Assembly: GCF_000212375.1 (NCBI RefSeq)
Contig: NC_015501.1
Location: forward strand, 682,001-746,000
Source of the DNA: Porphyromonas asaccharolytica DSM 20707
GTDB lineage: Bacteria > Bacteroidota > Bacteroidia > Bacteroidales > Porphyromonadaceae
Direction of reading: 5' to 3'
DNA: 64,000 bases
The notes beneath the pieces are model-generated. The model did not search any database. It was given only the letters and a program-made list of their open reading frames with translations, and was not told where the DNA came from. This document shows positions 1 to 64,000 of the stretch, in pieces. Within the stretch, counting starts at the first letter, position 1. Each line of letters opens with the position of its first letter. Made by a program: the position numbers and the translations under genes.

Positions 1-662
1 GCTTCATCAGCCTTGAAGTACCATAGCTTGGGGTGAGATCCGAGGTGTACCTCTTCTAGTAGACTTTTGAAAGCAAGAAAGACCTCAAGCTCCTTGCAAG
101 GCGTTAGATCGATACTCTTGAGCCCCGTGTACTGTACCTGTAGCTCCTTAAGCTTAGGACAGTGGGACAGATCGAGCTGTGTGAGCTCAAAATTGCCAAA
201 GCACTGGAGCACCTCTAGACTGGGGCAGCCGCTGAGATCCAAACTAGCCAGATGTGTATTGTCCAGAGCGAGTACCTGCAGGTCGCTCGTCTTCACGAGC
301 TGTAAGTCTAGGATAGAGCCTGTACGGAAGAAGCCGAAAGCGCGTATACCCGCTCCGTACACCTTGATGGTCGGATTCGCTTGTCGCACCGTAAATGGTA
401 TCTCCTTGAGCTGGTTTAGATCATCGGGCACCTCATCGGGTACGGCAAACTGTTGCTTACCACTGCCATCGCCGAAGTCTATCCACAGCTTATTGCTCAC
501 ACCTGCCAGTCTGAGTACCTGTCGCGCATTTTGCGCAGACTGGATCTGTATCGATAGCAGTAGATTGTCCTCCTGAGCGCGTAGCTGAGGTGTAGAGACG
601 CAGAGCGTGAGGAGTAGTAGCCAGCTAGTCGTCATAAGGGTTCGCAGCGTAGTTCTTTTCAT
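1..662 (-). CDS. Secreted leucine-rich-repeat surface protein, N-terminal part
   Basis: The reading frame starts at the ATG at 660-662 and stays open to the left edge, so about 220 N-terminal residues are visible and the C-terminus is missing. The first ~28 residues form a signal peptide (MKRTTLRTLM, then a leucine-rich stretch ending near LRAQ). A segment with IDFGDGSGKQ follows, then short leucine-rich repeats (for example LDLSGCPSLEVL and LDLSHCPKLKEL). The 4014-5930 gene has the same layout (IDFGDGTIEQ plus similar repeats), so the two are paralogues. By analogy the missing end may carry InlB-type repeats and a type IX secretion C-terminal domain, but this is inference. Likely exported or surface-bound; ligand unknown. 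Confidence 0.8.
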   Translation of the reverse strand, partial: MKRTTLRTLMTTSWLLLLTLCVSTPQLRAQEDNLLLSIQIQSAQNARQVLRLAGVSNKLWIDFGDGSGKQQFAVPDEVPDDLNQLKEIPFTVRQANPTIKVYGAGIRAFGFFRTGSILDLQLVKTSDLQVLALDNTHLASLDLSGCPSLEVLQCFGNFELTQLDLSHCPKLKELQVQYTGLKSIDLTPCKELEVFLAFKSLLEEVHLGSHPKLWYFKADE

Positions 663-798
663 AGTCGTATGTGATTAGGAGTTATGCTTAGAGATGCTAG
701 GGAGCATGTCTTTTACAAAAAGCAGCTACCCATAGGCAAATGTACATTTTTTTGTAATAGCTTTGTCAGCTAGGGGCATATCCTGATGCCTGTCGGAG

Positions 799-1016
799 CA
801 TATCGATGCGTGGGTGGCAAAAAGAGCCGATCTCCACGTAGGAATTTCCAAATCCCCACGTAGGAATTTCCAAATCTCCACGGAGGAAAGAAAAAATCCC
901 CACGGAGGGAAGAAACGAAACTTCGGAGGAATCAAATGAAACTTCCGAAGAATTTTTCCGTCCCCACGTGGAGAATAAAAAATAGCTACGTGGGAATTTT
1001 GACATTTCCCACGTAG
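799..1016 (-). repeat. CACGTG 22-bp module array, copy R1
   Basis: Non-coding array in the divergent gap between the left-edge surface protein and cardiolipin synthase. CACGTR/CACGGA modules begin at 835, 857, 879 and 901 (22-bp steps). Two core modules of the CTTCGGAGG/CTTCCGAAG type follow at 921 and 942, then CACGTG-type modules at 965, 987 and 1010. It shares the end sequence CATATCGATGCG (799-810) with copy R4. It has four modules on its left arm where other copies have three. No adjacent heptamer array is seen. Confidence 0.85.
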
Positions 1017-1121
1017 CTTTTATATAGACCTCTCAATCCCGTGAGTCAAGTAACGAGGGAGTCGGCTGAAAATCGTGTGTCTTGCATTTGATAGTTGAGT
1101 CTACGCCATACGATTGCCCTA

Positions 1122-1150
1122 TTTGGGTCAAGGGAATATTACTACCTTTG
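1122..1150 (+). promoter_or_regulatory. Probable promoter of cardiolipin synthase
   Basis: TACCTTTG at 1143-1150 matches the Bacteroidetes -7 box. A TTTG at 1122-1125 is the nearest -33 candidate, but the gap is 17 bp rather than the 19-20 bp seen at the stable RNA promoters here. The start codon lies about 55 bp downstream. Confidence 0.5.
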
Positions 1151-1206
1151 CGATAGTGAACCTGCTAGACTAGCTAGCTATGGCTAGCTCCTAGACTTAA
1201 GATGCT

Positions 1207-2637
1207 ATGTGGACGACAGTGCTGACTATCCTATACACGCTCCTAGTTGTGGGCGTTGTGGTCGTGATCCTGACGGGAGGCGATGACATCTATCGGATGT
1301 TCTCGTGGCTGATGGTCGTGATCTTTGTGCCGGTAGCTGGGGTGATACTTTACTTGCTCTTCGGCCGCTCGACGGCTTCGATGCGACTGATACCTAAGGA
1401 TTTCCTAAAGAAGATCAATCGTATGCCTGTGGAGCATACGGACTTTGACTTTCACCGAGCGACCCTAGAGAACCCTGACTACAGCTCTCTGGGCAAGCTA
1501 CTCTACAATAGTGACGATCGTACGGTGCTGGCGGCCTCCTCGATGGAGGTGATCACGGTCGGGACGGATAAATACCGACAGCTCTTTGAGGATATTCGCT
1601 CGGCAAAGCAGGAGATCCATCTGATGTACTACATCATAATGTCTGACGAGCTGGGAGTCGAGCTGCGTGATCTATTGGTGGATAAAGCTCGCGAGGGGGT
1701 CAAAGTGCGTGTGGTCTACGATGGTCTAGGCTCCATCCGGAGTGATCTGAAGGGCTTCTGGAAACCGCTACGTAGAGCAGGCGGTGAGGTCTATGCGTTT
1801 CTCCCAGTGCGTTTTCCCTTTTTCAATCTACGTATCAACTACCGCAACCATCGTAAGGTGGTGGTGATAGATCAGCGCATCGGTTACTTCGGAGGAATGA
1901 ATGTGGCGCAGTACTATACGCAAGGCAATGAGTTGGGACAGTGGCGTGATACACACTTTCGCATTGAGGGGAGTGCTGTAGCGGGGCTACAGCGTGTTTT
2001 TCTTGTAGACTGGGCCGTAGCAGTGCGTAAGCGCTTTGACCTAGAGCCTTACTTTGCCAAGATCGACCGAGGCGCTTCCTACGAGCATCCCATAGCGATG
2101 CAGTTCCTCACGAATGGTCCCCAAGCTCACTGGCAGACGATCGAGCAAGCCTTTATCAAGGCGTGCTCGATAGCGCACGAAGAGATCTTAGTACAGACCC
2201 CTTACTTCCTCCCGCCAGAGGGATTGCTGATGAGTCTCTGCAGTGCTGCCCTGCGCGGTGTATACGTCTTCGTCATGCTGCCTGAGCGAGGAGACTCCTA
2301 TCTGACGCAGCGTGCCTCAGACTCTTATCTAACGCAATTGCTAAAGGCTGGAGTGGATGTGAGACGCTATAGGGGTGGCTTCCTACACTCTAAGCTGCTG
2401 GTGGTGGATAGGCGCATCGTGGGCATCGGCAGTGCTAATATGGACTTTCGTAGTTTAGAGATCAATCTAGAGGTGATGTCCTTCGTCTATGACAAGCAGA
2501 TAGCTGAGGAGCTGAGCGAAGCCTTCGAGGAGGATCTCAAAGCGTGTCGTCAGCTAACCCTAGAGGAGTGGAGTGGGCGCTCCTTCTGGATACGAACTCT
2601 AGAGGCGCTGGCTCGCCTTTTCTCCCCGCTCCTGTAA
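1207..2637 (+). CDS. cls: Cardiolipin synthase (phospholipase D family)
   Basis: Membrane enzyme that condenses two phosphatidylglycerol molecules to cardiolipin and glycerol. The 476-residue protein has two N-terminal membrane segments (about residues 2-22 and 32-52) and two phospholipase D domains. Each carries the HxKxxxxD motif: NHRKVVVID in the first half and HSKLLVVD near residue 395, the latter followed by GSANMDFRS. Length and layout match bacterial ClsA-type enzymes. It stands alone, with a Bacteroidetes -7 box upstream and a gene-poor gap after it. Start chosen at the first ATG, which places the first membrane segment at the N-terminus. Confidence 0.93.
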   Translation: MWTTVLTILYTLLVVGVVVVILTGGDDIYRMFSWLMVVIFVPVAGVILYLLFGRSTASMRLIPKDFLKKINRMPVEHTDFDFHRATLENPDYSSLGKLLYNSDDRTVLAASSMEVITVGTDKYRQLFEDIRSAKQEIHLMYYIIMSDELGVELRDLLVDKAREGVKVRVVYDGLGSIRSDLKGFWKPLRRAGGEVYAFLPVRFPFFNLRINYRNHRKVVVIDQRIGYFGGMNVAQYYTQGNELGQWRDTHFRIEGSAVAGLQRVFLVDWAVAVRKRFDLEPYFAKIDRGASYEHPIAMQFLTNGPQAHWQTIEQAFIKACSIAHEEILVQTPYFLPPEGLLMSLCSAALRGVYVFVMLPERGDSYLTQRASDSYLTQLLKAGVDVRRYRGGFLHSKLLVVDRRIVGIGSANMDFRSLEINLEVMSFVYDKQIAEELSEAFEEDLKACRQLTLEEWSGRSFWIRTLEALARLFSPLL

Positions 2638-3122
2638 GTCCCGCCATAAAAAAGCCTGCTGCCTATGGCAACAGACACAAAAAAGCCGCACTGCGGATTA
2701 GAAAAACTCCGAAGAACATACAAGTTTTGAGGATCCATCCCCCTTTGAAGTCCACTGGAGCAACAAGTACTCACACACTCACTAGGAGTCTGTCGAGGCC
2801 GGTCATCGGGTAGATAGAATGATCTCGGAATAGTCGATTAAAATTGAAGAGTTTCCGTATCGAGCAGTGCGGCTATGGGTCTGCGCTGTCTACATGTACT
2901 ATGTAAGAAGATCACGCTGCGCAGGCACCTATCGGTGTCTTGCTACGACAAATATAAGGCAATATTCTGAGTTATGCAAATAGAGGTACCTCAACCTCGA
3001 AAATCTCATTACAAGCGAGCTAGACATACTGATGGGTAGCGATCTGTACTGACGAGAAACGATTTGTAGGGGTACACGGCTCATCGGGCTACCTGATTTG
3101 CAGGGTCTAGGTTTGGTAGATG
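2638..3122. other. Intergenic region, no recognised content
   Basis: About 485 bases between cardiolipin synthase and the fMet tRNA promoter. Short open frames here lack good starts and family resemblance. An A-rich stretch with AAAAAAGCC occurs twice (near 2649 and 2680). I see no tRNA, clear terminator or repeat-family copy. Confidence 0.5.
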
Positions 3123-3154
3123 TTTGGCGGTCTCAGATATTCTTCGTACCTTTG
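3123..3154 (+). promoter_or_regulatory. Promoter of initiator tRNA
   Basis: TTTG at 3123-3126 and TACCTTTG at 3147-3154 are separated by 20 bp, a full match to the Bacteroidetes primary sigma promoter. The same 20-bp spacing and TACCTTTGC box occur at the three rRNA promoters. The tRNA begins about 15 bp after the -7 box. Confidence 0.85.
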
Positions 3155-3168
3155 CAGATACAAACGAT

Positions 3169-3240
<72 letters not shown>

Positions 3241-3249
3241 CTAACGATA

Positions 3250-3283
3250 GACGCATCCTTCCTTTGGGGTGCGTCTTTTTTTT
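3250..3283 (+). terminator. Rho-independent terminator after tRNA-fMet
   Basis: A 9-bp stem (GACGCATCC with GGGTGCGTC, one G-T pair) and short loop are followed by eight T residues. It begins 10 bases after the tRNA. Confidence 0.85.
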
Positions 3284-3380
3284 GTTGTCCCTCCGCTATG
3301 ACTGCGATGCGTGAGACGAAGATGAAGGAGAGTACGGCTGCAGCTTGATGCGCCTATTGGCAAAAGTGACTATATACGAA

Positions 3381-3423
3381 AAGCACGCTACAGACCCTCG
3401 TGTGAGGGTTCGTAGCGTGCTTT
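3381..3423 (-). terminator. Hairpin terminator downstream of rpmE
   Basis: A long stem pairs AAGCACGCTAC with GTAGCGTGCTT, extended inward by ACCCTC/GAGGGT around a GTGT loop. It lies about 60 bp past the L31 stop. T runs are short on both sides, so it may act in either direction. Confidence 0.65.
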
Positions 3424-3480
3424 GTCATTTGGTTGGGGACGAGAGACGCAGATCGGCGCTCTCAGACTCCGATGTGTGGC

Positions 3481-3744
3481 TTACTTGTCAGCCTTCTTAC
3501 CACGATTGCCGTAGCGGCTCATGAACTTATCGACACGTCCTGCCGTATCAACGAGCTTAGCCTTGCCCGTGTAGAAGGGGTGAGACGTGTTGGAGATCTC
3601 TATCTTGATGAGCGGATAGGTCTCGCCATCGATCTCGATGGTCTCCTTAGCGTTGGCTGTACTCTTCGTGATGAAGACTTCGTCGTTGGACATATCTTTG
3701 AATGCCACTGGACGGTAATTCTCAGGATGTAGATCCTTTTTCAT
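3481..3744 (-). CDS. rpmE2: 50S ribosomal protein L31 type B
   Basis: 87-residue protein of the large ribosomal subunit. The start MKKDLHPENYRPV, the central region with TYPLIKIEISNTSHPFYTG and the lysine-rich tail match L31. There are no cysteines, so it is the zinc-free type B form. The gene stands alone, with a leader of roughly 180 bases between a -7-like box at 3926-3933 and the ATG, longer than expected for a single ribosomal protein gene. A strong hairpin follows the stop. Confidence 0.93.
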   Translation of the reverse strand: MKKDLHPENYRPVAFKDMSNDEVFITKSTANAKETIEIDGETYPLIKIEISNTSHPFYTGKAKLVDTAGRVDKFMSRYGNRGKKADK

Positions 3745-3925
3745 TGCTTTGATGCGTTTAAGTAGTTAATAATCTTGCAGGGGCGTGGCTCTCCTTTCGT
3801 CAAGTGGCAAAAGGGCTAGCGCAGGATCTTCCTATCGTCTAGCACCACGTGGATACCGCAAGGGCTTGTCCCGATCAAGTAGCAATCGGTGAGCTGCTCA
3901 CACTTGGGAGACAAACTTCGAGGGG

Positions 3926-3933
3926 CAAAGGTA
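3926..3933 (-). promoter_or_regulatory. Candidate -7 box for rpmE
   Basis: CAAAGGTA reads TACCTTTG on the minus strand. No convincing TTTG lies 19-20 bp further upstream. If used, it gives a leader of about 180 bases before L31. Confidence 0.4.
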
Positions 3934-3979
3934 CAATAAATATCTGAATCTTCGCCCCTCGAGACTTTTCGATAATTCC

Positions 3980-4013
3980 GCAAGTCGGGTTACACGTCAA
4001 GTCGGGTTACACG
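3980..4013. repeat. 17-bp perfect tandem duplication
   Basis: CAAGTCGGGTTACACGT occurs twice head to tail immediately after the stop codon of the 4014-5930 gene. A small local duplication; no function evident. Confidence 0.75.
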
Positions 4014-5930
4014 TTAGAGCGTTACCTTGACCCAGTCGCTGCCGATCTGTAGGAGGTAGACGCCTGCGGGGAGCTGTGCGATGGAAAGCGTGGCGTCTCC
4101 CGTTGCCGTAGCGACAGGAGTACCCGTGAGCGTGTAGAGGCGGATCGTCTCGTCTGCCGTGACGCCCAGTACGGTGAGCGTCTGGTCGGTCTGAGCGATC
4201 TGATAGCGTGTGGCACTGACTGCATCGATAGCATCATGCTTGGCGAAGATCACCTTAACCTCCATCGTCTTGTCGACAGTCAGCGTGTAGCTTGCTTGCT
4301 CTTCGCCAGCGGGGATGACTTCGCCATTGATCTGCCACTCCTTGACAATGTGGTCGGTGAAGGCTTCTGCCTCGAAGAGCACCTTCGTACCCTTGGCAAC
4401 GAAGGTCCCGGAGGTAAACGGCTTGCCATCGACCGTGACCGTCAGCTTGCCCTCGCCTTCCTTGGAGAAGGTGACAGCATAATTGTCTTCCGCCCGGGCA
4501 AAGGTGACGGTGACCGTCATCGGTTCGCTATACATATTGACCTTAAAGGTAGCATCCGTAATCGGCTTCTTGTCAAGTCCTGGGGTCATCTGGACGATAT
4601 CATTGACACGCCACTCGGTGATGATGTACCCCTCGTCGGGCGTTGCGGTGAAGGTGAGCGGTGTGCCTGGCTCGACCTTGTCGTCAGAGGAGAGCTCTGT
4701 GTCGCCTGCCATAGCCTGGATAGAGCCACCCTCACTAGCAGAGAAGGTGAGCGGCTGCTTTTCCCCAGGGTAGACAGCGCCCTCGCGAGCTATGTCTAGC
4801 TTGAGCTCAGGAACTTCATAGGTGCTCTTACCATACTTGGGGTAGTATTCGTTGGTGACCTTGATGCTTAGCTGGATAGAGTCTAGCGGGTTGTCACCGC
4901 CAAAGCCTCCGAAGCCACGCTCGAGGATGATGAGGTCGCTCCCCTTGAGGATGTAGTCCTGTCCCTCCTTGAGTGTGCGTGGCGTGTTGAGCTGTCGGAT
5001 CTGCTTGATCGTACTAGGCTGTGCTTCGCCGTCGGCATCTTTCACCTCGAGCATATCGGCGAGGTGGATCGTGTTCTTGTCCACGCACTCAGGAGCTAGA
5101 CGTACGCCCTCCTGCCCATACTTAAAGGAGGTTAGCGCAGGGCGCTGGAGTGGTAGCGAAGAGTAGGGGAGGTAGTTGCGCGATAGGTCTACCTCTGTGA
5201 GTGCTGCTAGCTCTTTGATGCCGTCGATCTTGTAGAGGCTGCACTGCTTGATAGTGAGTTTGGTTAGGGCGGTCAGTCCTGTCAGATTGACCGACTCTAA
5301 GTTCGGCTGACGCTGTATATCGATCTCTTCTAGAGCTGTGTAGCCTGATAGGTCTAGATGCTTACTAGAGAGTATGGTATAGTTGCGATCGGTGTCGGAG
5401 TTGGAGGTGTACAGAGTCACCTTCTTGAGAACGGTGCGCTCGTTGGGGAGCTTAATGTCTAGCACATTGCGCAGGTAAACCTCTTCGAGCTTAGGGCACT
5501 CAGATAGGTCTACCATCTGCTCACGACTCTCCCGGAGCGTGTAGTTGTCTAGTCGGAAGGCTAAGACTTGTAGCTCGGGAGCAGCAATCTTGCCAAAGCC
5601 AGAAAAGCCAGGGGTTACGGAGGCATTACGTAGCTGCGTAAGCTGAGCGGCGTCAATCTTGATGACCGTCTCCTCCGTTGTCGCAGGGTCATACTTGTGA
5701 TTGACACCCTGATAGCGCCCTTTGTGTTGCTCTATGGTGCCATCTCCAAAGTCGATATTATTCGCCTCGGCGCCCTCGAGGTAGGTGACCTGGAAGTTGA
5801 CATACTGCGTACCCTTAGGTACGATCAGCTCGATCTGCGCGGTCTCGGCGGGATCTTGCGCAGTACAGACTGCCTGTCCGATTAGTAGGGCGGTCAGCAT
5901 GAGTAGTAAATAGTGTAGTCGTTGTGTCAT
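4014..5930 (-). CDS. Secreted LRR / InlB-repeat protein with type IX sorting domain
   Basis: 638-residue exported protein. The start is taken at the ATG at 5928-5930 because MTQRLHYLLLMLTALLIG to TAQ is a clean signal peptide; an upstream ATG and a longer frame would push it 20-26 residues inward. A domain with IDFGDGTIEQHKG follows, then leucine-rich repeats (LTALTKLTIKQCSL, LAALTEVDLSRNYL). Two Listeria-Bacteroides-type modules come next (EGYIITEWRVND, DHIVKEWQING). The C-terminus, with LYTLTGTPVATATG and LPAGVYLLQIG, resembles the type IX secretion signal. Likely moved across the outer membrane and anchored or released. Paralogue of the 1-662 gene and, in its repeats, of 6096-7694 and 57551-61708. 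Partner unknown. Confidence 0.82.
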   Translation of the reverse strand: MTQRLHYLLLMLTALLIGQAVCTAQDPAETAQIELIVPKGTQYVNFQVTYLEGAEANNIDFGDGTIEQHKGRYQGVNHKYDPATTEETVIKIDAAQLTQLRNASVTPGFSGFGKIAAPELQVLAFRLDNYTLRESREQMVDLSECPKLEEVYLRNVLDIKLPNERTVLKKVTLYTSNSDTDRNYTILSSKHLDLSGYTALEEIDIQRQPNLESVNLTGLTALTKLTIKQCSLYKIDGIKELAALTEVDLSRNYLPYSSLPLQRPALTSFKYGQEGVRLAPECVDKNTIHLADMLEVKDADGEAQPSTIKQIRQLNTPRTLKEGQDYILKGSDLIILERGFGGFGGDNPLDSIQLSIKVTNEYYPKYGKSTYEVPELKLDIAREGAVYPGEKQPLTFSASEGGSIQAMAGDTELSSDDKVEPGTPLTFTATPDEGYIITEWRVNDIVQMTPGLDKKPITDATFKVNMYSEPMTVTVTFARAEDNYAVTFSKEGEGKLTVTVDGKPFTSGTFVAKGTKVLFEAEAFTDHIVKEWQINGEVIPAGEEQASYTLTVDKTMEVKVIFAKHDAIDAVSATRYQIAQTDQTLTVLGVTADETIRLYTLTGTPVATATGDATLSIAQLPAGVYLLQIGSDWVKVTL

Positions 5931-6023
5931 AGGACTATTGCTTTGCATTATCGATCTGCACAAAAGTACAAAAACGATGGAACTTGCGGGATTTAGAAAT
6001 GTGCGCATTTCGTAGAAGATTGT

Positions 6024-6031
6024 TATATTTG
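6024..6031 (+). promoter_or_regulatory. Candidate -7 box of the 6096 gene
   Basis: TATATTTG fits TAnnTTTG about 65 bp before the start codon. No TTTG lies at the expected -33 position. Confidence 0.35.
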
Positions 6032-6095
6032 CCCTTGAGGACCTTTAGTGTTACTTCAAAGCAATTGTAGATACTCTTATAAAACATCATAGCTC

Positions 6096-7694
6096 ATGAA
6101 ACGATTACTACTTCTCTTATCTCTACTGTCTCTATCTCTTGTGGCGCACCTGTCTGCCCAGGAGCAGTATAAGGTGACCTACTCGGCAGGCGAAGGGGGG
6201 ACTGTCGAAGCTGCTTACTATGCCAAGCTTACAGAGGTGCCCTTCGCAAGTGGTGAGATGGTTCCCAAGGATGCTCAGGTCTATCTGACGGCTACTCCTA
6301 ACGAGGGGTATGAGGTAGACGAATGGCTGGTCAATGACAAGCCTATGGACCATGCCAAAGGCAACACGCTCTTTGGTGTGAGGATCGATGAGCCTAAGGA
6401 TATTCGTGTGACCTTTGTCTCCCAGGGTGGTCCTGAGCGCTTTATGGTCTCCTTCTCCGCTAGTGAGGGGGGCACGCTGTCGGCGACTTACTATGATCAG
6501 GATATGGTGTCAAACAACTTGCTGAGTGGGACGACTCTTCCTGAGGGCTCTTTCATCGAGTTCCTGGCAACCCCCGCCAAGGGTTACAAACTGCAGAAGT
6601 GGGTGGTCAACGATCAAGCGGTGGAGCCTGACAAATATGAGCCGAACAAGTACTCGTACAATCTGCATAGCCCACTGACTCTAGAGGCTGTCTTTGTGTC
6701 TACAGGCGAGCAAGCGGATGCTTATCCAGTGACTTATACGGCTGGCGAGGGCGGTCGCGTGACGGGCTACTATTACGATGATGCTAGCAATAAGGTGAGC
6801 TTCGAGAGTGGCGACTCCGTGCCTCAGGGGGTGCTGGTCAATCTGCTTGCTACGCCTGACGATGGCTATGTGGTAGACGAGTGGTATCAAGATGGAGAGC
6901 CTGCAGGAGACTTCTTCAAGGGGATCGATCTATTTACGCTAGCGGTTGACAAGCCTCTCGATATCCGTGTCACTTTTCGCTCTACGGCTCCTAAGCCTGA
7001 CACTTATGTCGTGCAGCTGGCTATAGTCGGGGACGGCGAGGTCAAGCTCTCGGGGGCTGAGTACTATGATGAGGTGCCTAAGGGCACGACGATCACGGTG
7101 GCGGCAACCCCAGATGAGGGACGACGTCTCGTCTATATCAAGGCTAATGAGACGGACATCACCGAGACGGCGAGTGTGGTCATCGAGGAGAATACAATCA
7201 TTGTGGTGGCCTTTGGGCTACAAAGCTACCCAGTGAAGATAGAGGTCGAGGGAGAGGGACGGATCGATGTCTCTCCTGACTGGGTAAAACTGGACTCGGT
7301 CTTTTACAATCAAGAGCTGACCCTGATCCCTGTGCCTAAGGACGAGCATTGGGTGCTCGAGGAGCTGACTGCTGATGGACGTGACATATTGTCTGATCTT
7401 ATGGTAACGATCCAGAAGCCTACGACGATACATGCTAAGTTTGTCGATCACACGGCTCTCGTCACGCCTGATGAGGCTCGTCATGCGCTCTATCCGAACC
7501 CCGCCCGTGAGCAGGTGACGATCGAGGGCGTTGCTGCAGGTACCCAGGTGATGCTCTATGATCTACGAGGTACACTGGTCGCTGAGACGCAGGTTGATGA
7601 GTCTTGCGCAGCAACGATAGCGCTGACCGATCTGCCGGCAGGGCGATACATTGTACGGGCTGGTGCAACGAGTTATAGCCTGATCGTGCAGTGA
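6096..7694 (+). CDS. Secreted InlB-type repeat protein with type IX sorting domain
   Basis: 532-residue protein. A signal peptide (MKRLLLLLSLLSLSLVAHLSAQ) is followed by about five modules of 80-95 residues, each built around EGG, ATPxxGYxVDEW and a final beta strand. Examples of the signature are GYEVDEWLVND, GYKLQKWVVND and GYVVDEWYQDG. The last ~75 residues (LYPNPAREQVTIEG, LYDLRGTLVAET, LPAGRYIVRAG) are a typical type IX secretion C-terminal domain. It is divergent from the 4014-5930 paralogue, with 165 bp between the starts. The modules are small beta domains used as spacers or adhesion units in other proteins; here their role is inferred only. Confidence 0.85.
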   Translation: MKRLLLLLSLLSLSLVAHLSAQEQYKVTYSAGEGGTVEAAYYAKLTEVPFASGEMVPKDAQVYLTATPNEGYEVDEWLVNDKPMDHAKGNTLFGVRIDEPKDIRVTFVSQGGPERFMVSFSASEGGTLSATYYDQDMVSNNLLSGTTLPEGSFIEFLATPAKGYKLQKWVVNDQAVEPDKYEPNKYSYNLHSPLTLEAVFVSTGEQADAYPVTYTAGEGGRVTGYYYDDASNKVSFESGDSVPQGVLVNLLATPDDGYVVDEWYQDGEPAGDFFKGIDLFTLAVDKPLDIRVTFRSTAPKPDTYVVQLAIVGDGEVKLSGAEYYDEVPKGTTITVAATPDEGRRLVYIKANETDITETASVVIEENTIIVVAFGLQSYPVKIEVEGEGRIDVSPDWVKLDSVFYNQELTLIPVPKDEHWVLEELTADGRDILSDLMVTIQKPTTIHAKFVDHTALVTPDEARHALYPNPAREQVTIEGVAAGTQVMLYDLRGTLVAETQVDESCAATIALTDLPAGRYIVRAGATSYSLIVQ

Positions 7695-7729
7695 TCCTTG
7701 TGCGGTAGTCACAGGACGCAATAAGAGCA

Positions 7730-7769
7730 GCGAGCCGTCTAGTCTCTCTCTGAGTACTAGGCGGCTCGC
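7730..7769 (+). terminator. Hairpin after the 6096 gene
   Basis: A 14-bp stem (GCGAGCCGTCTAGT with ACTAGGCGGCTCGC, one G-T pair) begins 36 bp past the stop. No T run follows, so a terminator role is likely but not certain. Confidence 0.55.
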
Positions 7770-7834
7770 ATGGAATATGTCTTAAGGGAAGGGGGTGGGG
7801 CGGACAGCCGATTGTTGCTGTCAGATAGAAGTCT

Positions 7835-7969
7835 CTATGCACCACTCTGTGCCAGCTCGAGTAGGTGCTGTATCATCTCTTGATGATGCGTAGAGCGTCT
7901 CGCTTGTGCGGCGTCGTCTAGAGCCTGGGATAGCTCTGTGGGTGTGAGATAAGGTAGTCGTATATCCAT
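7835..7969 (-). CDS. Small ORF downstream of ECF sigma factor, 44 residues
   Basis: An ATG at 7967-7969 opens a 44-codon frame (MDIRLPYLTPTELSQALDDA and onward, ending LAQSGA) on the strand of the sigma factor, 81 bases after its stop. The peptide is soluble, probably helical (heptad-like L/A spacing), with no signal peptide or membrane segment. I do not recognise it. It could be co-transcribed and act with the sigma factor, or be a chance frame. Confidence 0.35.
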   Translation of the reverse strand: MDIRLPYLTPTELSQALDDAAQARRSTHHQEMIQHLLELAQSGA

Positions 7970-8050
7970 AGTCGTCTGAGGAAGGGGGTGTGCAGGGCTA
8001 TCAGTCCTATGGGCTACAGCTTACGAGATCCCCTTACACAGACTAAACGC

Positions 8051-8638
8051 TTAGACGGGCGCAATATTGCGCTCACGTACCATCTTGCGCAGATTGATCA
8101 GAGCATAGCGCATACGTCCGAGGGCTGTGCTGATGCTTACCTCGGTGCGCTCAGCGATCTCCTTAAAGGGTATATCCTCGTAGATCCTCATCTTGAGAAC
8201 CTCTCGCTGTGCTTCGGGTAGATCCTCTACGCAGAGCGATATCTGGTGATACAGAGCCTCCTGATCATCGAAGAAGTCCTCTGGGAGCTCACTCGCCGGT
8301 GTCAGGTCGAGGATCTGCTGATTGGCATCGTAGTTAGTCACGTAGAGTGCCCGCTTCTCCTGGCGGAAGTGATCCATCATCATATTATGCGTCAGGCGGA
8401 GGAGCCAAGCTTTGAACTTGCCCTTGGCATGGTACTTACCATCCTTTAGGGTACGCATCACCTTGATGAAGACCTCCTGAAAGAGATCGTCAGCGACATC
8501 GCTATCAGCGATCGTTAGATAGATATAGTTATGAATGTCAGTTTCGTACCGACGGAGGAGCTCTGCAAAAGCTCTATCACAGCCCTCACAATATTGGCAG
8601 ACGAGCTCATCGTCGCTGCACGTACGGAGTGTGGTCAT
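8051..8638 (-). CDS. ECF-type RNA polymerase sigma factor
   Basis: 195-residue sigma-70 family protein with only regions 2 and 4. Region 2 is about residues 20-95 (ELLRRYETDIHNYIY, DLFQEVFIKVM, FKAWLLRLTHNMMMDHFR). Region 4 is about residues 128-190 (LPEAQREVLKMRIYEDIPFKEIAERTEVSISTALGRM arrangement, a helix-turn-helix). It directs RNA polymerase to a special promoter set. No anti-sigma gene with a membrane segment adjoins it; the only close downstream frame is the 44-residue ORF. The family in Bacteroidetes includes SigW-like factors lacking a linked anti-sigma. The polysaccharide cluster lies just upstream on the same strand, but the 157-bp gap argues for separate control. Confidence 0.9.
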   Translation of the reverse strand: MTTLRTCSDDELVCQYCEGCDRAFAELLRRYETDIHNYIYLTIADSDVADDLFQEVFIKVMRTLKDGKYHAKGKFKAWLLRLTHNMMMDHFRQEKRALYVTNYDANQQILDLTPASELPEDFFDDQEALYHQISLCVEDLPEAQREVLKMRIYEDIPFKEIAERTEVSISTALGRMRYALINLRKMVRERNIAPV

Positions 8639-8795
8639 ATAGAGAGTATCCTTTGTATTTATAAAAGGTAGCTATCTATCCTATAGGCTGTGATTACTTT
8701 GTGATTACTATTACACCGCAAAGTAACCAAATCTCCTCGAGATATGCAAATCATGAGGAGTTTTAGGGTCAAAATAAAAGAAGGAGCGGGGAGCT

Positions 8796-9464
8796 TTAGT
8801 TCTCTCCAGTAAATGTCTCGGAGGTCTCACCCGTTGCCGAGGAGACATCTTTCATCCGGAGGGTTAGACCGATTGTCTTTAAGAGGATCTTGAGGTCTAG
8901 TGCCAAGGAGAGGTGACGTACATACCACGCATCATACTCAAAGCGACGCTGGTAGCTCAGCTTGTTGCGACCATTGATCTGCGCTAAGCCTGTGATGCCA
9001 GGACGCACCTCATAGCGCACGCGCTGTGCTGGTGTGATCTCTATCGCATCGCCCTCGATAGAGACACTGATGATCTCCACCTTCCTGCGCTTCGTAGGGA
9101 TCTGACGGTAAGTAGCTAGGAAGGGGCGCGGACCCACGAGACTCATATCGCCTCGTAGTACATTCCACAGCTGCGGTAGCTCGTCGATGGAGGTCTTGCG
9201 GATAAACCGCCCCATGGCGGTCAGTCTCTTCGCATCGGGGAGCAGATTGCCCGCAGCATCACGCTCATCAGTCATCGACTTGAACTTGTACATATTAAAG
9301 AGCCGCTCTCCTCGTCCAGGACGTGCTTGAGAGAAGAAGACCCCTGCCCCCTTATTGGCAAAGAGCATCACCACGATCACCACAAGAAGCAGTGGAGACA
9401 GGATGATGAGTCCCAGTAGGGAGCAGATGATATCTAAGAGTCGCTTGAGATAGTTACGATACAT
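8796..9464 (-). CDS. Undecaprenyl-phosphate sugar-phosphate transferase (WcaJ-like)
   Basis: 222-residue membrane enzyme of the bacterial sugar transferase family. It starts lipid-linked polysaccharide assembly by moving a sugar 1-phosphate from a nucleotide sugar to undecaprenyl phosphate. The N-terminus has one hydrophobic hairpin (about residues 10-33). The cytoplasmic catalytic part shows [31 protein letters not shown] and [11 protein letters not shown], all family signatures. The short form lacks the extra N-terminal membrane domain of full WcaJ. Last gene of a six-gene minus-strand cluster, 6 bp after its neighbour. Sugar specificity cannot be read from sequence. Confidence 0.9.
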
Positions 9465-9470
9465 ACTTGT

Positions 9471-10466
9471 CTATGAAACAGGGGGGAGTATGTGAGCAAT
9501 TAGATTGAAAAGCCAGGGAGAGCGGTGAGCTATACAGATGAGTGGAGCACCCTTACGACCCGCATAGCGCATGAGGAGCTTGTAGTCTCCCGACTGCTCC
9601 ATACGCTGCGTGTACGCTTTGAGTTCGGAGACCTTGCCATAGCGAGCGATCATACGTAGGCTGAGTCGATAGTTGGTGGAGGCTTTGTCTAGATAGAAGT
9701 CTCGCAAAGCGGGCATCTCCTCGGCATACTGCATTAAGCTCAAGGCTCCCTCTAGGCGAGAGAAAGCACGAAGCTGTAAAGTGTGTGCACTATGGATAGA
9801 TGAGTCTGCTCTCTGATAGTAGTAATAAGCTACGACAGGGACGAGAAGTGCTCGCTCGGCAAAGGCTGTGTAGTGCCAGTAGAAGAGGGCATCCTCATGG
9901 AGCAACCCCTCCATAAATCGCGCCTGATGCTCCTCCAGCATGGAGCGTCGCCACAGGAAAGCCCAGATACCTCCTGATAAGTTGTGCTCTGTCAAGAGCG
10001 CTCTTCCATCGGTACACTGGAGCTGGTCGAAGTCGTGTGCCGCGCTGTCCAACCACTCGGAGGGGACCTCCTCCTCGTCTGCCTCATTGCGAACCCCAAA
10101 GCAGAGCATGTCGTACGAATCCTCTGCGATGAGAGAGAGTAGGTAACCAGCTGCGGTGCTATCTACCCAGTCATCGGCATCGACAAACCATACGTAGGCT
10201 CCCTGAGCTACCTCCAAGCCTCTATTGCGAGCTGCCGACTGTCCTTGATTGGCCTGGGTGATGATTCTTATAGTTTGCTCTGGGTGCTGTGCTTGGTAGG
10301 CCGTCACTACCTCCCGTGTCTCATCCTGGCTCCCGTCATTGATCACGATGATCTCTAGTGCTGTCGCAGCATCAGGGATAGCGACGAGGGAGTCTAGGCA
10401 ACGAACGATCGTCTTCGCTCCATTATATACTGGTATGATGACAGAGAGAGGTAGGCCTATACTCAT
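9471..10466 (-). CDS. Family 2 glycosyltransferase
   Basis: 331-residue cytoplasmic GT-A fold enzyme. The N-terminal third has SVIIPVYNGAKTIVRCLDSL, VINDGSQDET, NQGQSAARNRGLE and the metal-binding VDADDW. The C-terminal region shows LLHEDALFYW, often near the acceptor site. It probably adds one sugar to the lipid-linked repeat unit. Its start overlaps the end of the upstream gene by 4 bases, which suggests translational coupling. Donor and acceptor are unknown. Confidence 0.88.
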   Translation of the reverse strand: MSIGLPLSVIIPVYNGAKTIVRCLDSLVAIPDAATALEIIVINDGSQDETREVVTAYQAQHPEQTIRIITQANQGQSAARNRGLEVAQGAYVWFVDADDWVDSTAAGYLLSLIAEDSYDMLCFGVRNEADEEEVPSEWLDSAAHDFDQLQCTDGRALLTEHNLSGGIWAFLWRRSMLEEHQARFMEGLLHEDALFYWHYTAFAERALLVPVVAYYYYQRADSSIHSAHTLQLRAFSRLEGALSLMQYAEEMPALRDFYLDKASTNYRLSLRMIARYGKVSELKAYTQRMEQSGDYKLLMRYAGRKGAPLICIAHRSPWLFNLIAHILPPVS

Positions 10467-11311
10467 AGCTTTGCCTCCTTAGGGATATAGCGCGCATTGA
10501 TCTCTTTGCGCTCTGCATCGCACCACCAGCCCCACTTGTTGAAGTACTTGACCATCGAGGAGATGTGGTGACATAGGAGCTTAGCATCGTGATAGGAGCC
10601 TCGGCTGTGGACATGCGTGATCTTAGCCTCGGGATGACAGATCGTCTTAGAGATCTGTCCGATGCGCCTAGAGAGATCGATATCCTCGACATACATAAAG
10701 AAGCGCTCGTCAAAGCCCCCCACGCGCTCCAGTATCGCCATGCGTGTAAACATGAAGCAACCAGACAAGTAGGGTACCTCCACAGGCTCGCTATAGTCTA
10801 GCCAGTGCATCTCGTAGCGATTGTTGATCTTATTGCGGACCCACTGACTGAAAGAGAATCGACGCAAGAGCACATCCCACGGTCTAGGCAAGAGCTTGCA
10901 GAGCTGCTGCGGACGACCATCCGGGTAGGAGACAAAAGGCGATACGAGCCCCACCTCCTCGTGCGCCTCCATGTAGGAGGTCAGCGTGTCGAGCACTGTC
11001 TCGTCAAAGCGCACATCGGGATTGATGATCACATGGTACCGTGCTCCCTGATCGTGGGCTAGGCGTATGGCTATGTTGTGTGCCTTGCCGAAGCCTAGGT
11101 TGCTCGGCTGATGCTCATAGTAGATACGTCCGTCGCCGACGGGTAGGTCTGCTAGGAAGCGCAACTCATCTGTGGGCGAATTGTCAATCAGGTAGAGACG
11201 CTTGTCGGTCTCTACCTGTGGCTGTGAGGGGGTCCTGAAGAAGTCCTCAATAATCTGCTCCACAAAGAATGCATTGCTCTTGTAGAGTACTATAGAGCCA
11301 GTTGTTAGCAC
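10463..11311 (-). CDS. Family 2 glycosyltransferase (rhamnosyltransferase-like)
   Basis: 282-residue protein with GSIVLYKSN, YLIDNSPTDE, NLGFGKAHNIAIRLA, VIINPDVRFDE, LSGCFMFTRM and MYVEDIDLSRRI. This pattern is typical of the WbbL/rhamnosyltransferase branch of family 2. The start is GTG at 11309-11311, giving a frame that begins directly with the catalytic fold. Part of the polysaccharide cluster, overlapping the next gene by 4 bases. The rhamnose assignment is by resemblance only. Confidence 0.85.
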   Translation of the reverse strand: MLTTGSIVLYKSNAFFVEQIIEDFFRTPSQPQVETDKRLYLIDNSPTDELRFLADLPVGDGRIYYEHQPSNLGFGKAHNIAIRLAHDQGARYHVIINPDVRFDETVLDTLTSYMEAHEEVGLVSPFVSYPDGRPQQLCKLLPRPWDVLLRRFSFSQWVRNKINNRYEMHWLDYSEPVEVPYLSGCFMFTRMAILERVGGFDERFFMYVEDIDLSRRIGQISKTICHPEAKITHVHSRGSYHDAKLLCHHISSMVKYFNKWGWWCDAERKEINARYIPKEAKL

Positions 11312-11334
11312 CTAGTTATTGTCTATATTATAAG

Positions 11335-12516
11335 TTATCCAAGATACTTGCGCAAGAGTTGCTGGTAGATACGATGGTACTGCAGAGCCATGCGCTGGCG
11401 ACCATACAGACCTCCCATCTCCAGAGCTTCCTGTCTATCAAACGTCACAGAGGGTGCTTTTAGTATACAATCGGCACACTGAGATACATTTCCCATATCA
11501 AATCGTAGAGCAGCCATCTGCGGGACAGATCCCAAAATCTCGCCAAAGATAGGCAAATTCGAGTGAATGACCACGCATCCCGATGCGACTCCCTCGATGA
11601 CGTTGAGCGGTAATCCCTCAGCGTGACTAGCCGTGATCAGGGCATTTGAAGCGCCTAGATAGTCCGATACACGATCGGTAAAGCCGACAAACTGCACCTG
11701 CTCACCGAGTGGCTTCGCTAGCTGCTTGCAACGTCTCTCTAGAGGGCCCTTGCCGAGGATCAAGAGACGTAGGTCACTCGGTAGCTGGTGACGCCTCTTC
11801 AGTCGGCGCAAGGCGCGGAGGATCAGCTCTGGATCTTTGCGCTTGATGAGTGATCCGCAGTATGTGATGATATAGCCTCGCTCAGGGAGTGCTAGCTGGC
11901 GACGTAGCTGCGCCTGTTCGGAGGGAGTGGCGGGAGGAGTAAAGAGCGTGTTGTCTATCCCATTAGGAGCGACATAGACATTGACCTTGGTGGGGAGCGA
12001 CTTGCGGTAGTAGTCACGACAGACATGCGAGACGCAGACCACCTCACGGTGACGAGACAGGGCGCGCATCAGGTGACGACACATGTAGTTACCGAGCAGG
12101 CGCCCCTTGCCGTAGGTGAAGTCTAGCTTAGCGATGTTGTGCTGGGTCGTCAGCAGTATGTAGCGATGAGTCAGATAACTGGTGACGATGTCTGGCTGGT
12201 AGGTGTGACTATGCACCAGTGTAATGTCGTAGTGCTGCAGGCACTCGTCGAGCAGCCTTGCCGCCGATCGGGGGAATAGCTCTAGTTGCCCACGAGTGAA
12301 GCCTAGCTCGATGATCTCGCATCCCAGCGCTTGCAGTTCGTCAGCCATCGCCTCGCCTTGAGGCTCTAGAGAGCAGAGCTGTATGATGTAAGGCTTGTAG
12401 TAGCCCTCAGGTAGTCCTGCGACAATGTCTCGCACCACAAAGAGAGGTCCTTGCGGGCGGATCTGATTCACCACGAAGGCGATCGCTCTAGGCGGTGTAG
12501 ACTCATTGGTTACCAT
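11335..12516 (-). CDS. Family 4 glycosyltransferase (GT-B fold)
   Basis: 393-residue enzyme. The N-terminal Rossmann half contains NQIRPQGPLFVVRDI and LVHSHTYQPDIV. The C-terminal donor half contains ITYCGSLIKRKDPELILRAL, LRLLILGKGPLE, VQFVGFTDRV and ITASHAEGLPLNVIEGVASG with the conserved E-x7-E pattern. Probably a retaining transferase acting on the cluster's repeat unit. Its start overlaps the end of the polymerase gene by 7 bases. Confidence 0.88.
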   Translation of the reverse strand: MVTNESTPPRAIAFVVNQIRPQGPLFVVRDIVAGLPEGYYKPYIIQLCSLEPQGEAMADELQALGCEIIELGFTRGQLELFPRSAARLLDECLQHYDITLVHSHTYQPDIVTSYLTHRYILLTTQHNIAKLDFTYGKGRLLGNYMCRHLMRALSRHREVVCVSHVCRDYYRKSLPTKVNVYVAPNGIDNTLFTPPATPSEQAQLRRQLALPERGYIITYCGSLIKRKDPELILRALRRLKRRHQLPSDLRLLILGKGPLERRCKQLAKPLGEQVQFVGFTDRVSDYLGASNALITASHAEGLPLNVIEGVASGCVVIHSNLPIFGEILGSVPQMAALRFDMGNVSQCADCILKAPSVTFDRQEALEMGGLYGRQRMALQYHRIYQQLLRKYLG

Positions 12517-13580
12517 AGCGTAGGGGTATAGATGTAGTCGTCATAGATCCATCGGTAGGTATGGAGGGAGCTGCCAGGATCCATCACATTGTTGACAGTA
12601 AAGAGGAAGTAAAGGATCATTACTCCAGCAATGGTCAGCTGATACCATCGATCCTTTACCGATAGTAGGAGGTTAGGCAGAGCCACGCAGATCATGATGC
12701 CTGGGTTGTACATAAAGCGCATTGCTACATCTGACGAGAGGGTACAGTTGTAGATCATACTGCTGAAAGCGATGAGTAGGATAGCTAGACAGGTCGTCCT
12801 ATCACGCTCCTTATCTAGATAGAGCGACCCGATGAGTAGTAGGAGCGTCATCCCGTTTTGGACCAATATATTGACCCACCCTTGGTGTGCGTCCATCTCT
12901 CGACTAGATATGTAGAAGGCGTAGCGCTCGGGGAGGATCGGCTCCAGGACATGCCCCACTACCTTGAAGAGTGGATTCCCCACAGCGAGCGTCACCACGA
13001 GCAGCACCGTCAGCACGCGCCAGTCCCACCTTATCGACATCAGCGGTAAGAGGATAAACCATATCACCGAGGAGCTGTGTACTAGACAGGAGAGGACGAC
13101 CCACAGGAAGAAGCGCCAATAGCGCCGCTCCACATAGAGATGGAAGGCTGCAAAGGTAATCATCAGAGCGAGACATTGTCGCACCCCATTGAGCGTCTCC
13201 AGATAGCCCGTATTAAAGAGGACAAAAAAGAGAATGCCCAGTGGATAGGAGATGGAGAGGCGCCGTATGCCCTGAAAAAATAGAGCAATCGTAATGGCTG
13301 AGGTGAGTATCATGAAGGAGCGAAAGCCCAGCCCTAGGGCATGCATCTCGACTATAACCCACCGCCATAGAGGCTCAAAAGCCTGAAAGGACTCAGACGA
13401 GATCCAGTTGTACCCATTCTCATACACCTCGTAGTCCTGTCCCAGTCCGACACGCAGACCGGCGAAGCCAACCAGTAGGGTAAAGGTGAAGAGCTGGTAC
13501 AGTCCCTCAAAGCGCTGGTCTCTGTAGTACAGCGCCGTGAAGAGGAGCAGTAAGCTCAGCAAGATGACGTAGGGGATCAC
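12510..13580 (-). CDS. EpsG/Wzy-like polysaccharide polymerase
   Basis: 356-residue integral membrane protein with about ten hydrophobic segments across its length. The motif GLRVGLGQDYEVYENGY near residue 45 is characteristic of the EpsG family, thought to polymerise exopolysaccharide or O-antigen repeat units at the outer face of the inner membrane. The GTG start at 13578-13580 overlaps the upstream stop. Its place among glycosyltransferases supports the role. No Wzx flippase is seen in this cluster. Confidence 0.82.
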   Translation of the reverse strand: MIPYVILLSLLLLFTALYYRDQRFEGLYQLFTFTLLVGFAGLRVGLGQDYEVYENGYNWISSESFQAFEPLWRWVIVEMHALGLGFRSFMILTSAITIALFFQGIRRLSISYPLGILFFVLFNTGYLETLNGVRQCLALMITFAAFHLYVERRYWRFFLWVVLSCLVHSSSVIWFILLPLMSIRWDWRVLTVLLVVTLAVGNPLFKVVGHVLEPILPERYAFYISSREMDAHQGWVNILVQNGMTLLLLIGSLYLDKERDRTTCLAILLIAFSSMIYNCTLSSDVAMRFMYNPGIMICVALPNLLLSVKDRWYQLTIAGVMILYFLFTVNNVMDPGSSLHTYRWIYDDYIYTPTLW

Positions 13581-14620
13581 AATCCTATGTACTCTTTGAT
13601 ACGACCTTGGTGATACTTCGTGCGCTTGTTATAGGGCGTCGCAAAGACACCCATATCCCACAGCTCTCGCAGTAGTGGTACGAGGGTCTCACGGCTTGTC
13701 TCGTCCTGCACCTTATAGAGCTGCTTGGAGATGCGATCGCATACGACCGCCCAGAGACATTGCCGCTCCCAGCACGTCCTCTGTACCTCAGATGCTGCCG
13801 TGGCATACTGCGGGAAGGTGTGCCGGATGCCAGCTATCCAGTGAGTCATCTTGTGGCACTCTGTCGAGGCACTCGTGATAGACTCTTTATTATAGTAGTA
13901 ATAGTAGAGCGGTAGCTGCGTGAGGGTGACACGAGGGGAGCGCAGCATGAGGTCGCTCCACCAGGGGAAATCCTCAAACTTCAGTCCCTCTACAAAAGGG
14001 GTTTCTACTGCGAGCTCACGACGTACCAAATGGCGCCAAGCGTAGAAGTATCGGATAGGATCTGTGACGCCATCGAACCAGCGATGATTGGTCGCATGCC
14101 TTGTCACTTCCGTCGTGCAGACCGCATGCACCTTGCTCAGGTCGTAGCGCTGAGACATGCTCCAGGGCACCACATCGCCATAAGGCTGCCCCAGCTTAGC
14201 GCGTAGGAGTAGCCGACGCTTATAGATCATGTCTGGTACCCACGATACGATGTCAGAGCGATCACGCTCCGCCAGAGCCACTGCCAGCTCGAAGGTCTGC
14301 GGGTGGATGAAGTCGTCTGAGTCCACGTAGTTGACATACTTACCCCGCGCCCAGGCTGTCCCAGCATTGCGCGCAGAGGAGAGTCCGCCGTTTTCCTTCG
14401 TTAGGATACGGAAGCGACTATCACGCTCGGCATACTCTGCGAGTATGCTTGCCGACCTGTCAGGGCTGCCGTCATCAACGCAGATCGCCTCCCAGTCAGA
14501 CATCGTCTGCCCTAGTATGCTGTCTAGACAGCGACGGAGGTACTGCTCGACATTGTAGACAGGTACGATGACCGACACCTTAGGCGTCTGGGCTTCTGCG
14601 GACTCTTGTGATAAAGACAT
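13577..14620 (-). CDS. Family 2 glycosyltransferase
   Basis: 347 residues when started at the ATG at 14618-14620; a longer frame begins with TTG at 14635, a poorer choice. GT-A motifs: SVIVPVYNVEQYLRRCLDSILG, AICVDDGSPDRS, NGGLSSARNAG, and NYVDSDDFIH with the DxD-like metal site. First gene of the polysaccharide cluster. A -7-like box (TATCTTTG on the minus strand, 14661-14668) lies about 45 bp upstream. Confidence 0.87.
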   Translation of the reverse strand: MSLSQESAEAQTPKVSVIVPVYNVEQYLRRCLDSILGQTMSDWEAICVDDGSPDRSASILAEYAERDSRFRILTKENGGLSSARNAGTAWARGKYVNYVDSDDFIHPQTFELAVALAERDRSDIVSWVPDMIYKRRLLLRAKLGQPYGDVVPWSMSQRYDLSKVHAVCTTEVTRHATNHRWFDGVTDPIRYFYAWRHLVRRELAVETPFVEGLKFEDFPWWSDLMLRSPRVTLTQLPLYYYYYNKESITSASTECHKMTHWIAGIRHTFPQYATAASEVQRTCWERQCLWAVVCDRISKQLYKVQDETSRETLVPLLRELWDMGVFATPYNKRTKYHQGRIKEYIGL

Positions 14621-14660
14621 CTCGTGGTGAATCAAGGGATGAGCAACATGTTCTTAACTG

Positions 14661-14668
14661 CAAAGATA
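14661..14668 (-). promoter_or_regulatory. Candidate -7 box of the polysaccharide cluster
   Basis: CAAAGATA reads TATCTTTG on the minus strand about 45 bp before the first glycosyltransferase start. The heptamer array begins directly upstream, so no clean TTTG -33 element is seen. Confidence 0.45.
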
Positions 14669-14676
14669 CGAAATTG

Positions 14677-14780
14677 GAGATTAGAAGTTAGAGATTAGAA
14701 ATTAGAGATCGGGGTGCAAGTCTTCCTAGTAGCACTAGTGCAACTAGAAACGGACCTCTAATCTCTAACTTCTAACCTCT
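14677..14780. repeat. Inverted pair of heptamer (GATTAGA-like) arrays
   Basis: 14677-14710 holds about four heptamers of the form (A/G)(A/G/T)TTAGA in direct order. 14756-14780 holds the complementary form (TCTAATC, TCTAACT, TCTAACC). A 45-bp spacer separates them, so the pair could form a long hairpin. It directly adjoins array copy R2. Similar arrays lie next to copies R4 and R5. Confidence 0.8.
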
Positions 14781-14787
14781 CATTCGA

Positions 14788-14950
14788 TAGCTACGTGGAA
14801 AATCTTAAATCTCCACGTGGCTATTTTTTATTTTCCACGTGAGAAATCAGAAATACTTCGGACTTATCAATTGATTCTTCCGAAGTTTCATTTGATTCTT
14901 CCGAAGAATTTTTTCTCGCCCACGTGGAGAATTTTCATTTTCCACCGAGC
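14788..14950 (+). repeat. CACGTG 22-bp module array, copy R2
   Basis: Modules begin at 14792 (TACGTG), 14814 and 14836, then core CTTCCGAAG units at 14877 and 14898 (21-bp step), then CACGTG at 14921 and a decayed CACCGA at 14943. The distance from the third to the fourth CACGTG is 85 bp, against 64 in R5, consistent with one extra 21-bp core unit (an acttcgg relic near 14855). It lies in the divergent gap before the lysine operon. Confidence 0.85.
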
Positions 14951-14989
14951 TATTCGAAAATTCCTCCCGAGAAGAGACGAGTAGCCTGT

Positions 14990-15103
14990 GTAGGGACGCA
15001 CGGGAGTGTCTAGTCGGAGGGCGTCCGTCCCCGTTAAAGCATTGATGCTGTAACCTTTGATACAACGGACGCCCTCCCGCTAGACACGATCGTGTGTCCC
15101 TAC
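14990..15103. repeat. Imperfect inverted repeat A (GTAGGGACG termini)
   Basis: The left arm reads GTAGGGACGCACG, TGTCTAG, GGAGGGCGTCCGT. The right arm is its near-complement ending CGTGTGTCCCTAC. Total about 114 bp with a ~35-bp centre. It resembles small non-autonomous inverted-repeat elements with GTAGGG ends. Frames across it are spurious. Confidence 0.75.
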
Positions 15104-15156
15104 AGATCGAGGTTACAGCGTTTGATGAATGGAATTGTCGTGCTGACGTAGCTTGT

Positions 15157-15236
15157 GTAGGGGCGGACCTACGTGTCCGCCCGCAGAATAGACTGAGCTC
15201 AGGTGAGGACGGGCGGACACACAGGTCCGCCCCTAC
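15157..15236. repeat. Inverted repeat B (GTAGGGGCGGACC termini)
   Basis: The left arm is GTAGGGGCGGACCTACGTGT plus CCGCCCG. The right arm is the complement ending GGTCCGCCCCTAC. About 80 bp in total. It shares its GTAGGG ends and general form with inverted repeat A, 54 bp to the left. Spurious VRP- or HRSAP-type peptides arise from translating it. Confidence 0.78.
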
Positions 15237-15427
15237 GGTGGAAGCTTCCACCCCGCCGAGCGGTTCACCCGAAGAGAAGTCGACTGAGTTTCCGAAACGA
15301 GAAAAAACTTCGCATTTTACTTGCATATGAACTTAGAAAGCAACGGGTTACTCGTTATACGATCCATATCAGTCGCTACTCGTGAGGTTTGCGGTCGTGG
15401 GACAGTGGATTATTCGCAAAATATTCG

Positions 15428-15435
15428 TACCTTTG
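15428..15435 (+). promoter_or_regulatory. -7 box of the lysine fermentation operon
   Basis: TACCTTTG at 15428-15435, preceded by TATTCG as in other promoters here. No good TTTG sits 19-20 bp upstream (the -33 region reads AGTGG), so the promoter may need an activator. Predicted transcript start near 15442. Confidence 0.55.
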
Positions 15436-15441
15436 AAGAGT

Positions 15442-15677
15442 TGTACGACGATGGCTACATAAAGGCTGATACTCATGGTGTCACGCAGAGTACGCTAGGC
15501 GGGGAATTGCTTGGATCCTTCTTACTCCGAGCGGTTCTGACGCTATGCTTGTGCCTAGAGGGTAAGTGCAGGCTTCACGCCACAGTAGCTGTGTCGTAGC
15601 GGTGCTACGATCTGGTGCTCCGAGCGACCAAAAACAATCTACGATAGTAAGTTCAAAATATATAAACACATAGATCT
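15442..15677 (+). other. Long untranslated leader of the lysine operon
   Basis: About 235 bases from the predicted start to the first gene. It holds a perfect 7-bp stem with GGT loop at 15594-15610 (TCGTAGC/GCTACGA). The nonamer CTCCGAGCG occurs twice (near 15525 and 15618). Only very short frames are present, none lysine-rich. I could not match it to lysine, cobalamin or glycine riboswitch consensus segments. Possibly a regulatory RNA. Confidence 0.4.
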
Positions 15678-16322
15678 ATGAAAAAATCAATCGATAAAGC
15701 AGGACTCAAAGCTAAGCTGCACGATGGTATGTCTATCATGATCGGGGGATTTCTCGCTAATGGGACTCCTGAGCGTATTGTCGACGTGCTGGTCGAGAGT
15801 GGGGTCAAGGATCTCACGATGATCGTCAACGACACCTCTTATCCTGACCGTGGCTGTGGTCGTCTCATCGCCAATAAGCAGGTCAAGCACCTGATCGTCT
15901 CTCACATCGGTACGAACCCGATGACCGCTGAGCAGATGAACAATGGTGAGCTGGAGGTCGAGTTTAGCCCTCAGGGTACACTCGCTGAGCGTATCCGCGT
16001 AGGTGGCTGCGGTCTCGGTGGCGTCCTAACGACTACGGGCCTAGGTACGATCATTGCCGATGGTAAGAAGGTGATCAATATCAACGGTCAGGACTACCTC
16101 CTCGAGCTGCCGCTACGTGCTGATATGGCTTTTATCAAGGGTACTGTCGGTGACGAGACCGGTAACCTAGTCTACAAGGGCACGACACAAAACTTCCAGC
16201 CTCTGATGGCTATGGCTGCTGACTGCGTCGTCGCTGAGATTGACGAGATCGTTCCCGTAGGGCAGATCAGCCCCGAGGCGGTACACACCTCTGGTATCTT
16301 TGTGGACTACATCTTTGAGTAA
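15678..16322 (+). CDS. atoD: Acetoacetate CoA-transferase, alpha subunit
   Basis: 214-residue alpha subunit of a 3-oxoacid-type CoA-transferase. With the beta subunit encoded at 25027-25695 it would move CoA from butyryl-CoA to acetoacetate, giving butyrate and acetoacetyl-CoA. The glycine-rich CoA region MSIMIGGFLANGTPERIVD and the segments GGCGLGGVLTTTGLGT and KGTVGDETGNLVYKGT are family hallmarks. First gene of the operon. The subunit genes of this family are normally adjacent; here they are about 8.7 kb apart at opposite ends of the lysine block. Confidence 0.9.
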   Translation: MKKSIDKAGLKAKLHDGMSIMIGGFLANGTPERIVDVLVESGVKDLTMIVNDTSYPDRGCGRLIANKQVKHLIVSHIGTNPMTAEQMNNGELEVEFSPQGTLAERIRVGGCGLGGVLTTTGLGTIIADGKKVININGQDYLLELPLRADMAFIKGTVGDETGNLVYKGTTQNFQPLMAMAADCVVAEIDEIVPVGQISPEAVHTSGIFVDYIFE

Positions 16323-16430
16323 GTCGTACAGAGATTTTATACAATATCGGAGTGATGTGGTACGAGCTTCTAGAGAGGCTCTCCTGAACGCAGGCTCTGA
16401 TCAATCAATCACTTTAATATCCCCAAAACA

Positions 16431-16823
16431 ATGGCAAATCCAAAATCAATGATCCGTCTACGTATGTCTAGTGCTGATGCGCACTATGGTGGTAACCTCG
16501 TAGATGGTGCTAAGATGCTACAGCTCTTTGGCGATGTGGCTACTGAGCTACTCATTATACAAGATGGCGATGAGGGTCTCTTCTGCGCCTACGACAAGGT
16601 CGAGTTCCTCGCTCCAGTATATGCTGGAGACTATATAGAGGCTGTCGGTGAGATCACCCAGGTCGGTAATTCATCACGCCAGATGCAGTTTGAGGCACGC
16701 AAGGTGATCGCTCCACGCACTGACATCAGTGCTTCTGCAGCAGATGTCCTTGAGGAGCCTGTCGTCGTATGTCGTGCTCATGGTACCTGCGTAGTACCTA
16801 AGAAGTGCCAGCGCAAGTCTTAA
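16431..16823 (+). CDS. kal: 3-aminobutyryl-CoA ammonia-lyase
   Basis: 130-residue hotdog-fold enzyme that eliminates ammonia from L-3-aminobutyryl-CoA to give crotonyl-CoA. The segments [40 protein letters not shown] and [11 protein letters not shown] match Kal of lysine-fermenting bacteria. It sits directly before kce, whose product is its substrate. A 108-bp gap with an imperfect hairpin separates it from the CoA-transferase gene. Confidence 0.9.
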
Positions 16824-16854
16824 TCTATACATCTCTCTAAAGCAGTAACTATCT

Positions 16855-17682
16855 ATGGATAAACTAATCCTAACGGCAGCGATCTGCGGTGCCGAGGTAA
16901 CAAAAGAGCAGAACCCCGCTGTCCCCTATACAATCGATGAGATCGTTCGTGAGGCTAAGTCCGCATACGATGCTGGAGCCGCTGTCATCCACGTCCACGT
17001 CCGTGAGGACGATGGTACACCGACACAGTCTAAGGCGCGCTTTAAGGAAGCCCTAGATGCCATCTACAAGGTGATCCCCGATGTGATCATCATCCCCTCG
17101 ACGGGTGGTGCGGTAGGCATGACCGCTGAGGAGCGTCTACAGCCTACAGAGCTGATGCCTGAGATGGCTACGCTAGACTGCGGTACGTGTAACTTTGGCG
17201 ATGATGTCTTCGAAAACACGATCCCCATGATGCGTGCCTTCGGCAAGCGTATGATCGAAAACAAGATCAAGCCTGAGTACGAGTGCTTTGAGATGGGTCA
17301 CCTAGACACCATCCTGCGTCTCGCTCAGAGAGGTGAGGTGCCTGGAGATCCTATGCAGTTTAACTTCGTGCTAGGTGTCTTCGGCTGTACGCCCGCTACG
17401 GCTGACAATCTCGCTTGGCTCGTTAAGAACATCCCCGCAGGCTCTACCTGGACAGCTACCGGTATAGGTCGTCACGAGTTCCCACTAGCAGCAGCTGCTA
17501 TCGGCATGGGCGGTCACGTACGTGTCGGCTTTGAGGATAACCTATATCTCTCTAAGGGTGTCCTCGCTAAGAGCAATGGCGAGCTAGTCGCCAAGGCAGC
17601 ACGCATAGCTCATGAGCTAGGTCGTGAGATCGCTAACCCTGCTGAGGCTCGTCAGATCCTTTCGCTGGCTCCTCGCCACTAA
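16855..17682 (+). CDS. kce: 3-keto-5-aminohexanoate cleavage enzyme
   Basis: 275-residue TIM-barrel enzyme of the BKACE family. It condenses 3-keto-5-aminohexanoate with acetyl-CoA to give 3-aminobutyryl-CoA and acetoacetate. Zinc-ligand histidines are visible in IHVHVRED (His46 and His48). Other family segments are IIIPSTGGAVGMTAEERL, DCGTCNFGDD, FEMGHLDT, FVLGVFGCTPAT and GGHVRVGFEDNLYLSKG. The length equals characterised Kce proteins. It lies between kal and kdd, which supply the steps after and before it. Confidence 0.94.
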   Translation: MDKLILTAAICGAEVTKEQNPAVPYTIDEIVREAKSAYDAGAAVIHVHVREDDGTPTQSKARFKEALDAIYKVIPDVIIIPSTGGAVGMTAEERLQPTELMPEMATLDCGTCNFGDDVFENTIPMMRAFGKRMIENKIKPEYECFEMGHLDTILRLAQRGEVPGDPMQFNFVLGVFGCTPATADNLAWLVKNIPAGSTWTATGIGRHEFPLAAAAIGMGGHVRVGFEDNLYLSKGVLAKSNGELVAKAARIAHELGREIANPAEARQILSLAPRH

Positions 17683-17747
17683 AAGGATATTGATTCCCCC
17701 CCCCTATTTACTAATACAATCACACAATCAATCATATCAACTTTTAT

Positions 17748-18791
17748 ATGCAGAAGAAAGGAAACAAGTATGGCACGCATCGTGTCATCTCTCCTAAGGG
17801 CGTACTACCACAGCCCGCAGACAAGATCGACAACAACATGGATGAGATCTATGACAACGAGATCCTCATCGATGTACAGACGCTAAACATCGACTCAGCT
17901 AGCTTCACGCAGATAGCGGAGCAGGCTGGTGGCGACAAGGCAAAGATCGCCGAGATCATGATGGGCATCGTCGAGAAGCAAGGCAAGCACCGCAACCCAG
18001 TCACAGGCTCTGGTGGTATGCTCCTCGGCACTGTCGAGAAGATAGGTGATGCACTCAAGGGTAAGATAGACCTCAAGGAAGGCGACAAGATCGCTACCCT
18101 CGTATCACTCTCACTGACTCCTCTACGCATCGACAAGATCAAGGATATCCGTCCCGACATTGACCAGGTCGACATTGACGGCAAGGCTATCCTCTTCGAG
18201 AGCGGTATCTACGCTAAGATCCCTGAAGATCTACCTGAGAACCTCGCACTCTCAGCTCTAGACGTAGCTGGCGCTCCTGCTCAGGTGGCTAAGCTGGTCA
18301 AGCCAGGCGACACGGTTCTCATCATCGGTGCTGGTGGTAAGAGCGGTATGCTCTGCTGCTACGAGGCTAAGAAGCGTGCTGGCGTCACGGGTAAGGTCAT
18401 CGGACTATGCCACTCACAGCGTAGTACGGATCGTTTGAAGGCTCTCGGCTTCTGCGACTACGTATTCTCAGCCAATGCGACACAGCCTGTACCTGTCATG
18501 GAGGAGATCGAGAAGCTCACCGACGGCAAGATGTGTGATGTTACGATCAACAATGTCAACATCACCGATACGGAGATGACTAGTATCCTCTGTACGAAGG
18601 ATGATGGTGTTGTCTACTTCTTCTCTATGGCTACGAGCTTTACCAAGGCAGCTCTAGGCGCAGAGGGTGTCGGCAAGGATGTGACGATGATCGTAGGTAA
18701 CGGCTATACCAAGGGTCACGCAGAGATCACGCTACAGGAGCTGCGTGAGTGTGAGGCTCTACGCAAGATCTTCACTGAGCTATATGCTTAA
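17748..18791 (+). CDS. kdd: L-erythro-3,5-diaminohexanoate dehydrogenase
   Basis: 347-residue NAD(P)-dependent enzyme that oxidatively deaminates 3,5-diaminohexanoate to 3-keto-5-aminohexanoate. The N-terminus (KYGTHRVISPKGVLPQPA) is typical of Kdd. A nucleotide-binding glycine loop appears in TVLIIGAGGKSGMLCCYEA near residue 195. The C-terminal half includes VVYFFSMATSF and VGNGYTKGHAE. A 16-bp hairpin separates it from kamA. Confidence 0.93.
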   Translation: MQKKGNKYGTHRVISPKGVLPQPADKIDNNMDEIYDNEILIDVQTLNIDSASFTQIAEQAGGDKAKIAEIMMGIVEKQGKHRNPVTGSGGMLLGTVEKIGDALKGKIDLKEGDKIATLVSLSLTPLRIDKIKDIRPDIDQVDIDGKAILFESGIYAKIPEDLPENLALSALDVAGAPAQVAKLVKPGDTVLIIGAGGKSGMLCCYEAKKRAGVTGKVIGLCHSQRSTDRLKALGFCDYVFSANATQPVPVMEEIEKLTDGKMCDVTINNVNITDTEMTSILCTKDDGVVYFFSMATSFTKAALGAEGVGKDVTMIVGNGYTKGHAEITLQELRECEALRKIFTELYA

Positions 18792-18800
18792 ATAAATTGA

Positions 18801-18839
18801 TAAGAGATTAGAGCGTATCCAAGACGCTCTAGTCTCTTA
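18801..18839 (+). other. 16-bp intraoperonic hairpin between kdd and kamA
   Basis: TAAGAGATTAGAGCGT pairs with ACGCTCTAGTCTCTTA (one G-T pair) around a 7-base loop. The following CTCTTTATAC has few T residues, so it may be a leaky terminator or an mRNA-end stabiliser rather than a full stop. Confidence 0.6.
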
Positions 18840-18883
18840 CTCTTTATACATCGAAATTCAATCCCCTATCAATCACACATACA

Positions 18884-20149
18884 ATGAACGAAAGCAGAAG
18901 AAAGGAGTTCTTTCCCGAAGTATCTGACGCTGATTGGAATGATTGGCACTGGCAGGTACGTAACCGTATCGAGACGCTAGACCAGCTCAAGAAGTATATC
19001 AAACTAACTCCCGAGGAGGAGGAGGGTGTACGTGAGTCGCTCAAGACGATCCGTATGGCTATCACGCCTTACTACCTAAGCTTGATCGACCCCAATGATC
19101 CTAACGATCCTGTACGTAAGCAGTCGATCCCCACGATCAATGAGCTACACGTAAGCCCAGAGGATCAGCTAGACCCTCTGAGCGAGGATGAGGACTCACC
19201 CGTGCCTGGACTGACGCACCGCTATCCTGATCGTGTGCTCTTTCTGATTACCGATATGTGCTCTATGTACTGTCGCCACTGCACGCGTCGTCGCTTTGCC
19301 GGACAGAAGGATGCTGCCTCTCCTAAGGAGCGCATCGAGAAGTGTATCGAGTACATCGAGCAGACACCTGAGGTACGCGACGTGCTCCTCTCCGGTGGTG
19401 ACGCGCTCATGGTTAGCGATAAGATGCTGGAGTATATCATACAGCGCCTGCGTGCTATCCCTCATGTAGAGATCATCCGTATCGGATCACGCACACCTGT
19501 CGTATGTCCACAGCGTATCACGCCTGAGCTGGTACAGATGCTGAGCAAGTATCACCCTATATGGCTCAATACGCACTTTAACCACCCCAACGAGGTAACT
19601 CGCGAGAGCCGTGAGGCTTGCGAGCGTATGGCTAATGCTGGTATACCTCTAGGTAATCAGTCGGTGCTACTGCGTGGTATCAACGACTGCCCCTCGATCA
19701 TGATGCACCTCGTCCATGAGTTAGTCAAGATGCGCGTACGTCCATACTATATATATGTATGTGACCTCTCGCAGGGTATCTCACACTTCCGTACGCCTGT
19801 CTCCAAGGGTATCGAGATCATCGAGGCTCTACGTGGTCATACGTCGGGTTATGCTGTACCTACCTTCGTCGTAGATGCGCCAGGTGGTGGTGGCAAGATC
19901 CCAGTCATGCCGACCTATGTGATCTCTCAGTCGCCTCACCGTGTGGTGCTGCGCAACTATGAGGGAGTCATCACGACCTACACAGAGCCGATGGACTACA
20001 AGGAGGAGCCCTGTCAGTGCCCTGACTGTAAGAAGGCTCGCCACGAGGGGGTCTACGGGCTACTCACAGGCGATCAGCTCTCTATGGCTCCTGATCATCT
20101 CGACCGCAAGGAGCGTAGCCGTAAGTGGCGCGAAGCCCACAAGGGATAA
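18884..20149 (+). CDS. kamA: Lysine 2,3-aminomutase
   Basis: 421-residue radical SAM enzyme converting L-lysine to L-beta-lysine, the first step of lysine fermentation. The iron-sulfur cluster motif CxxxCxxC is Cys126, Cys130 and Cys133 in DMCSMYCRHCTRRRFAG. The PLP-binding lysine is Lys338 in APGGGGKIPV. The SAM-binding segment LLSGGDALMVSD is also visible. Length matches the clostridial and Porphyromonas enzymes (about 416 residues). Confidence 0.96.
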   Translation: MNESRRKEFFPEVSDADWNDWHWQVRNRIETLDQLKKYIKLTPEEEEGVRESLKTIRMAITPYYLSLIDPNDPNDPVRKQSIPTINELHVSPEDQLDPLSEDEDSPVPGLTHRYPDRVLFLITDMCSMYCRHCTRRRFAGQKDAASPKERIEKCIEYIEQTPEVRDVLLSGGDALMVSDKMLEYIIQRLRAIPHVEIIRIGSRTPVVCPQRITPELVQMLSKYHPIWLNTHFNHPNEVTRESREACERMANAGIPLGNQSVLLRGINDCPSIMMHLVHELVKMRVRPYYIYVCDLSQGISHFRTPVSKGIEIIEALRGHTSGYAVPTFVVDAPGGGGKIPVMPTYVISQSPHRVVLRNYEGVITTYTEPMDYKEEPCQCPDCKKARHEGVYGLLTGDQLSMAPDHLDRKERSRKWREAHKG

Positions 20150-20202
20150 GCTCCTCACGCCTTTGATTACGTAGCTCTCCTATTAGATCAAACTATCGAC
20201 TG

Positions 20203-21219
20203 ATGCCATTCATCGCAAACATAGCTCAGCTCAAGAGTCTCGCTATCGTAGGGACTGCTAAGAATGTGGGCAAGACGGAAAGTCTTAACTACATCCTCGG
20301 CGCGCTACGAGAGCGCCACCCAGAGCTGCAGCTGGCGCTGACGTCAATTGGCATCGATGGAGAGCTACGTGATCAGGTGACACAGACAGACAAGCCAGAG
20401 ATAACCCTGCACAACGGGATGCGCTTTGTGACGGCTGAGAACTTCTTTCGCAAGAAGCTCTTACCAGCCGAGATATTTGACATTGATCGCATCTACTCCT
20501 CCTCGATCGGGCGGCTTATCTATGCACGAGCACGAGGCATCGGCAAGACGCTCATAGCGGGTCCCCCCTCGACGGGAGGTCTGCGTCGTGTAGTCGCCAG
20601 GATGAGTCAGGAGGGCGTTGATCTGACACTCATCGACGGAGCGCTCTCACGTCTCTCGCTAGCATCTCCCTCGGTAGCCGAGGGGATGGTGCTCGCCACG
20701 GGTAGTGCTTACTCGGCTCAGCCTGAGCAGCTGATCAAGCGTATGCGTGAGTTGATGCGTCTGATCCGTCTGCCACAGCTGGCCGACAGGGAGCTTGCTG
20801 AGCAGCTTGCTGAGGTGGACAAGGGCGTTCGTCTCCTAACGAATGAGGGGGCTATCGTAGATCCAGGCTTTGCCTCTGCGCTTACCCCCGACATGTGGCG
20901 TGACACGACTTGGCTGGCTGAGGGCGATATGCTCTACGTGCCAGGCGTGGTCAGTGACAAACTGCTGAATCAGTTGAGGCTCATAAAGCGGCACCGACAG
21001 CTTGTGGTCAAAGACTTTACTCGTATCTTTGCATCGGGACAAGCTGTACAGAGTTATCTAGCTACTGGCAGGGAGATAAAGACTCTATATAGTAGTAAGC
21101 TCATGGCGGTCACTTTCAACCCGCTAGCCCCCTCGGGCTATCGACTAGATAGTGAGCGTATGTGTGGGCGTCTATCAGAAGCTCTTGGGGTACCTGTATA
21201 TGATGTTAGAAGGCTATGA
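20203..21219 (+). CDS. kamB: KamB-like P-loop protein of the lysine operon
   Basis: 338 residues with a Walker A-like loop GTAKNVGKT at residues 17-25, and SIGIDGE and AGPPSTGGLRRVV segments. No membrane segment or signal peptide. Lysine-fermentation clusters of Fusobacterium and Clostridium carry a gene pair called kamB/kamC between kamA and kamD, as here; it has been proposed to reactivate the B12-dependent 5,6-aminomutase. The function here is by position and resemblance. Its stop overlaps the next start by 4 bases. Confidence 0.75.
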   Translation: MPFIANIAQLKSLAIVGTAKNVGKTESLNYILGALRERHPELQLALTSIGIDGELRDQVTQTDKPEITLHNGMRFVTAENFFRKKLLPAEIFDIDRIYSSSIGRLIYARARGIGKTLIAGPPSTGGLRRVVARMSQEGVDLTLIDGALSRLSLASPSVAEGMVLATGSAYSAQPEQLIKRMRELMRLIRLPQLADRELAEQLAEVDKGVRLLTNEGAIVDPGFASALTPDMWRDTTWLAEGDMLYVPGVVSDKLLNQLRLIKRHRQLVVKDFTRIFASGQAVQSYLATGREIKTLYSSKLMAVTFNPLAPSGYRLDSERMCGRLSEALGVPVYDVRRL

Positions 21220-22619
21220 AAGATCTACGTAGTTGTATAGACCAAATAAGCGGAGTGCGCTATGTCGTGGAGGAGATGCACTTCAACTCTTCTCCAGGAC
21301 GTATGGCTATGCTGGCTACGCTCTGGAGTAGTGAAGTGGAGACTATCGAGCAGCGACTAGATGAGGTGGCCCGCTACATAGCCTATCTCTCTGACCATGA
21401 GCAGCAGAAGGGTATGCAAGAAGTGGCACTACATCTCTGCGACTTGATGAATGTCTCGGGCTCGATCGAGACGATCAGACAGCCTCAGGTCATCTGTAGC
21501 GACATCGACCTCTTTGAGATCAAGCGACTCGCACTCATCGAGGAGAAGGTGCGTCGCCTTGCCGAGCAGTATCATCTGGAGATCCTACAGTGCCACACAC
21601 TCACTGAGGTCGTGGATATACTGGATATCGACGGGGAGCGACTACCGAGCTTCTATATTAGCGATAGTTACAGTGCTGTGCTGCGCTCGCTACGCAAGCA
21701 GATGGAGCGCACCTCCGAAGAGACCGAGCGAGACGAGCTAGCTGTCCAATGCGCTATCGAAGAGGATCGCGTACGGAAGCGACTCACCGAGGCGCTGCAT
21801 CCTTATGCTGATCAGATAGAGGAGGCTCTAGAGGCTTTGGCGCAGATTGACAAGCTCCACGCCATCGCTCAGTGGGCTTTGGCGCATGGCTGCTGTCGTC
21901 CTAAACCTATGCGCTCTGGCGAGAGTAATCTGACAGACCTGATACATCCAGAGGTGGCTCATCACCTAGCTGAGCGACAGGATAGGTTCCAGCCAGTGAC
22001 GATCTCCTACACGGATCAGCCTACGCTCATCACAGGAGCTAATATGGCAGGCAAGAGCGTCCTGCTCGCTTCGATAGGATTGGCGCAGTGTCTCATGCAG
22101 TTTGGCTGCTATGTGACAGCACGGCAGGCACAGCTGGTCCCGGTCGATGAGGTGATCTTCTCCATCGGAGATGATCAAAATATCAAGTCGGGGCTCTCTT
22201 CCTATGGTGCCGAGATGCTACGTCTGAACCGAATCATCGAGTCGGTCAAGGAGGGTAAGCAGGTCTTAGCACTCATTGATGAGCCCGCACGCACGACCAA
22301 TCCCGAGGAGGGACACGCTCTGGTGAGTGCCCTCGTACAGCTCTTCGCTCAGTATGCTGTGCGAGCTATCATCACGACACATTATAGTGGCATCTTGGGG
22401 CGATGCCACAGATGGAGAGTACGCGGCTTCGTAGAGGAGCGTCTACGACAGCCACTCGAGATCAACCAGCTCAATCGTTGTATCGACTACTCTCTCATAC
22501 ACGACACCCAGACCGATGCGCCTCACGAGGCTCTGCGCATAGCAGAGATACTAGGCATGGATAGGGAGCTATTAGATTTATGCGAAAAGAACTTAGCAAC
22601 AAAGAATGAAGACAAGTAA
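21216..22619 (+). CDS. kamC: KamC-like MutS-family ATPase
   Basis: 467 residues. The C-terminal half is a MutS-type ATPase: Walker A GANMAGKS at 274-281, the SxGDDQNIKSGLSSYGAEM signature near 318-334, and Walker B with LALIDEPARTT (Asp355, Glu356), then ITTHYSGI. The N-terminal half is alpha-helical and lacks the mismatch-recognition domain, so it is not a DNA repair MutS. It overlaps both neighbours (kamB by 4 bases, kamD by 14). The context suggests an energy-driven chaperone or reactivase for KamDE. Confidence 0.8.
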   Translation: MKDLRSCIDQISGVRYVVEEMHFNSSPGRMAMLATLWSSEVETIEQRLDEVARYIAYLSDHEQQKGMQEVALHLCDLMNVSGSIETIRQPQVICSDIDLFEIKRLALIEEKVRRLAEQYHLEILQCHTLTEVVDILDIDGERLPSFYISDSYSAVLRSLRKQMERTSEETERDELAVQCAIEEDRVRKRLTEALHPYADQIEEALEALAQIDKLHAIAQWALAHGCCRPKPMRSGESNLTDLIHPEVAHHLAERQDRFQPVTISYTDQPTLITGANMAGKSVLLASIGLAQCLMQFGCYVTARQAQLVPVDEVIFSIGDDQNIKSGLSSYGAEMLRLNRIIESVKEGKQVLALIDEPARTTNPEEGHALVSALVQLFAQYAVRAIITTHYSGILGRCHRWRVRGFVEERLRQPLEINQLNRCIDYSLIHDTQTDAPHEALRIAEILGMDRELLDLCEKNLATKNEDK

Positions 22620-24177
22620 AGTAGGTATAGACTTTGCCAAAGTGGACAAGGCTCGCAATGCCGCCGGCACGATCGCCGAGGAGGTGCAGAGCTTTGTTGA
22701 CCGCTATACGACTGTGACGGTCGAGCGCACGCTCTGTCGCTTCGTCGGGATTGACGGAGTAGACGAGCATGATGTGCCTCTGCCTAACGTCGTCGTGACA
22801 CATCTCAAGGAGCAGGAGGCTCTCTCAGACGGAGTTTTCTTTTACCTTGCCAACGCAATGCTGGCTACGGGCCTGGATCCACAGCAGATCGCTGAAGGAG
22901 TAGCTCGTGGCGAGATCAACTTAACGCACTATCCGGCACGCACGCCTGAGGAGATAGCCGACGTGCTAGAGCCTTACATCCTCAAGGGTATGCAGCGCAT
23001 CGTCGAGCATAGAGAGCGCCGTGAGAACTACCTCAAGACGATCGGTGAGGGACCTAAGCCTTACCTCTATGTGATCGTCGCTACGGGTAATATCTACGAG
23101 GACGTGATCCAGGCGCAGGCAGCGGCACGACAGGGTGCTGACATTATCGCTGTGATCCGTACTACGGGACAGAGTTTGATCGACTATGTACCTTACGGTG
23201 CTACGACTGAGGGCTTCGGTGGTACCTATGCGACACAGGAGAACTTCCGCATCATGCGCAAGGCGCTTGACGAGGTCGGTGAGGAGCGTGGCAAGTATGT
23301 ACGTCTCTGTAACTACTGCTCTGGTCTCTGTATGCCAGAGATCGCTATCATGGGCGCTTTCGAGGGACTAGACGTCATGCTCAACGATGCCCTCTACGGT
23401 ATTCTCTTCCGAGACATTAACATGCAGCGCACGATCATCGACCAGTACACGAGTCGTGTGATCAATGGCTTTGCCGGCGTCATCATCAATACGGGTGAGG
23501 ACAACTACCTCACGACGGCTGATGCTATCGAGCAGGCACACACGGTGCTAGCGTCTGACTTCATCAATGAGCAGTTTGCTCTACGAGCTGCACTCCCGGA
23601 GGAGCAGATGGGTCTAGGACACGCCTTCGAGATGGATCCGATGACCGAAAACGGCTTCCTCTTCGAGCTGGCGCAGGCTCAGATGACCCGTGAGATCTTC
23701 CCCAAGGCTCCACTCAAGTATATGCCTCCTACGAAGTTTATGACCGGAAATATCTTCCGTGGTCACATACAGGATGCACTCTTTAATATAATAGGTATCT
23801 GGACGCATCAGGGACTACAGCTCCTCGGTATGCCGACGGAGGCTATCCACACGCCTTTCATGAGCGACCGCTTCCTCTCGATCGAGAATGCGCGCTACAT
23901 CTTCAACAATATGCGCTCCATCGGCGACGAGGTTGAGTTTAAGGAGGGTGGTATCATCCAGAGCCGTGCTCGTGAGGTGCTAGACAAGACACTAGACCTC
24001 CTCGAGGAGATCAAGGGCGAGGGACTCTTTACCGCGCTCTCTAAGGGTATCTTTGCAGATATCAAGCGCCCTCTCGATGGAGGACGTGGATTGGACGGCG
24101 TCAAGCCAAAGAGCGAGCGCTACTACAACCCGACACTAGAACTAATGAAGAACCGTAAGATACAAGGCAAGCTATGA
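22606..24177 (+). CDS. kamD: Lysine 5,6-aminomutase, alpha subunit
   Basis: 523-residue large subunit of the adenosylcobalamin- and PLP-dependent aminomutase that moves the terminal amino group of beta-lysine (or D-lysine) to C5. Family segments include TVERTLCRFVGIDGVDEHDVPLPN, YLYVIVATGNIYEDVIQA, AVIRTTGQSLIDYVPYGATTEG and MPPTKFMTGN. It starts inside the end of kamC (14-base overlap) and its stop overlaps kamE's start by 4 bases, giving coupled translation of the complex. Confidence 0.95.
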   Translation: MKTSKVGIDFAKVDKARNAAGTIAEEVQSFVDRYTTVTVERTLCRFVGIDGVDEHDVPLPNVVVTHLKEQEALSDGVFFYLANAMLATGLDPQQIAEGVARGEINLTHYPARTPEEIADVLEPYILKGMQRIVEHRERRENYLKTIGEGPKPYLYVIVATGNIYEDVIQAQAAARQGADIIAVIRTTGQSLIDYVPYGATTEGFGGTYATQENFRIMRKALDEVGEERGKYVRLCNYCSGLCMPEIAIMGAFEGLDVMLNDALYGILFRDINMQRTIIDQYTSRVINGFAGVIINTGEDNYLTTADAIEQAHTVLASDFINEQFALRAALPEEQMGLGHAFEMDPMTENGFLFELAQAQMTREIFPKAPLKYMPPTKFMTGNIFRGHIQDALFNIIGIWTHQGLQLLGMPTEAIHTPFMSDRFLSIENARYIFNNMRSIGDEVEFKEGGIIQSRAREVLDKTLDLLEEIKGEGLFTALSKGIFADIKRPLDGGRGLDGVKPKSERYYNPTLELMKNRKIQGKL

Positions 24178-24971
24178 GTGGAGGACTATATTCAATGGAA
24201 GCGAAGGACTTCGACCGTACCCTCGACCTTTCGCAAGTAAAGCCTTACGGCGACACCATGAACGATGGTAAGGTACAGCTGAGCTTCACGCTGCCTGTAC
24301 CTAAGGGGGCTGAGGCCGAGGAGGCTGCTAAGCTCCTACTCAAGGAGATGGGACTACAAAACCCGATGGTTGTCTTCTCAGAGGAGCTGACCAAGGGCTT
24401 TACCTTCTTCAATTGTTATGGTAGTTGCACCCATACGGTTGACTACTCCAACATTTACGTGCCCAAGGTCGAGTCGACCACCTGGAGCATGGAGGAGACC
24501 GACGAGTACATCCGCACACACATCGGGCGCAAGCTGGTGGTGCTAGGAGCTAGCACGGGAACCGATGCGCACACGGTAGGTATCGATGCGATCATGAATA
24601 TGAAGGGCTTCGCAGGTCACTACGGCCTAGAGCGCTATGACATGATCGATGCTTACAACCTCGGTAGCCAGGTGCCCAACGAAGAGCTCATCGCCAAGGG
24701 TATCGAGATGCATGCCGACGCACTGCTCATCTCCCAGACGGTCACGCAGAAGGACGTACACATCAAGAACATGACCGAGTTCATCGAGCTCATCGAGGCT
24801 GAGGGGCTACGCGACAAGATGATCGTCATCTGTGGCGGTCCACGTATCTCGCACGAGCTGGCCAAGGAGTTAGGCTTTGACGCTGGCTTTGGCGCCAATA
24901 CCTTTGCCGACGATGTGGCTTCGTTTATCTGTCAGGAGATCGTGCGTCGCAAAGAGGCTGCGGGTAAGTAA
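24174..24971 (+). CDS. kamE: Lysine 5,6-aminomutase, beta subunit
   Basis: 265-residue B12-binding subunit. The cobalamin motif DxHxxG is Asp131, His133 and Gly136 in GTDAHTVGID, and a lysine at 144 (NMKGFAG) corresponds to the PLP-binding lysine of the clostridial enzyme. The numbering agrees with that of the Clostridium sticklandii protein as I recall it. The C-terminal Rossmann-like domain has MIVICGGPRISHELAKELGFDAGFG. Translated as a pair with kamD. Confidence 0.95.
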   Translation: MSGGLYSMEAKDFDRTLDLSQVKPYGDTMNDGKVQLSFTLPVPKGAEAEEAAKLLLKEMGLQNPMVVFSEELTKGFTFFNCYGSCTHTVDYSNIYVPKVESTTWSMEETDEYIRTHIGRKLVVLGASTGTDAHTVGIDAIMNMKGFAGHYGLERYDMIDAYNLGSQVPNEELIAKGIEMHADALLISQTVTQKDVHIKNMTEFIELIEAEGLRDKMIVICGGPRISHELAKELGFDAGFGANTFADDVASFICQEIVRRKEAAGK

Positions 24972-25026
24972 AGCCCCGCTCGGCTCCACAAAGTAAGAAG
25001 TAATATAAATCAAGGTATAATACGAT

Positions 25027-25695
25027 ATGGAACTAGACAAGAATCAAGTCAGAGAGGTTATCGCCAAGCGCGTAGCCCTAGAACTAAAGGATGGCGATGT
25101 CGTCAACCTCGGCATCGGTCTACCCACGATGGTACCCAACTATCTCAAGCCAGACGTGCATGTGATGCTACAGTCTGAGAATGGTATGATCGGTATGGGT
25201 GGTGCTCCTGCAGCAGGCGAGGAGGATCCCCTTTGGATCAATGCTGGTGGTGGTGCTATCACCGCTGTGCCAGAGGCTGCCACCTTCGACAGTGCTACCT
25301 CCTTCGGGATCATCCGTGGAGGTCACGTGGATGTAAGCATCCTCGGCGCACTACAGGTCGATGAGGCTGGTGACCTAGCTAACTGGATTATCCCTGGCAA
25401 GCTCGCCCCCGGTATGGGTGGTGCTATGGATCTGCTCGTAGGTACACGCAAGGTGATCCTTGCTATGACCCACACTGCAAAGGGCAAAGCTAAGATCCTC
25501 AAGAAGTGTACTCTGCCGCTCACAGCAGCTGGTCAGGTAGACCTCATCATCACTGAGCTATGCGTCATCGAGGTACGCAAGGGTCAGGGACTCTACGTCA
25601 CAGAGATCCGTGACGGCGTCACACGTGAGGAGATAGAGGCAGCCACAGAGGCTACGCTACACTACGTGGACGATGTCAAGCCCATGCGTCAGTAG
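25027..25695 (+). CDS. atoA: Acetoacetate CoA-transferase, beta subunit
   Basis: 222-residue beta subunit, carrying the catalytic glutamate in SENGMIGMGG (Glu51), which forms the enzyme-CoA thioester. NLGIGLPTMVPNYL and GGHVDVSILGALQVD are family segments. Its partner alpha subunit is encoded first in the operon at 15678-16322. The placement after kamE rather than beside its partner is unusual. A UUCG-capped hairpin follows the stop. Confidence 0.92.
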   Translation: MELDKNQVREVIAKRVALELKDGDVVNLGIGLPTMVPNYLKPDVHVMLQSENGMIGMGGAPAAGEEDPLWINAGGGAITAVPEAATFDSATSFGIIRGGHVDVSILGALQVDEAGDLANWIIPGKLAPGMGGAMDLLVGTRKVILAMTHTAKGKAKILKKCTLPLTAAGQVDLIITELCVIEVRKGQGLYVTEIRDGVTREEIEAATEATLHYVDDVKPMRQ

Positions 25696-25716
25696 TCTTA
25701 CGACACTACCCTTAGA

Positions 25717-25740
25717 GCCTGCCGCCTTCGGGCGACAGGC
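25717..25740 (+). other. UUCG-tetraloop hairpin between atoA and bcd
   Basis: GCCTGCCGCC-TTCG-GGCGACAGGC forms a stable stem with one C-A mismatch. No T run follows (CTTATC), so read-through is likely; it could stabilise the upstream mRNA end. Confidence 0.6.
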
Positions 25741-25787
25741 CTTATCAAGCCAACAACACACTATTATAGACAATCATATTTCAAACT

Positions 25788-26927
25788 ATGGACTTTAGTA
25801 AGACCCCACAAGAGGAGCTATTCTTGCAAATGATCAGAGAGTTTGCAGAGAAAGAGGTCAAGCCTCTCGCTGCAGAGATCGACGAGCAGGAGCGCTTCCC
25901 CATTGAGACTGTTCAGAAGATGAGCAAGCTGGGCATCATGGGTATCCCCATTCCCAAGGAGTACGGAGGCGCAGGCTCTACCGTACAGATCTACACGATG
26001 GCTGTCGAGGAGCTCAGCCGTGTCTGTGCTACCACAGGCGTTGTCGTCTCTGCTCACACATCACTCTGCTGTGATCCTATCATGAGTTTTGGTACAGAGG
26101 AGCAGAAGCAGCACTACCTCCCTAAGCTAGCTTCAGGTGAGTGGATCGGTGCATTCGGTCTCACGGAGCCCAACGCTGGTACAGACGCTTCCGCACAGCA
26201 GACCTTTGCTGTCGAGGAGGAAGAGTGCTACATCCTCAATGGTAATAAGATCTTTATCACCAATGCTGAGTATGCTCACGTCTATATCATCTTTGCCATG
26301 ACGGACAAGAGCAAGGGCAATAAGGGCATCACCGCTTTTATCGTTGAGAAGGACGACCCCGGTTTTTCTGTAGGTAAGCATGAGCTCAAGCTCGGTATCC
26401 GCGGCTCTGCTACGTGCGAGCTGATTATGGAGAATTGTCGCATCCCCAAGGATCGTCTCCTAGGCAAGGTGGGCGGAGGCTTCAAGGTAGCCATGCACAC
26501 CCTCGATGGTGGCCGTATCGGTATCGCTGCTCAGGCACTCGGTATCGCTCGTGGCGCTATGGACGAGACTGTCAAGTATACCAAGGAGCGCAAGCAGTTC
26601 GGTCGCAGCATTGCTAAGTTCCAGAACACCCAGTTCCAGCTAGCAGACCTCAAGGCTCGTATCGACTGCGCTAGCCTGCTCGTACGTCGTGCAGCGTGGT
26701 GCAAGGACAACGGTCTCTCTTACAACCTAGAGGCAGCCGAGGCTAAGCTCTTCTGCGCTGAGACCGCTATGGATATGACGACAAAGGCTGTACAGTTCCA
26801 CGGTGGCTACGGCTACACCCGTGAGTATCCTGTAGAGCGTATGATGCGTGATGCTAAGATTACCGAGATCTACGAGGGTACCAGCGAGGTACAGCGTATG
26901 GTTATCGCAGCGCACCTACTCAAGTAA
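25788..26927 (+). CDS. bcd: Butyryl-CoA dehydrogenase
   Basis: 379-residue FAD enzyme of the acyl-CoA dehydrogenase family that reduces crotonyl-CoA to butyryl-CoA. Signatures: GAFGLTEPNAGTDASAQ, GSATCELIMENCRIPKDRLLG and FHGGYGYTREYPVERMMRDAKI. The catalytic glutamate is in IYEGTSEVQRM (about residue 363). It lies just before etfB and etfA, the arrangement of electron-bifurcating Bcd-Etf complexes, which couple crotonyl-CoA reduction by NADH to ferredoxin reduction. Bifurcation is inferred from context. Confidence 0.93.
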   Translation: MDFSKTPQEELFLQMIREFAEKEVKPLAAEIDEQERFPIETVQKMSKLGIMGIPIPKEYGGAGSTVQIYTMAVEELSRVCATTGVVVSAHTSLCCDPIMSFGTEEQKQHYLPKLASGEWIGAFGLTEPNAGTDASAQQTFAVEEEECYILNGNKIFITNAEYAHVYIIFAMTDKSKGNKGITAFIVEKDDPGFSVGKHELKLGIRGSATCELIMENCRIPKDRLLGKVGGGFKVAMHTLDGGRIGIAAQALGIARGAMDETVKYTKERKQFGRSIAKFQNTQFQLADLKARIDCASLLVRRAAWCKDNGLSYNLEAAEAKLFCAETAMDMTTKAVQFHGGYGYTREYPVERMMRDAKITEIYEGTSEVQRMVIAAHLLK

Positions 26928-26954
26928 TGACCCCTTAGGACACTTATTAGACAT

Positions 26955-27740
26955 ATGAAGATTATAGTATGTATCAAGCAGGTACCCGATACCACTGAGA
27001 TCAAGCTTGACCCCGTCAAGGGCACTCTGATCCGTGATGGCGTACCCAGCATTATGAACCCCGACGATAAGGGGGCACTCGAGCAGGCTCTGCTCCTCAA
27101 GGATCAGTATGGCGCTGAGGTCAGCGTGATCACCATGGGTCCGCCCCAGGCTACCGCTATCATCCGTGAGGCATTTGCTATGGGTTGTGACAAGGGCTAC
27201 CTCATTTCAGATCGTCGCTTCGGAGGTGCCGATACCCTCGCCACCAGCTATACCATCTCTCATGCACTCAAGACGCTTGACTACGATATCATCCTCGCAG
27301 GACGTCAGGCTATCGATGGAGATACAGCACAGGTAGGTCCTCAGATCGCTGAGCAGCTAGACCTGCCTCAGATCACCTACGTAGAGCATGTAGACTATGA
27401 TGGCAAGAACACCCTGACCGTCATGCGCAATGTCGAGGAGGGACACGAAATCCTAGAGGTCGAGACACCCTGTATGCTCACCTTCCTAGCATCTGCTTAC
27501 GAGCCTCGCTATATGAATGTCAGCGACATCATGACCGCCTTCGACAAGGAGATCACTACGCTGACGGCTGACAGCTTCCCCGTCGAGGAGGAGCGTCTAG
27601 GACTCAAGGGCTCTCCCACGCGTGTCAAGAAGTCCTTCACCAAGGGTGCCAAGGCTATGGGCACACTCTACGAGGAGCTGACACCTGAGGAGGCTGCTGA
27701 TTTGATTATCGAGAAACTTAAAGAGAAATTCATCATCTGA
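26955..27740 (+). CDS. etfB: Electron transfer flavoprotein, beta subunit
   Basis: 261 residues: MKIIVCIKQVPDTTEIKLDP start, DYDIILAGRQAIDGDTAQVGPQIAEQL core (nucleotide-binding loop) and the C-terminal LKGSPTRVKKSFTKG. Partner of EtfA one base downstream. It transfers electrons between NADH, Bcd and probably ferredoxin. Confidence 0.93.
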   Translation: MKIIVCIKQVPDTTEIKLDPVKGTLIRDGVPSIMNPDDKGALEQALLLKDQYGAEVSVITMGPPQATAIIREAFAMGCDKGYLISDRRFGGADTLATSYTISHALKTLDYDIILAGRQAIDGDTAQVGPQIAEQLDLPQITYVEHVDYDGKNTLTVMRNVEEGHEILEVETPCMLTFLASAYEPRYMNVSDIMTAFDKEITTLTADSFPVEEERLGLKGSPTRVKKSFTKGAKAMGTLYEELTPEEAADLIIEKLKEKFII

Positions 27741-27741
27741 T

Positions 27742-28752
27742 ATGGATAAGACACAGTATAAAGGAATTCTAGTCTTCGCTGAGCAACGCGAGGGCGTCAT
27801 CCAGAATGTAGCCTTTGAGCTCATCGGCAAGGCACGTGAGCTAGCCGATCAGATCAACGAGCAGGTCACTGCCATCCTATGTGGCTATCAGGTCAAGGGA
27901 CTAGCCGACCAGCTCATCCATGCAGGTGCTGATCGTGTGCTATTCGTCGATGATCCCAATCTTAAAGATTATGTCACCGAGCAGTACGCACAGGCTGTCT
28001 ATCACCTCATCACCGTCTACAAGCCTGAGATCGTCCTCTTTGGTGCTACCACCATCGGGCGTGACCTAGCTCCACGTCTCTCGGCACGTCTACGCACAGG
28101 TCTCACGGCAGACTGTACGTCACTTGAGATCGGTGAGGATCGCAACCTCATGATGACTCGTCCCGCCTTCGGTGGTAACCTCATGGCGACCATCGTCTGC
28201 GATCAGAATAGACCTCAGATGTCTACCGTACGCCCAGGCGTCATGCGTCGCAAGGCTGACGATAAGACACGTACAGGCGAGGTCGAGGAGGTCAAGGTAC
28301 CCTTTGACGAGCGTCGCTTTAAGGTGCGCCTCGTGAGCAAGAAGCACGAGACCAAGAACATGGTCGACATCACCGAGGCTAGCGTACTCGTATCTGGCGG
28401 ACGTGGTGTAGGTACCGACGGTGGCTTTGACAAGCTCAAGGCTCTAGCACAGACCATCAAGGCTGAGGTTTCTTCTTCACGTGCTATGGTCGATGCTGGT
28501 ATCATCGGGCATGAGAGACAGGTCGGACAGACCGGTAAGACCGTACGTCCTGACATCTACTTCGCATGCGGTATCTCAGGAGCTATCCAGCACCTCGCTG
28601 GTATGGAGGAGTCGGAGTATATCATTGCCATCAACAAGGACAAGTTTGCTCCCATCTTCCAGGTAGCCGACCTCGGTATCGTAGGTGACCTGCACAAGGT
28701 GCTGCCCGTCCTCACGGAGCGTCTCAAGACGCTTCAAGCTAATAAGAAGTAA
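27742..28752 (+). CDS. etfA: Electron transfer flavoprotein, alpha subunit
   Basis: 336 residues. The C-terminal FAD domain shows SGGRGVGTDGGFDKLKALA, SRAMVDAGIIGHERQVGQTGKTV, IYFACGISGAIQHLAGM and ADLGIVGDLHKVLPVLTERL, all typical of EtfA. The N-terminal domain resembles EtfB. It starts one base after the etfB stop and precedes crt by 15 bp. Confidence 0.94.
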   Translation: MDKTQYKGILVFAEQREGVIQNVAFELIGKARELADQINEQVTAILCGYQVKGLADQLIHAGADRVLFVDDPNLKDYVTEQYAQAVYHLITVYKPEIVLFGATTIGRDLAPRLSARLRTGLTADCTSLEIGEDRNLMMTRPAFGGNLMATIVCDQNRPQMSTVRPGVMRRKADDKTRTGEVEEVKVPFDERRFKVRLVSKKHETKNMVDITEASVLVSGGRGVGTDGGFDKLKALAQTIKAEVSSSRAMVDAGIIGHERQVGQTGKTVRPDIYFACGISGAIQHLAGMEESEYIIAINKDKFAPIFQVADLGIVGDLHKVLPVLTERLKTLQANKK

Positions 28753-28767
28753 ACACTCCACACTGTC

Positions 28768-29547
28768 ATGACAGACTTCCAGACCATACATTATAGTGTC
28801 AGTGCCAATGGGCAGATCGGTACCCTAACGATCGATCGCCCCGAAGCGCTCAACGCACTCTCTACGCAGGTACTCAGTGAGCTAGAGATCGTCATCGATC
28901 AGATCGCTCAGGAGCGCACCGTGCGCGTCCTCGTCATCACAGGAGCCGGACGCTCCTTCGTTGCGGGGGCTGACATAGCCGAGATGGCAGAGCTAACGCC
29001 CCAGGAGGCACTCGCCTTCGGTGAGCGTGGTGCTCGTGTCTTTCGCAAGGTAGAGCTGCTCTACTGCCCCGTCATAGCCGCGGTCAACGGCTTTGCACTC
29101 GGTGGTGGCTGCGAGCTATCCCTAGCGTGCGACCTACGCATCGCCAGTGACAAGGCTAAGTTTGGTCAGCCCGAAGTCGGTCTAGGCATCCCCCCAGGCT
29201 TCAGTGGCACACAGCGTCTACCCCGTCTCATCGGGGCAGGCGCCGCCAAGGAGCTCATCTACACCGCACGTGTCATCAAGGCAGATGAGGCACTCGCTCT
29301 AGGACTGGTCAACCGTGTCGTAGAGCCTGACGCACTCATGCCCACCGTGACCGAGCTGGCTGAGGAGATAGCGAGCAAGTCACCACACGCCGTAGCGATC
29401 TCTAAGCGAGCTATCAATAGGGGGCTGCAGAGTGATATTGATACAGGCATTGCCATTGAGAACGATCTCTTTAGCAACGCCTTCGCACATCCCGAGCAAC
29501 GCGAGGGTATGTCCGCTTTCCTAGAGAAGCGCAAACCACAATTCTAA
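28768..29547 (+). CDS. crt: 3-hydroxybutyryl-CoA dehydratase (crotonase)
   Basis: 259-residue enoyl-CoA hydratase family enzyme. The oxyanion segments are FVAGADIAEMAEL and NGFALGGGCELSLACDLRIAS. The two catalytic glutamates fall in GGGCELSLACD and FGQPEVGLGIPPGFSGTQRL. It interconverts 3-hydroxybutyryl-CoA and crotonyl-CoA. In this operon it lets acetoacetyl-CoA, formed by the CoA-transferase, feed the same crotonyl-CoA pool as Kal. Confidence 0.92.
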   Translation: MTDFQTIHYSVSANGQIGTLTIDRPEALNALSTQVLSELEIVIDQIAQERTVRVLVITGAGRSFVAGADIAEMAELTPQEALAFGERGARVFRKVELLYCPVIAAVNGFALGGGCELSLACDLRIASDKAKFGQPEVGLGIPPGFSGTQRLPRLIGAGAAKELIYTARVIKADEALALGLVNRVVEPDALMPTVTELAEEIASKSPHAVAISKRAINRGLQSDIDTGIAIENDLFSNAFAHPEQREGMSAFLEKRKPQF

Positions 29548-29553
29548 AACTTA

Positions 29554-29585
29554 CTAGAGCGTGTCGCACTCCTGTGGCACGCTCT
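29554..29585 (+). other. Hairpin between crt and hbd
   Basis: TAGAGCGTG and CACGCTCTA form the stem, with a few inner pairs. A short ATTTAAA follows. Third intraoperonic hairpin of this operon; probably leaky. Confidence 0.55.
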
Positions 29586-29603
29586 ATTTAAACCAATAAC
29601 TCT

Positions 29604-30452
29604 ATGAATATAGTCGTATTAGGCAATGGCACCATGGGTGCAGGCATCGTGCAGACGATGGCGCAGAAGGGTCTCGCCGTCACGATGAAAGGACGTAGCA
29701 ACGAGTCTCTAGACCGTGCTATGCAACGTATGAACAAAGGGCTCAATCGTCTCGTCGAGAAGGGCAAGATGACCGCTGAAGACGCTGAGCAGATCATCGG
29801 ACGCATCACCGTCACGACAGACTATGCCGACATCGCTCAGGCTGATCTCGTTATCGAGGCTATTTCTGAGGAGATGGAGGTCAAGAAGGAGATCCTTCGT
29901 GAGATCGATGGTCTCGTACAGCCCTCAGCAATCTTCGCTACAAACACCTCTTCGCTCAGCATCACCGAGCTAGCCAGCGTCACCAAGCGTCCTGAGCAGG
30001 TCATCGGTATGCACTTCTTCAACCCCGTACCTGTCATGAAGCTCGTCGAGGTCATCAGTGGTCAGTGCACCTCTGAGGAGACCCTTGAGGCTACCCTCAC
30101 GCTCTGTGAGAAGCTCGGCAAGACAGCCGTCAGAGTGAGCGAGGCTCCAGGCTTTGTAGTCAATCGTATCCTCATCCCGATGATCAACGAGGCTATCGGT
30201 GAGTATGCCGATGGCGTAGCCACCGTTGAGGAGATCGATACCGCTATGCAGCTCGGTGCTAATCATCCTATGGGACCGCTCGCACTGGGCGACTTCATCG
30301 GTCTAGACGTATGCCTAGCCATCATGGAGGTGCTCAATAATGAGTACGCCGATCCCAAGTATCGTCCACATCCCTTGCTCCGCAAGATGGTTCGTGCCGG
30401 ACAGCTCGGCCGCAAGAGTGGCAAGGGCTTCTACGACTACTCTAAGAAGTAG
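29604..30452 (+). CDS. hbd: 3-hydroxybutyryl-CoA dehydrogenase
   Basis: 282 residues. The N-terminal NAD-binding loop is GNGTMGAGI (Asn replaces the usual Ala). Then come [12 protein letters not shown], the family signature [31 protein letters not shown] and [20 protein letters not shown]. It reduces acetoacetyl-CoA with NADH. Last gene of the operon, with a strong terminator-like hairpin 72 bp after the stop. Confidence 0.93.
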
Positions 30453-30524
30453 TCACTCCCCCCTAGTGGTCGCTCTACCGCATCAAGCCCAAAGCTAAGC
30501 ACTAGAGCCACACACCTTTACCAG

Positions 30525-30563
30525 CGAGGGAGTATCACCAGCAGTGGTGATACTCCCTCGTTT
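30525..30563 (+). terminator. Terminator of the lysine operon
   Basis: A perfect 16-bp stem (CGAGGGAGTATCACCA with its complement), loop GCAG, and TTTGGTTTG after it. The 57551-61708 gene is followed by a hairpin with the same CGAGGGAG start. Confidence 0.8.
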
Positions 30564-30575
30564 GGTTTGTAAAAA

Positions 30576-30602
30576 GAGACTGTTGCAAAAGTCAATAGTC
30601 TT
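30576..30602. repeat. GAGACTGTTG inverted element, copy 1
   Basis: GAGACTGTTG, 6 bp, then an imperfect complement (TCAATAGTCT). The same 10-mer and spacing occur at 44537-44562, and the left half occurs at 50036-50045. It overlaps the stop codon of the next minus-strand gene. Possibly fused insertion-sequence ends. Confidence 0.6.
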
Positions 30603-31623
30603 ATAAGACGTAAGGAATAGTCTCATCATCAACTACGATGAGAATCTTCTCCCCAGAAGCCATTGGCAAGGCTAGATCATAGCTCTCGACAAAGGTAGTC
30701 GCCTCCACGAGCTTCGTGCCATCAGCACGATAAATGGTCAGATTATGATGCTTACCATCAGCTACACGTATGGTCAAGCCTAGCTGATCTCTAGAGATTT
30801 GCAGATCCAGAGGTGTAGTCTTAGACGCTTCAATCGTCTTATTGCCTGTAAAGCCATTGACAGCCTCACAGATACCTGAGTGGTGGAAGTGGTACACATC
30901 ACCATTGGGTGCTGTATAGCATAGGGGTATGCGAGTCTCGTAGCCATAGCCTCCAGTACTCTCTTCAGTCCTAATACCCGTAAATAAAAAGCCAAAGGAG
31001 TAGCCGATGCCCTCTATCCAGTAAATTTCATTAGATGGCAGCGGGATACCCGTCATATCCTTCATAATATAGACTAAGCGATCAGCATCATATAGGTGCC
31101 TGGTCTCAATAGCTGAGACGACTAGTGTGTATCGACTTTTCGTAAAGTCATGCTGCGCTGTCGACCCATCAATGTCGTAAAGAGTAACTTGATCTCCCAC
31201 CTTGAGGTTATAATCCCAGAGCACATACTCAGGGACTTCACCTTTCTCCCCTCCTTTGACGCCACTCTTGTGTCGTGCATAGATCTTCCCGCCAGGTAGA
31301 TCCTCTCTCAGGTAGGTGTAGGCGTAGCCGTAGTCTGTCTCATCACCTAAGACAAAGTAGGTCTTACCATCTATTGTCTCCAGCTTCGTCAGAGCGTATT
31401 GATCTGTACTAGAGTTCCAGTAGTTCCAATGTTCAGGCTTTTCACTAGTCTGACAGTATATACCGAAGGTAACCTTGTAGACCATCCATTTGGCTCCCGC
31501 CTGTATGGTGGGGATGGTCGGATGCGTCTTTGGGGTGGGCGGGGTCTCTTGAGCTGATAGGCCCCAGAGGCTAGAGATGAGAACAACTAATGTAGCTGTG
31601 ATTAGGCTGGTGATACGTCTCAT
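30601..31623 (-). CDS. Secreted protein of unknown function
   Basis: 340 residues with a signal peptide (MRRITSLITATLVVLISSLWGLSAQ). The body is rich in aromatic residues and beta strands (KWMVYKVTFGIYCQTSEKPEHWNYW, YVLWDYNLKVGDQVTLYD). The last 60 residues (LTIYRADGTKLVEATTF, LPMASGEKILIVV) resemble a type IX secretion or Por-sorting domain but are not a clear match. I do not recognise the family. It stands alone and divergent from glgP. Confidence 0.7.
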   Translation of the reverse strand: MRRITSLITATLVVLISSLWGLSAQETPPTPKTHPTIPTIQAGAKWMVYKVTFGIYCQTSEKPEHWNYWNSSTDQYALTKLETIDGKTYFVLGDETDYGYAYTYLREDLPGGKIYARHKSGVKGGEKGEVPEYVLWDYNLKVGDQVTLYDIDGSTAQHDFTKSRYTLVVSAIETRHLYDADRLVYIMKDMTGIPLPSNEIYWIEGIGYSFGFLFTGIRTEESTGGYGYETRIPLCYTAPNGDVYHFHHSGICEAVNGFTGNKTIEASKTTPLDLQISRDQLGLTIRVADGKHHNLTIYRADGTKLVEATTFVESYDLALPMASGEKILIVVDDETIPYVL

Positions 31624-31803
31624 AATTGTCGTGGTTAGGTTATAGTTTGTGGATTCTCAGCGTATTTATTGGTCGTACCTAGTGCAGGAGAGTGATACCA
31701 CAAGGCAAGTCGTTGTAAAGCACTGCACTAGTGCGAGCTTATGTACTTACGTCCGCAAGTTACACGATTTCCACTAAATGTGCAAAGTGTTTGCTCCCGC
31801 CCT

Positions 31804-31823
31804 CAGGGCTGACGCATCATAAT
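31804..31823. repeat. 20-mer shared with the region left of array R4
   Basis: The 20-base string at 31804-31823 (CAGGGCTGACG through CATAAT) recurs as its reverse complement near 43733-43752, and a diverged copy lies at about 43653-43673. Thus a second small repeat accompanies two of the array copies. Confidence 0.65.
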
Positions 31824-31844
31824 CGCTCTGCCCTCTAACCTCTG

Positions 31845-32092
31845 TTTACATATCTTTACGGGGAAATTCGTCCGATTTCCTCCTTTCTCGAATATCCACG
31901 TGGGAAATCTCAATTCTCCACGTTGATATTTTTTATTTTCCACGTGGGCGTCATTCATTTCTTCCGAAGTTTCATTTGATTCCTCCGAAGAATTTTTTCT
32001 TCCCTACCTGGAAAATGAAAATTCTCCACCTGGATATTTTGGAATATCCACGTGGAAATCACTTTTCCCCGACACGGCGCCGCCTCGATATG
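31845..32092 (+). repeat. CACGTG 22-bp module array, copy R3
   Basis: Modules begin at 31897, 31919 (CACGTT) and 31941; core units at 31961 and 31982; then decayed TACCTG 32005 and CACCTG 32027, and CACGTG 32049. All arm steps are 22 bp. Outside the modules, about 50 bp on the left and 35 bp on the right match the flanks of R4 in inverted orientation, including CGATATG at the right end. It lies between two divergent genes. A remnant heptamer (CTCTAACCTCTG) precedes it. Confidence 0.85.
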
Positions 32093-32206
32093 TAATAGGC
32101 TCTAAATTATTGTAGCGACGTACATTCCACCCACTAATGCAATTTCCAAGGATGTAAACAAACCTTCTGGAGAGTGTGGCGTAACAGCCATTGCACGAAA
32201 TAGTCG

Positions 32207-32214
32207 TACCTTCG
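32207..32214 (+). promoter_or_regulatory. Candidate -7 box of glgP
   Basis: TACCTTCG, one mismatch from TAnnTTTG, 40 bp before the start codon. No clear -33 element. Confidence 0.35.
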
Positions 32215-32253
32215 CAGTGTCTTTAGGTAACTAGATCTATAGAACAGACGCAA

Positions 32254-34827
32254 ATGATACCACAATACAAGAGTAATCCACCGCAGTGGACAGAGATATA
32301 CAGCCAGTCTAATCTCCCCACAGAGCTGCAATCGCTCAAGGACCTGACGATGAACTTATGGTGGTCTTGGCAACCACGCGCTATACGACTCTTTCAGTCT
32401 ATCGATCCCGAGCTATGGGCGCAGACTGATGGCAATCCTCGCTGGATGCTTCACCTCCTAGGGGCTGAGCGCATAGCGGAGCTTTGCCAGAATCGCGCCT
32501 TCCTCGCAGAGGTGCAGGCTCTTTATGATGAGCTGCAGACCTATCTACAGGAGCGTCCCGATGAGACGCGCCCCTCGGTCGCTTACTTCTGCATGGAGTA
32601 TGGCATTAGCAATACGCTACACATCTACTCTGGTGGCCTAGGCATCCTCGCGGGTGACTATGTCAAGGAGGCGAGCGATAGCAACGTTCAGCTCACCGCT
32701 GTGGGGCTTCTCTACCGCTACGGCTACTTCACACAGAGTCTCGACCCGAGTGGTAATCAGGTGGCGCACTACGTGCCGCAAAACTTTCACAACCTTCCCC
32801 TCGAGCCGGTACTCAACGAGCATGGCGAGCGACTGACGCTACAACTAGAAATGGCTTTACTGCCTGTCGTTTGTCAGGTGTGGCGCGTGCCGGTAGGTCG
32901 CGTGTCGCTCTATCTGCTGGACACTGATGTGCCTGAGAATGGGGATCTGGCGAAGAGCATCACCCACAGCCTCTATGGTGGCGACTGGGAGAATAGACTC
33001 CGTCAGGAGTACCTCCTAGGTATCGGTGGTACGATGCTGCTCAAGCAGCTCGGCATCACGTGCGATGTGTACCACATGAACGAGGGGCATGCGGCCTTTA
33101 TGAATGTGGAGCGACTGGTCAATCTGGTGGAGGATAGGGGCTTGCCCTTTGATGTAGCGCTGGAGGTGGTACGCGCTTCTTCTCTCTATACGGTGCATAC
33201 GCCTGTACCAGCAGGGCATGACTACTTTGAGGATGCTTTGATCGATCGTTACTTCTTGCCCTTCTATAGTCGTCTGGGGATCTCTCGTGATGAGTTTATC
33301 CAGCTGGGCAAGGATAGCCACGGGAGCGGTGGTAAGTTCTCTATGAGCGTCTTAGCGCTACACACCTCTCAGGAGGCCAATGGCGTGAGTAAGCTACACG
33401 GCGATGTGTCGAAGCGTATGTTTGCTCCCGTGTGGGAGGGCTTCTTCCCCGAGGAGAGCCATGTCACCTATGTGACGAATGGAGTGCATCTGCCTACCTG
33501 GGCAGCGCCTGAGTGGCAGCAGTTCTTCGTCCGTCACTTCGGTGCTGACTATCTAAACCATCAGTCTCAGGAGGAGATGTGGGCCAAGATCATGAGCGTG
33601 CCAAGTGAAGAGATACGTCAGATACGCCAGATACTCAAGAGACGTCTGATACAGCACATACAGCATACCATCATACAGACTCATGGACAGATAGGGCTCC
33701 CGCCCCAGCTTGCTAAGGCAACGCTCGACGAGCTACAGGAGCGCGCCCTCTACATAGGCTTCTCACGCCGCTTCGCTACTTACAAACGTGCTCACCTGCT
33801 CTTTGAGGATCTAGAGGCTTTGGCAAAGATCCTAGACAACGAAGAGCACCCCGTCCGTTTCATCTTTGCGGGCAAGGCGCACCCCGCTGATGGTGGTGGC
33901 CAGGCGCTTATCAAGCGTATCGTAGAGGTGAGCCGCATGCCGCAGTTTGTCGGTAAGATCATCTTCCTGCCAGACTATGACATAGAGCTCGCCAAGACAC
34001 TTATCCCGGGCGTCGATGTATGGCTCAACAACCCGACACGTCTCATGGAGGCCTCTGGTACTTCTGGCGAAAAGGCCGAGATGAATGGTGTCCTCAACCT
34101 CTCTGTGCTGGATGGCTGGTGGTACGAAGGGTACAAGGAGGACGCCGGTTGGGCACTCTCGGCAGAGCATACTTATACCGATCCGCATCTGCAGGATCAG
34201 CTCGATGCGATGACGATCTACCACCTCATAGAGCAGGAGATCGTACCCACGTACTATGCCGATATGCCCGCTGGCTGCTCGGATCGCTGGGTAGACTATA
34301 TCAAGCGCTCGATGCTCTACATAGCGCCGCACTTTACGATGCGCCGCATGCTAGATGACTACTACGAGCGCCTCTACAATAAGCTGGCCGTACGCTCCGA
34401 GCTCCTAGAGCATCAGGGATACCAGCAGGCTCGTGATATAGTTGCCTGGAAGCAGCAGGTGGCTGCCACGTGGGATACGATCACCGTGCAGGAGGCGACT
34501 TTCGAGGGGGTCATGCGAGAGCCAAACTACGATGGCCAGTGTAGTGATCCGACCTTTAGGGTGACGATCGATGCGGGGCAAGTTGAGGCCGATATCGTTG
34601 CCGAGCTGATTGTCACGACGCGGGACGAGCTGACCGGCGAAGTGCGCTATGTGGGCAAGGATCTCTTCCACGAGGTGATGCCACGCATGGGGACGATCCG
34701 CACCTATGAGCTGACGGTGCCATCGGCTCAGCCTGGCAAGTACCAGATAGCGGTGCGTCTGCGTCCCTATCTGCCAGAGCTGACTCATCTGATGGACTTC
34801 GCCTACGTCCGCTGGATCTCTTTCTGA
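32254..34827 (+). CDS. glgP: Alpha-glucan (glycogen) phosphorylase
   Basis: 857-residue GT35 enzyme releasing glucose 1-phosphate from alpha-1,4-glucans. The N-terminal DUF3417-type domain (about residues 12-115; LKDLTMNLWWSWQPRAIRLF) marks the short-type family found in Bacteroidetes, archaea and actinobacteria. Downstream are FCMEYGISNTLHIYSGGLGILAGD, HMNEGHAAF and VTNGVHLPTW. The PLP-binding lysine falls in ASGTSGEKAEMNGVLNLSVLDGWW. Cytoplasmic. It stands alone. A glycogen enzyme in an amino-acid fermenter suggests an internal carbon store. Confidence 0.93.
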   Translation: MIPQYKSNPPQWTEIYSQSNLPTELQSLKDLTMNLWWSWQPRAIRLFQSIDPELWAQTDGNPRWMLHLLGAERIAELCQNRAFLAEVQALYDELQTYLQERPDETRPSVAYFCMEYGISNTLHIYSGGLGILAGDYVKEASDSNVQLTAVGLLYRYGYFTQSLDPSGNQVAHYVPQNFHNLPLEPVLNEHGERLTLQLEMALLPVVCQVWRVPVGRVSLYLLDTDVPENGDLAKSITHSLYGGDWENRLRQEYLLGIGGTMLLKQLGITCDVYHMNEGHAAFMNVERLVNLVEDRGLPFDVALEVVRASSLYTVHTPVPAGHDYFEDALIDRYFLPFYSRLGISRDEFIQLGKDSHGSGGKFSMSVLALHTSQEANGVSKLHGDVSKRMFAPVWEGFFPEESHVTYVTNGVHLPTWAAPEWQQFFVRHFGADYLNHQSQEEMWAKIMSVPSEEIRQIRQILKRRLIQHIQHTIIQTHGQIGLPPQLAKATLDELQERALYIGFSRRFATYKRAHLLFEDLEALAKILDNEEHPVRFIFAGKAHPADGGGQALIKRIVEVSRMPQFVGKIIFLPDYDIELAKTLIPGVDVWLNNPTRLMEASGTSGEKAEMNGVLNLSVLDGWWYEGYKEDAGWALSAEHTYTDPHLQDQLDAMTIYHLIEQEIVPTYYADMPAGCSDRWVDYIKRSMLYIAPHFTMRRMLDDYYERLYNKLAVRSELLEHQGYQQARDIVAWKQQVAATWDTITVQEATFEGVMREPNYDGQCSDPTFRVTIDAGQVEADIVAELIVTTRDELTGEVRYVGKDLFHEVMPRMGTIRTYELTVPSAQPGKYQIAVRLRPYLPELTHLMDFAYVRWISF

Positions 34828-34882
34828 GTGATGCCCTTTGACTGTTGGACATGGTCGCATAGCTAGGGCGGAATAAATAACA

Positions 34883-34921
34883 AGAGGACTCAATCGCTGA
34901 ATGGGAGCGGTTGAGTCCTCT
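34883..34921 (+). terminator. Hairpin after glgP
   Basis: A 16-bp stem (AGAGGACTCAATCGCT with AGCGGTTGAGTCCTCT, one G-T pair), 7-base loop, then GCTATTATT. Weak T run. Confidence 0.6.
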
Positions 34922-34992
34922 GCTATTATTCAGGACCTCTCATGATAACCTATTGGTAGCAAAAAGACAACGATAGGGCAATCGACAGACGA

Positions 34993-35000
34993 TACCTTTG
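34993..35000 (+). promoter_or_regulatory. -7 box of the phosphoesterase gene
   Basis: TACCTTTG at 34993-35000 covers the TTG that opens the longest frame. The true start must therefore lie downstream, which supports the ATG at 35040. Confidence 0.55.
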
Positions 35001-35039
35001 CGTAGACAATCTAGGAAACGCAATATATCGCAATCGACT

Positions 35040-36509
35040 ATGAAACAAAAAGCACAATCCCTCACACGACTCGTCACGCTACTCATCAGCGCCATCATCT
35101 TGCTAGCTCATCCACTGGAGGGGTGGGCTGAGCGTCCCCCGCTCAGTATGCAGTCGCAGTACACGCTCCTCGTCTGTAGCGATCCGCACATTATGGCTCC
35201 TGAGCTAGTCGTTCAGGAGGGACCTGCCTTTGAGGAGACATTACGTAGCGATCGCAAGCTACTCCTTGAGAGTGTACAGATCTTTGATCAATTAATAGAA
35301 GAAGCTCTAGAGATACGTCCTGATCTCTTCCTCATTTGTGGAGACCTAACGAAGGATGGTGAGCTGGCTAGCTATCGCTACCTCACGCAGCGGCTAGATC
35401 GACTCACAGCGGCTGGTATCAAGGTACTTGTCGTGCCGGGCAATCATGACATTAACAATCCCCTTGCTCAGATCTACCTGGGGGATCATACGACTGCTAC
35501 GGAGCATGTCACTCCCGATCAGTTCGTCCAGATTATGGCGCCATACGGGTATGACTCCTCCTCAAGCATCTCGCGAGGCCCGGCGCTCTGCTACGTGTCA
35601 GAGCCGCTCCCAGGGCTACGTGTCATCGGTATCGATGCTTGTCAGTATGATGACAATATCGCCAACAACTACCCTACGACGGCTGGGCGTCTTGATGAGG
35701 TGCGCGTCCAGTGGATCGAGGATCAAGTGCGACAAGCCAATGCTCAGGGCAAGCAGGTCATAGCGATGATGCATCATGGCATCGTGGAGCACTTCCCGGG
35801 GCAGTCGCTACTGGCTAAGGAGTATCTGATACAGGATTATGATCGCATTGCAGAGCGACTCGCTGAGGCTGGACTGCAATATGTCTTCACGGGGCACTTT
35901 CATGCTCAGGACATCGCTGCTAAGAGCTACAATCAGAGTGTCATACATGACATAGAGACTGGATCGACAGTCACATATCCCTGTCCATATCGCTTGGTCG
36001 AGGTCACCCCGACAGAGCTACGTATATCTTCTCGTCAGATCGCCTTAGCGATGCCCTCTCATAGAGCTTCGGAAGGGACGATCTCTTTACAAGATTACGC
36101 TTATCAGCACCTAGAGCTTGGCATGAATGATCTGGTACGCTTCCTCACGGAGCATCTAGAGAGTCAGGATAGTGCCTCAGTTATAGCTCCTTATAAGGGA
36201 GTAATAGAGCAGGCGATACCAGAGCTAAAGCCTCTATTTATGGAGATCTATGCAAATCACCTGCAAGGTGACGAGCGGGGCCTGCATCACAATCCCGACA
36301 GTACGGCCAGGATGACGGAGCCGTATCCGGGGGATCTCTTTGATCAGACGAAGGGACTGATCCAAGGATTGGTACCATCGCTAACTCAGCAGATAGAGCT
36401 CTTTGAGACGGCTCTATACGACACCTCTGAGTCGGACAACAATGTGTCGCTGCCTTACGATCACACCGCTCGTTTGGATCGACAAAGACTTGCCAAGAGC
36501 AAGCCTTAG
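35040..36509 (+). CDS. Secreted calcineurin-like metallophosphoesterase
   Basis: 489 residues from the ATG at 35040. The longer frame begins with TTG at 34998 inside a promoter box, so it is rejected. The signal peptide covers about residues 1-31 (MKQKAQSLTRLVTLLISAII and on to GWAE). Metal-binding motifs appear in order: CSDPHIM (DxH), ICGDLTKDGE (GDxxxxG), VVPGNHDIN (GNHD), MMHHG and FTGHFHAQD. The protein likely acts on phosphoesters in the periplasm or outside. The C-terminal 150 residues are helical and unassigned. Single gene, convergent with rarA. Confidence 0.87.
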   Translation: MKQKAQSLTRLVTLLISAIILLAHPLEGWAERPPLSMQSQYTLLVCSDPHIMAPELVVQEGPAFEETLRSDRKLLLESVQIFDQLIEEALEIRPDLFLICGDLTKDGELASYRYLTQRLDRLTAAGIKVLVVPGNHDINNPLAQIYLGDHTTATEHVTPDQFVQIMAPYGYDSSSSISRGPALCYVSEPLPGLRVIGIDACQYDDNIANNYPTTAGRLDEVRVQWIEDQVRQANAQGKQVIAMMHHGIVEHFPGQSLLAKEYLIQDYDRIAERLAEAGLQYVFTGHFHAQDIAAKSYNQSVIHDIETGSTVTYPCPYRLVEVTPTELRISSRQIALAMPSHRASEGTISLQDYAYQHLELGMNDLVRFLTEHLESQDSASVIAPYKGVIEQAIPELKPLFMEIYANHLQGDERGLHHNPDSTARMTEPYPGDLFDQTKGLIQGLVPSLTQQIELFETALYDTSESDNNVSLPYDHTARLDRQRLAKSKP

Positions 36510-36624
36510 GGGCGCTTCGCTTGAGGCTCTGTTACAACGCTTGCAGGCTACAGACAGATGTTGCGTGCACTAGAACGCTAGACTCGATCGTTCGCTATGT
36601 TATCTTTGCACACGCTACTGGAGA

Positions 36625-37944
36625 TTATTTAGTCTCCTCCTCTTGATCGATGAAGTCGAGGTAACTACTGAGCGTGCGCTCTGCTTGTCCTACTTGTTGT
36701 GGCGTGTAGAACTGCGCATCGGAGAGTTCGTCCGGTAGGTACTGCTGCCGTGTGTAGTGCTTGGGATAGTCATGCGGATAGCGGTAGTCGACGCCATAGC
36801 CGAGGTCTGACATGAGCTTCGTAGGCGCATTGCGCAGATGTAGCGGGACTGGCAGGTTGCCCGTCTCACGCACCTTGGCGAGGGCGGCATCGATGGCGAG
36901 GTAGGCGGAGTTGCTCTTTGGCGATGCTGCGAGGTAGACGACTGCCTCGGCGAGCGGTATGCGTCCCTCGGGCCATCCGATGAAGTCGACCGCATCGGCA
37001 GCAGCCTGAGCCACGACGAGTGCTTGCGGGTTTGCCAAGCCTATATCTTCGGCCGCTGAGATGACCACACGACGCGCTATGAAGCGAGGCTCTTCGCCTC
37101 CCTCGATGAGGCGAGCCATCCAGTAGAGCGCTGCATCGGGATCGCTACCTCGTATGCTCTTGATGAATGCGGAGGCGATGTCGTAATGTAGCTCGCCATC
37201 ACGATCGAAGGCGGCGGGTTGCTGGCGTGCTACGCTAGCGATCGCCTCGCCGGTCAACTGTACGGCGGTCTCGTCGGGGTGCTGCTCGAGTGCCATCGAG
37301 AGGGTCATCTCGAGGAGGTTGAGCAGCTTGCGGGCATCACCCCCTGCGAGGTGGATGAGTAGCTCACGGTCGGCACCCTCTAGGGTTACTTGGTAGCGAG
37401 AGAAGAGCGGATCGGTGGCGAAGACTCGGTCGATGAGCTGGGAGAGATCGCTAGGCTCTAGAGGCTTGAGGACGAAGACTTGACAGCGTGAGAGGAGCGG
37501 GTGGATCACTTGAAAGGAGGGGTTCTCCGTTGTTGCTCCGATGAGTGTCACCACCCCCTGCTCGACGGCTGCTAGCAGGGAGTCTTGCTGAGACTTGGAG
37601 AAGCGGTGTATCTCATCTATGAAGAGGATGGGCCGTCCCTGATGCTGTGAGAAGAGACCTGACTGCGCCTCTTTTGCCTCCTGCAGGGTCTTGCGCACAT
37701 CGGCTACGCCAGAGCCTACGGCCGAGAGACTATAGCAGCGGCACTGCATCATCTGAGAGAGGAGCCGTGCTAGGGTCGTCTTGCCGACGCCTGGTGGTCC
37801 CCATAGGATCATCGAGGGTATGTGCCCCCGCTCGAGCATAACGCGTAGCGGGGCATTCGCACCGACGAGGTGAGACTGTCCGACATACTCTTCGAGCGTC
37901 TTAGGACGCATCCGCTCCGCTAGCGGTATCTGCTCTACTGACAT
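36625..37944 (-). CDS. rarA: Replication-associated recombination protein A (AAA ATPase)
   Basis: 439 residues from the ATG at 37942-37944; the longer frame starts with TTG inside a -7 box. Walker A GPPGVGKTTLA, Walker B ILFIDEIHRFSKSQQD and sensor GATTENPSF are clear. The C-terminal helical tetramer domain has AFIKSIRGSDPDAALYWMARLIEGGEEP and GNLPVPLHLRNAPTKLM. It acts at stalled replication forks. Length matches RarA/MgsA. Confidence 0.95.
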   Translation of the reverse strand: MSVEQIPLAERMRPKTLEEYVGQSHLVGANAPLRVMLERGHIPSMILWGPPGVGKTTLARLLSQMMQCRCYSLSAVGSGVADVRKTLQEAKEAQSGLFSQHQGRPILFIDEIHRFSKSQQDSLLAAVEQGVVTLIGATTENPSFQVIHPLLSRCQVFVLKPLEPSDLSQLIDRVFATDPLFSRYQVTLEGADRELLIHLAGGDARKLLNLLEMTLSMALEQHPDETAVQLTGEAIASVARQQPAAFDRDGELHYDIASAFIKSIRGSDPDAALYWMARLIEGGEEPRFIARRVVISAAEDIGLANPQALVVAQAAADAVDFIGWPEGRIPLAEAVVYLAASPKSNSAYLAIDAALAKVRETGNLPVPLHLRNAPTKLMSDLGYGVDYRYPHDYPKHYTRQQYLPDELSDAQFYTPQQVGQAERTLSSYLDFIDQEEETK

Positions 37945-37950
37945 ATAGTG

Positions 37951-37958
37951 CAAATGTA
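37951..37958 (-). promoter_or_regulatory. -7 box of rarA
   Basis: CAAATGTA reads TACATTTG on the minus strand, 7 bp before the chosen start. This gives a very short leader and rules out the TTG at 37953. Confidence 0.5.
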
Positions 37959-38001
37959 CAAAAAGGTTGGCTGTTGGCCTTTGACTGTTGTAGGGGAAAG
38001 G

Positions 38002-38535
38002 TCAGTCCGCGAGGGAGGATAGGTAGCGAGCGATGCCTTGGCGGATAGATATTAGTCCGAAGCGTGACGGGTCGATCTCTGCGGGTGTGAGCCAGCTGAG
38101 CTGCGCCACGTCGTCCATAGCTCGTACGGTGGGCATCTCGCTCGGTAGCTGAACTATGTAGAAGAGATCTAGCGTCGGCACGAGGAAGTCGCTGTAAAGG
38201 TAGCTGTTGGGCAGAGAGAAAGCGTAGACAAATTGCTCCGTCGGGAGTCGTAGCCCGCTCTCCTCGTATAGCTCTCGCTGCGCAGCCTCTTCTCCTGTCT
38301 CGCCCTTGTCGACGAAGCCGCCTGGGAGGTCTAGCGTCCCCTTGGCGGGTTCTTTGCCTCTAGTCGCTACGAGTAGTCGCCCACGCAGATCCCGCACGAG
38401 GAGTGCCACAGCAGCACTGGGGTTGTGGTAGTAGGTGAAGCCACATCTCTGACAGTGCTGCGCCTTGATGCCATGCGCCTCCAAGCGGTCAGCGCCACAG
38501 CGCGGACAGTAGTCGAAGGTCTCGCGTTGGCTCAT
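38002..38535 (-). CDS. Nudix hydrolase with zinc ribbon
   Basis: 177 residues. The N-terminal zinc ribbon has four cysteines (CPRCGADRLEAHGIKAQHCQRCG). The Nudix box is GGFVDKGETGEEAAQRELYEESGL, a full match with the EE metal ligands. This layout resembles NADH pyrophosphatase-like and ADP-ribose pyrophosphatase enzymes, which hydrolyse nucleoside diphosphates linked to another group. The exact substrate is unclear. Two bases separate it from the ROK kinase gene upstream, so they are probably co-transcribed. Confidence 0.88.
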   Translation of the reverse strand: MSQRETFDYCPRCGADRLEAHGIKAQHCQRCGFTYYHNPSAAVALLVRDLRGRLLVATRGKEPAKGTLDLPGGFVDKGETGEEAAQRELYEESGLRLPTEQFVYAFSLPNSYLYSDFLVPTLDLFYIVQLPSEMPTVRAMDDVAQLSWLTPAEIDPSRFGLISIRQGIARYLSSLAD

Positions 38536-38537
38536 AC

Positions 38538-39506
38538 TTATAGGGCTCGTTCGCGGGCTAGTGAGGCAGCACCTAGTACGGCAGCTTGTCCCTTAGGGAG
38601 TGAGCTGAGGAGGATCTCGATAGAGCCTCTGTAGATGTGGAGTAGTGCTTCGTCAAAGGCTTTGCGCGCCGGTTGCAGGAGCAGGTCACCACACCGTGCT
38701 ACGCCGCCGAAGAGAACGAATGCTTGTGGTGCTGAGAAGCAAGCGAACTGCGCCAAGGCGCGTCCCAATATCTCTCCCGTCTCCTCGAAGACTTGTCGAG
38801 CTAATGAGTCGCCTGTCGCTAGAGCTACCTCTGCTACAGTCTTGCTGGTTAGCTCTTCATCAGGTATATCACAGAGTTCGCTCCACATGCCTTGCTCTAG
38901 ACAGAGCTTCTTAAGGCTCACGGCACGCCGCGCCACGGCTGGTGCTGCGACAGAAGCCTCGAGACACCCGTATCGTCCACAGCCACAGCGCTGATGAGGC
39001 TCACCCACAGCCATGTGTCCCAGCTCGCCCGCCTTGCCTTGGTAACCTCGTATGAGACGACCATCGGCATAGATACCGCTACCTACTCCTGTGCCTAGGG
39101 TTATCTCGACGAAGTGGTCTAGCTCACGAGCCACGCCGTAGCTATGCTCGCCGAGCGCACTCGCATTGGCATCGTTGTCTAGGACGACGGGTAGTCCTGT
39201 ACGAGCCGAGAGATCAGCAACGATAGGCGTGTTGCCAGTCCAGGGGAGGTTGACCGCCTCTTCGATACAACCTGAGAAGTAGTTGGCATTCGGCGCTCCG
39301 ATGCCTATGCCGACGACCCGATCTGTTAGTGCTGGGTTAGCGATCATTTGCGCTATCTGCTGGCTCAACGCCTCGATGTAGTCAGAGAAGAGGCTTCCGC
39401 ATTGTTTCGTCGAGAGCGTCTGCGAGGAGACTATTTGTCCCTCCTCATCGACGATGCCTAGCTCTGTGTTGGTTCCACCTATGTCTATGCCTAAGTATAG
39501 TGACAT
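38538..39506 (-). CDS. ROK-family sugar kinase (glucokinase-like)
   Basis: 322 residues. The ATP-binding N-terminus is GIDIGGTNTELGIVDEEG. The sugar-binding and zinc segment is GELGHMAVGEPHQRCGCGRYGCLEAS (CxCGxxGCxE, the ROK signature). LDNDANASALGEH holds the catalytic aspartate, and LFGGVARCGDLLLQP is the second nucleotide loop. Probably phosphorylates glucose or N-acetylated sugars. In an operon with the Nudix gene. Confidence 0.9.
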   Translation of the reverse strand: MSLYLGIDIGGTNTELGIVDEEGQIVSSQTLSTKQCGSLFSDYIEALSQQIAQMIANPALTDRVVGIGIGAPNANYFSGCIEEAVNLPWTGNTPIVADLSARTGLPVVLDNDANASALGEHSYGVARELDHFVEITLGTGVGSGIYADGRLIRGYQGKAGELGHMAVGEPHQRCGCGRYGCLEASVAAPAVARRAVSLKKLCLEQGMWSELCDIPDEELTSKTVAEVALATGDSLARQVFEETGEILGRALAQFACFSAPQAFVLFGGVARCGDLLLQPARKAFDEALLHIYRGSIEILLSSLPKGQAAVLGAASLARERAL

Positions 39507-39530
39507 ATTGTTACTCTATATAATATAAGG

Positions 39531-39599
39531 AGTGGGCAATGCTTAGTAGCTCAACAGTCCCTCTAGAGGAGTAGTCTCGCTTACTTAGCATTGCCCACT
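39531..39599 (-). terminator. Terminator between the C69 peptidase and the ROK kinase
   Basis: AGTGGGCAATGCTTAGTA pairs with TACTTAGCATTGCCCACT across an inner loop. On the minus strand a T/A-rich CCTTATATTATAT follows. Confidence 0.65.
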
Positions 39600-39627
39600 T
39601 TGTATTTACATATACTGCTTCTGGGAC

Positions 39628-41283
39628 TTACTCATTGATCTTGAGCAGATCGCCTGTAGTCTCAGCGATGCGCTCGTAGTAGGCCTTGTCGTAGCCAGGG
39701 AAGTAAGGCATATCGCTCAGACCATAGCCATTGGTCTTGAACTGCCCGTTCTCCTCCTTCTTCATGTTCCCGTCCATATACTTGACGAGCAGGTACTCAC
39801 CGAGCTTCTTCCAGCGGTGTGTCGCATAGTCAGCGGTCTCACAGGAGAAGGTCGTGAGGACTTCGCGAGCCTTCATCGGGTCTTGCTTGTAAATGGCTAG
39901 AGCCTGCTGATCGATCTCCGAGACGATCTTGTCGAAGCTCTGCTCCAGCTGCTGCTGTACGGGACGAATATCCTTCATCATAGGAGCATAGCGCGCGTAA
40001 GCCATATTGGCGACCCAGTTGTGGATCCAGAAAGCGCTTGTCCAGGAGAAGTGCATCATATCGCCATTGCCCACACGGTAGCACTCAGGCGTGCGTAGTG
40101 AAGAGCAGTAGACGGGCGTAAAGACAGCCGTGTTCGCATCATCTACACCAAACCACAAGATGCTGAAAGCGTCAGGCAGGTTGGGTCTAAGCTGAGCTAC
40201 TAGCACGAAGCCGGTCTGCTGCGTAGCGATCGCACGCTCATTGACGTAGGTCTGACCATCTACCTCGAAGGTCATCGGGCGCCAGCGGTAAGGCACAGCG
40301 TAGGGACCAGCACCTACGTCCTTAGTCATATCCATCGGTGTACCCTCGTAGTGGTCACGCATCATGTCTCGTACGTCAGCGACAGAGAGCTTGCGGTTGG
40401 GGACAACGTAGAGTGGCATAGGCTTGGAGGCCTTCTCATCACCCATGACGAAGCGCTCGTACTGCTTCATGTTGTCGCTAAACTTATTGAAGAAAGCCCA
40501 CACACGCGCCTCGCAGCCACGTAGACCGCCTGGTGTGTAGGGGTTGTAAGCCTTTTGGAAGCTAAAGTCACGATCCGAACCATTGAAGAAGCCTCTCTCA
40601 CGAGCGAAGTCGATTACGTCGGGAGCGTAGAGACAGTTCTCAGGATCGTTGAACTTGATCTGCTGGATACGAGATTGGTTAGCATGTGCTGAGATTGCAT
40701 TGTCAGGGATACGCATAGCGACCCATACGGCGCCCTTGCCGTACTTACCCTTGCTGACTATCTCAAGGACCCATGCCTCGTTCTTGTCAGCTATGGAGAT
40801 GCTCTCACCAGAGCTAGCGTAGCCATACTCCTTGACCAGTGTAGTCATCACCTCGATAGCCTCACGAGCCGTCTTAGCGCGCTGCAAGGTTACATAGATC
40901 AGGCTACCATAGTCCATCAAGCCATTAGGATCCATCAGCTCCTCACGACCACCCCATGTAGACTCAGTGATAGCTAGTGCGTGCTCATTCATATTGCCGA
41001 TGACGGCGTAGGTGTGTGCTACTTCGGGTATCTGTCCGAGAGGCTTGCCCGAGTCCCACTCAGTGATCTGTCTCATAGAGCCAGGAGCGTGGTCGGCAGC
41101 TGGCCAGTAGTATAGCTCACCATAGAGCGTGTGTGAGTCAGCACTATAAGAGATCATCACCGATCCATCGGCGGAGGCGTTCTTGCCAACGAGTAGCCCT
41201 GTGCAGGCGTAGCTCTGGCTCGTGCCTAGGAGTAGAAGTGTAGTGAGTAGGGCTAATAGCCTAGTCAGTGCATTCTTTGTCAT
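39628..41283 (-). CDS. Secreted C69-family dipeptidase
   Basis: 551 residues. The signal peptide (MTKNALTRLLALLTTLLLLG, then TSQSYA) ends directly before Cys27, giving a mature N-terminus CTGLLVGKNASADGSVMISYS. In this family that cysteine is the autoprocessed nucleophile. Other family segments are TESTWGGREEL, EIVSKGKYGKGAVWVAMRIPD and ISAHANQSRIQ. It releases dipeptides or single residues in the periplasm, which would supply amino acids to a fermenter. The promoter region contains a strong hairpin. Confidence 0.9.
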   Translation of the reverse strand: MTKNALTRLLALLTTLLLLGTSQSYACTGLLVGKNASADGSVMISYSADSHTLYGELYYWPAADHAPGSMRQITEWDSGKPLGQIPEVAHTYAVIGNMNEHALAITESTWGGREELMDPNGLMDYGSLIYVTLQRAKTAREAIEVMTTLVKEYGYASSGESISIADKNEAWVLEIVSKGKYGKGAVWVAMRIPDNAISAHANQSRIQQIKFNDPENCLYAPDVIDFARERGFFNGSDRDFSFQKAYNPYTPGGLRGCEARVWAFFNKFSDNMKQYERFVMGDEKASKPMPLYVVPNRKLSVADVRDMMRDHYEGTPMDMTKDVGAGPYAVPYRWRPMTFEVDGQTYVNERAIATQQTGFVLVAQLRPNLPDAFSILWFGVDDANTAVFTPVYCSSLRTPECYRVGNGDMMHFSWTSAFWIHNWVANMAYARYAPMMKDIRPVQQQLEQSFDKIVSEIDQQALAIYKQDPMKAREVLTTFSCETADYATHRWKKLGEYLLVKYMDGNMKKEENGQFKTNGYGLSDMPYFPGYDKAYYERIAETTGDLLKINE

Positions 41284-41334
41284 AGTTCTTGATTACTATA
41301 TTGTTAGGATTGATATGTGCAGTATATAAAAGAA

Positions 41335-41383
41335 GGAATCACCAACCTTCCACACTGTGGTGCGATTGGTGATTCCAAAGATA
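41335..41383 (-). promoter_or_regulatory. Promoter and leader hairpin of the C69 peptidase
   Basis: CAAAGATA at 41376-41383 reads TATCTTTG on the minus strand. The transcript would begin within an 11-bp inverted repeat (GGAATCACCAA 41335-41345 with TTGGTGATTCC 41366-41376), followed by CTTCTTTT. So a hairpin sits at or near the RNA 5' end. Confidence 0.5.
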
Positions 41384-41386
41384 CGA

Positions 41387-41452
41387 AAAAAAGAAAGAAG
41401 GCACAGGGGAACAACCATATCGATAAAAACATTTGTGCCTTCTTTCTGGTGC
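41387..41452 (-). terminator. Hairpin terminator upstream of the C69 promoter
   Basis: AGAAAGAAGGCACA and TGTGCCTTCTTTCT flank a ~30-base loop; on the minus strand a seven-T run follows. It would end a transcript coming from 41450-41690, either read-through from the WalJ-like gene or a small RNA. Confidence 0.6.
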
Positions 41453-41688
41453 CCATAGCGCCCTCGTAAAAAGCTTAAATCCAAAGGCAGGCACAGTGCG
41501 TGTCACCACGCAATACATTTATTTTACTTCCGAGACCTGCACATCGTGCGGGTTTTTCTGTTTCCTTAGAGGACCTACTTATGAGAAGGTTTAATTGGGA
41601 AGACGAAAAAGAGTAAAAGATTCGTCCTTGCTGTCCTGACTTGTCAGACGCTAGCGACTCGATGCTACGCTCAGGCTCCTCTCCCGCT
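41453..41688. other. Gene-free interval with a plus-strand terminator-like hairpin
   Basis: CCTGCACATCGTGCGGG followed by five T residues (about 41539-41560) is a plus-strand terminator. No plus-strand gene lies just upstream, so a short plus-strand RNA between about 41450 and 41560 is possible. No coding frame seen. Confidence 0.35.
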
Positions 41689-42498
41689 CTAGGTCTCTAG
41701 TAGGTACATCGGACTGCAGTGGTTGCGCTGCAGAGGTGTGACGTAGACATCCTTGCCGACACGGATCCCCTCAGAGAAGAGACGTATGTCGAAGGTCTTG
41801 CGGACTAGCTCGGGGTGGTTGTTCTCCTTGCTGAGGTGGCAGAGGAAGACATTGCGCATCGTCGGTTTCCAGATACGACAGAGGAACTCTACTGACTCAT
41901 CATTGCTTAGGTGCCCTAGAGGTCCACTGATTCGCTTCTTGAGGAAGGGCGGGTACTTACCAATTCGGAGCATCTCGGGATCGTAGTTGGACTCCAGCAC
42001 CAGATGGTGCGCCAGGCTAGCGTAGTACTCTATCGTTGGGGTCAGATGACCTATGTCTGTCGCTAGGGTAAAGGAAAAACCATCCTCCGAAGAGATATGG
42101 TACCCCACATTGTCTGCACTATCGTGAGGTACGGAGAATGGGGTTACCACCAGTCCGATCAGTTCAAAGGGCACCTCCGGCTCGATCGCATAGCGTCTAT
42201 CGTGCTTGATGCGCTCCATGCCTCTCATATAGTCTAGCCCGCATTGCACTGGATGAGTTGCATAGACAGGTAGACCGTAGCGATTGGCCAGCTTGCCCAC
42301 AGTGCGTGCATGGTCGGCATGATTGTGTGTCAAGAGGATTGCCTGCACATCGTGCTCTAGCGAGAGAGCCGCTTGCTCTAGACCAGTCTTGATATCATAG
42401 AGTGCTATGCCCGCATCTATGAGGAGCCCCTGCCCGTCGTGCTCGAGGTAGTAGCAGTTTCCCGTGCTACCACTCGCTAGGCTCATAAATCGTATCAT
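41689..42498 (-). CDS. MBL-fold metallo-hydrolase (WalJ/YycJ-like)
   Basis: 269 residues. Metal motif LTHNHADHARTV (HxHxDH type, with Asn before the first second-site His), an N-terminal MSLASGSTGNCYYLE typical of YycJ/WalJ, ATDIGHLTP and LVLESNYDPEML, and a late FLCHLSKENNHPEL. Related proteins are 5' exonucleases linked to cell-wall or replication control. Its start overlaps the upstream asparaginase stop (ATGA). Confidence 0.88.
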   Translation of the reverse strand: MIRFMSLASGSTGNCYYLEHDGQGLLIDAGIALYDIKTGLEQAALSLEHDVQAILLTHNHADHARTVGKLANRYGLPVYATHPVQCGLDYMRGMERIKHDRRYAIEPEVPFELIGLVVTPFSVPHDSADNVGYHISSEDGFSFTLATDIGHLTPTIEYYASLAHHLVLESNYDPEMLRIGKYPPFLKKRISGPLGHLSNDESVEFLCRIWKPTMRNVFLCHLSKENNHPELVRKTFDIRLFSEGIRVGKDVYVTPLQRNHCSPMYLLET

Positions 42499-43550
42499 AT
42501 GGTCAGCTCGCCACGTAGAGAGACTTGCATCAGATGCGCCACCTCCTCGGGAGATAGATCTTGCGCTAGAAGGTACATAAGCTTTGTGGTAGCACTCTCG
42601 GTAGTCATGTCACTACCCCCGATGACGCCCGTCTGGCTAAGCACGTTGCCTGTCTCGTAGCGCCCCATGACGACCGATCCGGAGTAGCACTGCGTCACAT
42701 TAACGATCGTGATGCCACGTGCCACAGCTCCTTTTATAGCAGAGAGAAAAGCTTCGCTCGTTGGGGCATTGCCACTGCCGAAGGTCTCTAGTACCACTCC
42801 TCTGAGGTCTGGCGTGTGTAGGATATGATCTAGGAGCGAGGCTGAGAGTCCGGGGAACAGCTTGAGTACCACTACGTGCCCATCGAAGGCGGGTCGCCAC
42901 GCTTGCGATAGAGCAGGCTCGTCAAAGCCGATAGCACTCGGGCTATACTTGATATCGATCCCAGCGAAGGCCAGGTGCGGATAGTTGGGCGAGGCAAAGG
43001 CCTCAAAGTGCTCGGCACTATACTTGAGCGTGCGATTGCCACGGTAGAGGTCGTCCTCGAAGTAAACGGCCACTTCGGGGATCATCGGGGAGCCATCAGC
43101 ACGTCTAGCCAAGGCAATCTCAAAGGCTGTGATCAGATTTTCCTTACCATCCGTCCGCAACCGCCCTATGGGTAGTTGAGAGCCGGTCAAGATGACGGGT
43201 CTGTCTAGCCCTTGTAGCATAAAGCTCAGCGCAGAGGCGGTGTAAGCCATCGTGTCCGTGCCATGTAGTATGACGAAGCCATCATACTCATGCATCTCCC
43301 GCTGGATCATCTCTCCTAGCCAGACCCAAAGCTCGGGCGTGATAGCCGACGAGTCTATGGGCGGGTCGCACTGCTCTATGTCGAAAGTGCAGTGGAGCTG
43401 ATCAAGCTCTGGCACATGCTCCCGTAGGTAGTCAAATTGGAATGCTTTGAGCGCACCGGTCTCTATATCTTGTACCATCCCGATGGTCCCGCCTGTGTAG
43501 ATAACCTTCAGGTGGGGTAGGGTGGTGGTCGTATCTCTATCTGTAGTCAT
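42495..43550 (-). CDS. ansA: Cytoplasmic type I L-asparaginase
   Basis: 351 residues. Threonine nucleophile motif YTGGTIGM near residue 16, second motif LHGTDTMAYTASAL near 100 (catalytic T-D pair), and QLPIGRLRTDGKEN. It hydrolyses asparagine to aspartate and ammonia, fitting an amino-acid-fermenting life. A candidate -7 box (TATCTTTG, 43604-43611 minus) is about 55 bp upstream. Confidence 0.93.
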   Translation of the reverse strand: MTTDRDTTTTLPHLKVIYTGGTIGMVQDIETGALKAFQFDYLREHVPELDQLHCTFDIEQCDPPIDSSAITPELWVWLGEMIQREMHEYDGFVILHGTDTMAYTASALSFMLQGLDRPVILTGSQLPIGRLRTDGKENLITAFEIALARRADGSPMIPEVAVYFEDDLYRGNRTLKYSAEHFEAFASPNYPHLAFAGIDIKYSPSAIGFDEPALSQAWRPAFDGHVVVLKLFPGLSASLLDHILHTPDLRGVVLETFGSGNAPTSEAFLSAIKGAVARGITIVNVTQCYSGSVVMGRYETGNVLSQTGVIGGSDMTTESATTKLMYLLAQDLSPEEVAHLMQVSLRGELTI

Positions 43551-43603
43551 GGAGGAGGAATAAGTCTTCAGTCAAGCCTATGGGCAGTTTTTTTCTGCGC
43601 TTA

Positions 43604-43611
43604 CAAAGATA
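43604..43611 (-). promoter_or_regulatory. Candidate -7 box of ansA
   Basis: CAAAGATA reads TATCTTTG on the minus strand about 55 bp before the ATG. No TTTG at the expected distance. Confidence 0.42.
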
Positions 43612-43649
43612 CGGATATTTCCCTTTGCGATGGATCGAACTAGATTTTG

Positions 43650-43770
43650 CCCAGGGTTGACGCATTATATACAATGAGCTCATCGACTTCTCGACTTCTA
43701 GGTTGTCGCTAATGTGTAGCTCTTGAATGGGTTATTATGATGCGTCAGCCCTGGCTGGGCAAACTCAACG
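43650..43770. repeat. Long imperfect inverted repeat (GCCCAGGG / CCCTGGCTGGGC)
   Basis: The left arm is TTTGCCCAGGGTTGACGCAT (starting near 43647). The right arm is GATGCGTCAGCCCTGGCTGGGC-type sequence ending near 43760. The spacer is about 70 bp. Part of the right arm is the 20-mer also found beside array R3. Confidence 0.65.
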
Positions 43771-43801
43771 CCGGCGCGTTGCAATAATTTAGATCCGAAT
43801 A

Positions 43802-44050
43802 CATATCGATGCGGGGGCTGTGTTGGGGAAAAGTGATCTCCACGTGGATATTTCCAAATCTCCACGTGGAGATTTTTTCTTTCCCACGTAGGAAAGAAAA
43901 AATTCTTCGGAGGAATCAAATGAAACTTCGGAGGAAATGAATGACGCCTACGTGGAAAATAAAAAATATCCACGTGGAGATTTGAGATTTTCCACGTGGA
44001 TATTCGAGAAAGGAGAGAATCGGACGAATTCCCCTGTAAAGATATGTAAC
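43802..44050 (-). repeat. CACGTG 22-bp module array, copy R4
   Basis: CACGTG-type modules begin at 43841, 43863 and 43885; core CTTCGGAGG units at 43905 and 43926; then 43949, 43971 and 43993. All arm steps are exactly 22 bp, with a 21-bp core step. The flanks extend to CATATCGATGCG on the left and GTAAAGATATGTAAC on the right, both shared with R3. It lies between ansA and the rhodanese gene, both on the minus strand. Confidence 0.88.
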
Positions 44051-44088
44051 TAGAGATTAGAGGTTAGAAGTTAGAGATTAGAAATTAG
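44051..44088. repeat. Heptamer (GATTAGA-like) array next to R4
   Basis: About five heptamers (AGATTAG, AGGTTAG, AAGTTAG, AGATTAG, AAATTAG) directly follow R4 and run into GGGATCGG. The array at 14677-14710 ends in nearly the same GAAATTAGAGATCGG. Confidence 0.8.
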
Positions 44089-44104
44089 GGATCGGAGAGC
44101 AGGG

Positions 44105-44500
44105 TTACTCTTGAGACACAGGATAGCCAGCATCCATCCATCCGAGGATTCCATCCTTGAGATTAACGATTTGGTATCCTTCCTTTACCAGTAGCTGGGC
44201 CGCCATCATGCTCCTCTTGCCCGACCGACAATAGAGGTATATGGGCTGACTCTTGTCGAATCTCGCTTTGACTAGTTGAGTGAAGTGTGACTCATGCACA
44301 TCTATGTTGATGGCCTTCTCGAGATGACCTTTGGCAAATTCATCTGCTGTGCGTACATCAAGTAGCTGTACGGCGGCACTACTTATTTCCGCTTTGAAGG
44401 TAGCTGAATCTACCGATTTGATCCCCTCTGATGCATGGCATGATCCTATTAGCATTGATAGTACTCCCATAATGATGCAGTAGTAAAGTGTACGTGTCAT
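44105..44500 (-). CDS. Rhodanese-domain lipoprotein
   Basis: 131 residues. The N-terminus is hydrophobic and ends in a lipobox-like LIGSC, so it is probably an exported lipoprotein. One rhodanese domain follows: QLLDVRTADEFAKGHLEKAINIDV and the active-site loop YLYCRSGKRSM with the catalytic Cys. It transfers sulfane sulfur in the periplasm, similar to PspE/GlpE-type proteins. The TonB receptor upstream on the same strand is 234 bp away with a hairpin between, so it is probably a separate unit. Confidence 0.87.
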   Translation of the reverse strand: MTRTLYYCIIMGVLSMLIGSCHASEGIKSVDSATFKAEISSAAVQLLDVRTADEFAKGHLEKAINIDVHESHFTQLVKARFDKSQPIYLYCRSGKRSMMAAQLLVKEGYQIVNLKDGILGWMDAGYPVSQE

Positions 44501-44536
44501 ATATATAATGTGTTGTTATGGCCAAACTGCCTATTG

Positions 44537-44562
44537 GAGACTGTTGCGAAATCAACAGTCTC
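44537..44562. repeat. GAGACTGTTG perfect inverted element, copy 2
   Basis: GAGACTGTTG-CGAAAT-CAACAGTCTC, a perfect 10-bp inverted repeat with 6-bp spacer. Same 10-mer as at 30576 and 50036. Confidence 0.72.
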
Positions 44563-44657
44563 TATTGATACTGATATAACGGCTCGAACAGCAAAGTGTT
44601 GCCCTAGAGAGCGATTTTTATGTGATTTAATTCTAGACTGTAACCCAAAGAGTAATT

Positions 44658-44695
44658 GGTGCGACCTCAGACTTTTGTATATCCAAGGTCGCACC
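44658..44695 (-). terminator. Hairpin after the TonB receptor gene
   Basis: GGTGCGACCT and AGGTCGCACC form a perfect 10-bp stem with an 18-base loop, 40 bp past the receptor stop. No T run. Confidence 0.55.
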
Positions 44696-44734
44696 GCTAG
44701 CTGCTACAAGGAGGATAGTTGGTCTTCCTAGTAG

Positions 44735-46903
44735 TTAAAATCTATAAGTCATGGAGAGATTGATCACACGACCATTACCATGAGTATACTCGTTATCTCT
44801 TGCTACTAATTGAGACTGGACCGTGTAGTAGGTGGTGTTGAGTAAGTTCTCTATGCCCAATGTGTAGGTAAACTTATCTACCGTAAGCCCTGCATTGAGA
44901 TGCAATAAGGTGACAGGTGTTACCTTGCCTTCGCCCTCAGCATATTTTCCTTTTTCGTTTGTGGCAAAGCGGTCCCTTGCTCCAGTATACATACCATATA
45001 GGCGTATATAGCTATGTTTCGTTGGGCGGCAATTGATATATGCTGTAATCTTCATTGGAGGGATAGACTGGCCACTCATATAGTGGTCCCAAGAGCCATC
45101 AACGTACTTCTTCCCCTCCATCATGGAGAACCCAACGCCCGTCTGCCACTGTCTATTGATGGTAGCATCCATTGATAGCTCTCCACCTAGGATACGTTGG
45201 GGTGAGCGATCTACCACCCAGAATCCATCTACACTTTTAAGGTCACTACCAAGTGCTGCATAGGTGTAGAATACTGCGCCAGAAGTCTCTAACCTTGAAG
45301 CCTCTCCAAAGAGTCCTCTAACGGTGGAGTAAAAACCTATTTCGGCATTGTGAGTCTTAACAGGCGAAGTCTCTATTTTGCTCAGCACATCACTCTTGGC
45401 ATCGCGCAGGGTGCGCCCTAGGTCATATATAGAGAAGCCTTGAGAGTAAGCTAAAAATGGTTGGAACACTCTCCACTTATTCAAGGTTACACCACCATTT
45501 AAGGATAGATTGTTGTAAGGCAGCACACCGCCTTGGACCTTAGTCCGCTCAACGCCCGCCTTCTTTGGAAGGACTTCATAGTCTGGCACGTGTACGTCGA
45601 TGCGATCATACCTTGCCCCAACCTTGATGTTGAGAAGGTCGCCGATAGTGGTTTTGGTTTGCACAAATGGCCCGAAGTTAAGAGCTGTCATCTCTGGCAC
45701 CCAATAACGTCCGTCTACAAGAGGCTGTCCAGTACGATCCATTGTGAAGTCTATCCCATACAGGAGCTTTGTAAATACTTGCTCACTCAGAGGGAGTTTG
45801 GAGTCAAGCTGAGCTTTTGCTCCGATCTGCTTTGCCTCAATGGTTGCCTGCCCGCTAGTGCCTTCCCAGCGAGGCTTCTTCTCATTATGTATCCGGTAGT
45901 CTGTCACGACCTTTAGTGCACGGCCCTGGAGGGTCGCCTCAAAGTTCGTCCCGCTGAAGATGTTTTGATGCGTGTAGCGTATGTAAGCATTGTGATTGTA
46001 CGCCATCCCCTCTGGGATTGCTTCTTTTGGCCGATCACCTTTAATTCCGATGCGTGGGCTTTCCAGGTATTTACCACCACTAGCAATGAGCGGACTGTTT
46101 TGTACGGTCCTAAAGAAGTTGTACATTCCCTCAATACGTGCTGTCTCGCTTATTTGATAACCGACCTTTGCTAGGGCATTGTATGTGCGGGTGTCGCCTA
46201 GCCCATATCTAGGAGAGAGGTATACGCCATCTCCATCTACCGAGCTACCCGTCTGTCCGATCACTCCATTAACCAGGTAGTCAAAACCTCCTAGCTTGCC
46301 ATAGAGCTGCTGATTGAGACGGTAGCCAAATGACTGTGTCTTATTGCTAAGCAAAGAGTGATCCTGCATTGCTATGTAAGACTGACCGCCGAAAGGCTTA
46401 TCATTTCTGTTCTTACGCGTCACGATATTGATGATACCACCATTTGCTCCATTGCCATAAAGTGCGGTCGCACCTTTGATCACCTCAATTCGCTCTACAG
46501 CCGTTGGGTCAATGGTCCGAAGGTCACGGCTTGTTGCCCGTAGAGGGGTTGTTTGTGGAATGCCATCAATCAGTACTAGTACACTTCTTCCTCTCAAAGT
46601 GTTGGAGCGCTCACTAGTCGTATTGCCAGTAGAGGCCATCCCTGGCACCAAAAAGCCTACGATAGCCTGCATGTCTGGCATAGTCTTATTGAGCTCCGCT
46701 AGTTCCTTTCGTGTTACAATTGAGATGGACGTCGCCGATTGACTTTTCACTTCTGGGGTTCTTTGAGCAGTCACGACCACTTCATCGAGTTTGACTTCAT
46801 CCTGCACCTCATTTTGAGCCATGGCTGTAAGGCCTATGGAGGTAGATATTAATAGAGAAAGGGCCACGTAGCGTACCCATCTGTTTAGTCCTAAATATCT
46901 CAT
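44735..46903 (-). CDS. TonB-dependent outer-membrane receptor (siderophore type)
   Basis: 722 residues. The signal peptide is about residues 1-30. A TonB-box-like segment (DEVVVTAQRTPEVK) comes next, then the plug domain with LRGRSVLVLIDGIPQTT, DPTAVERIEVIKGATALYGNGANGGIINIVTRK. The remainder is a beta barrel ending in GRVINLSMTYRF with a C-terminal aromatic. No N-terminal carboxypeptidase-like domain, so it is not a SusC type. It resembles ferric-siderophore receptors. The substrate is not readable. No linked TonB-ExbBD. Confidence 0.9.
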   Translation of the reverse strand: MRYLGLNRWVRYVALSLLISTSIGLTAMAQNEVQDEVKLDEVVVTAQRTPEVKSQSATSISIVTRKELAELNKTMPDMQAIVGFLVPGMASTGNTTSERSNTLRGRSVLVLIDGIPQTTPLRATSRDLRTIDPTAVERIEVIKGATALYGNGANGGIINIVTRKNRNDKPFGGQSYIAMQDHSLLSNKTQSFGYRLNQQLYGKLGGFDYLVNGVIGQTGSSVDGDGVYLSPRYGLGDTRTYNALAKVGYQISETARIEGMYNFFRTVQNSPLIASGGKYLESPRIGIKGDRPKEAIPEGMAYNHNAYIRYTHQNIFSGTNFEATLQGRALKVVTDYRIHNEKKPRWEGTSGQATIEAKQIGAKAQLDSKLPLSEQVFTKLLYGIDFTMDRTGQPLVDGRYWVPEMTALNFGPFVQTKTTIGDLLNIKVGARYDRIDVHVPDYEVLPKKAGVERTKVQGGVLPYNNLSLNGGVTLNKWRVFQPFLAYSQGFSIYDLGRTLRDAKSDVLSKIETSPVKTHNAEIGFYSTVRGLFGEASRLETSGAVFYTYAALGSDLKSVDGFWVVDRSPQRILGGELSMDATINRQWQTGVGFSMMEGKKYVDGSWDHYMSGQSIPPMKITAYINCRPTKHSYIRLYGMYTGARDRFATNEKGKYAEGEGKVTPVTLLHLNAGLTVDKFTYTLGIENLLNTTYYTVQSQLVARDNEYTHGNGRVINLSMTYRF

Positions 46904-47301
46904 GATATTAATATATTGTTAGTGTATTTTGGAGAAACGATCAATTTGGACTCCACTCCTTCATTCGGCTACAAAGTTCATAAACTACACTATTATATGA
47001 AATACCCATATGTGTGTATTTTGAGTATGATGTGCGAAGTGTACTCTTGCGTTTGAGGCTTCGTGTATTAATACAGCTACTTCCACTTGTTCGCCCCACA
47101 AGGGGGCATGAGTTTGGGGGCTAATCACTTACTCCCCCCAGTCGTTCGGGGCAAGCTAACGAAAAACGTCCAAACTATAGCAGTCGTTGTAGTAAAAAAC
47201 AATGTCGATGAATGCTAGAGTTGTATGCCCTGCAAATGTCTATACTTCAACGCCTTGGTCGGACTTGCGATAGATTTCTCGCAATCTAGTGGTGTGACTA
47301 C
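46904..47301. other. Intergenic region with G/C-rich short inverted repeats
   Basis: About 400 bases between the TonB receptor start and the tRNA-Asn promoter. Near 47085-47155 are interleaved inverted repeats (GCCCC...GGGGGC, GGGGGC...CCCCC, GTTCGGGGC). No coding frame is recognised. I found no convincing Bacteroidetes promoter for the receptor. Confidence 0.4.
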
Positions 47302-47332
47302 TTGCACGTATTGGAGAAATGTATTACCTTTG
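47302..47332 (+). promoter_or_regulatory. Promoter of the tRNA-Asn pair
   Basis: TTG at 47302-47304 and TACCTTTG at 47325-47332 with a 20-bp gap, the same geometry as the tRNA-fMet and rRNA promoters. Confidence 0.75.
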
Positions 47333-47348
47333 CACTCACATTTGAAAC

Positions 47349-47422
47349 GCTTCCTTAGCTCAGTTGGTTAGAGCATCTGACTGTTAATCAGGGGGTCCTT
47401 GGTTCAAGCCCAAGAGGGAGCG
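47349..47422 (+). tRNA. tRNA-Asn (GTT), copy 1
   Basis: 74-nt cloverleaf with anticodon GTT at 47383-47385, acceptor GCTTCCT/AGGGAGC (one T-G pair), T-stem CTTGG/CCAAG. The CCA end is not encoded. Confidence 0.94.
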
Positions 47423-47462
47423 CAACGAGTGGATCATCAGTGAGGCTGTTAAGTCTCGTACT

Positions 47463-47536
47463 GCTTCCTTAGCTCAGTTGGTTAGAGCATCTGACTGTTA
47501 ATCAGGGGGTCCTTGGTTCAAGCCCAAGAGGGAGCG
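47463..47536 (+). tRNA. tRNA-Asn (GTT), copy 2
   Basis: Identical to copy 1 over its whole length, 40 bp downstream. It is followed by GCGCAGCG where copy 1 is followed by GCGCAACG, consistent with a recent tandem duplication. Transcribed from the same promoter. Confidence 0.94.
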
Positions 47537-47621
47537 CAGCGTTGCTACACTGAGTTGTTTTGTTTTTTGGCTTGAGAGAAAGCTGTTGTCTTTTGAGCCT
47601 TCATATTTGTGGTTAACAAAA

Positions 47622-47677
47622 GAAATCTCCTCCCGAATATCCGTAGTAGTGGATTCGGAAGGAGATTCTTTTTTTTT
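47622..47677 (+). terminator. Terminator after the tRNA-Asn pair
   Basis: GAAATCTCCTCCCGAAT pairs with ATTCGGAAGGAGATTC (small bulge), followed by nine or more T residues. The T run abuts the end of the transposase remnant. Confidence 0.85.
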
Positions 47678-47679
47678 GT

Positions 47680-47928
47680 TCATCCGAGATTTTGTGTGAT
47701 GACCTGATCGTGGAGAGCATAAAGTCTTAGTTGAAAGTAGTCCACATCTCTGTATCCGTAGGCAATCCTTTTGAGGACTTTGATCTTGTTATTGATCCCT
47801 TCGACCACTCCATTGGAAATGGGGTGATCATACCAATTTAGAATGCCCCATTGATAGAGCCGGATGGTTTTAGCGATTTGTTTGATATGCCTAACACCCG
47901 AATCGTCTGCTTGTTCGAGCCACTTCTA
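47680..47928 (-). pseudogene. ISL3-family transposase, C-terminal remnant
   Basis: Translating the minus strand from TGG at 47920-47922 gives about 80 residues (WLEQADDSGVRHIKQIAKTI, then LNWYDHPISNGVVEGINNKI, KVLKRIAYGYRDVDYFQLRL) ending at the TGA at 47680-47682. The NGVVEGINNKIKVLKR and YGYRD motifs are the C-terminus of ISL3-type transposases. A TAG closes the frame just upstream at 47926-47928, and the catalytic part is missing. A relic of an insertion sequence between the tRNAs and the bla-type pair. Confidence 0.83.
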
Positions 47929-47958
47929 GCGATGTGGGATAAAAATATTGGGCGAAAG

Positions 47959-47989
47959 TTTGTTTATCTACGAAATTGTCGTAACTTTG
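47959..47989 (+). promoter_or_regulatory. Promoter of the BlaI/BlaR1-like pair
   Basis: TTTG at 47959-47962 and TAACTTTG at 47982-47989, 19 bp apart: a full Bacteroidetes promoter. Operator-like dyads lie between the two boxes and just after the -7 box. Confidence 0.85.
47969..47983. promoter_or_regulatory. Operator 1, TACGA-N5-TCGTA
   Basis: TACGAAATTGTCGTA, a perfect 5-bp dyad with 5-bp spacer lying in the promoter spacer and touching the -7 box. Probable site of the BlaI-family repressor encoded next. Confidence 0.78.
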
Positions 47990-47990
47990 C

Positions 47991-48005
47991 TACGAATAAA
48001 TCGTA
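47991..48005. promoter_or_regulatory. Operator 2, TACGA-N5-TCGTA
   Basis: TACGAATAAATCGTA, same half-sites and spacing as operator 1, extended by C/G on each side. Its first base is 22 bp after that of operator 1, two helical turns, at the predicted transcript start. A third half-site (TCGTAG) follows near 48019. Confidence 0.78.
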
Positions 48006-48035
48006 GAAAGGACATTGATCGTAGATAACAACAAT

Positions 48036-48410
48036 ATGAGTGAGCCAAACTTTCTAAACGGACTATCTCCTCTCGAGGAGGATTTTATGCGTGCACTATG
48101 GCATATTGGAGAGGGAGAGATAAGCGATGCTATCCCCCTGATGGAGCATTCGGATACTCCCTACACCACGGTGGCTTCGGTGGTCAATAAACTGGAGAGC
48201 AAAGGGTATGTTACTCGTACGGGGAAGCGACGTGGACACCTCTATGCCCCTTTGGTAAGCCTGGAGGAGTACACCGACAAGACCATCAAATACATTGTTG
48301 CCAACTTCTTCAAAGGCTCGTACAAAAGTCTGGTGCAGCACTTTGCACAGGAGGAGAAGGTAAGCAAGGAGGAGATCTCAGAGATTCTGAAACTAATTGA
48401 AGAGGAGTAA
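48036..48410 (+). CDS. BlaI/MecI-family transcriptional repressor
   Basis: 124 residues from the ATG at 48036; a longer frame starts at TTG 48015, within the transcript leader, and is less likely. A winged-helix domain occupies residues 8-80 (LSPLEEDFMRALWHIGEGEISDAI, TPYTTVASVVNKLESKGYVTR). The C-terminal dimerisation helices include FKGSYKSLVQHFAQEEKVSKEEI. Repressors of this family are cleaved on signal from the adjacent BlaR1-like sensor. The operators upstream indicate autoregulation. Confidence 0.92.
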   Translation: MSEPNFLNGLSPLEEDFMRALWHIGEGEISDAIPLMEHSDTPYTTVASVVNKLESKGYVTRTGKRRGHLYAPLVSLEEYTDKTIKYIVANFFKGSYKSLVQHFAQEEKVSKEEISEILKLIEEE

Positions 48411-48415
48411 GTGGT

Positions 48416-50029
48416 ATGATGATTTGGTTGAAATATCTAGGGCTGTCGGGGATAGGGATTGCTCTCTTTTATCTCCTCGGAGTGGTATTGCTCCGCAAAA
48501 GCACCCTACTCCGAGCCAAGCGGTGGTATTACCTTATCGCCATCGTTTTTAGCCTTTTGCTCCCTCTGCTCTCTTTAGCAGTACCAAAAAGGGAGGTAGA
48601 GGAGGCACAAGACAAGCTACTCCCCAGTTTCACCATTGTGATAGAGGAGGAACCAACCATCACTGCACCTGCTACAAAGAGAAACACTATTGACTGGACC
48701 AGAGTGCTGATGGCAACTTGGGCTATTGGTGCAGCAAGTACGCTCATCTGGCTCACCTCTGGCGGGTACAAACTCTATAGATTATGCCGTACTTCCACGA
48801 AGCGCGAGCTCAGTCACAACGCCACACTTTATGAGGTAGATGAAGAGCTAGCCCCCTTCACGATTGGCAGGGCGATCTTTATCCCCAAGTCATTATCACA
48901 AAGCGATATCACACCCACTATTCTGTCGCATGAGCTGGAGCACATCAGGCAGAAGCACTATTGGGATATCATCATTAGTACGGTGCTGCAGCCCTTACAG
49001 TGGTGGAATCCATGTGCGTGGGGATTGCTCCAACAACTGCGCACTAACCTTGAGTACCTAGCAGACCAAGGGGTGTTGCGAGAGGGAAGAGACCGAAAGA
49101 CCTACCAGTACCAGTTACTGGAGTGTACACTAGGCCGAAAGGTAGAGCTACCCTCGCTCTCATTTTCTATGCAAAACCTAAAGAAACGAATCGTAATGAT
49201 GAACAGCAAGAACAGAACCAACAAGAAACTAGCCGTAGTTTACGCACTTTCGGCCCTTCCAGTACTTGCCTTCTTGGCACTCGGTACTCAGATGGTCACC
49301 ATCAAGCAAGCCCAAGCAAGCACCATCACAGAGGTGGCTCCGCCACCAACCGAAGACAAGGTCTTTGAAAAGCTAGATGTACTACCTGAATTTCCAGGAG
49401 GTGGAAAGGCAATGATGCAGTGGATCAGCCAAAATATGCAATACCCAAAGAATGCTGTAGACGGCAATATCGAGGGGCGTGTAATCGTCTCATTTATTGT
49501 CGAAAAGGATGGCTCTATCTCCAATGTCGAGGTAAAGAAAAGTGTCCACGAGTTACTAGACAAGGAGGCGCTAAGAGTGATCAATGCCATGCCTAAGTGG
49601 AACCCAGGCATGCAAGATGGACAACCGGCAAGAGCCCGCTTCTTTGTTCCAATCAGCTTCAAAACCCAACAATCTGCAGAAGTTAAGGAAAAGGTCTTTG
49701 AGGACCTAGATAATATGCCTGAATTCCCAGGAGGAGGAAAGGCAATGATGGAGTGGCTTAGCCAAAATATCCAGTATCCAAAGGAGGCAGTTGATGGCAA
49801 GATTGAGGGACGTGTGATGATCTCATTCGTGATTGAGAAGGATGGCTCCGTCTCCAATGCCAAAGTCTTTAGGGGCATAGATGAGTCACTAGACAACGAG
49901 GCGCTAAGAGTGGTCAATGCGATGCCCAATTGGAAGCCAGGTATGCAGGATGGCCAGCCAGCAAGAGCCCGCTTTACCATCCCTGTCAGTTTCAAGCTCC
50001 CTAGGTCTACCCCAGCACCAACCAAATAA
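48416..50029 (+). CDS. BlaR1-like M56 peptidase fused to two TonB C-terminal domains
   Basis: 537 residues. About four membrane segments (residues ~4-25, 40-60, 98-118, 275-295) enclose an M56 zinc protease domain with HELEHIRQKHYWD. Two tandem copies of a ~110-residue TonB C-terminal-like domain follow, each starting KVFE.LD..PEFPGGGKAMM and ending ARARF..P.SFK. They replace the penicillin-binding sensor of BlaR1. The family is common in Bacteroidetes and of unknown signal. It likely senses a periplasmic cue and cleaves the BlaI-type repressor. Start 5 bp after the repressor stop. Confidence 0.9.
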   Translation: MMIWLKYLGLSGIGIALFYLLGVVLLRKSTLLRAKRWYYLIAIVFSLLLPLLSLAVPKREVEEAQDKLLPSFTIVIEEEPTITAPATKRNTIDWTRVLMATWAIGAASTLIWLTSGGYKLYRLCRTSTKRELSHNATLYEVDEELAPFTIGRAIFIPKSLSQSDITPTILSHELEHIRQKHYWDIIISTVLQPLQWWNPCAWGLLQQLRTNLEYLADQGVLREGRDRKTYQYQLLECTLGRKVELPSLSFSMQNLKKRIVMMNSKNRTNKKLAVVYALSALPVLAFLALGTQMVTIKQAQASTITEVAPPPTEDKVFEKLDVLPEFPGGGKAMMQWISQNMQYPKNAVDGNIEGRVIVSFIVEKDGSISNVEVKKSVHELLDKEALRVINAMPKWNPGMQDGQPARARFFVPISFKTQQSAEVKEKVFEDLDNMPEFPGGGKAMMEWLSQNIQYPKEAVDGKIEGRVMISFVIEKDGSVSNAKVFRGIDESLDNEALRVVNAMPNWKPGMQDGQPARARFTIPVSFKLPRSTPAPTK

Positions 50030-50035
50030 CTTTAA

Positions 50036-50205
50036 GAGACTGTTGCACGAAGGCGATCTGCTTCGTTGCTTTTGGAATTCGGGCTCGGTCACGTACGCTA
50101 GTACGCTCCCATCACCCTTATCCTTTTGTGTGTGCCTGGTGCCCTACGTGCACCTTGCCCTCAGCGCCTGGCATCTCATCCTTCGTTCAAAGTCTTAGCA
50201 CATTT
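50036..50205. mobile_element. Insertion-sequence end fragment
   Basis: Starts with GAGACTGTTGCACGAAGGCG, matching the 10-mer ends at 30576 and 44537, and continues without a gene for ~170 bp. The terminal 10-mer and the adjoining gene fragment suggest a decayed mobile element. The family is not assigned. Confidence 0.45.
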
Positions 50206-50206
50206 G

Positions 50207-50500
50207 ATGAATCATATGTGCGAGAATAGCACTTCGCGCAACATTCTCTATATAGACGAAGGTGCTGAATTGCATCACTGCCTATTTTCAAATGAGTACT
50301 ATCTCAAAGAGAACTCGCTTATCCTTTCGGCTACTATTGAGGGCAAGCGAATAGAGACGATAGAGGTCTCTCTTGACACACTACAAGTAATACAGAGCCG
50401 TGGTGTGTGCAACCAAAACAGCTCATACCACGACCAAATTGTGAGCCTTGTCAATGCCAATCATCAGCTGATAAGGCAGAGAATAAAAGCCACTGCTTAA
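50207..50500 (+). pseudogene. PcfJ-like protein, C-terminal fragment
   Basis: About 95 residues with RNILYIDEGAELHHCLF, SLILSATIEGKRIETIEVSL and RGVCNQNSSYHDQIVSLV, resembling the C-terminal end of PcfJ-like proteins carried by conjugative elements. The frame upstream of residue ~35 belongs to the insertion-sequence-like end and does not look coding. No intact start. Probably a relic of an integrated element. A terminator follows the stop. Confidence 0.5.
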
Positions 50501-50523
50501 ACATCTTCATTTCCTAATAACAA

Positions 50524-50577
50524 AAGCCCCCAAAAGGGTGCCGACAGACGGCAACACTTTCGGGGGCTTCTTTTTTT
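50524..50577 (+). terminator. Terminator, probably bidirectional
   Basis: AAGCCCCC and GGGGGCTT close a long stem with an inner GTGCCG/CGGCA pairing, followed by seven T residues on the plus strand and an A-rich left flank. It separates the PcfJ-like fragment from the DUF2007 gene. Confidence 0.8.
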
Positions 50578-50614
50578 GCTTGATTCCGTAGGCTACTGCC
50601 TTAATGGACCATCG

Positions 50615-50998
50615 TTATGAGACGATGAGGACTATGAGAGCGATGATGATCCCGATGGCGACGAGTAGGAGGAGGAGCATGGTGAGCCGCTTCTCCAGAG
50701 ACCATTGAGCTGGGAGTGGTAGTCTAGTGACCCACTGTGTGAGACGTGTCGTAGGCTCATCGCTCTGGTCGGGTAGGACGAGCTCGCCACTGTCGATAAG
50801 CTCTTGTACCTGCGGGCGGGCACTCTCTGGCACCTCGACGATGAAGCCGCCTACGTCAACGAATGCGCTGAGCATCCGTGCGCTGTAACTATTGCGTATG
50901 GTGGCTGGTATGCCGTGATCAGAGAGCAGATCGAGGAGATCGAGCGCCTCCTCTTCGACCTGATAGGAGGCTAGTTGTACCATTCGGTCATCGTTCAT
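50615..50998 (-). CDS. DUF2007-domain membrane protein
   Basis: 127 residues. The N-terminal ~70 residues (MVQLASYQVEEEALDLLDLLSDHGIPATIRN, GFIVEVPESA..QVQELI) match the DUF2007 putative signal-transducing fold. The C-terminal hydrophobic segment (about residues 104-126) should anchor it in the membrane. Function unknown. It overlaps the end of nadD by 11 bases, so the two are co-translated. Confidence 0.82.
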   Translation of the reverse strand: MNDDRMVQLASYQVEEEALDLLDLLSDHGIPATIRNSYSARMLSAFVDVGGFIVEVPESARPQVQELIDSGELVLPDQSDEPTTRLTQWVTRLPLPAQWSLEKRLTMLLLLLVAIGIIIALIVLIVS

Positions 50999-51668
50999 AA
51001 GGAGTAGTCATTTTAGAGAGTGTGTCGTACAGTGCAGGCTGAGGAAGCCAGTGGCGCAGGTCGCGCCCTTCGTGGAGCGCCTGACGGATGGCTGTGGAGG
51101 AGATCTCTATCTGAGGAGCCTTGCTGAGCAGTCGTATCTGAGCTGTGGGGTACTGCTTGACTAGCTGGGAGAGGTCGTACCCGCTCCGCGGATAGACTAC
51201 GAGTGGCACACGATCCATGAGCTCTCCGTGGCGATACCACTGGGAGAGCGAGGCTAGGCTGTCAGCACCGATGATGAGACTAAAGGAGCAGTGCGGGTAA
51301 TGCTCCTCTAGAGCGGTGAGCGTCTCTAGCGTGTAGTGTGGCTCAGGGAGCATAGACTCGATCGTGCATAACTCGTAGCGATGATCGGACTGAATAGCCT
51401 GCTCGATCATGCGACAGCGCAGCGTGTAGGGTAGCGTGGGGCCATACTCCTTGAGCGGGTTTTGCGGGGTAGGCATAAACCATATTTGAGTTAGCCCTGA
51501 CAGCTCTGGATAAGCCAAGATGTAGTCACAGAGAGCCAGGTGCCCGATGTGAAGCGGGTCGAAGCTCCCCCCAAAGAGTCCGACAGTCCCGCTAACGTCC
51601 GATGCTGCAGGACGTAGATGGGTCAGGTCGAGAGTCTTGTCCCTAGAGTCTTTACCGTCAGGAGTCAT
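50988..51668 (-). CDS. nadD: Nicotinate-nucleotide adenylyltransferase
   Basis: 226 residues. Nucleotidyl-transferase loop GLFGGSFDPLHIGHL near residue 30, SFSLIIGADSLASLSQW, and the late ISSTAIRQAL motif. It adenylates nicotinate mononucleotide in NAD synthesis. The first ~25 residues precede the fold and may be partly an upstream extension, although no better ATG is nearer to the motif. Confidence 0.93.
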   Translation of the reverse strand: MTPDGKDSRDKTLDLTHLRPAASDVSGTVGLFGGSFDPLHIGHLALCDYILAYPELSGLTQIWFMPTPQNPLKEYGPTLPYTLRCRMIEQAIQSDHRYELCTIESMLPEPHYTLETLTALEEHYPHCSFSLIIGADSLASLSQWYRHGELMDRVPLVVYPRSGYDLSQLVKQYPTAQIRLLSKAPQIEISSTAIRQALHEGRDLRHWLPQPALYDTLSKMTTPYER

Positions 51669-51704
51669 AGTCTGAGTGATAAAAAGTAGGGTAGTTATGC
51701 TTAG

Positions 51705-53345
51705 CTACTCAATCCAAAGGATCTCTATGCGGGAGCGGTCTAGCAGCTGTCTGATCTGTAGCTGATGGACGATACGCTTGATGGCTCTAACTCTCGTACT
51801 ACCACGATAGATGCAGTAAAGGCTCTGCTCCACGCTACTAGAGAGGAGATAAGCGGTCGGATCCTCCATGAGTGCTGGGGAAGCGATGATCGTGAGCTGG
51901 TGCTGCGTCTGTAGCTGCTTGAGTTGCTGCTGGAAGGCTGTAGAGCTTATCAGACCAGGTGTGAGCGTAGTGTGGTAGACGTCACTAGGCGTCTTGCTAA
52001 CGGCTTTTTGCTCTGCTAAGTCTAAGTGCCACACAGCGCAGGAGATGCCTCTCTGCTCTAAGGCTTGCTGTAGCTCCGCTAGGAGCTGGTCGTGATACTT
52101 CGTGCTATTGGGCGTAGCGAGCTGTATGGTGCGTGGCTCGCCTTGCGGTGGCATGACGAGGGCGCACAGTTCTTCAAGGTTAGGATAAAGGGGCTTCTTG
52201 CCCTTACGACCTCGCTTCAGGTCTAGTGTGAGACGATGACGTAGGAGACTGGGTAACTCGGAGACATAGTAGATGACTCCTCGTATAGCCCAGTAGATGT
52301 ACATCAAGAGCAGCGGTAGGAGTAGACCCAAGAGTCCCATACCAGCGATGATAAATAGGTCTGGCTCTAGATCTTTAGCTATGCGTGGCTCATCAATAAG
52401 CCTAAAAGGCGAAAGTCCTGCGGGTGGTACAGTCCCTGCGAATTGCCCTAGTGAGTCTGTCACGCCCTCATCGCTCAGCTGCTCGACCCATCCTAAGCTA
52501 TCTGTGACGAGGTACATCTGGTAGAGGAGGTCTAGGCAGCGACGCTCGGAGCGATTGGAGAGCATCTCGACACGCATGACCGAGGAGAGGGGCAGATCCG
52601 CCTTTTTCATCGTCACTTGCATCTCTGTCTCATAGACGGCTCGTATGTCCTGAAGCGTAGAGTAGGAGAGTGCTATCTTCTTATGTTTCTGATCGATGTG
52701 ATAGGGGAAGTGATGCTTGGGGTTATCCAAGGTTATGGAGACATGCCCCACAGGAGTCTCCTGAGTAGAGCCGACAGGGATGACGACATCGTATGGCTCG
52801 TTAATAGATATCCCCTGCGCAGTACCCAAGAATCCGCTTAGCGTGACCTGCTGCGGGTGAACGGGATCATCAAGCTTAGCGATACAATGCACCTTGTCTG
52901 TCGGGAGTAGATCGTCAAAGTGTACGATGATAGGCGTCTGGTTGTAGTAGTCACGCATCCCCCAGGGTGTCTTGACAAAGTAGTCCACCTGAAAGTTAAT
53001 ACGCCTTCCCGCCTCTACGACCGCTGTCGTCGTATTGAGCAGCGTAGCGATGTACTCAGGAGTCCAGGGGGAGGTCTTGAACGTTGAGTCGCTCAGAGTC
53101 ATCATCGGATTCGTCAGCTCGTGAGGCTCTCGTGAGGAGAGCTGCATGTAGTACGTCTGGCGCCCTAGGGGACGATGGTCAGCGACGATCTTGCCGAGTA
53201 CGACGAAGAGTACGAAAGAGAGCACGAACCAGTACCACTGCTTGAGGATCAGACGGAGGATCTGCGAGAAGGTCGGTCGTGTGCCCTCGTCAGAACGAGT
53301 TGGCTCGTTGTAGACAGCTCTATTGGGAAGCGATGATTGGGTCAT
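51705..53345 (-). CDS. Wzz-like polysaccharide chain-length / export protein
   Basis: 546 residues with two membrane segments (about 35-53 and 335-357) enclosing a large periplasmic region, the topology of polysaccharide co-polymerases. The C-terminal ~170 residues look like a degenerate nucleotide-binding domain (AELQQALEQRGISCAVWHLDL) without Walker A, so it is not a functional tyrosine kinase. It may serve the 8.8-14.6 kb cluster, which lacks such a gene, although it lies 37 kb away. Weakly assigned at family level. Confidence 0.65.
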   Translation of the reverse strand: MTQSSLPNRAVYNEPTRSDEGTRPTFSQILRLILKQWYWFVLSFVLFVVLGKIVADHRPLGRQTYYMQLSSREPHELTNPMMTLSDSTFKTSPWTPEYIATLLNTTTAVVEAGRRINFQVDYFVKTPWGMRDYYNQTPIIVHFDDLLPTDKVHCIAKLDDPVHPQQVTLSGFLGTAQGISINEPYDVVIPVGSTQETPVGHVSITLDNPKHHFPYHIDQKHKKIALSYSTLQDIRAVYETEMQVTMKKADLPLSSVMRVEMLSNRSERRCLDLLYQMYLVTDSLGWVEQLSDEGVTDSLGQFAGTVPPAGLSPFRLIDEPRIAKDLEPDLFIIAGMGLLGLLLPLLLMYIYWAIRGVIYYVSELPSLLRHRLTLDLKRGRKGKKPLYPNLEELCALVMPPQGEPRTIQLATPNSTKYHDQLLAELQQALEQRGISCAVWHLDLAEQKAVSKTPSDVYHTTLTPGLISSTAFQQQLKQLQTQHQLTIIASPALMEDPTAYLLSSSVEQSLYCIYRGSTRVRAIKRIVHQLQIRQLLDRSRIEILWIE

Positions 53346-53364
53346 AATGTATGGCTATGTGGTG

Positions 53365-53372
53365 CAAAGATA
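53365..53372 (-). promoter_or_regulatory. Candidate -7 box of the Wzz-like gene
   Basis: CAAAGATA reads TATCTTTG on the minus strand, 20 bp before the start codon. No matching -33 element. Confidence 0.42.
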
Positions 53373-53410
53373 AGAAAGTCCGTCCGATATCGCTAGGGAG
53401 CAAGCCAGCG

Positions 53411-54412
53411 TCAATGCGATCGAGGAAAGGACGGACTAGAGATTGGGGTAAAAGCTAGGGAATCGCCAGTCGAGACGAAGAGTAGGTAGGAGATGTCAGA
53501 CGAAAGTTGCGTACGCATAGCCTTGGAGCTTTCGTATCCCAGAGCCATGAAAGCTGTCGCTAGCGCATCCGCCTCAGCGCAGGTAGGGGCGATCACTGAG
53601 GCACTCAGTATGTCGGTCTCAGCAGGGTAGCCGCTCAGAGCGGAGATCGTGTGTCCGTAGACTCTTCCGTCGGCTGTGACCTTGTAGTTACGATAGTTGC
53701 CTGAGGTGGCTAGTCCTCCCCGCTCACCTGGCAAGTCAATGATCTCTTGTAGCTCTTGGCTTATCCCCAACGAGTCCAGGTCAGGCTTAGAGATGCCTAC
53801 ACGCCATGCCGCACCCCGAGGGTTGCACCCCGAATAAGCTATCTCGCCGCCTATCTCTACGAGGTAGTTGGTCACGCCCGCCCTGCGTAGCTTTTCGCCG
53901 ACTAAGTCAGAAGCATAGCCCTTGGCAACGGAAGCGAAGTCTAGCTCCATGGCGGGGTTCGCCTTGATCAGCTCTGTGGGGGTGCAGGAGACTTTGTCCA
54001 TACCGACCAGTTCCAGCAAACTATCTACCTGTGGCTGCGTGAGCGGATAGCCCTGCTCGAAGCCAAAGCCCCACGCATTGACCAGCGGAGCGATGGTCAC
54101 ATCGTAGGCTCCTCCCGACCGCTCGTAGACACGACGTGCCACGCTGTAGATAGCGTAGAAGGTACTGTCCACCGTCATCGATAAGTTGTTATTGACCGCA
54201 TAGATCATAGAGGTTGAGTCAAAGGGATTCGCCACATGGTTGACCTGTTGCAGCGCCTCATTGATCTGATCAGACAGATCTTCATCAGCCTGATAGGTAA
54301 TCCGATAGAGGGTGCCGAAGATGAGTCCCTCGGCACTTCGGTAAGGAGCCTCCTTGTGGCACCCACTCAGGAAGATGAGTGAGAGCAGTAGTAAGGTGAC
54401 GGTGCGACGCAT
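53411..54412 (-). CDS. apbE: FAD:protein FMN transferase (ApbE)
   Basis: 333 residues with a lipoprotein signal (LLLLSLIFLSGC near residue 18). ApbE signatures: GGAYDVTIAPLVNAWGFGF, LDFASVAKGYASDLVGEKLRR, YLVEIGGEIAYSGCNPRGAAWRVGI and GGLATSGNYRNY. It attaches FMN to threonine residues of periplasmic-facing subunits of Nqr and Rnf complexes. Such a Rnf complex could use the reduced ferredoxin made by Bcd-Etf, but none is in the window. Confidence 0.93.
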   Translation of the reverse strand: MRRTVTLLLLSLIFLSGCHKEAPYRSAEGLIFGTLYRITYQADEDLSDQINEALQQVNHVANPFDSTSMIYAVNNNLSMTVDSTFYAIYSVARRVYERSGGAYDVTIAPLVNAWGFGFEQGYPLTQPQVDSLLELVGMDKVSCTPTELIKANPAMELDFASVAKGYASDLVGEKLRRAGVTNYLVEIGGEIAYSGCNPRGAAWRVGISKPDLDSLGISQELQEIIDLPGERGGLATSGNYRNYKVTADGRVYGHTISALSGYPAETDILSASVIAPTCAEADALATAFMALGYESSKAMRTQLSSDISYLLFVSTGDSLAFTPISSPSFPRSH

Positions 54413-54427
54413 AGCGATGCGATGAGC

Positions 54428-54949
54428 TTAGATAAAGGTGACCAACTCCTCCATCGTCTTGCGACGCGGATTACCCTCTTTGCCTGCAAAGGCTGGGTCG
54501 GGATGCCCCACAGCTAAGATCAAGATCGGCTCCTCATGCTCAGGTATCTGGAGCAGCTCACGGCAGATCTCCTGGTCGAAGGCTGCTACGGTCGTAGCGC
54601 CTAGCCCCATATCCTCTGCCTTGAGGAGCATATGTGTGAGCGCTATCGAGGTGTCTACATAGGTGAGGTCACAGTGGGGACGCTGCCACGCTTTGTCGTG
54701 GTCGCCGATGATAACGATATAGCTCGGAGCATGATAAAACCAAGGCTGCTGACTGACGGCGTGGAGCTTCGTGCGCTCCTCCTCGGAGAGTACGACGACG
54801 AAGCGGAGAGGTTGGAAGTTTTTTGCCGAGGGGGCTAACCGCCCAGCCTCCAATATCGGCATGAGCTCAGCACGAGTCATCGGCTTGGTCGCATCAAAGT
54901 GGCGTACCGTGCGCCGTGTAGAGATGATTTGGTCTAAAGTCTTAGTCAT
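54428..54949 (-). CDS. Nitroreductase-family protein
   Basis: 173 residues. FMN-binding N-terminus ISTRRTVRHFDATKPMTRAEL, LEAGRLAPSAKNFQPLRFVVV, and the C-terminal ILAVGHPDPAF. Small single-domain member, probably a homodimeric NAD(P)H flavoprotein; substrate unknown. 15 bp before apbE and overlapping the upstream glycosyltransferase by 4 bases, so all three are probably one transcript. Confidence 0.9.
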   Translation of the reverse strand: MTKTLDQIISTRRTVRHFDATKPMTRAELMPILEAGRLAPSAKNFQPLRFVVVLSEEERTKLHAVSQQPWFYHAPSYIVIIGDHDKAWQRPHCDLTYVDTSIALTHMLLKAEDMGLGATTVAAFDQEICRELLQIPEHEEPILILAVGHPDPAFAGKEGNPRRKTMEELVTFI

Positions 54950-55938
54950 AGTTCTGCTGCTATATTATAGTTGTCACGATTGGGATCGCGGCGTGAGATC
55001 ATCTCTCCGATGAAGCCGGCACAGAAGAGCTGCACACCGATGATCATCGCTGCGAGAGAGATGTAGAAGTAGACCCGATCTGTCACGAGCGGTGCGGGGG
55101 TGCCACTGATGAGTGCGGAGAGCTTGATCGAGAGTACCACGATAAGTGCAATGAACCCAACGAGAAACATGAACGACCCCCAGAAGCCGAAGAAGTGCAT
55201 CGGCTTGCGGCCGAAGCGATGGGTGAACCAAAGCGTCAGGAGGTCTAGGTATCCGTTGAAAAAGCGGTCTAGTCCAAACTTCGAGTGTCCATACTTGCGA
55301 GGGGCGTGGTGTACCACCTGCTCGCCAATCTTGGCGAAGCCTGCATTCTTTGCCAAGTAAGGGATGTAGCGGTGCATGTCGTTGTAGAGCTCGATGCTAT
55401 GCACCACCTCTGCGCGGTACGCCTTGAGTCCGCAGTTGAAGTCGTGCAGGTTCTTGATCCCTGACACCCGCCTAGCCGTGGCGTTAAAGAGCTTCGTGGG
55501 GATCGTCTTGGAGAGCGGATCGTAGCGCTTCTTCTTCCACCCGCTCACGAGGTCGTACCCCTCATGGACGATCATGTTATACATTCCTGCGATCTCCTCG
55601 GGAGCGTCCTGTAGGTCGGCATCCATCGTGATGACCACTCGTCCTTGAGCCCGAGCAAAGCCATATTGCAGTGCCGGCGACTTGCCGTAGTTACGACGAA
55701 ACTTGATACCATGCACTGCCTTATCCTTGGCAGCCAACTGCTCGATCACCGCCCACGAGCCATCGCTACTGCCGTCATCGACGAAGATGATCTCGTAGCT
55801 CAGCCCCACCTCAGCGGTGTGAGCTACGATGCGCTCGTAGAGCTCGGGAAGGCTCTCAGCCTCGTTGAGCAAGGGGATAACCACCGAGATGTCGGGACAC
55901 TCCGTGGCGATAGATTCGAGAGAGTTGTGATCTGTCAT
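54946..55938 (-). CDS. Membrane glycosyltransferase family 2 (DPM1/GtrB-like)
   Basis: 330 residues from the ATG at 55936-55938; the frame can begin with GTG three codons earlier. The GT-A domain has SVVIPLLNEAESLPELYERI, FVDDGSSDGSW, MDADLQDAPEEI and the HDFNCGLKAYR loop. Two C-terminal membrane segments (about 232-258 and 272-300) place it in the polyprenyl-phosphate sugar synthase group. It likely makes an undecaprenyl-phosphate sugar for cell-surface decoration. A -7-like box (55964-55971 minus) is 25 bp upstream. Confidence 0.9.
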   Translation of the reverse strand: MTDHNSLESIATECPDISVVIPLLNEAESLPELYERIVAHTAEVGLSYEIIFVDDGSSDGSWAVIEQLAAKDKAVHGIKFRRNYGKSPALQYGFARAQGRVVITMDADLQDAPEEIAGMYNMIVHEGYDLVSGWKKKRYDPLSKTIPTKLFNATARRVSGIKNLHDFNCGLKAYRAEVVHSIELYNDMHRYIPYLAKNAGFAKIGEQVVHHAPRKYGHSKFGLDRFFNGYLDLLTLWFTHRFGRKPMHFFGFWGSFMFLVGFIALIVVLSIKLSALISGTPAPLVTDRVYFYISLAAMIIGVQLFCAGFIGEMISRRDPNRDNYNIAAEL

Positions 55939-55963
55939 GAGGTTCACTTGTAGTACTACAGCA

Positions 55964-55971
55964 CAAAGATA
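55964..55971 (-). promoter_or_regulatory. Candidate -7 box of the 54.4-55.9 kb operon
   Basis: CAAAGATA reads TATCTTTG on the minus strand, 25 bp before the glycosyltransferase start. No -33 match. Confidence 0.42.
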
Positions 55972-56126
55972 CTAATTTGCCACCTACGAGAGACCGATAC
56001 TCAGAAAGCCTGTAGACTCAACTGTCGATAGTATCCCAATCTACTAAGACGCTGCGATGATTCGGGTGTTTGAGTCCTTCGTAAGAAAAGTGGATCGTCT
56101 GGACGATCGTAGCGCACTAAATGTCT

Positions 56127-57009
56127 CTACACTTGAGCGGCACTCTCAAGTAGTGCATCGGAGGAGATGCCATCCTGAAGTGCCTGACGAAGGGCTGTGG
56201 GCGAGTACCCGAAGTTGTTTGTGCAGTAGCGGGAGAAGCTCGACAGCGAACCAAAAGATAGACTGGTAGCTATCTCTCCGATGTTAAGGTCATAGTCCTG
56301 GATAAGGAAGAGGATCTGCTTATTGCTCTGCATACGTATCCACTGCTCGGGGGTCTCACCAAACTCATCTCTAAATTGCTTGTAAAAAGTGGATGTAGCC
56401 ATATAGACCCGCCTCGCCAAGTCAGAGACCTTGACATTGCACGTAAAGGCATTGATCACTTCACTGTGAAACTTCGACACCCCTAGTACGGGCCATAGGA
56501 AAGATGCCAGTTCCTCACGACTATAGTAGGCACGTAGATTCCAAAAGAGCTCCTTGACCTTCAGCTCATGCAGATAAGCACACTGAGCTTTGTCATCAAG
56601 GTAGATCCTAAGCGTAGCGAGCAGTGAGGGGATACCCCCCCCGCACCTCCAATGGATCTGGATTGTAGACTACCTCCTCCTTGAGATCGTTGAGTTGTTG
56701 CAGAGAGATCTTATCGCAGATGAAGTCCATAACATCAAAGTAGGCATCCAGCAGCTCCCCATCTTTACTCAAGATCGCACGCACAGACGAGCCACGAGGG
56801 ATAAACTTCATCTGACCCGTCTGTAGCTCACACAAGTCGTCTCCAATAGATAAATGTATGGAGCCTTGCGTGCAGAGAAGGATCGAGTGGTACTCAGTCT
56901 CCCCTCGATATATTTGCTGCTCAGAGCCTTTGACAAGTATCCAGCCACTAGTGGCTGGAGTAGCATAGTGATGACAAGAGAGATGTTCGGGAGGATTAAA
57001 TAGTGCCAT
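56127..57009 (-). pseudogene. AraC-family regulator interrupted at a G8 tract
   Basis: The N-terminal frame begins at the ATG at 57007-57009 (MALFNPPEHLSCHHYATPAT), carries a cupin-like sensor domain and ends early at 56608. The C-terminal frame, ending at 56127, contains the two helix-turn-helix motifs (VKVSDLARRVYMATSTFYKQFRDEFG and LNIGEIATSLSFGSLSSFSRYCTNNFGYSP). The frames meet at a run of eight G (minus strand; C8 at 56635-56642). With seven G the gene would be one 293-residue frame, the usual AraC length, reading VRGGIPSLLATLRIYLDD across the junction. Either a phase-variable gene in the off state, a fixed frameshift, or a sequencing error. A full promoter lies upstream. Confidence 0.82.
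56635..56642. repeat. Homopolymer C8 (G8 on coding strand)
   Basis: Eight consecutive C within the AraC gene, at the exact point where its two reading frames diverge. Deleting one base joins them. Confidence 0.85.
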
Positions 57010-57241
57010 AGGAGTCTCCTTAGGTTAATGAATCAAAGAGAGCTGGTCGACTCAGCACCCCTGCGAAAGTCCTGTGTAGACATAGGACCAACGGCTAGAG
57101 ATAGCTTACAGTCTGCGATAGAGGGCATTCACGAGTCGTCTCTCGATAAGGGGGCAGAAGACGATCTTCATAAGGTTCGCCTCATACGCTCGCTCAGGAA
57201 GAAAAGCTCTAACAAAGGACATAGACCTTCCTTCCTTACCC

Positions 57242-57272
57242 CAAAGATAGTAAAAACAATTGTAACCTCAAA
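57242..57272 (-). promoter_or_regulatory. Promoter of the AraC gene
   Basis: On the minus strand TTTG (57269-57272) and TATCTTTG (57242-57249) are 19 bp apart, a full match. The leader to the ATG is about 225 bases. An intact promoter argues against a long-dead gene. Confidence 0.75.
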
Positions 57273-57550
57273 AAAAAGAACATATACACCACACTGGCTC
57301 CCGTAAATCTCATAACCAGCAAGCTTAATGTGCTGACAAGCTGTGCGTCCCTATATGTTGTTACTCGTGAGACGGACAAAGTCTGGGCAGCGAATGGCGA
57401 ATGGCTTATGTCCTTTTTTTTTATTATCTTAGCCCTTTGAAGAGGAGAAGCTAGGAGAAGTTGCATTGCCCCCATCCTCTTCGCCGCCTGTAGACACACA
57501 AAACATCACATAAAGATAATTCAATCACTTACACTTAAACAGATTCGCTT
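57273..57550. other. Gap before the 57551 gene
   Basis: About 280 bases with a run of nine or ten T at 57415-57423 followed by ATTATCTTAG. No exact TAnnTTTG box was found for the downstream gene; TTAGCCCTTTG near 57429-57439 is the nearest. Confidence 0.35.
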
Positions 57551-60500
57551 ATGAAACGAATGTTATCTATGTTAGCGTTACTAGGCACATTCCTGCTTTG
57601 GCCACTCATGGCGCAAGCGCAGGAGTTCATGGTAACCATCAAACAAGTGGAGCACGCCACCATAACGGTGACCACTGGAGCCTACGCCTCACCTACTGTG
57701 GTACAGAGTGGGGATAGGGTGTCTCGTGGTGCGATGTTATCCATCAAGGTGTCTCCTGATGAGGGTTATATGGCGACCCACTACACTGTCAATGGAGTCC
57801 CAAAGGAGATTACTTCAAGTGCCGGAGGTCTTGAGTTTGTCTACTCTGACATGGAGATCTCTGCCAAGGTGGAAGAAGCCACTCCTTGCACCGTCACCAT
57901 CACACCGCCTGCAGAAGGTGGCACCCTCACTGTAACGAACCTAAAAACTTATGGAACCCTCAACACAGGAGATCAAGTTAGTTCGGGTACTGAGATTAAG
58001 ATGGCGGCAAAGCCTGACGAGGGCTATGATATAGAGTATTGGCTCATAGACGGACAGAAGATTAAGCCCGCTGAACGTGAGTCTCTACGGTACAGTAAGT
58101 ATTACATGGTAAAGAGCGATGTCACCGTCTCTGCGCAATTTAAGAAGAAAGGAGCCTCGACACTCGTTGCTGTCACCATCGAGCAGCCAGAAAATGGTAC
58201 AATCGAGGTGCGCAAAGGAAACGATAAGTATGCACCTCTTTTAAACTCTGGAGATGAGGTGGAAGCAGGTACTGAGATCACTATGTTCATCAAGCCAAAC
58301 ACGAACTATGTCCTAGCCTATTGGCTCGTTAATGGTGAACGCGTTGAGAAGCAGGCAGGGCGTCTCTCAGAGCAAAAGACGATCACAGTCACGACAGCTA
58401 CAACCATCTCGGCGGTACTCAAAGAGGCTGGTTGCAAAATAACCTACGAGCAGCCCGAGCATGGTACCCTGAAGGTAACCTATGTCTATCCTGAGACTGA
58501 GATCCCCTCTGGCACTCGTGTTAAGGATGGTGAGAGACTCAGCATCAAGGCTACGGTAGAGGCTGGATACCAGTTCAAGCACTTCCTCATCAATGGCGAG
58601 GTCAAGGTGCCAGACAATCTTATGCGACCTTACCTATTTGAAACGGCTAACTCAGATATGACCATCGCGGCGGTCATTGAGAAGATCGAGCCTTGCATCG
58701 TCACCATCACGCCATTTGAGCATGGTACGCTGACGGTGAAGTATGGCAGTTACGCCAGTCCTACGATCGTTGCCTCTGGCGATGAGGTGCCTCAAGGTAC
58801 AAGAGTGACCATTACGGCTACCGTAGATCCTAAGTACGAGTTCAAGCACTTTCTCATCGATGGTAACGAGGAGACTGGACGAGTGAATTGGAAGGATGAG
58901 AATGAACTAGAGTACCTCATCACGAAGTCCGTCACGATCTCTGTCGTGGTAGAAAAGAAGCCGATGACGAAGGTCACCATCGACCCCTTCGAGCATGGTG
59001 AGCTAGAGGTGTCGTATGGTCCTTATGGCAAAGAGATAACAGTTAATACTGGTGACGAGGTGCCACAGGGCATTACGCTAGATGTCTATGCGGGGTTTGA
59101 TGATGGATATGATCTTGATCACTTCCTCGTCAACGGTGAGTCAAAGCCTGCTGATAAGCCCGACTGGGGGTACATCGGCGTTCCTGTAGGTGACTCCCCT
59201 CTGACACTCTCAGCCGTTGCTAAGAAGACGCACGGACAGATCGTTATGGTACAGCCTGAGAGTACGCAGGGCAAGATGACCGCTTACTACTTTGACAATG
59301 GTGAGCAGAAAGATCTACGAGACAGCACATGGGTGGCTCTAGAGACGTCCGTCACCTTCCATGTGGAGCCTGCTGAGGGCTACGAGATGGACTACTGGCT
59401 GGTCAATGATGCCCGCCAAGAGCTAACACCCGGTATGGCTAATAATAAGGTCATCACCGTCGAGGGCGACCTCAAGGTAGAGCCGGTACTCAAGAAGGTT
59501 GAGGCACCTGCTGGTTGCACTGTCACGTTAGGTGAGTTCTCCACCGCTCAGGGCTTCTTCTATGCATTCTATGGTAGCGACATGACCGCTGTGAAGAGTG
59601 GAGACGTACTACCCGTCGGTACAGTGGTTAGCTTCCAGGTAGACGCTGAGGGTGGCTACGAGCTAGACTATTGGATGGTCGATGACGTTAAGTCTGACGA
59701 CACAAGCAACCCACTCGTTATCACACTTTCTAAGGATGTCAAGGTGCTTCCTGTCATGAAGAAAAAGGAAGAGCCACAGCCCTCACAGGGTGTCATCACG
59801 ATGATACAGCCTAAGGATGAGCAAGGTAAGGAGATAGGCTTCTTAGCTGCCTCTTACTATGATGATGATCTATACGAAGATATCGCCGTTACCGATGGTA
59901 TGGGCGTAGATCTTGGCACGACCATTACATTCCTCGTTACGCCTGAAAAGGGCTACACTATGGACTACTGGATGATCAACGATGCCCGTCAAGAGCTAGA
60001 TAGCGAAACACCTAATCAGACTATCATCACCGTCGAGGGCGACCTCAAGGTAGAGCCTATCCTCAAGTCAACGGCTACACCCGTCGAGAAGGTACGCCTC
60101 TCCGTCCAGGAGGAGGGCGTAGGTGGCTTTGCTATGGTTAGGTATCAAACACCTGGTAGCACCACTTGGGAGAGGCCCGCTGAGGGTACCAACCCAACGC
60201 TAGACCTGCCTATCGGCACGAAGGTGAGAGTCTTAGCAAACATTTCCATCGATGGAGCTACCGTCGCCTTCACACACAACGGTAACCCAGTAGCTGCTGA
60301 CCAGCTCACAGACGAGGGACTCACGTACGAGTTCACCCTAGAGGCTGCAGCTGATATCAAGGTTATCTTCACGGAGGGTGTCATAGGCTTCCAAATCTTC
60401 TACGATTGCGATAAGCACGCTACGATCACTGGTACAGCAGACGGCCAGCCATTCACAAGTGGTGATAAGCTGCCTCTGGGTGCACGTGTCGAGCTGACCG

Positions 60501-61708
60501 TAACACCCGAGGCTGGCTATGAGGTCAAGGATTGGGTTGATGCTGACTTTGTGCTTATCGAAGGCACTGAGTTCCAGAACCCTTACACCTTCACGGTAGA
60601 TGGCTCTGTAAGTGTCTTCGCTGAGATCCAGAAGAAGACCACGGCTTTCGTCAAGATTAGCTATGAGGGACCAGCTGGATACCTCGAGACTACGTACTTA
60701 GAGCCAAATGGATCGGGCAACCCGCTAAAGATCTTTGGTGACAAGCGTATCCCGCTAGGCAGTGTCGTCACAGTAAAGGCTAAGTTCTTTATGACGGGTG
60801 ACTACCTAGTAGCTTATACGAACAACGGCAACCCCGTTCCCGCTGAGGCACTCACGGAGGATGGACTCGTCTACACGTTTACCGCTAATGAGGATGCTGA
60901 TGTACACGCAGTCTTCTCTGAGAAGCCTGCTCCAGCAGTAGACTACACAATCACCTTTGAGGCTGGTAAGGGCGGTACGGTAACGGCTACAGTTGATATG
61001 GAGCCAATCGAGAGTGGCGCCAAGATCGCTGCTGGTACGAAGATCAAGATCCTCGCAACGCCTGATGAGGATTACGAGATCGATGAGTGGCTAGTCGATG
61101 GTGAGCCTGTTGCCAACACGGGTCTCAACTTCTACTACCTCAGCCTCTCTAAGGATACCAACGTCAAGGTAACCTTTAGATCTACAAAGCCTGAGGAGTA
61201 CGCTGTCACCGTAGATCCTGTTCTGCCAAGTGCAGAGGCTGGTACGGTACAGCTCTTCAAGAAGAATGGCGAGGCCGTCGAGAGTGGTAATAGTGTCGTC
61301 GCCGGCACCGAGATGTATGTCGAGGTAAAGCCTGCCGACAAGTATGAGCTGGAGACCCTCCGAGTCAATAATGCAACGATCAAGGTCGGTGATGAGAACC
61401 TTGTTAACCTACCTGATGGAGGATACAAGTACGTCTTTACAGTCACCGAGGCTATCACGATCCAGGCAACCTTCAAGCTAGGTGGTGCAGTCGAGCAGTT
61501 GACCGCCAACCAGATCGTCGCTTACGTGACAAATGGCGGCACACGCCTAGAGATCGCCGGTGCTGCTGAGGGTACCGAGGTACGTCTCTACGACTACACG
61601 GGTCAGCTACTGCTCTCAAGCACAGAGCATGCGCTAGACATCAGCGCACTACCCGCAGGTAGCTACATCGTCCTCATCGGCAACTACACGACACGCATCG
61701 TCAAGTAA
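57551..61708 (+). CDS. Giant InlB-type repeat surface protein with type IX sorting domain
   Basis: 1385 residues. Signal peptide MKRMLSMLALLGTFLLWPLM then AQAQ. About 14 repeats of 75-100 residues follow, each with a core like GYEMDYWLVND, YDIEYWLIDG, YQFKHFLING or YEIDEWLVDG. Two of them (near residues 900 and 1080) have a variant, AFTHNGNPV or AYTNNGNPV. The last ~70 residues (VTNGGTRLEIAGAAEGTEVR, LYDYTGQLLLSS, LPAGSYIVLIGNYTTRIVK) form a type IX secretion C-terminal domain. Longest of four related secreted proteins here. Probably a stalk-like adhesin; ligand unknown. Confidence 0.85.
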   Translation: MKRMLSMLALLGTFLLWPLMAQAQEFMVTIKQVEHATITVTTGAYASPTVVQSGDRVSRGAMLSIKVSPDEGYMATHYTVNGVPKEITSSAGGLEFVYSDMEISAKVEEATPCTVTITPPAEGGTLTVTNLKTYGTLNTGDQVSSGTEIKMAAKPDEGYDIEYWLIDGQKIKPAERESLRYSKYYMVKSDVTVSAQFKKKGASTLVAVTIEQPENGTIEVRKGNDKYAPLLNSGDEVEAGTEITMFIKPNTNYVLAYWLVNGERVEKQAGRLSEQKTITVTTATTISAVLKEAGCKITYEQPEHGTLKVTYVYPETEIPSGTRVKDGERLSIKATVEAGYQFKHFLINGEVKVPDNLMRPYLFETANSDMTIAAVIEKIEPCIVTITPFEHGTLTVKYGSYASPTIVASGDEVPQGTRVTITATVDPKYEFKHFLIDGNEETGRVNWKDENELEYLITKSVTISVVVEKKPMTKVTIDPFEHGELEVSYGPYGKEITVNTGDEVPQGITLDVYAGFDDGYDLDHFLVNGESKPADKPDWGYIGVPVGDSPLTLSAVAKKTHGQIVMVQPESTQGKMTAYYFDNGEQKDLRDSTWVALETSVTFHVEPAEGYEMDYWLVNDARQELTPGMANNKVITVEGDLKVEPVLKKVEAPAGCTVTLGEFSTAQGFFYAFYGSDMTAVKSGDVLPVGTVVSFQVDAEGGYELDYWMVDDVKSDDTSNPLVITLSKDVKVLPVMKKKEEPQPSQGVITMIQPKDEQGKEIGFLAASYYDDDLYEDIAVTDGMGVDLGTTITFLVTPEKGYTMDYWMINDARQELDSETPNQTIITVEGDLKVEPILKSTATPVEKVRLSVQEEGVGGFAMVRYQTPGSTTWERPAEGTNPTLDLPIGTKVRVLANISIDGATVAFTHNGNPVAADQLTDEGLTYEFTLEAAADIKVIFTEGVIGFQIFYDCDKHATITGTADGQPFTSGDKLPLGARVELTVTPEAGYEVKDWVDADFVLIEGTEFQNPYTFTVDGSVSVFAEIQKKTTAFVKISYEGPAGYLETTYLEPNGSGNPLKIFGDKRIPLGSVVTVKAKFFMTGDYLVAYTNNGNPVPAEALTEDGLVYTFTANEDADVHAVFSEKPAPAVDYTITFEAGKGGTVTATVDMEPIESGAKIAAGTKIKILATPDEDYEIDEWLVDGEPVANTGLNFYYLSLSKDTNVKVTFRSTKPEEYAVTVDPVLPSAEAGTVQLFKKNGEAVESGNSVVAGTEMYVEVKPADKYELETLRVNNATIKVGDENLVNLPDGGYKYVFTVTEAITIQATFKLGGAVEQLTANQIVAYVTNGGTRLEIAGAAEGTEVRLYDYTGQLLLSSTEHALDISALPAGSYIVLIGNYTTRIVK

Positions 61709-61780
61709 GACCATGCCGCCGTCCACGATAGGACTCTAGTACCACGCACCCGCTAGGGACGTAGTACAGTAAATACTTCC

Positions 61781-61818
61781 CGAGGGAGATCACCGCACAC
61801 TGTCGGTGGTCTCCCTCG
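61781..61818 (+). terminator. Hairpin after the giant surface-protein gene
   Basis: CGAGGGAGATCACCG pairs with CGGTGGTCTCCCTCG (one G-T pair) around an 8-base loop. The stem opening is the same as in the lysine operon terminator. No T run. Confidence 0.65.
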
Positions 61819-61870
61819 TCACTTGAGGAGGCCGCTGGGAGGCTGGCTATTAGCTAGAGTCGCACTAGCG

Positions 61871-61919
61871 ACTAATCTCTAACCTCTAATTTCTAATCTC
61901 TAACTTCTAATCTCTAATT
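61871..61919. repeat. Heptamer (TCTAATC-like) array next to R5
   Basis: About six heptamers (TCTAATC, TCTAACC, TCTAATT, TCTAATC, TCTAACT, TCTAATC) ending 8 bp before the first CACGTG of R5. Same family as the arrays beside R2 and R4. Confidence 0.82.
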
Positions 61920-61921
61920 CG

Positions 61922-62090
61922 ATATCCACGTGGAAAATCTCAAATCCCCACGTGGATATTTTTTATTCTCCACGTAGGCGTGAATCATTTCCTCCGAAGT
62001 TTCATTTGATTCCTCCGAAGTTTCATTTCACGCCCACGTGGAGAATTTTCTTTTTCCACGTGGAGATTTGCGAATTTCCACGTGGAGATC
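61922..62090 (+). repeat. CACGTG 22-bp module array, copy R5
   Basis: CACGTG begins at 61927 and 61949, CACGTA at 61971; core CCTCCGAAG at 61991 and 62012; CACGTG at 62035, 62057 and 62079. Arm steps are 22 bp and the core step 21 bp. Cleanest copy, with five of six arm modules a perfect CACGTG. It lies between the giant surface protein and the rRNA promoters. Confidence 0.9.
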
Positions 62091-62198
62091 TACCCCTTCT
62101 GAGGATAAATCGTCTTGGGGCATAAGAGATCCAGTCCATCACAGGCCAATGCAGGTCGCTCCCAGCGCCACAAAATCATAATTAGCAGCCTTCGCCGG

Positions 62199-62249
62199 AA
62201 AAAAAGTTTGCCAAACATTTGGTAGATTGGAAAAGTTGTAGTACCTTTG
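62199..62249 (+). promoter_or_regulatory. rRNA promoter P1
   Basis: A-tract at 62199-62205, TTTGGT with TTTG at 62218-62221, 20-bp gap, TACCTTTG at 62242-62249, then CACTCGCAACTC. Tandem with P2 and P3. Confidence 0.85.
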
Positions 62250-62381
62250 CACTCGCAACTCAAAAGAACGGGGTTTCGGAAGTGTCTGAGCCTCATGAGA
62301 GGCGAGTAGGTTTTTGATGTTAAGAGCATCGCTTGGCGACCCTATATATAATAGGTGTAAGACGCACGAGCGAGGAGCTCG

Positions 62382-62433
62382 AAAAAAAACTTCTCCGAAA
62401 ATTTGGTGGATTCAAAAAGTTGTCGTACCTTTG
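62382..62433 (+). promoter_or_regulatory. rRNA promoter P2
   Basis: A8 tract at 62382-62389, TTTG at 62402-62405, 20-bp gap, TACCTTTG at 62426-62433. Its downstream CGGAAGTGTC also follows P1, so the modules look duplicated. Confidence 0.85.
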
Positions 62434-62617
62434 CATTCGCAACCTCAAAGAAAGGGTGGTCGGAAGTGTCCGGCGCACGATTGGGGTTTGGTTACGATGG
62501 TAGCTGATCGAAACGCTTGCTGAGTCTATGTGATGACTCGCTTGCCAGGTTGATTTAGAGACTCAATGAAGCACTTGCTCGTATGAGTGTTCATCGACTG
62601 ACAAAAAACGATCGGCG

Positions 62618-62669
62618 AAAAAAAACTTCTCCAAATATTTGGTGGTTTCAAAAACTTGTCGTACCTTTG
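62618..62669 (+). promoter_or_regulatory. rRNA promoter P3
   Basis: A8 tract at 62618-62625, TTTG at 62638-62641, 20-bp gap, TACCTTTG at 62662-62669. Closest to the rRNA, giving a leader of about 310 bases. Confidence 0.86.
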
Positions 62670-62694
62670 CACTCACAACCCGCAAGAAAAAGCA

Positions 62695-62980
62695 GATCGC
62701 TCTTCACAGGTGAAGAGGCGTTGATCTGGGGCTCTTAAGAGGGCTACGCTTACGGGGATAATAGAAGCGATCTTTGATATATTTCATAACTAAACAATCA
62801 AAGTGTAGTGATCTAGAGCTGCGATGCTCTAGATGAAACAATACCTAAGACAATCCAATCTAGGTCTACACTGCGAGGACAATAAGCATAATAGCACAAT
62901 AATCATCTTAGAGACAAGGCTTGCGGTAGCGAAAGCTACTGATAATAGGGTCTTGTGTTATAACAGAGAACAAACAAACA
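62695..62980 (+). other. rRNA leader with processing and folding elements
   Basis: AGATCGCT near 62695 can pair with AGCGATCT near 62766. A perfect 9-bp hairpin ATCTAGAGC/GCTCTAGAT sits at 62811-62834, enclosed by AGTGTAG and CTACACT. Probably leader structure for antitermination or 16S 5' processing. Confidence 0.5.
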
Positions 62981-62983
62981 AAA

Positions 62984-64000
<1,017 letters not shown>

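Follow-up and report, generated by a model that had tools for sequence, protein, structure and literature searches.

A dispersed eight-unit palindromic array with a rigid register and even chromosomal spacing in Porphyromonas asaccharolytica

Array architecture in the window and across the genome

The window, the whole 64,000-nucleotide stretch analysed here, spans positions 682001-746000 of the single 2,186,370-bp contig of P. asaccharolytica. It carries five copies (R1 to R5) of an intergenic array of short palindromic units (Table 1), all of which were found in the sequence at the places given by a preliminary description of this DNA. The window contains 37 occurrences of CACGTGG where 6.5 are expected, and none of 100 shuffles reaches that number. 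The arrays follow the plan PPPCCPPP, in which P is a palindrome of the CCACGTGG type and C is a core unit of the form CTTCSGARG. In R5 the unit centres lie at 61929.5, 61951.5, 61973.5, 61995, 62016, 62037.5, 62059.5 and 62081.5, separated by steps of 22, 22, 21.5, 21, 21.5, 22 and 22 bp.

Table 1. Array copies and the adjoining heptamer repeat, in window coordinates.
Feature	Position	Strand	Description	Basis
R1	830..1017	+	palindromes at 837.5, 859.5, 881.5 and 903.5 (left) and at 967.5, 989.5 and 1011.5 (right)	sequence; profile match
R1 core unit CTTCGGAGG	921-929	+		sequence
R1 core unit CTTCCGAAG	942-950	+		sequence
R2	14787..14955	-	three palindromes, three core-like units, right arm decayed	sequence; profile match
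R3	31891..32060	-	eight units, some palindromes decayed, spacing kept	sequence; direct repeat D1; inverted repeat I1
R4	43835..44004	+	eight units	sequence; inverted repeat I1
R5	61922..62090	-	eight units: three palindromes, two core units, three palindromes	sequence
R5 near-invariant core	61988..62020	-	family consensus CTTCGGAGGAATCAAATGAAACTTCGGAGGAA; two direct 21-bp units	89-copy consensus, ~2 bits per position
Heptamer array (RRTTAGA)n	61872..61918	-	adjoins R5	inverted repeats I17, I19 and I21

The preliminary description had assigned all five copies one plan of usually three palindromes, a core and three more palindromes. The common plan holds, but R1 has a fourth palindrome on the left and R2 departs from it in its additional core unit and degraded right arm, and what had been taken for a single core unit consists of two direct 21-bp units. 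Its remark that the spacing outlasts the decay of the palindromes agrees with R3, where the register is intact. The flanks of R3 are extended, with a TTACATATC-type end on the left side, and R4 forms with R3 a 255-bp inverted match, flanks included, that is 89% complementary.

The same architecture was found throughout the genome, with exactly PPPCCPPP in 61 of 122 copies and about eight units in most of the remainder. The P-P step is 22.0 bp in 412 of 419 cases, the P-C step 21.5 bp in 118 of 124, the C-P step 21.5 bp in 108 of 109 and the C-C step 21.0 bp in all 112, counts that come from profile-found copies and so favour intact copies and under-represent badly broken ones. The mean pairwise identity of the copies is 72%, yet indels are rare. 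Gap-free alignment of 89 copies gave about 2 bits per position for the core ACTTCGGAGGAATCAAATGAAACTTCGGAGGAA, high values for the palindromes and intermediate ones for the spacers; conservation stops sharply at the outer palindromes, and the flank consensus beyond them is uninformative. The 33-bp core is nearly invariant across the family, and, within the palindromes, the central CG and AT pairs rank with the best conserved positions. Among the palindromes 63% are CCACGTGG; deviations usually consist of one transition at the third base out from the centre, CTACGTAG (14 of 534) being the sole other perfect palindrome.

Two further ideas about the array were tried and rejected. Intrinsic bending by phased A-tracts found no support, since wedge-model curvature was not above that of shuffles (z -0.6). 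A core-encoded peptide, MKLRRNQ, preceded by an SD-like GGAGG, was set aside because, judged by eye, the common variants change its amino acids and the frames differ from copy to copy.

Family size, relatives and genomic surroundings

The five copies are members of a dispersed, non-coding family at about 125 sites on the 2,186,370-bp chromosome, built on an array of about 170 bp and with copies ranging from about 170 to 250 bp. R5 as a query returned 40 or more matches in this genome, and the core pattern gave 67 forward and 68 reverse matches against 0 for a reversed control. A profile made from 89 core matches and run on 1.07 Mb of the genome (all known copies and the large gaps) yielded 131 strong matches at 125 sites, a count that may miss weak copies outside the 1.07 Mb, which lay mostly around copies. 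The genome-wide search proposed in the preliminary description disclosed a family far larger than five. Its statement that no named family resembles the array was upheld, no counterpart having come to light in Rfam, plasmids, phages, viral contigs or a partial library of papers: with R5, Rfam gave two chance-level matches (24.7 and 21.3 bits, the cut-offs being 64 and 80), and the search for the array in phages, plasmids and viral contigs gave no match.

A search of related Porphyromonas genomes, likewise proposed there, added four carriers with many copies each, namely G018, P. uenonis (G013), G002 and G019, with 216, 133, 211 and 65 core matches, respectively; R5 found no match in 21 other genomes of the genus. 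The 22-bp register described for five copies extends well beyond them, the P-P step being 22 bp in 23 of 23 cases in G018, where copies often read PPCCCPPP with the total number of units unchanged. Among 21 copies sampled from P. uenonis, 12 carry TTCCTACCTAGGAA-type units with a step of 23 bp in 22 of 23 cases, while the unit-to-core distance stays at 21.5 bp in 11 of 12 and the core is kept. An exact 22-bp spacing is thus correct for P. asaccharolytica and G018 but not for the main P. uenonis subfamily. The accompanying idea that all palindromes lie on one face of the DNA is not supported as a conserved property, since two helical turns amount to 21 bp against steps of 22 bp here and 23 bp in that subfamily, the latter showing that helical phase is not constant.

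Outside the genus, three genomes of a sister genus (L035, L036 and L037) hold one copy each in near-identical surroundings. The L035 copy lies between a relaxase-like gene and a TraG-like, coupling-protein-like gene (both named from translations), and for this reason it most likely resides in a conjugative element. A relaxase gene closely similar to the L035 one is also present in P. asaccharolytica (L158, 14801-15997).

The copies are intergenic, between 44 divergent, 61 tandem and 16 convergent gene pairs by simple longest-ORF calls, which approximates the make-up of all intergenic gaps of at least 200 bp in this genome. Convergent pairs are not enriched at copies, and a terminator role was rejected on that ground. 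With respect to replichore, orientation was random by a runs test in both P. asaccharolytica and G018. Some copies are interrupted, by an IS3-type element at 961-963 kb and by a transposase-like insert at 1657-1659 kb (named from translations).

Heptamer arrays often flank copies genome-wide. Besides the one at R5, (RRTTAGA)n arrays lie beside R2 (14670-14718) and R4 (44053-44101), and the genome contains 169 + 159 matches to this repeat against 5 and 11 in the control. On one strand up to 970 kb these arrays look evenly spaced themselves (CV 0.52, P 0.0004). About 12 of 32 sampled arrays adjoin an element, and those standing without one may mark places that elements have left or will come to occupy. 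A different heptamer, (GTTGGCY)n, forms a long array in the equivalent position beside an element of P. uenonis (L181, ~3000-3500). On the right flank of the same copy (~3780-4100), an insert with GAGACTGTTGCA...TGCAACAGTCTC ends is nested inside the element end; GAGACTGTTGCA is given in the excerpt of PMC4596501 as the terminal inverted repeat (TIR) of MITE464/PgRS of P. gingivalis, indicating that known MITE types coexist with the arrays as separate families.

Even spacing and shared places with replaced sequence

The 125 sites are separated by a mean gap of 17.5 kb (median 16.5 kb) with a CV of 0.447. Random placement gave a CV of 0.99, or 0.76 with a 4-kb exclusion, and none of 2000 draws was as low as observed; a null that used the genome's actual intergenic gaps gave 0.90-0.95, the lowest of 2000 draws being 0.69. 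Gaps below 10 kb numbered 20, against about 52 in the intergenic null (lowest draw 36). In G018 (first 1.74 Mb, both strands listed) the CV was 0.586 against 0.98 and gaps below 10 kb numbered 8 against 33, values not fully independent of P. asaccharolytica, as some sites are common to both. By contrast, the palindrome family with consensus GACGCACGAGCCGTGCGTCCCTACA lacks such evenness in this genome (CV 1.39). Regular placement is not what one would generally expect of high-copy intergenic repeats, and here two genomes combine strongly self-avoiding, near-regular placement with a rigid multi-site array. A scale of about 17 kb is close to the estimated size of supercoil domains and to the range in which Mu immunity fades. 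The even spacing points either to a site that organises the chromosome or to a self-avoiding mobile element, and the depletion of close pairs agrees with transposition immunity without telling it apart from selection. Within one large element-free gap (42 kb, among the largest), the stretch at 994280-1012500 (L154) carries genes that read as parB and parA.

Many places are shared between species. About 60% of sampled copies from G018 and P. uenonis (20-odd each) abut, on at least one flank, an element of P. asaccharolytica, where roughly one intergenic gap in ten (22 of 225) contains an element; the P. asaccharolytica sequence used was fully read near elements and half read elsewhere, with unmapped sites scored as unshared. 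Each of three P. uenonis copies has its two flanks from different P. asaccharolytica copies, and rearrangements break at copies. Copies at the same place are not nearest relatives: in same-place pairs the P. asaccharolytica counterpart ranked 61, 10, 51, 4, 13, 18 and 12 of 108, and a tree clusters copies by genome (11 changes against 29 when shuffled). These two results together indicate that occupancy was kept while the sequence was replaced, a pattern most simply read as gene conversion among copies.

Occupancy is not absolute. Four sites filled in relatives are empty in P. asaccharolytica, two of them within heptamer repeats, which implies that no single copy is indispensable; position 400841 is such an empty site relative to G018. 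One empty-site comparison, for a P. uenonis copy, revealed a possible 8-bp flanking duplication, ACTGATYT. Inverted ends ACATATC/GATATGT stand at a fixed distance on one or both sides of 22 of 99 copies in P. asaccharolytica and of 18 of 22 in G018, and some P. uenonis copies have a different, TGACGCATGATAAAAA-type inverted end.

Proposed readings: a protein-bound array, a self-avoiding element and others

The reading we place first, still tentatively, is that the array is under constraint, is bound by protein and has to do with the organisation of the chromosome. The eight-unit intergenic array would be recognised by one or more DNA-binding proteins, their targets being the palindromic units of the arms and the direct 21-bp units of the core. 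The spread of copies may originally have been MITE-like, and resident copies would since have been retained and made alike because the array is of use to the whole chromosome, possibly anchoring a nucleoid or topology protein about every 17 kb. The model would be gyrase and IHF on the BIMEs of enterobacteria, where gyrase is the ligand of BIME-2 and IHF that of the inter-REP sequence between paired REPs (PMC2817692).

With RNA action, bending and a RAYT link disfavoured, recognition by a DNA-binding protein is the reading left, and a chromosome-level setting for it is favoured by a register almost free of indels at such sequence divergence and by the almost invariant core of resident copies, as well as by the even spacing in two genomes and the places shared between species. 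The core also persists with changed arms in P. uenonis and in the probable conjugative element of the sister genus. A role for the whole chromosome, rather than gene by gene, is argued for by a gene context that is simply that of ordinary large intergenic gaps, and a chromosome-level role also by occupancy outlasting sequence. The array of a repeated binding protein envisaged in the preliminary description is consistent with the conserved palindrome centres, the rigid spacing and the lack of cross-arm covariation, but not in its strict helical-phase form. Against a chromosomal role, immunity can predict the even spacing equally well, empty sites occur, and the sharing of positions can be plain inheritance. 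The more specific proposal is possible but more doubtful: that evenly spaced arrays mark or anchor domains of about 17 kb, whose places persist across species as gene conversion continually renews the sequence, and whose units changed specificity in concert from CCACGTGG to TTCCTACCTAGGAA in one species. Whether repeats organise a chromosome or their order was left by a self-avoiding transposon is testable in this one system, and either answer would be informative; the unit switch of P. uenonis offers a natural experiment toward finding the putative binding protein.

The alternative of a self-avoiding transposon, a possible though doubtful account, treats the family as a MITE-like mobile element without host function, whose arms would be arrays of ~22-bp transposase sites and whose spacing would result from transposition immunity, bound copies clearing a target-capture ATPase from nearby DNA. 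Known systems provide the parts: Tn7-type ends are multiple 22-bp TnsB sites (PMC9371665), comparable as arrays of ~22-bp protein sites, and Mu, in which immunity over kilobases would space copies, shows immunity in vivo that is strongest near 5 kb and fades over 5-25 kb (PMC7350765), similar to the depletion seen here. The empty sites, the ACATATC/GATATGT or TGACGCATGATAAAAA-type ends in subsets of copies and the possible ACTGATYT duplication also agree with mobility. However, the ends occur in just 22 of 99 P. asaccharolytica copies whereas conservation peaks in the internal core, two species have different ends around the same array, and resident copies hold the register strictly. In contrast to Tn7 and Mu ends, the units are palindromic and surround an internal core, and the copies are non-coding; no match to Mu-transpos_C was found in 26 genomes of the genus, a search in which the control genomes were silent too.

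As to kind, the family is short, non-coding and present in many dispersed copies, as MITEs generally are. One of the closest comparisons is the BrickBuilt MITE of P. gingivalis, of the same genus, which in the excerpt of PMC4596501 is likewise intergenic and dispersed, with ~23-nt tandem units between flanking segments. According to the same excerpt, the BrickBuilt unit AGAYCATARTATCCTCTCRTRTG (23 nt) is non-palindromic, unlike the CCACGTGG and CTTCSGARG units, and its TIR is GAGACCTTTGCA, whereas the arrays have uninformative flanks and, in subsets, ACATATC or TGACGCATGATAAAAA ends; BrickBuilt has about 19 copies against about 125 and consists of tandem repeats rather than a fixed eight-unit plan, and the excerpt contains no description of even spacing. 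The array corresponds to no Rfam family, to BrickBuilt in neither sequence nor ends, and to REP/BIME not in its association with RAYT; it is a dispersed palindromic, MITE-like repeat with unusually even spacing.

An old, neutral MITE family with incidental spacing, produced for instance by recombination that removes close pairs, is an unlikely explanation. Copies do act as recombination partners, as the P. uenonis copies with mixed flanks attest, and other intergenic repeats are abundant in the genome. Such a history predicts none of the indel-free register, the invariant core and the depletion of gaps up to ~10 kb.

Improbable, too, is an RNA element, in which transcription through the array would yield a long hairpin acting in transcript termination or in the protection of mRNA ends. 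The predicted fold of R5 is strong (-86.2 kcal/mol, z -14), but any set of palindromes in inverted arrangement would give one. Covariation of RNA arms against conservation of DNA palindromes, a comparison put forward in the preliminary description, spoke for DNA: cross-arm pairs showed no covariation (observed equal to expected) and the palindrome centres are conserved, the would-be loop ACGT being among the best conserved parts. Covariation within units was weak (odds ratio 3, uncorrected for kinship between copies), convergent gene pairs are not enriched, and the even spacing would go unexplained.

Least probable is mobilisation by a RAYT transposase, as in a REP/BIME-like (REPIN) family: high copy number, intergenic location, palindromic units in composite arrays and inverted arms recall the BIME/REP repeats of enterobacteria (PMC2817692), but the units, the core, the rigid eight-unit plan and the even spacing differ, and this reading is largely refuted by the distribution of Y1_Tnp (PF01797): a search of the five carriers did not detect it in G002, G018 and G019, and it is present in the non-carrier G012.

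Other repeats were noted alongside the arrays. The second intergenic palindrome family, with consensus GACGCACGAGCCGTGCGTCCCTACA, has 53 matches in the genome, clustered and not evenly spaced, and an inverted repeat in the window (14989-15028/15065-15104) looks like a diverged relative of it. To the right of R5 (62196-62689) lie three repeats with a TTTG...TACCTTTG promoter-like sequence, spaced by 184 and 236 bp. The window further contains tandem tRNA-like repeats that are 99% alike (47349-47427 and 47463-47541) and an ORF (48416-50029) with a 333-bp tandem duplication (49355-49866 and 49550-49995).
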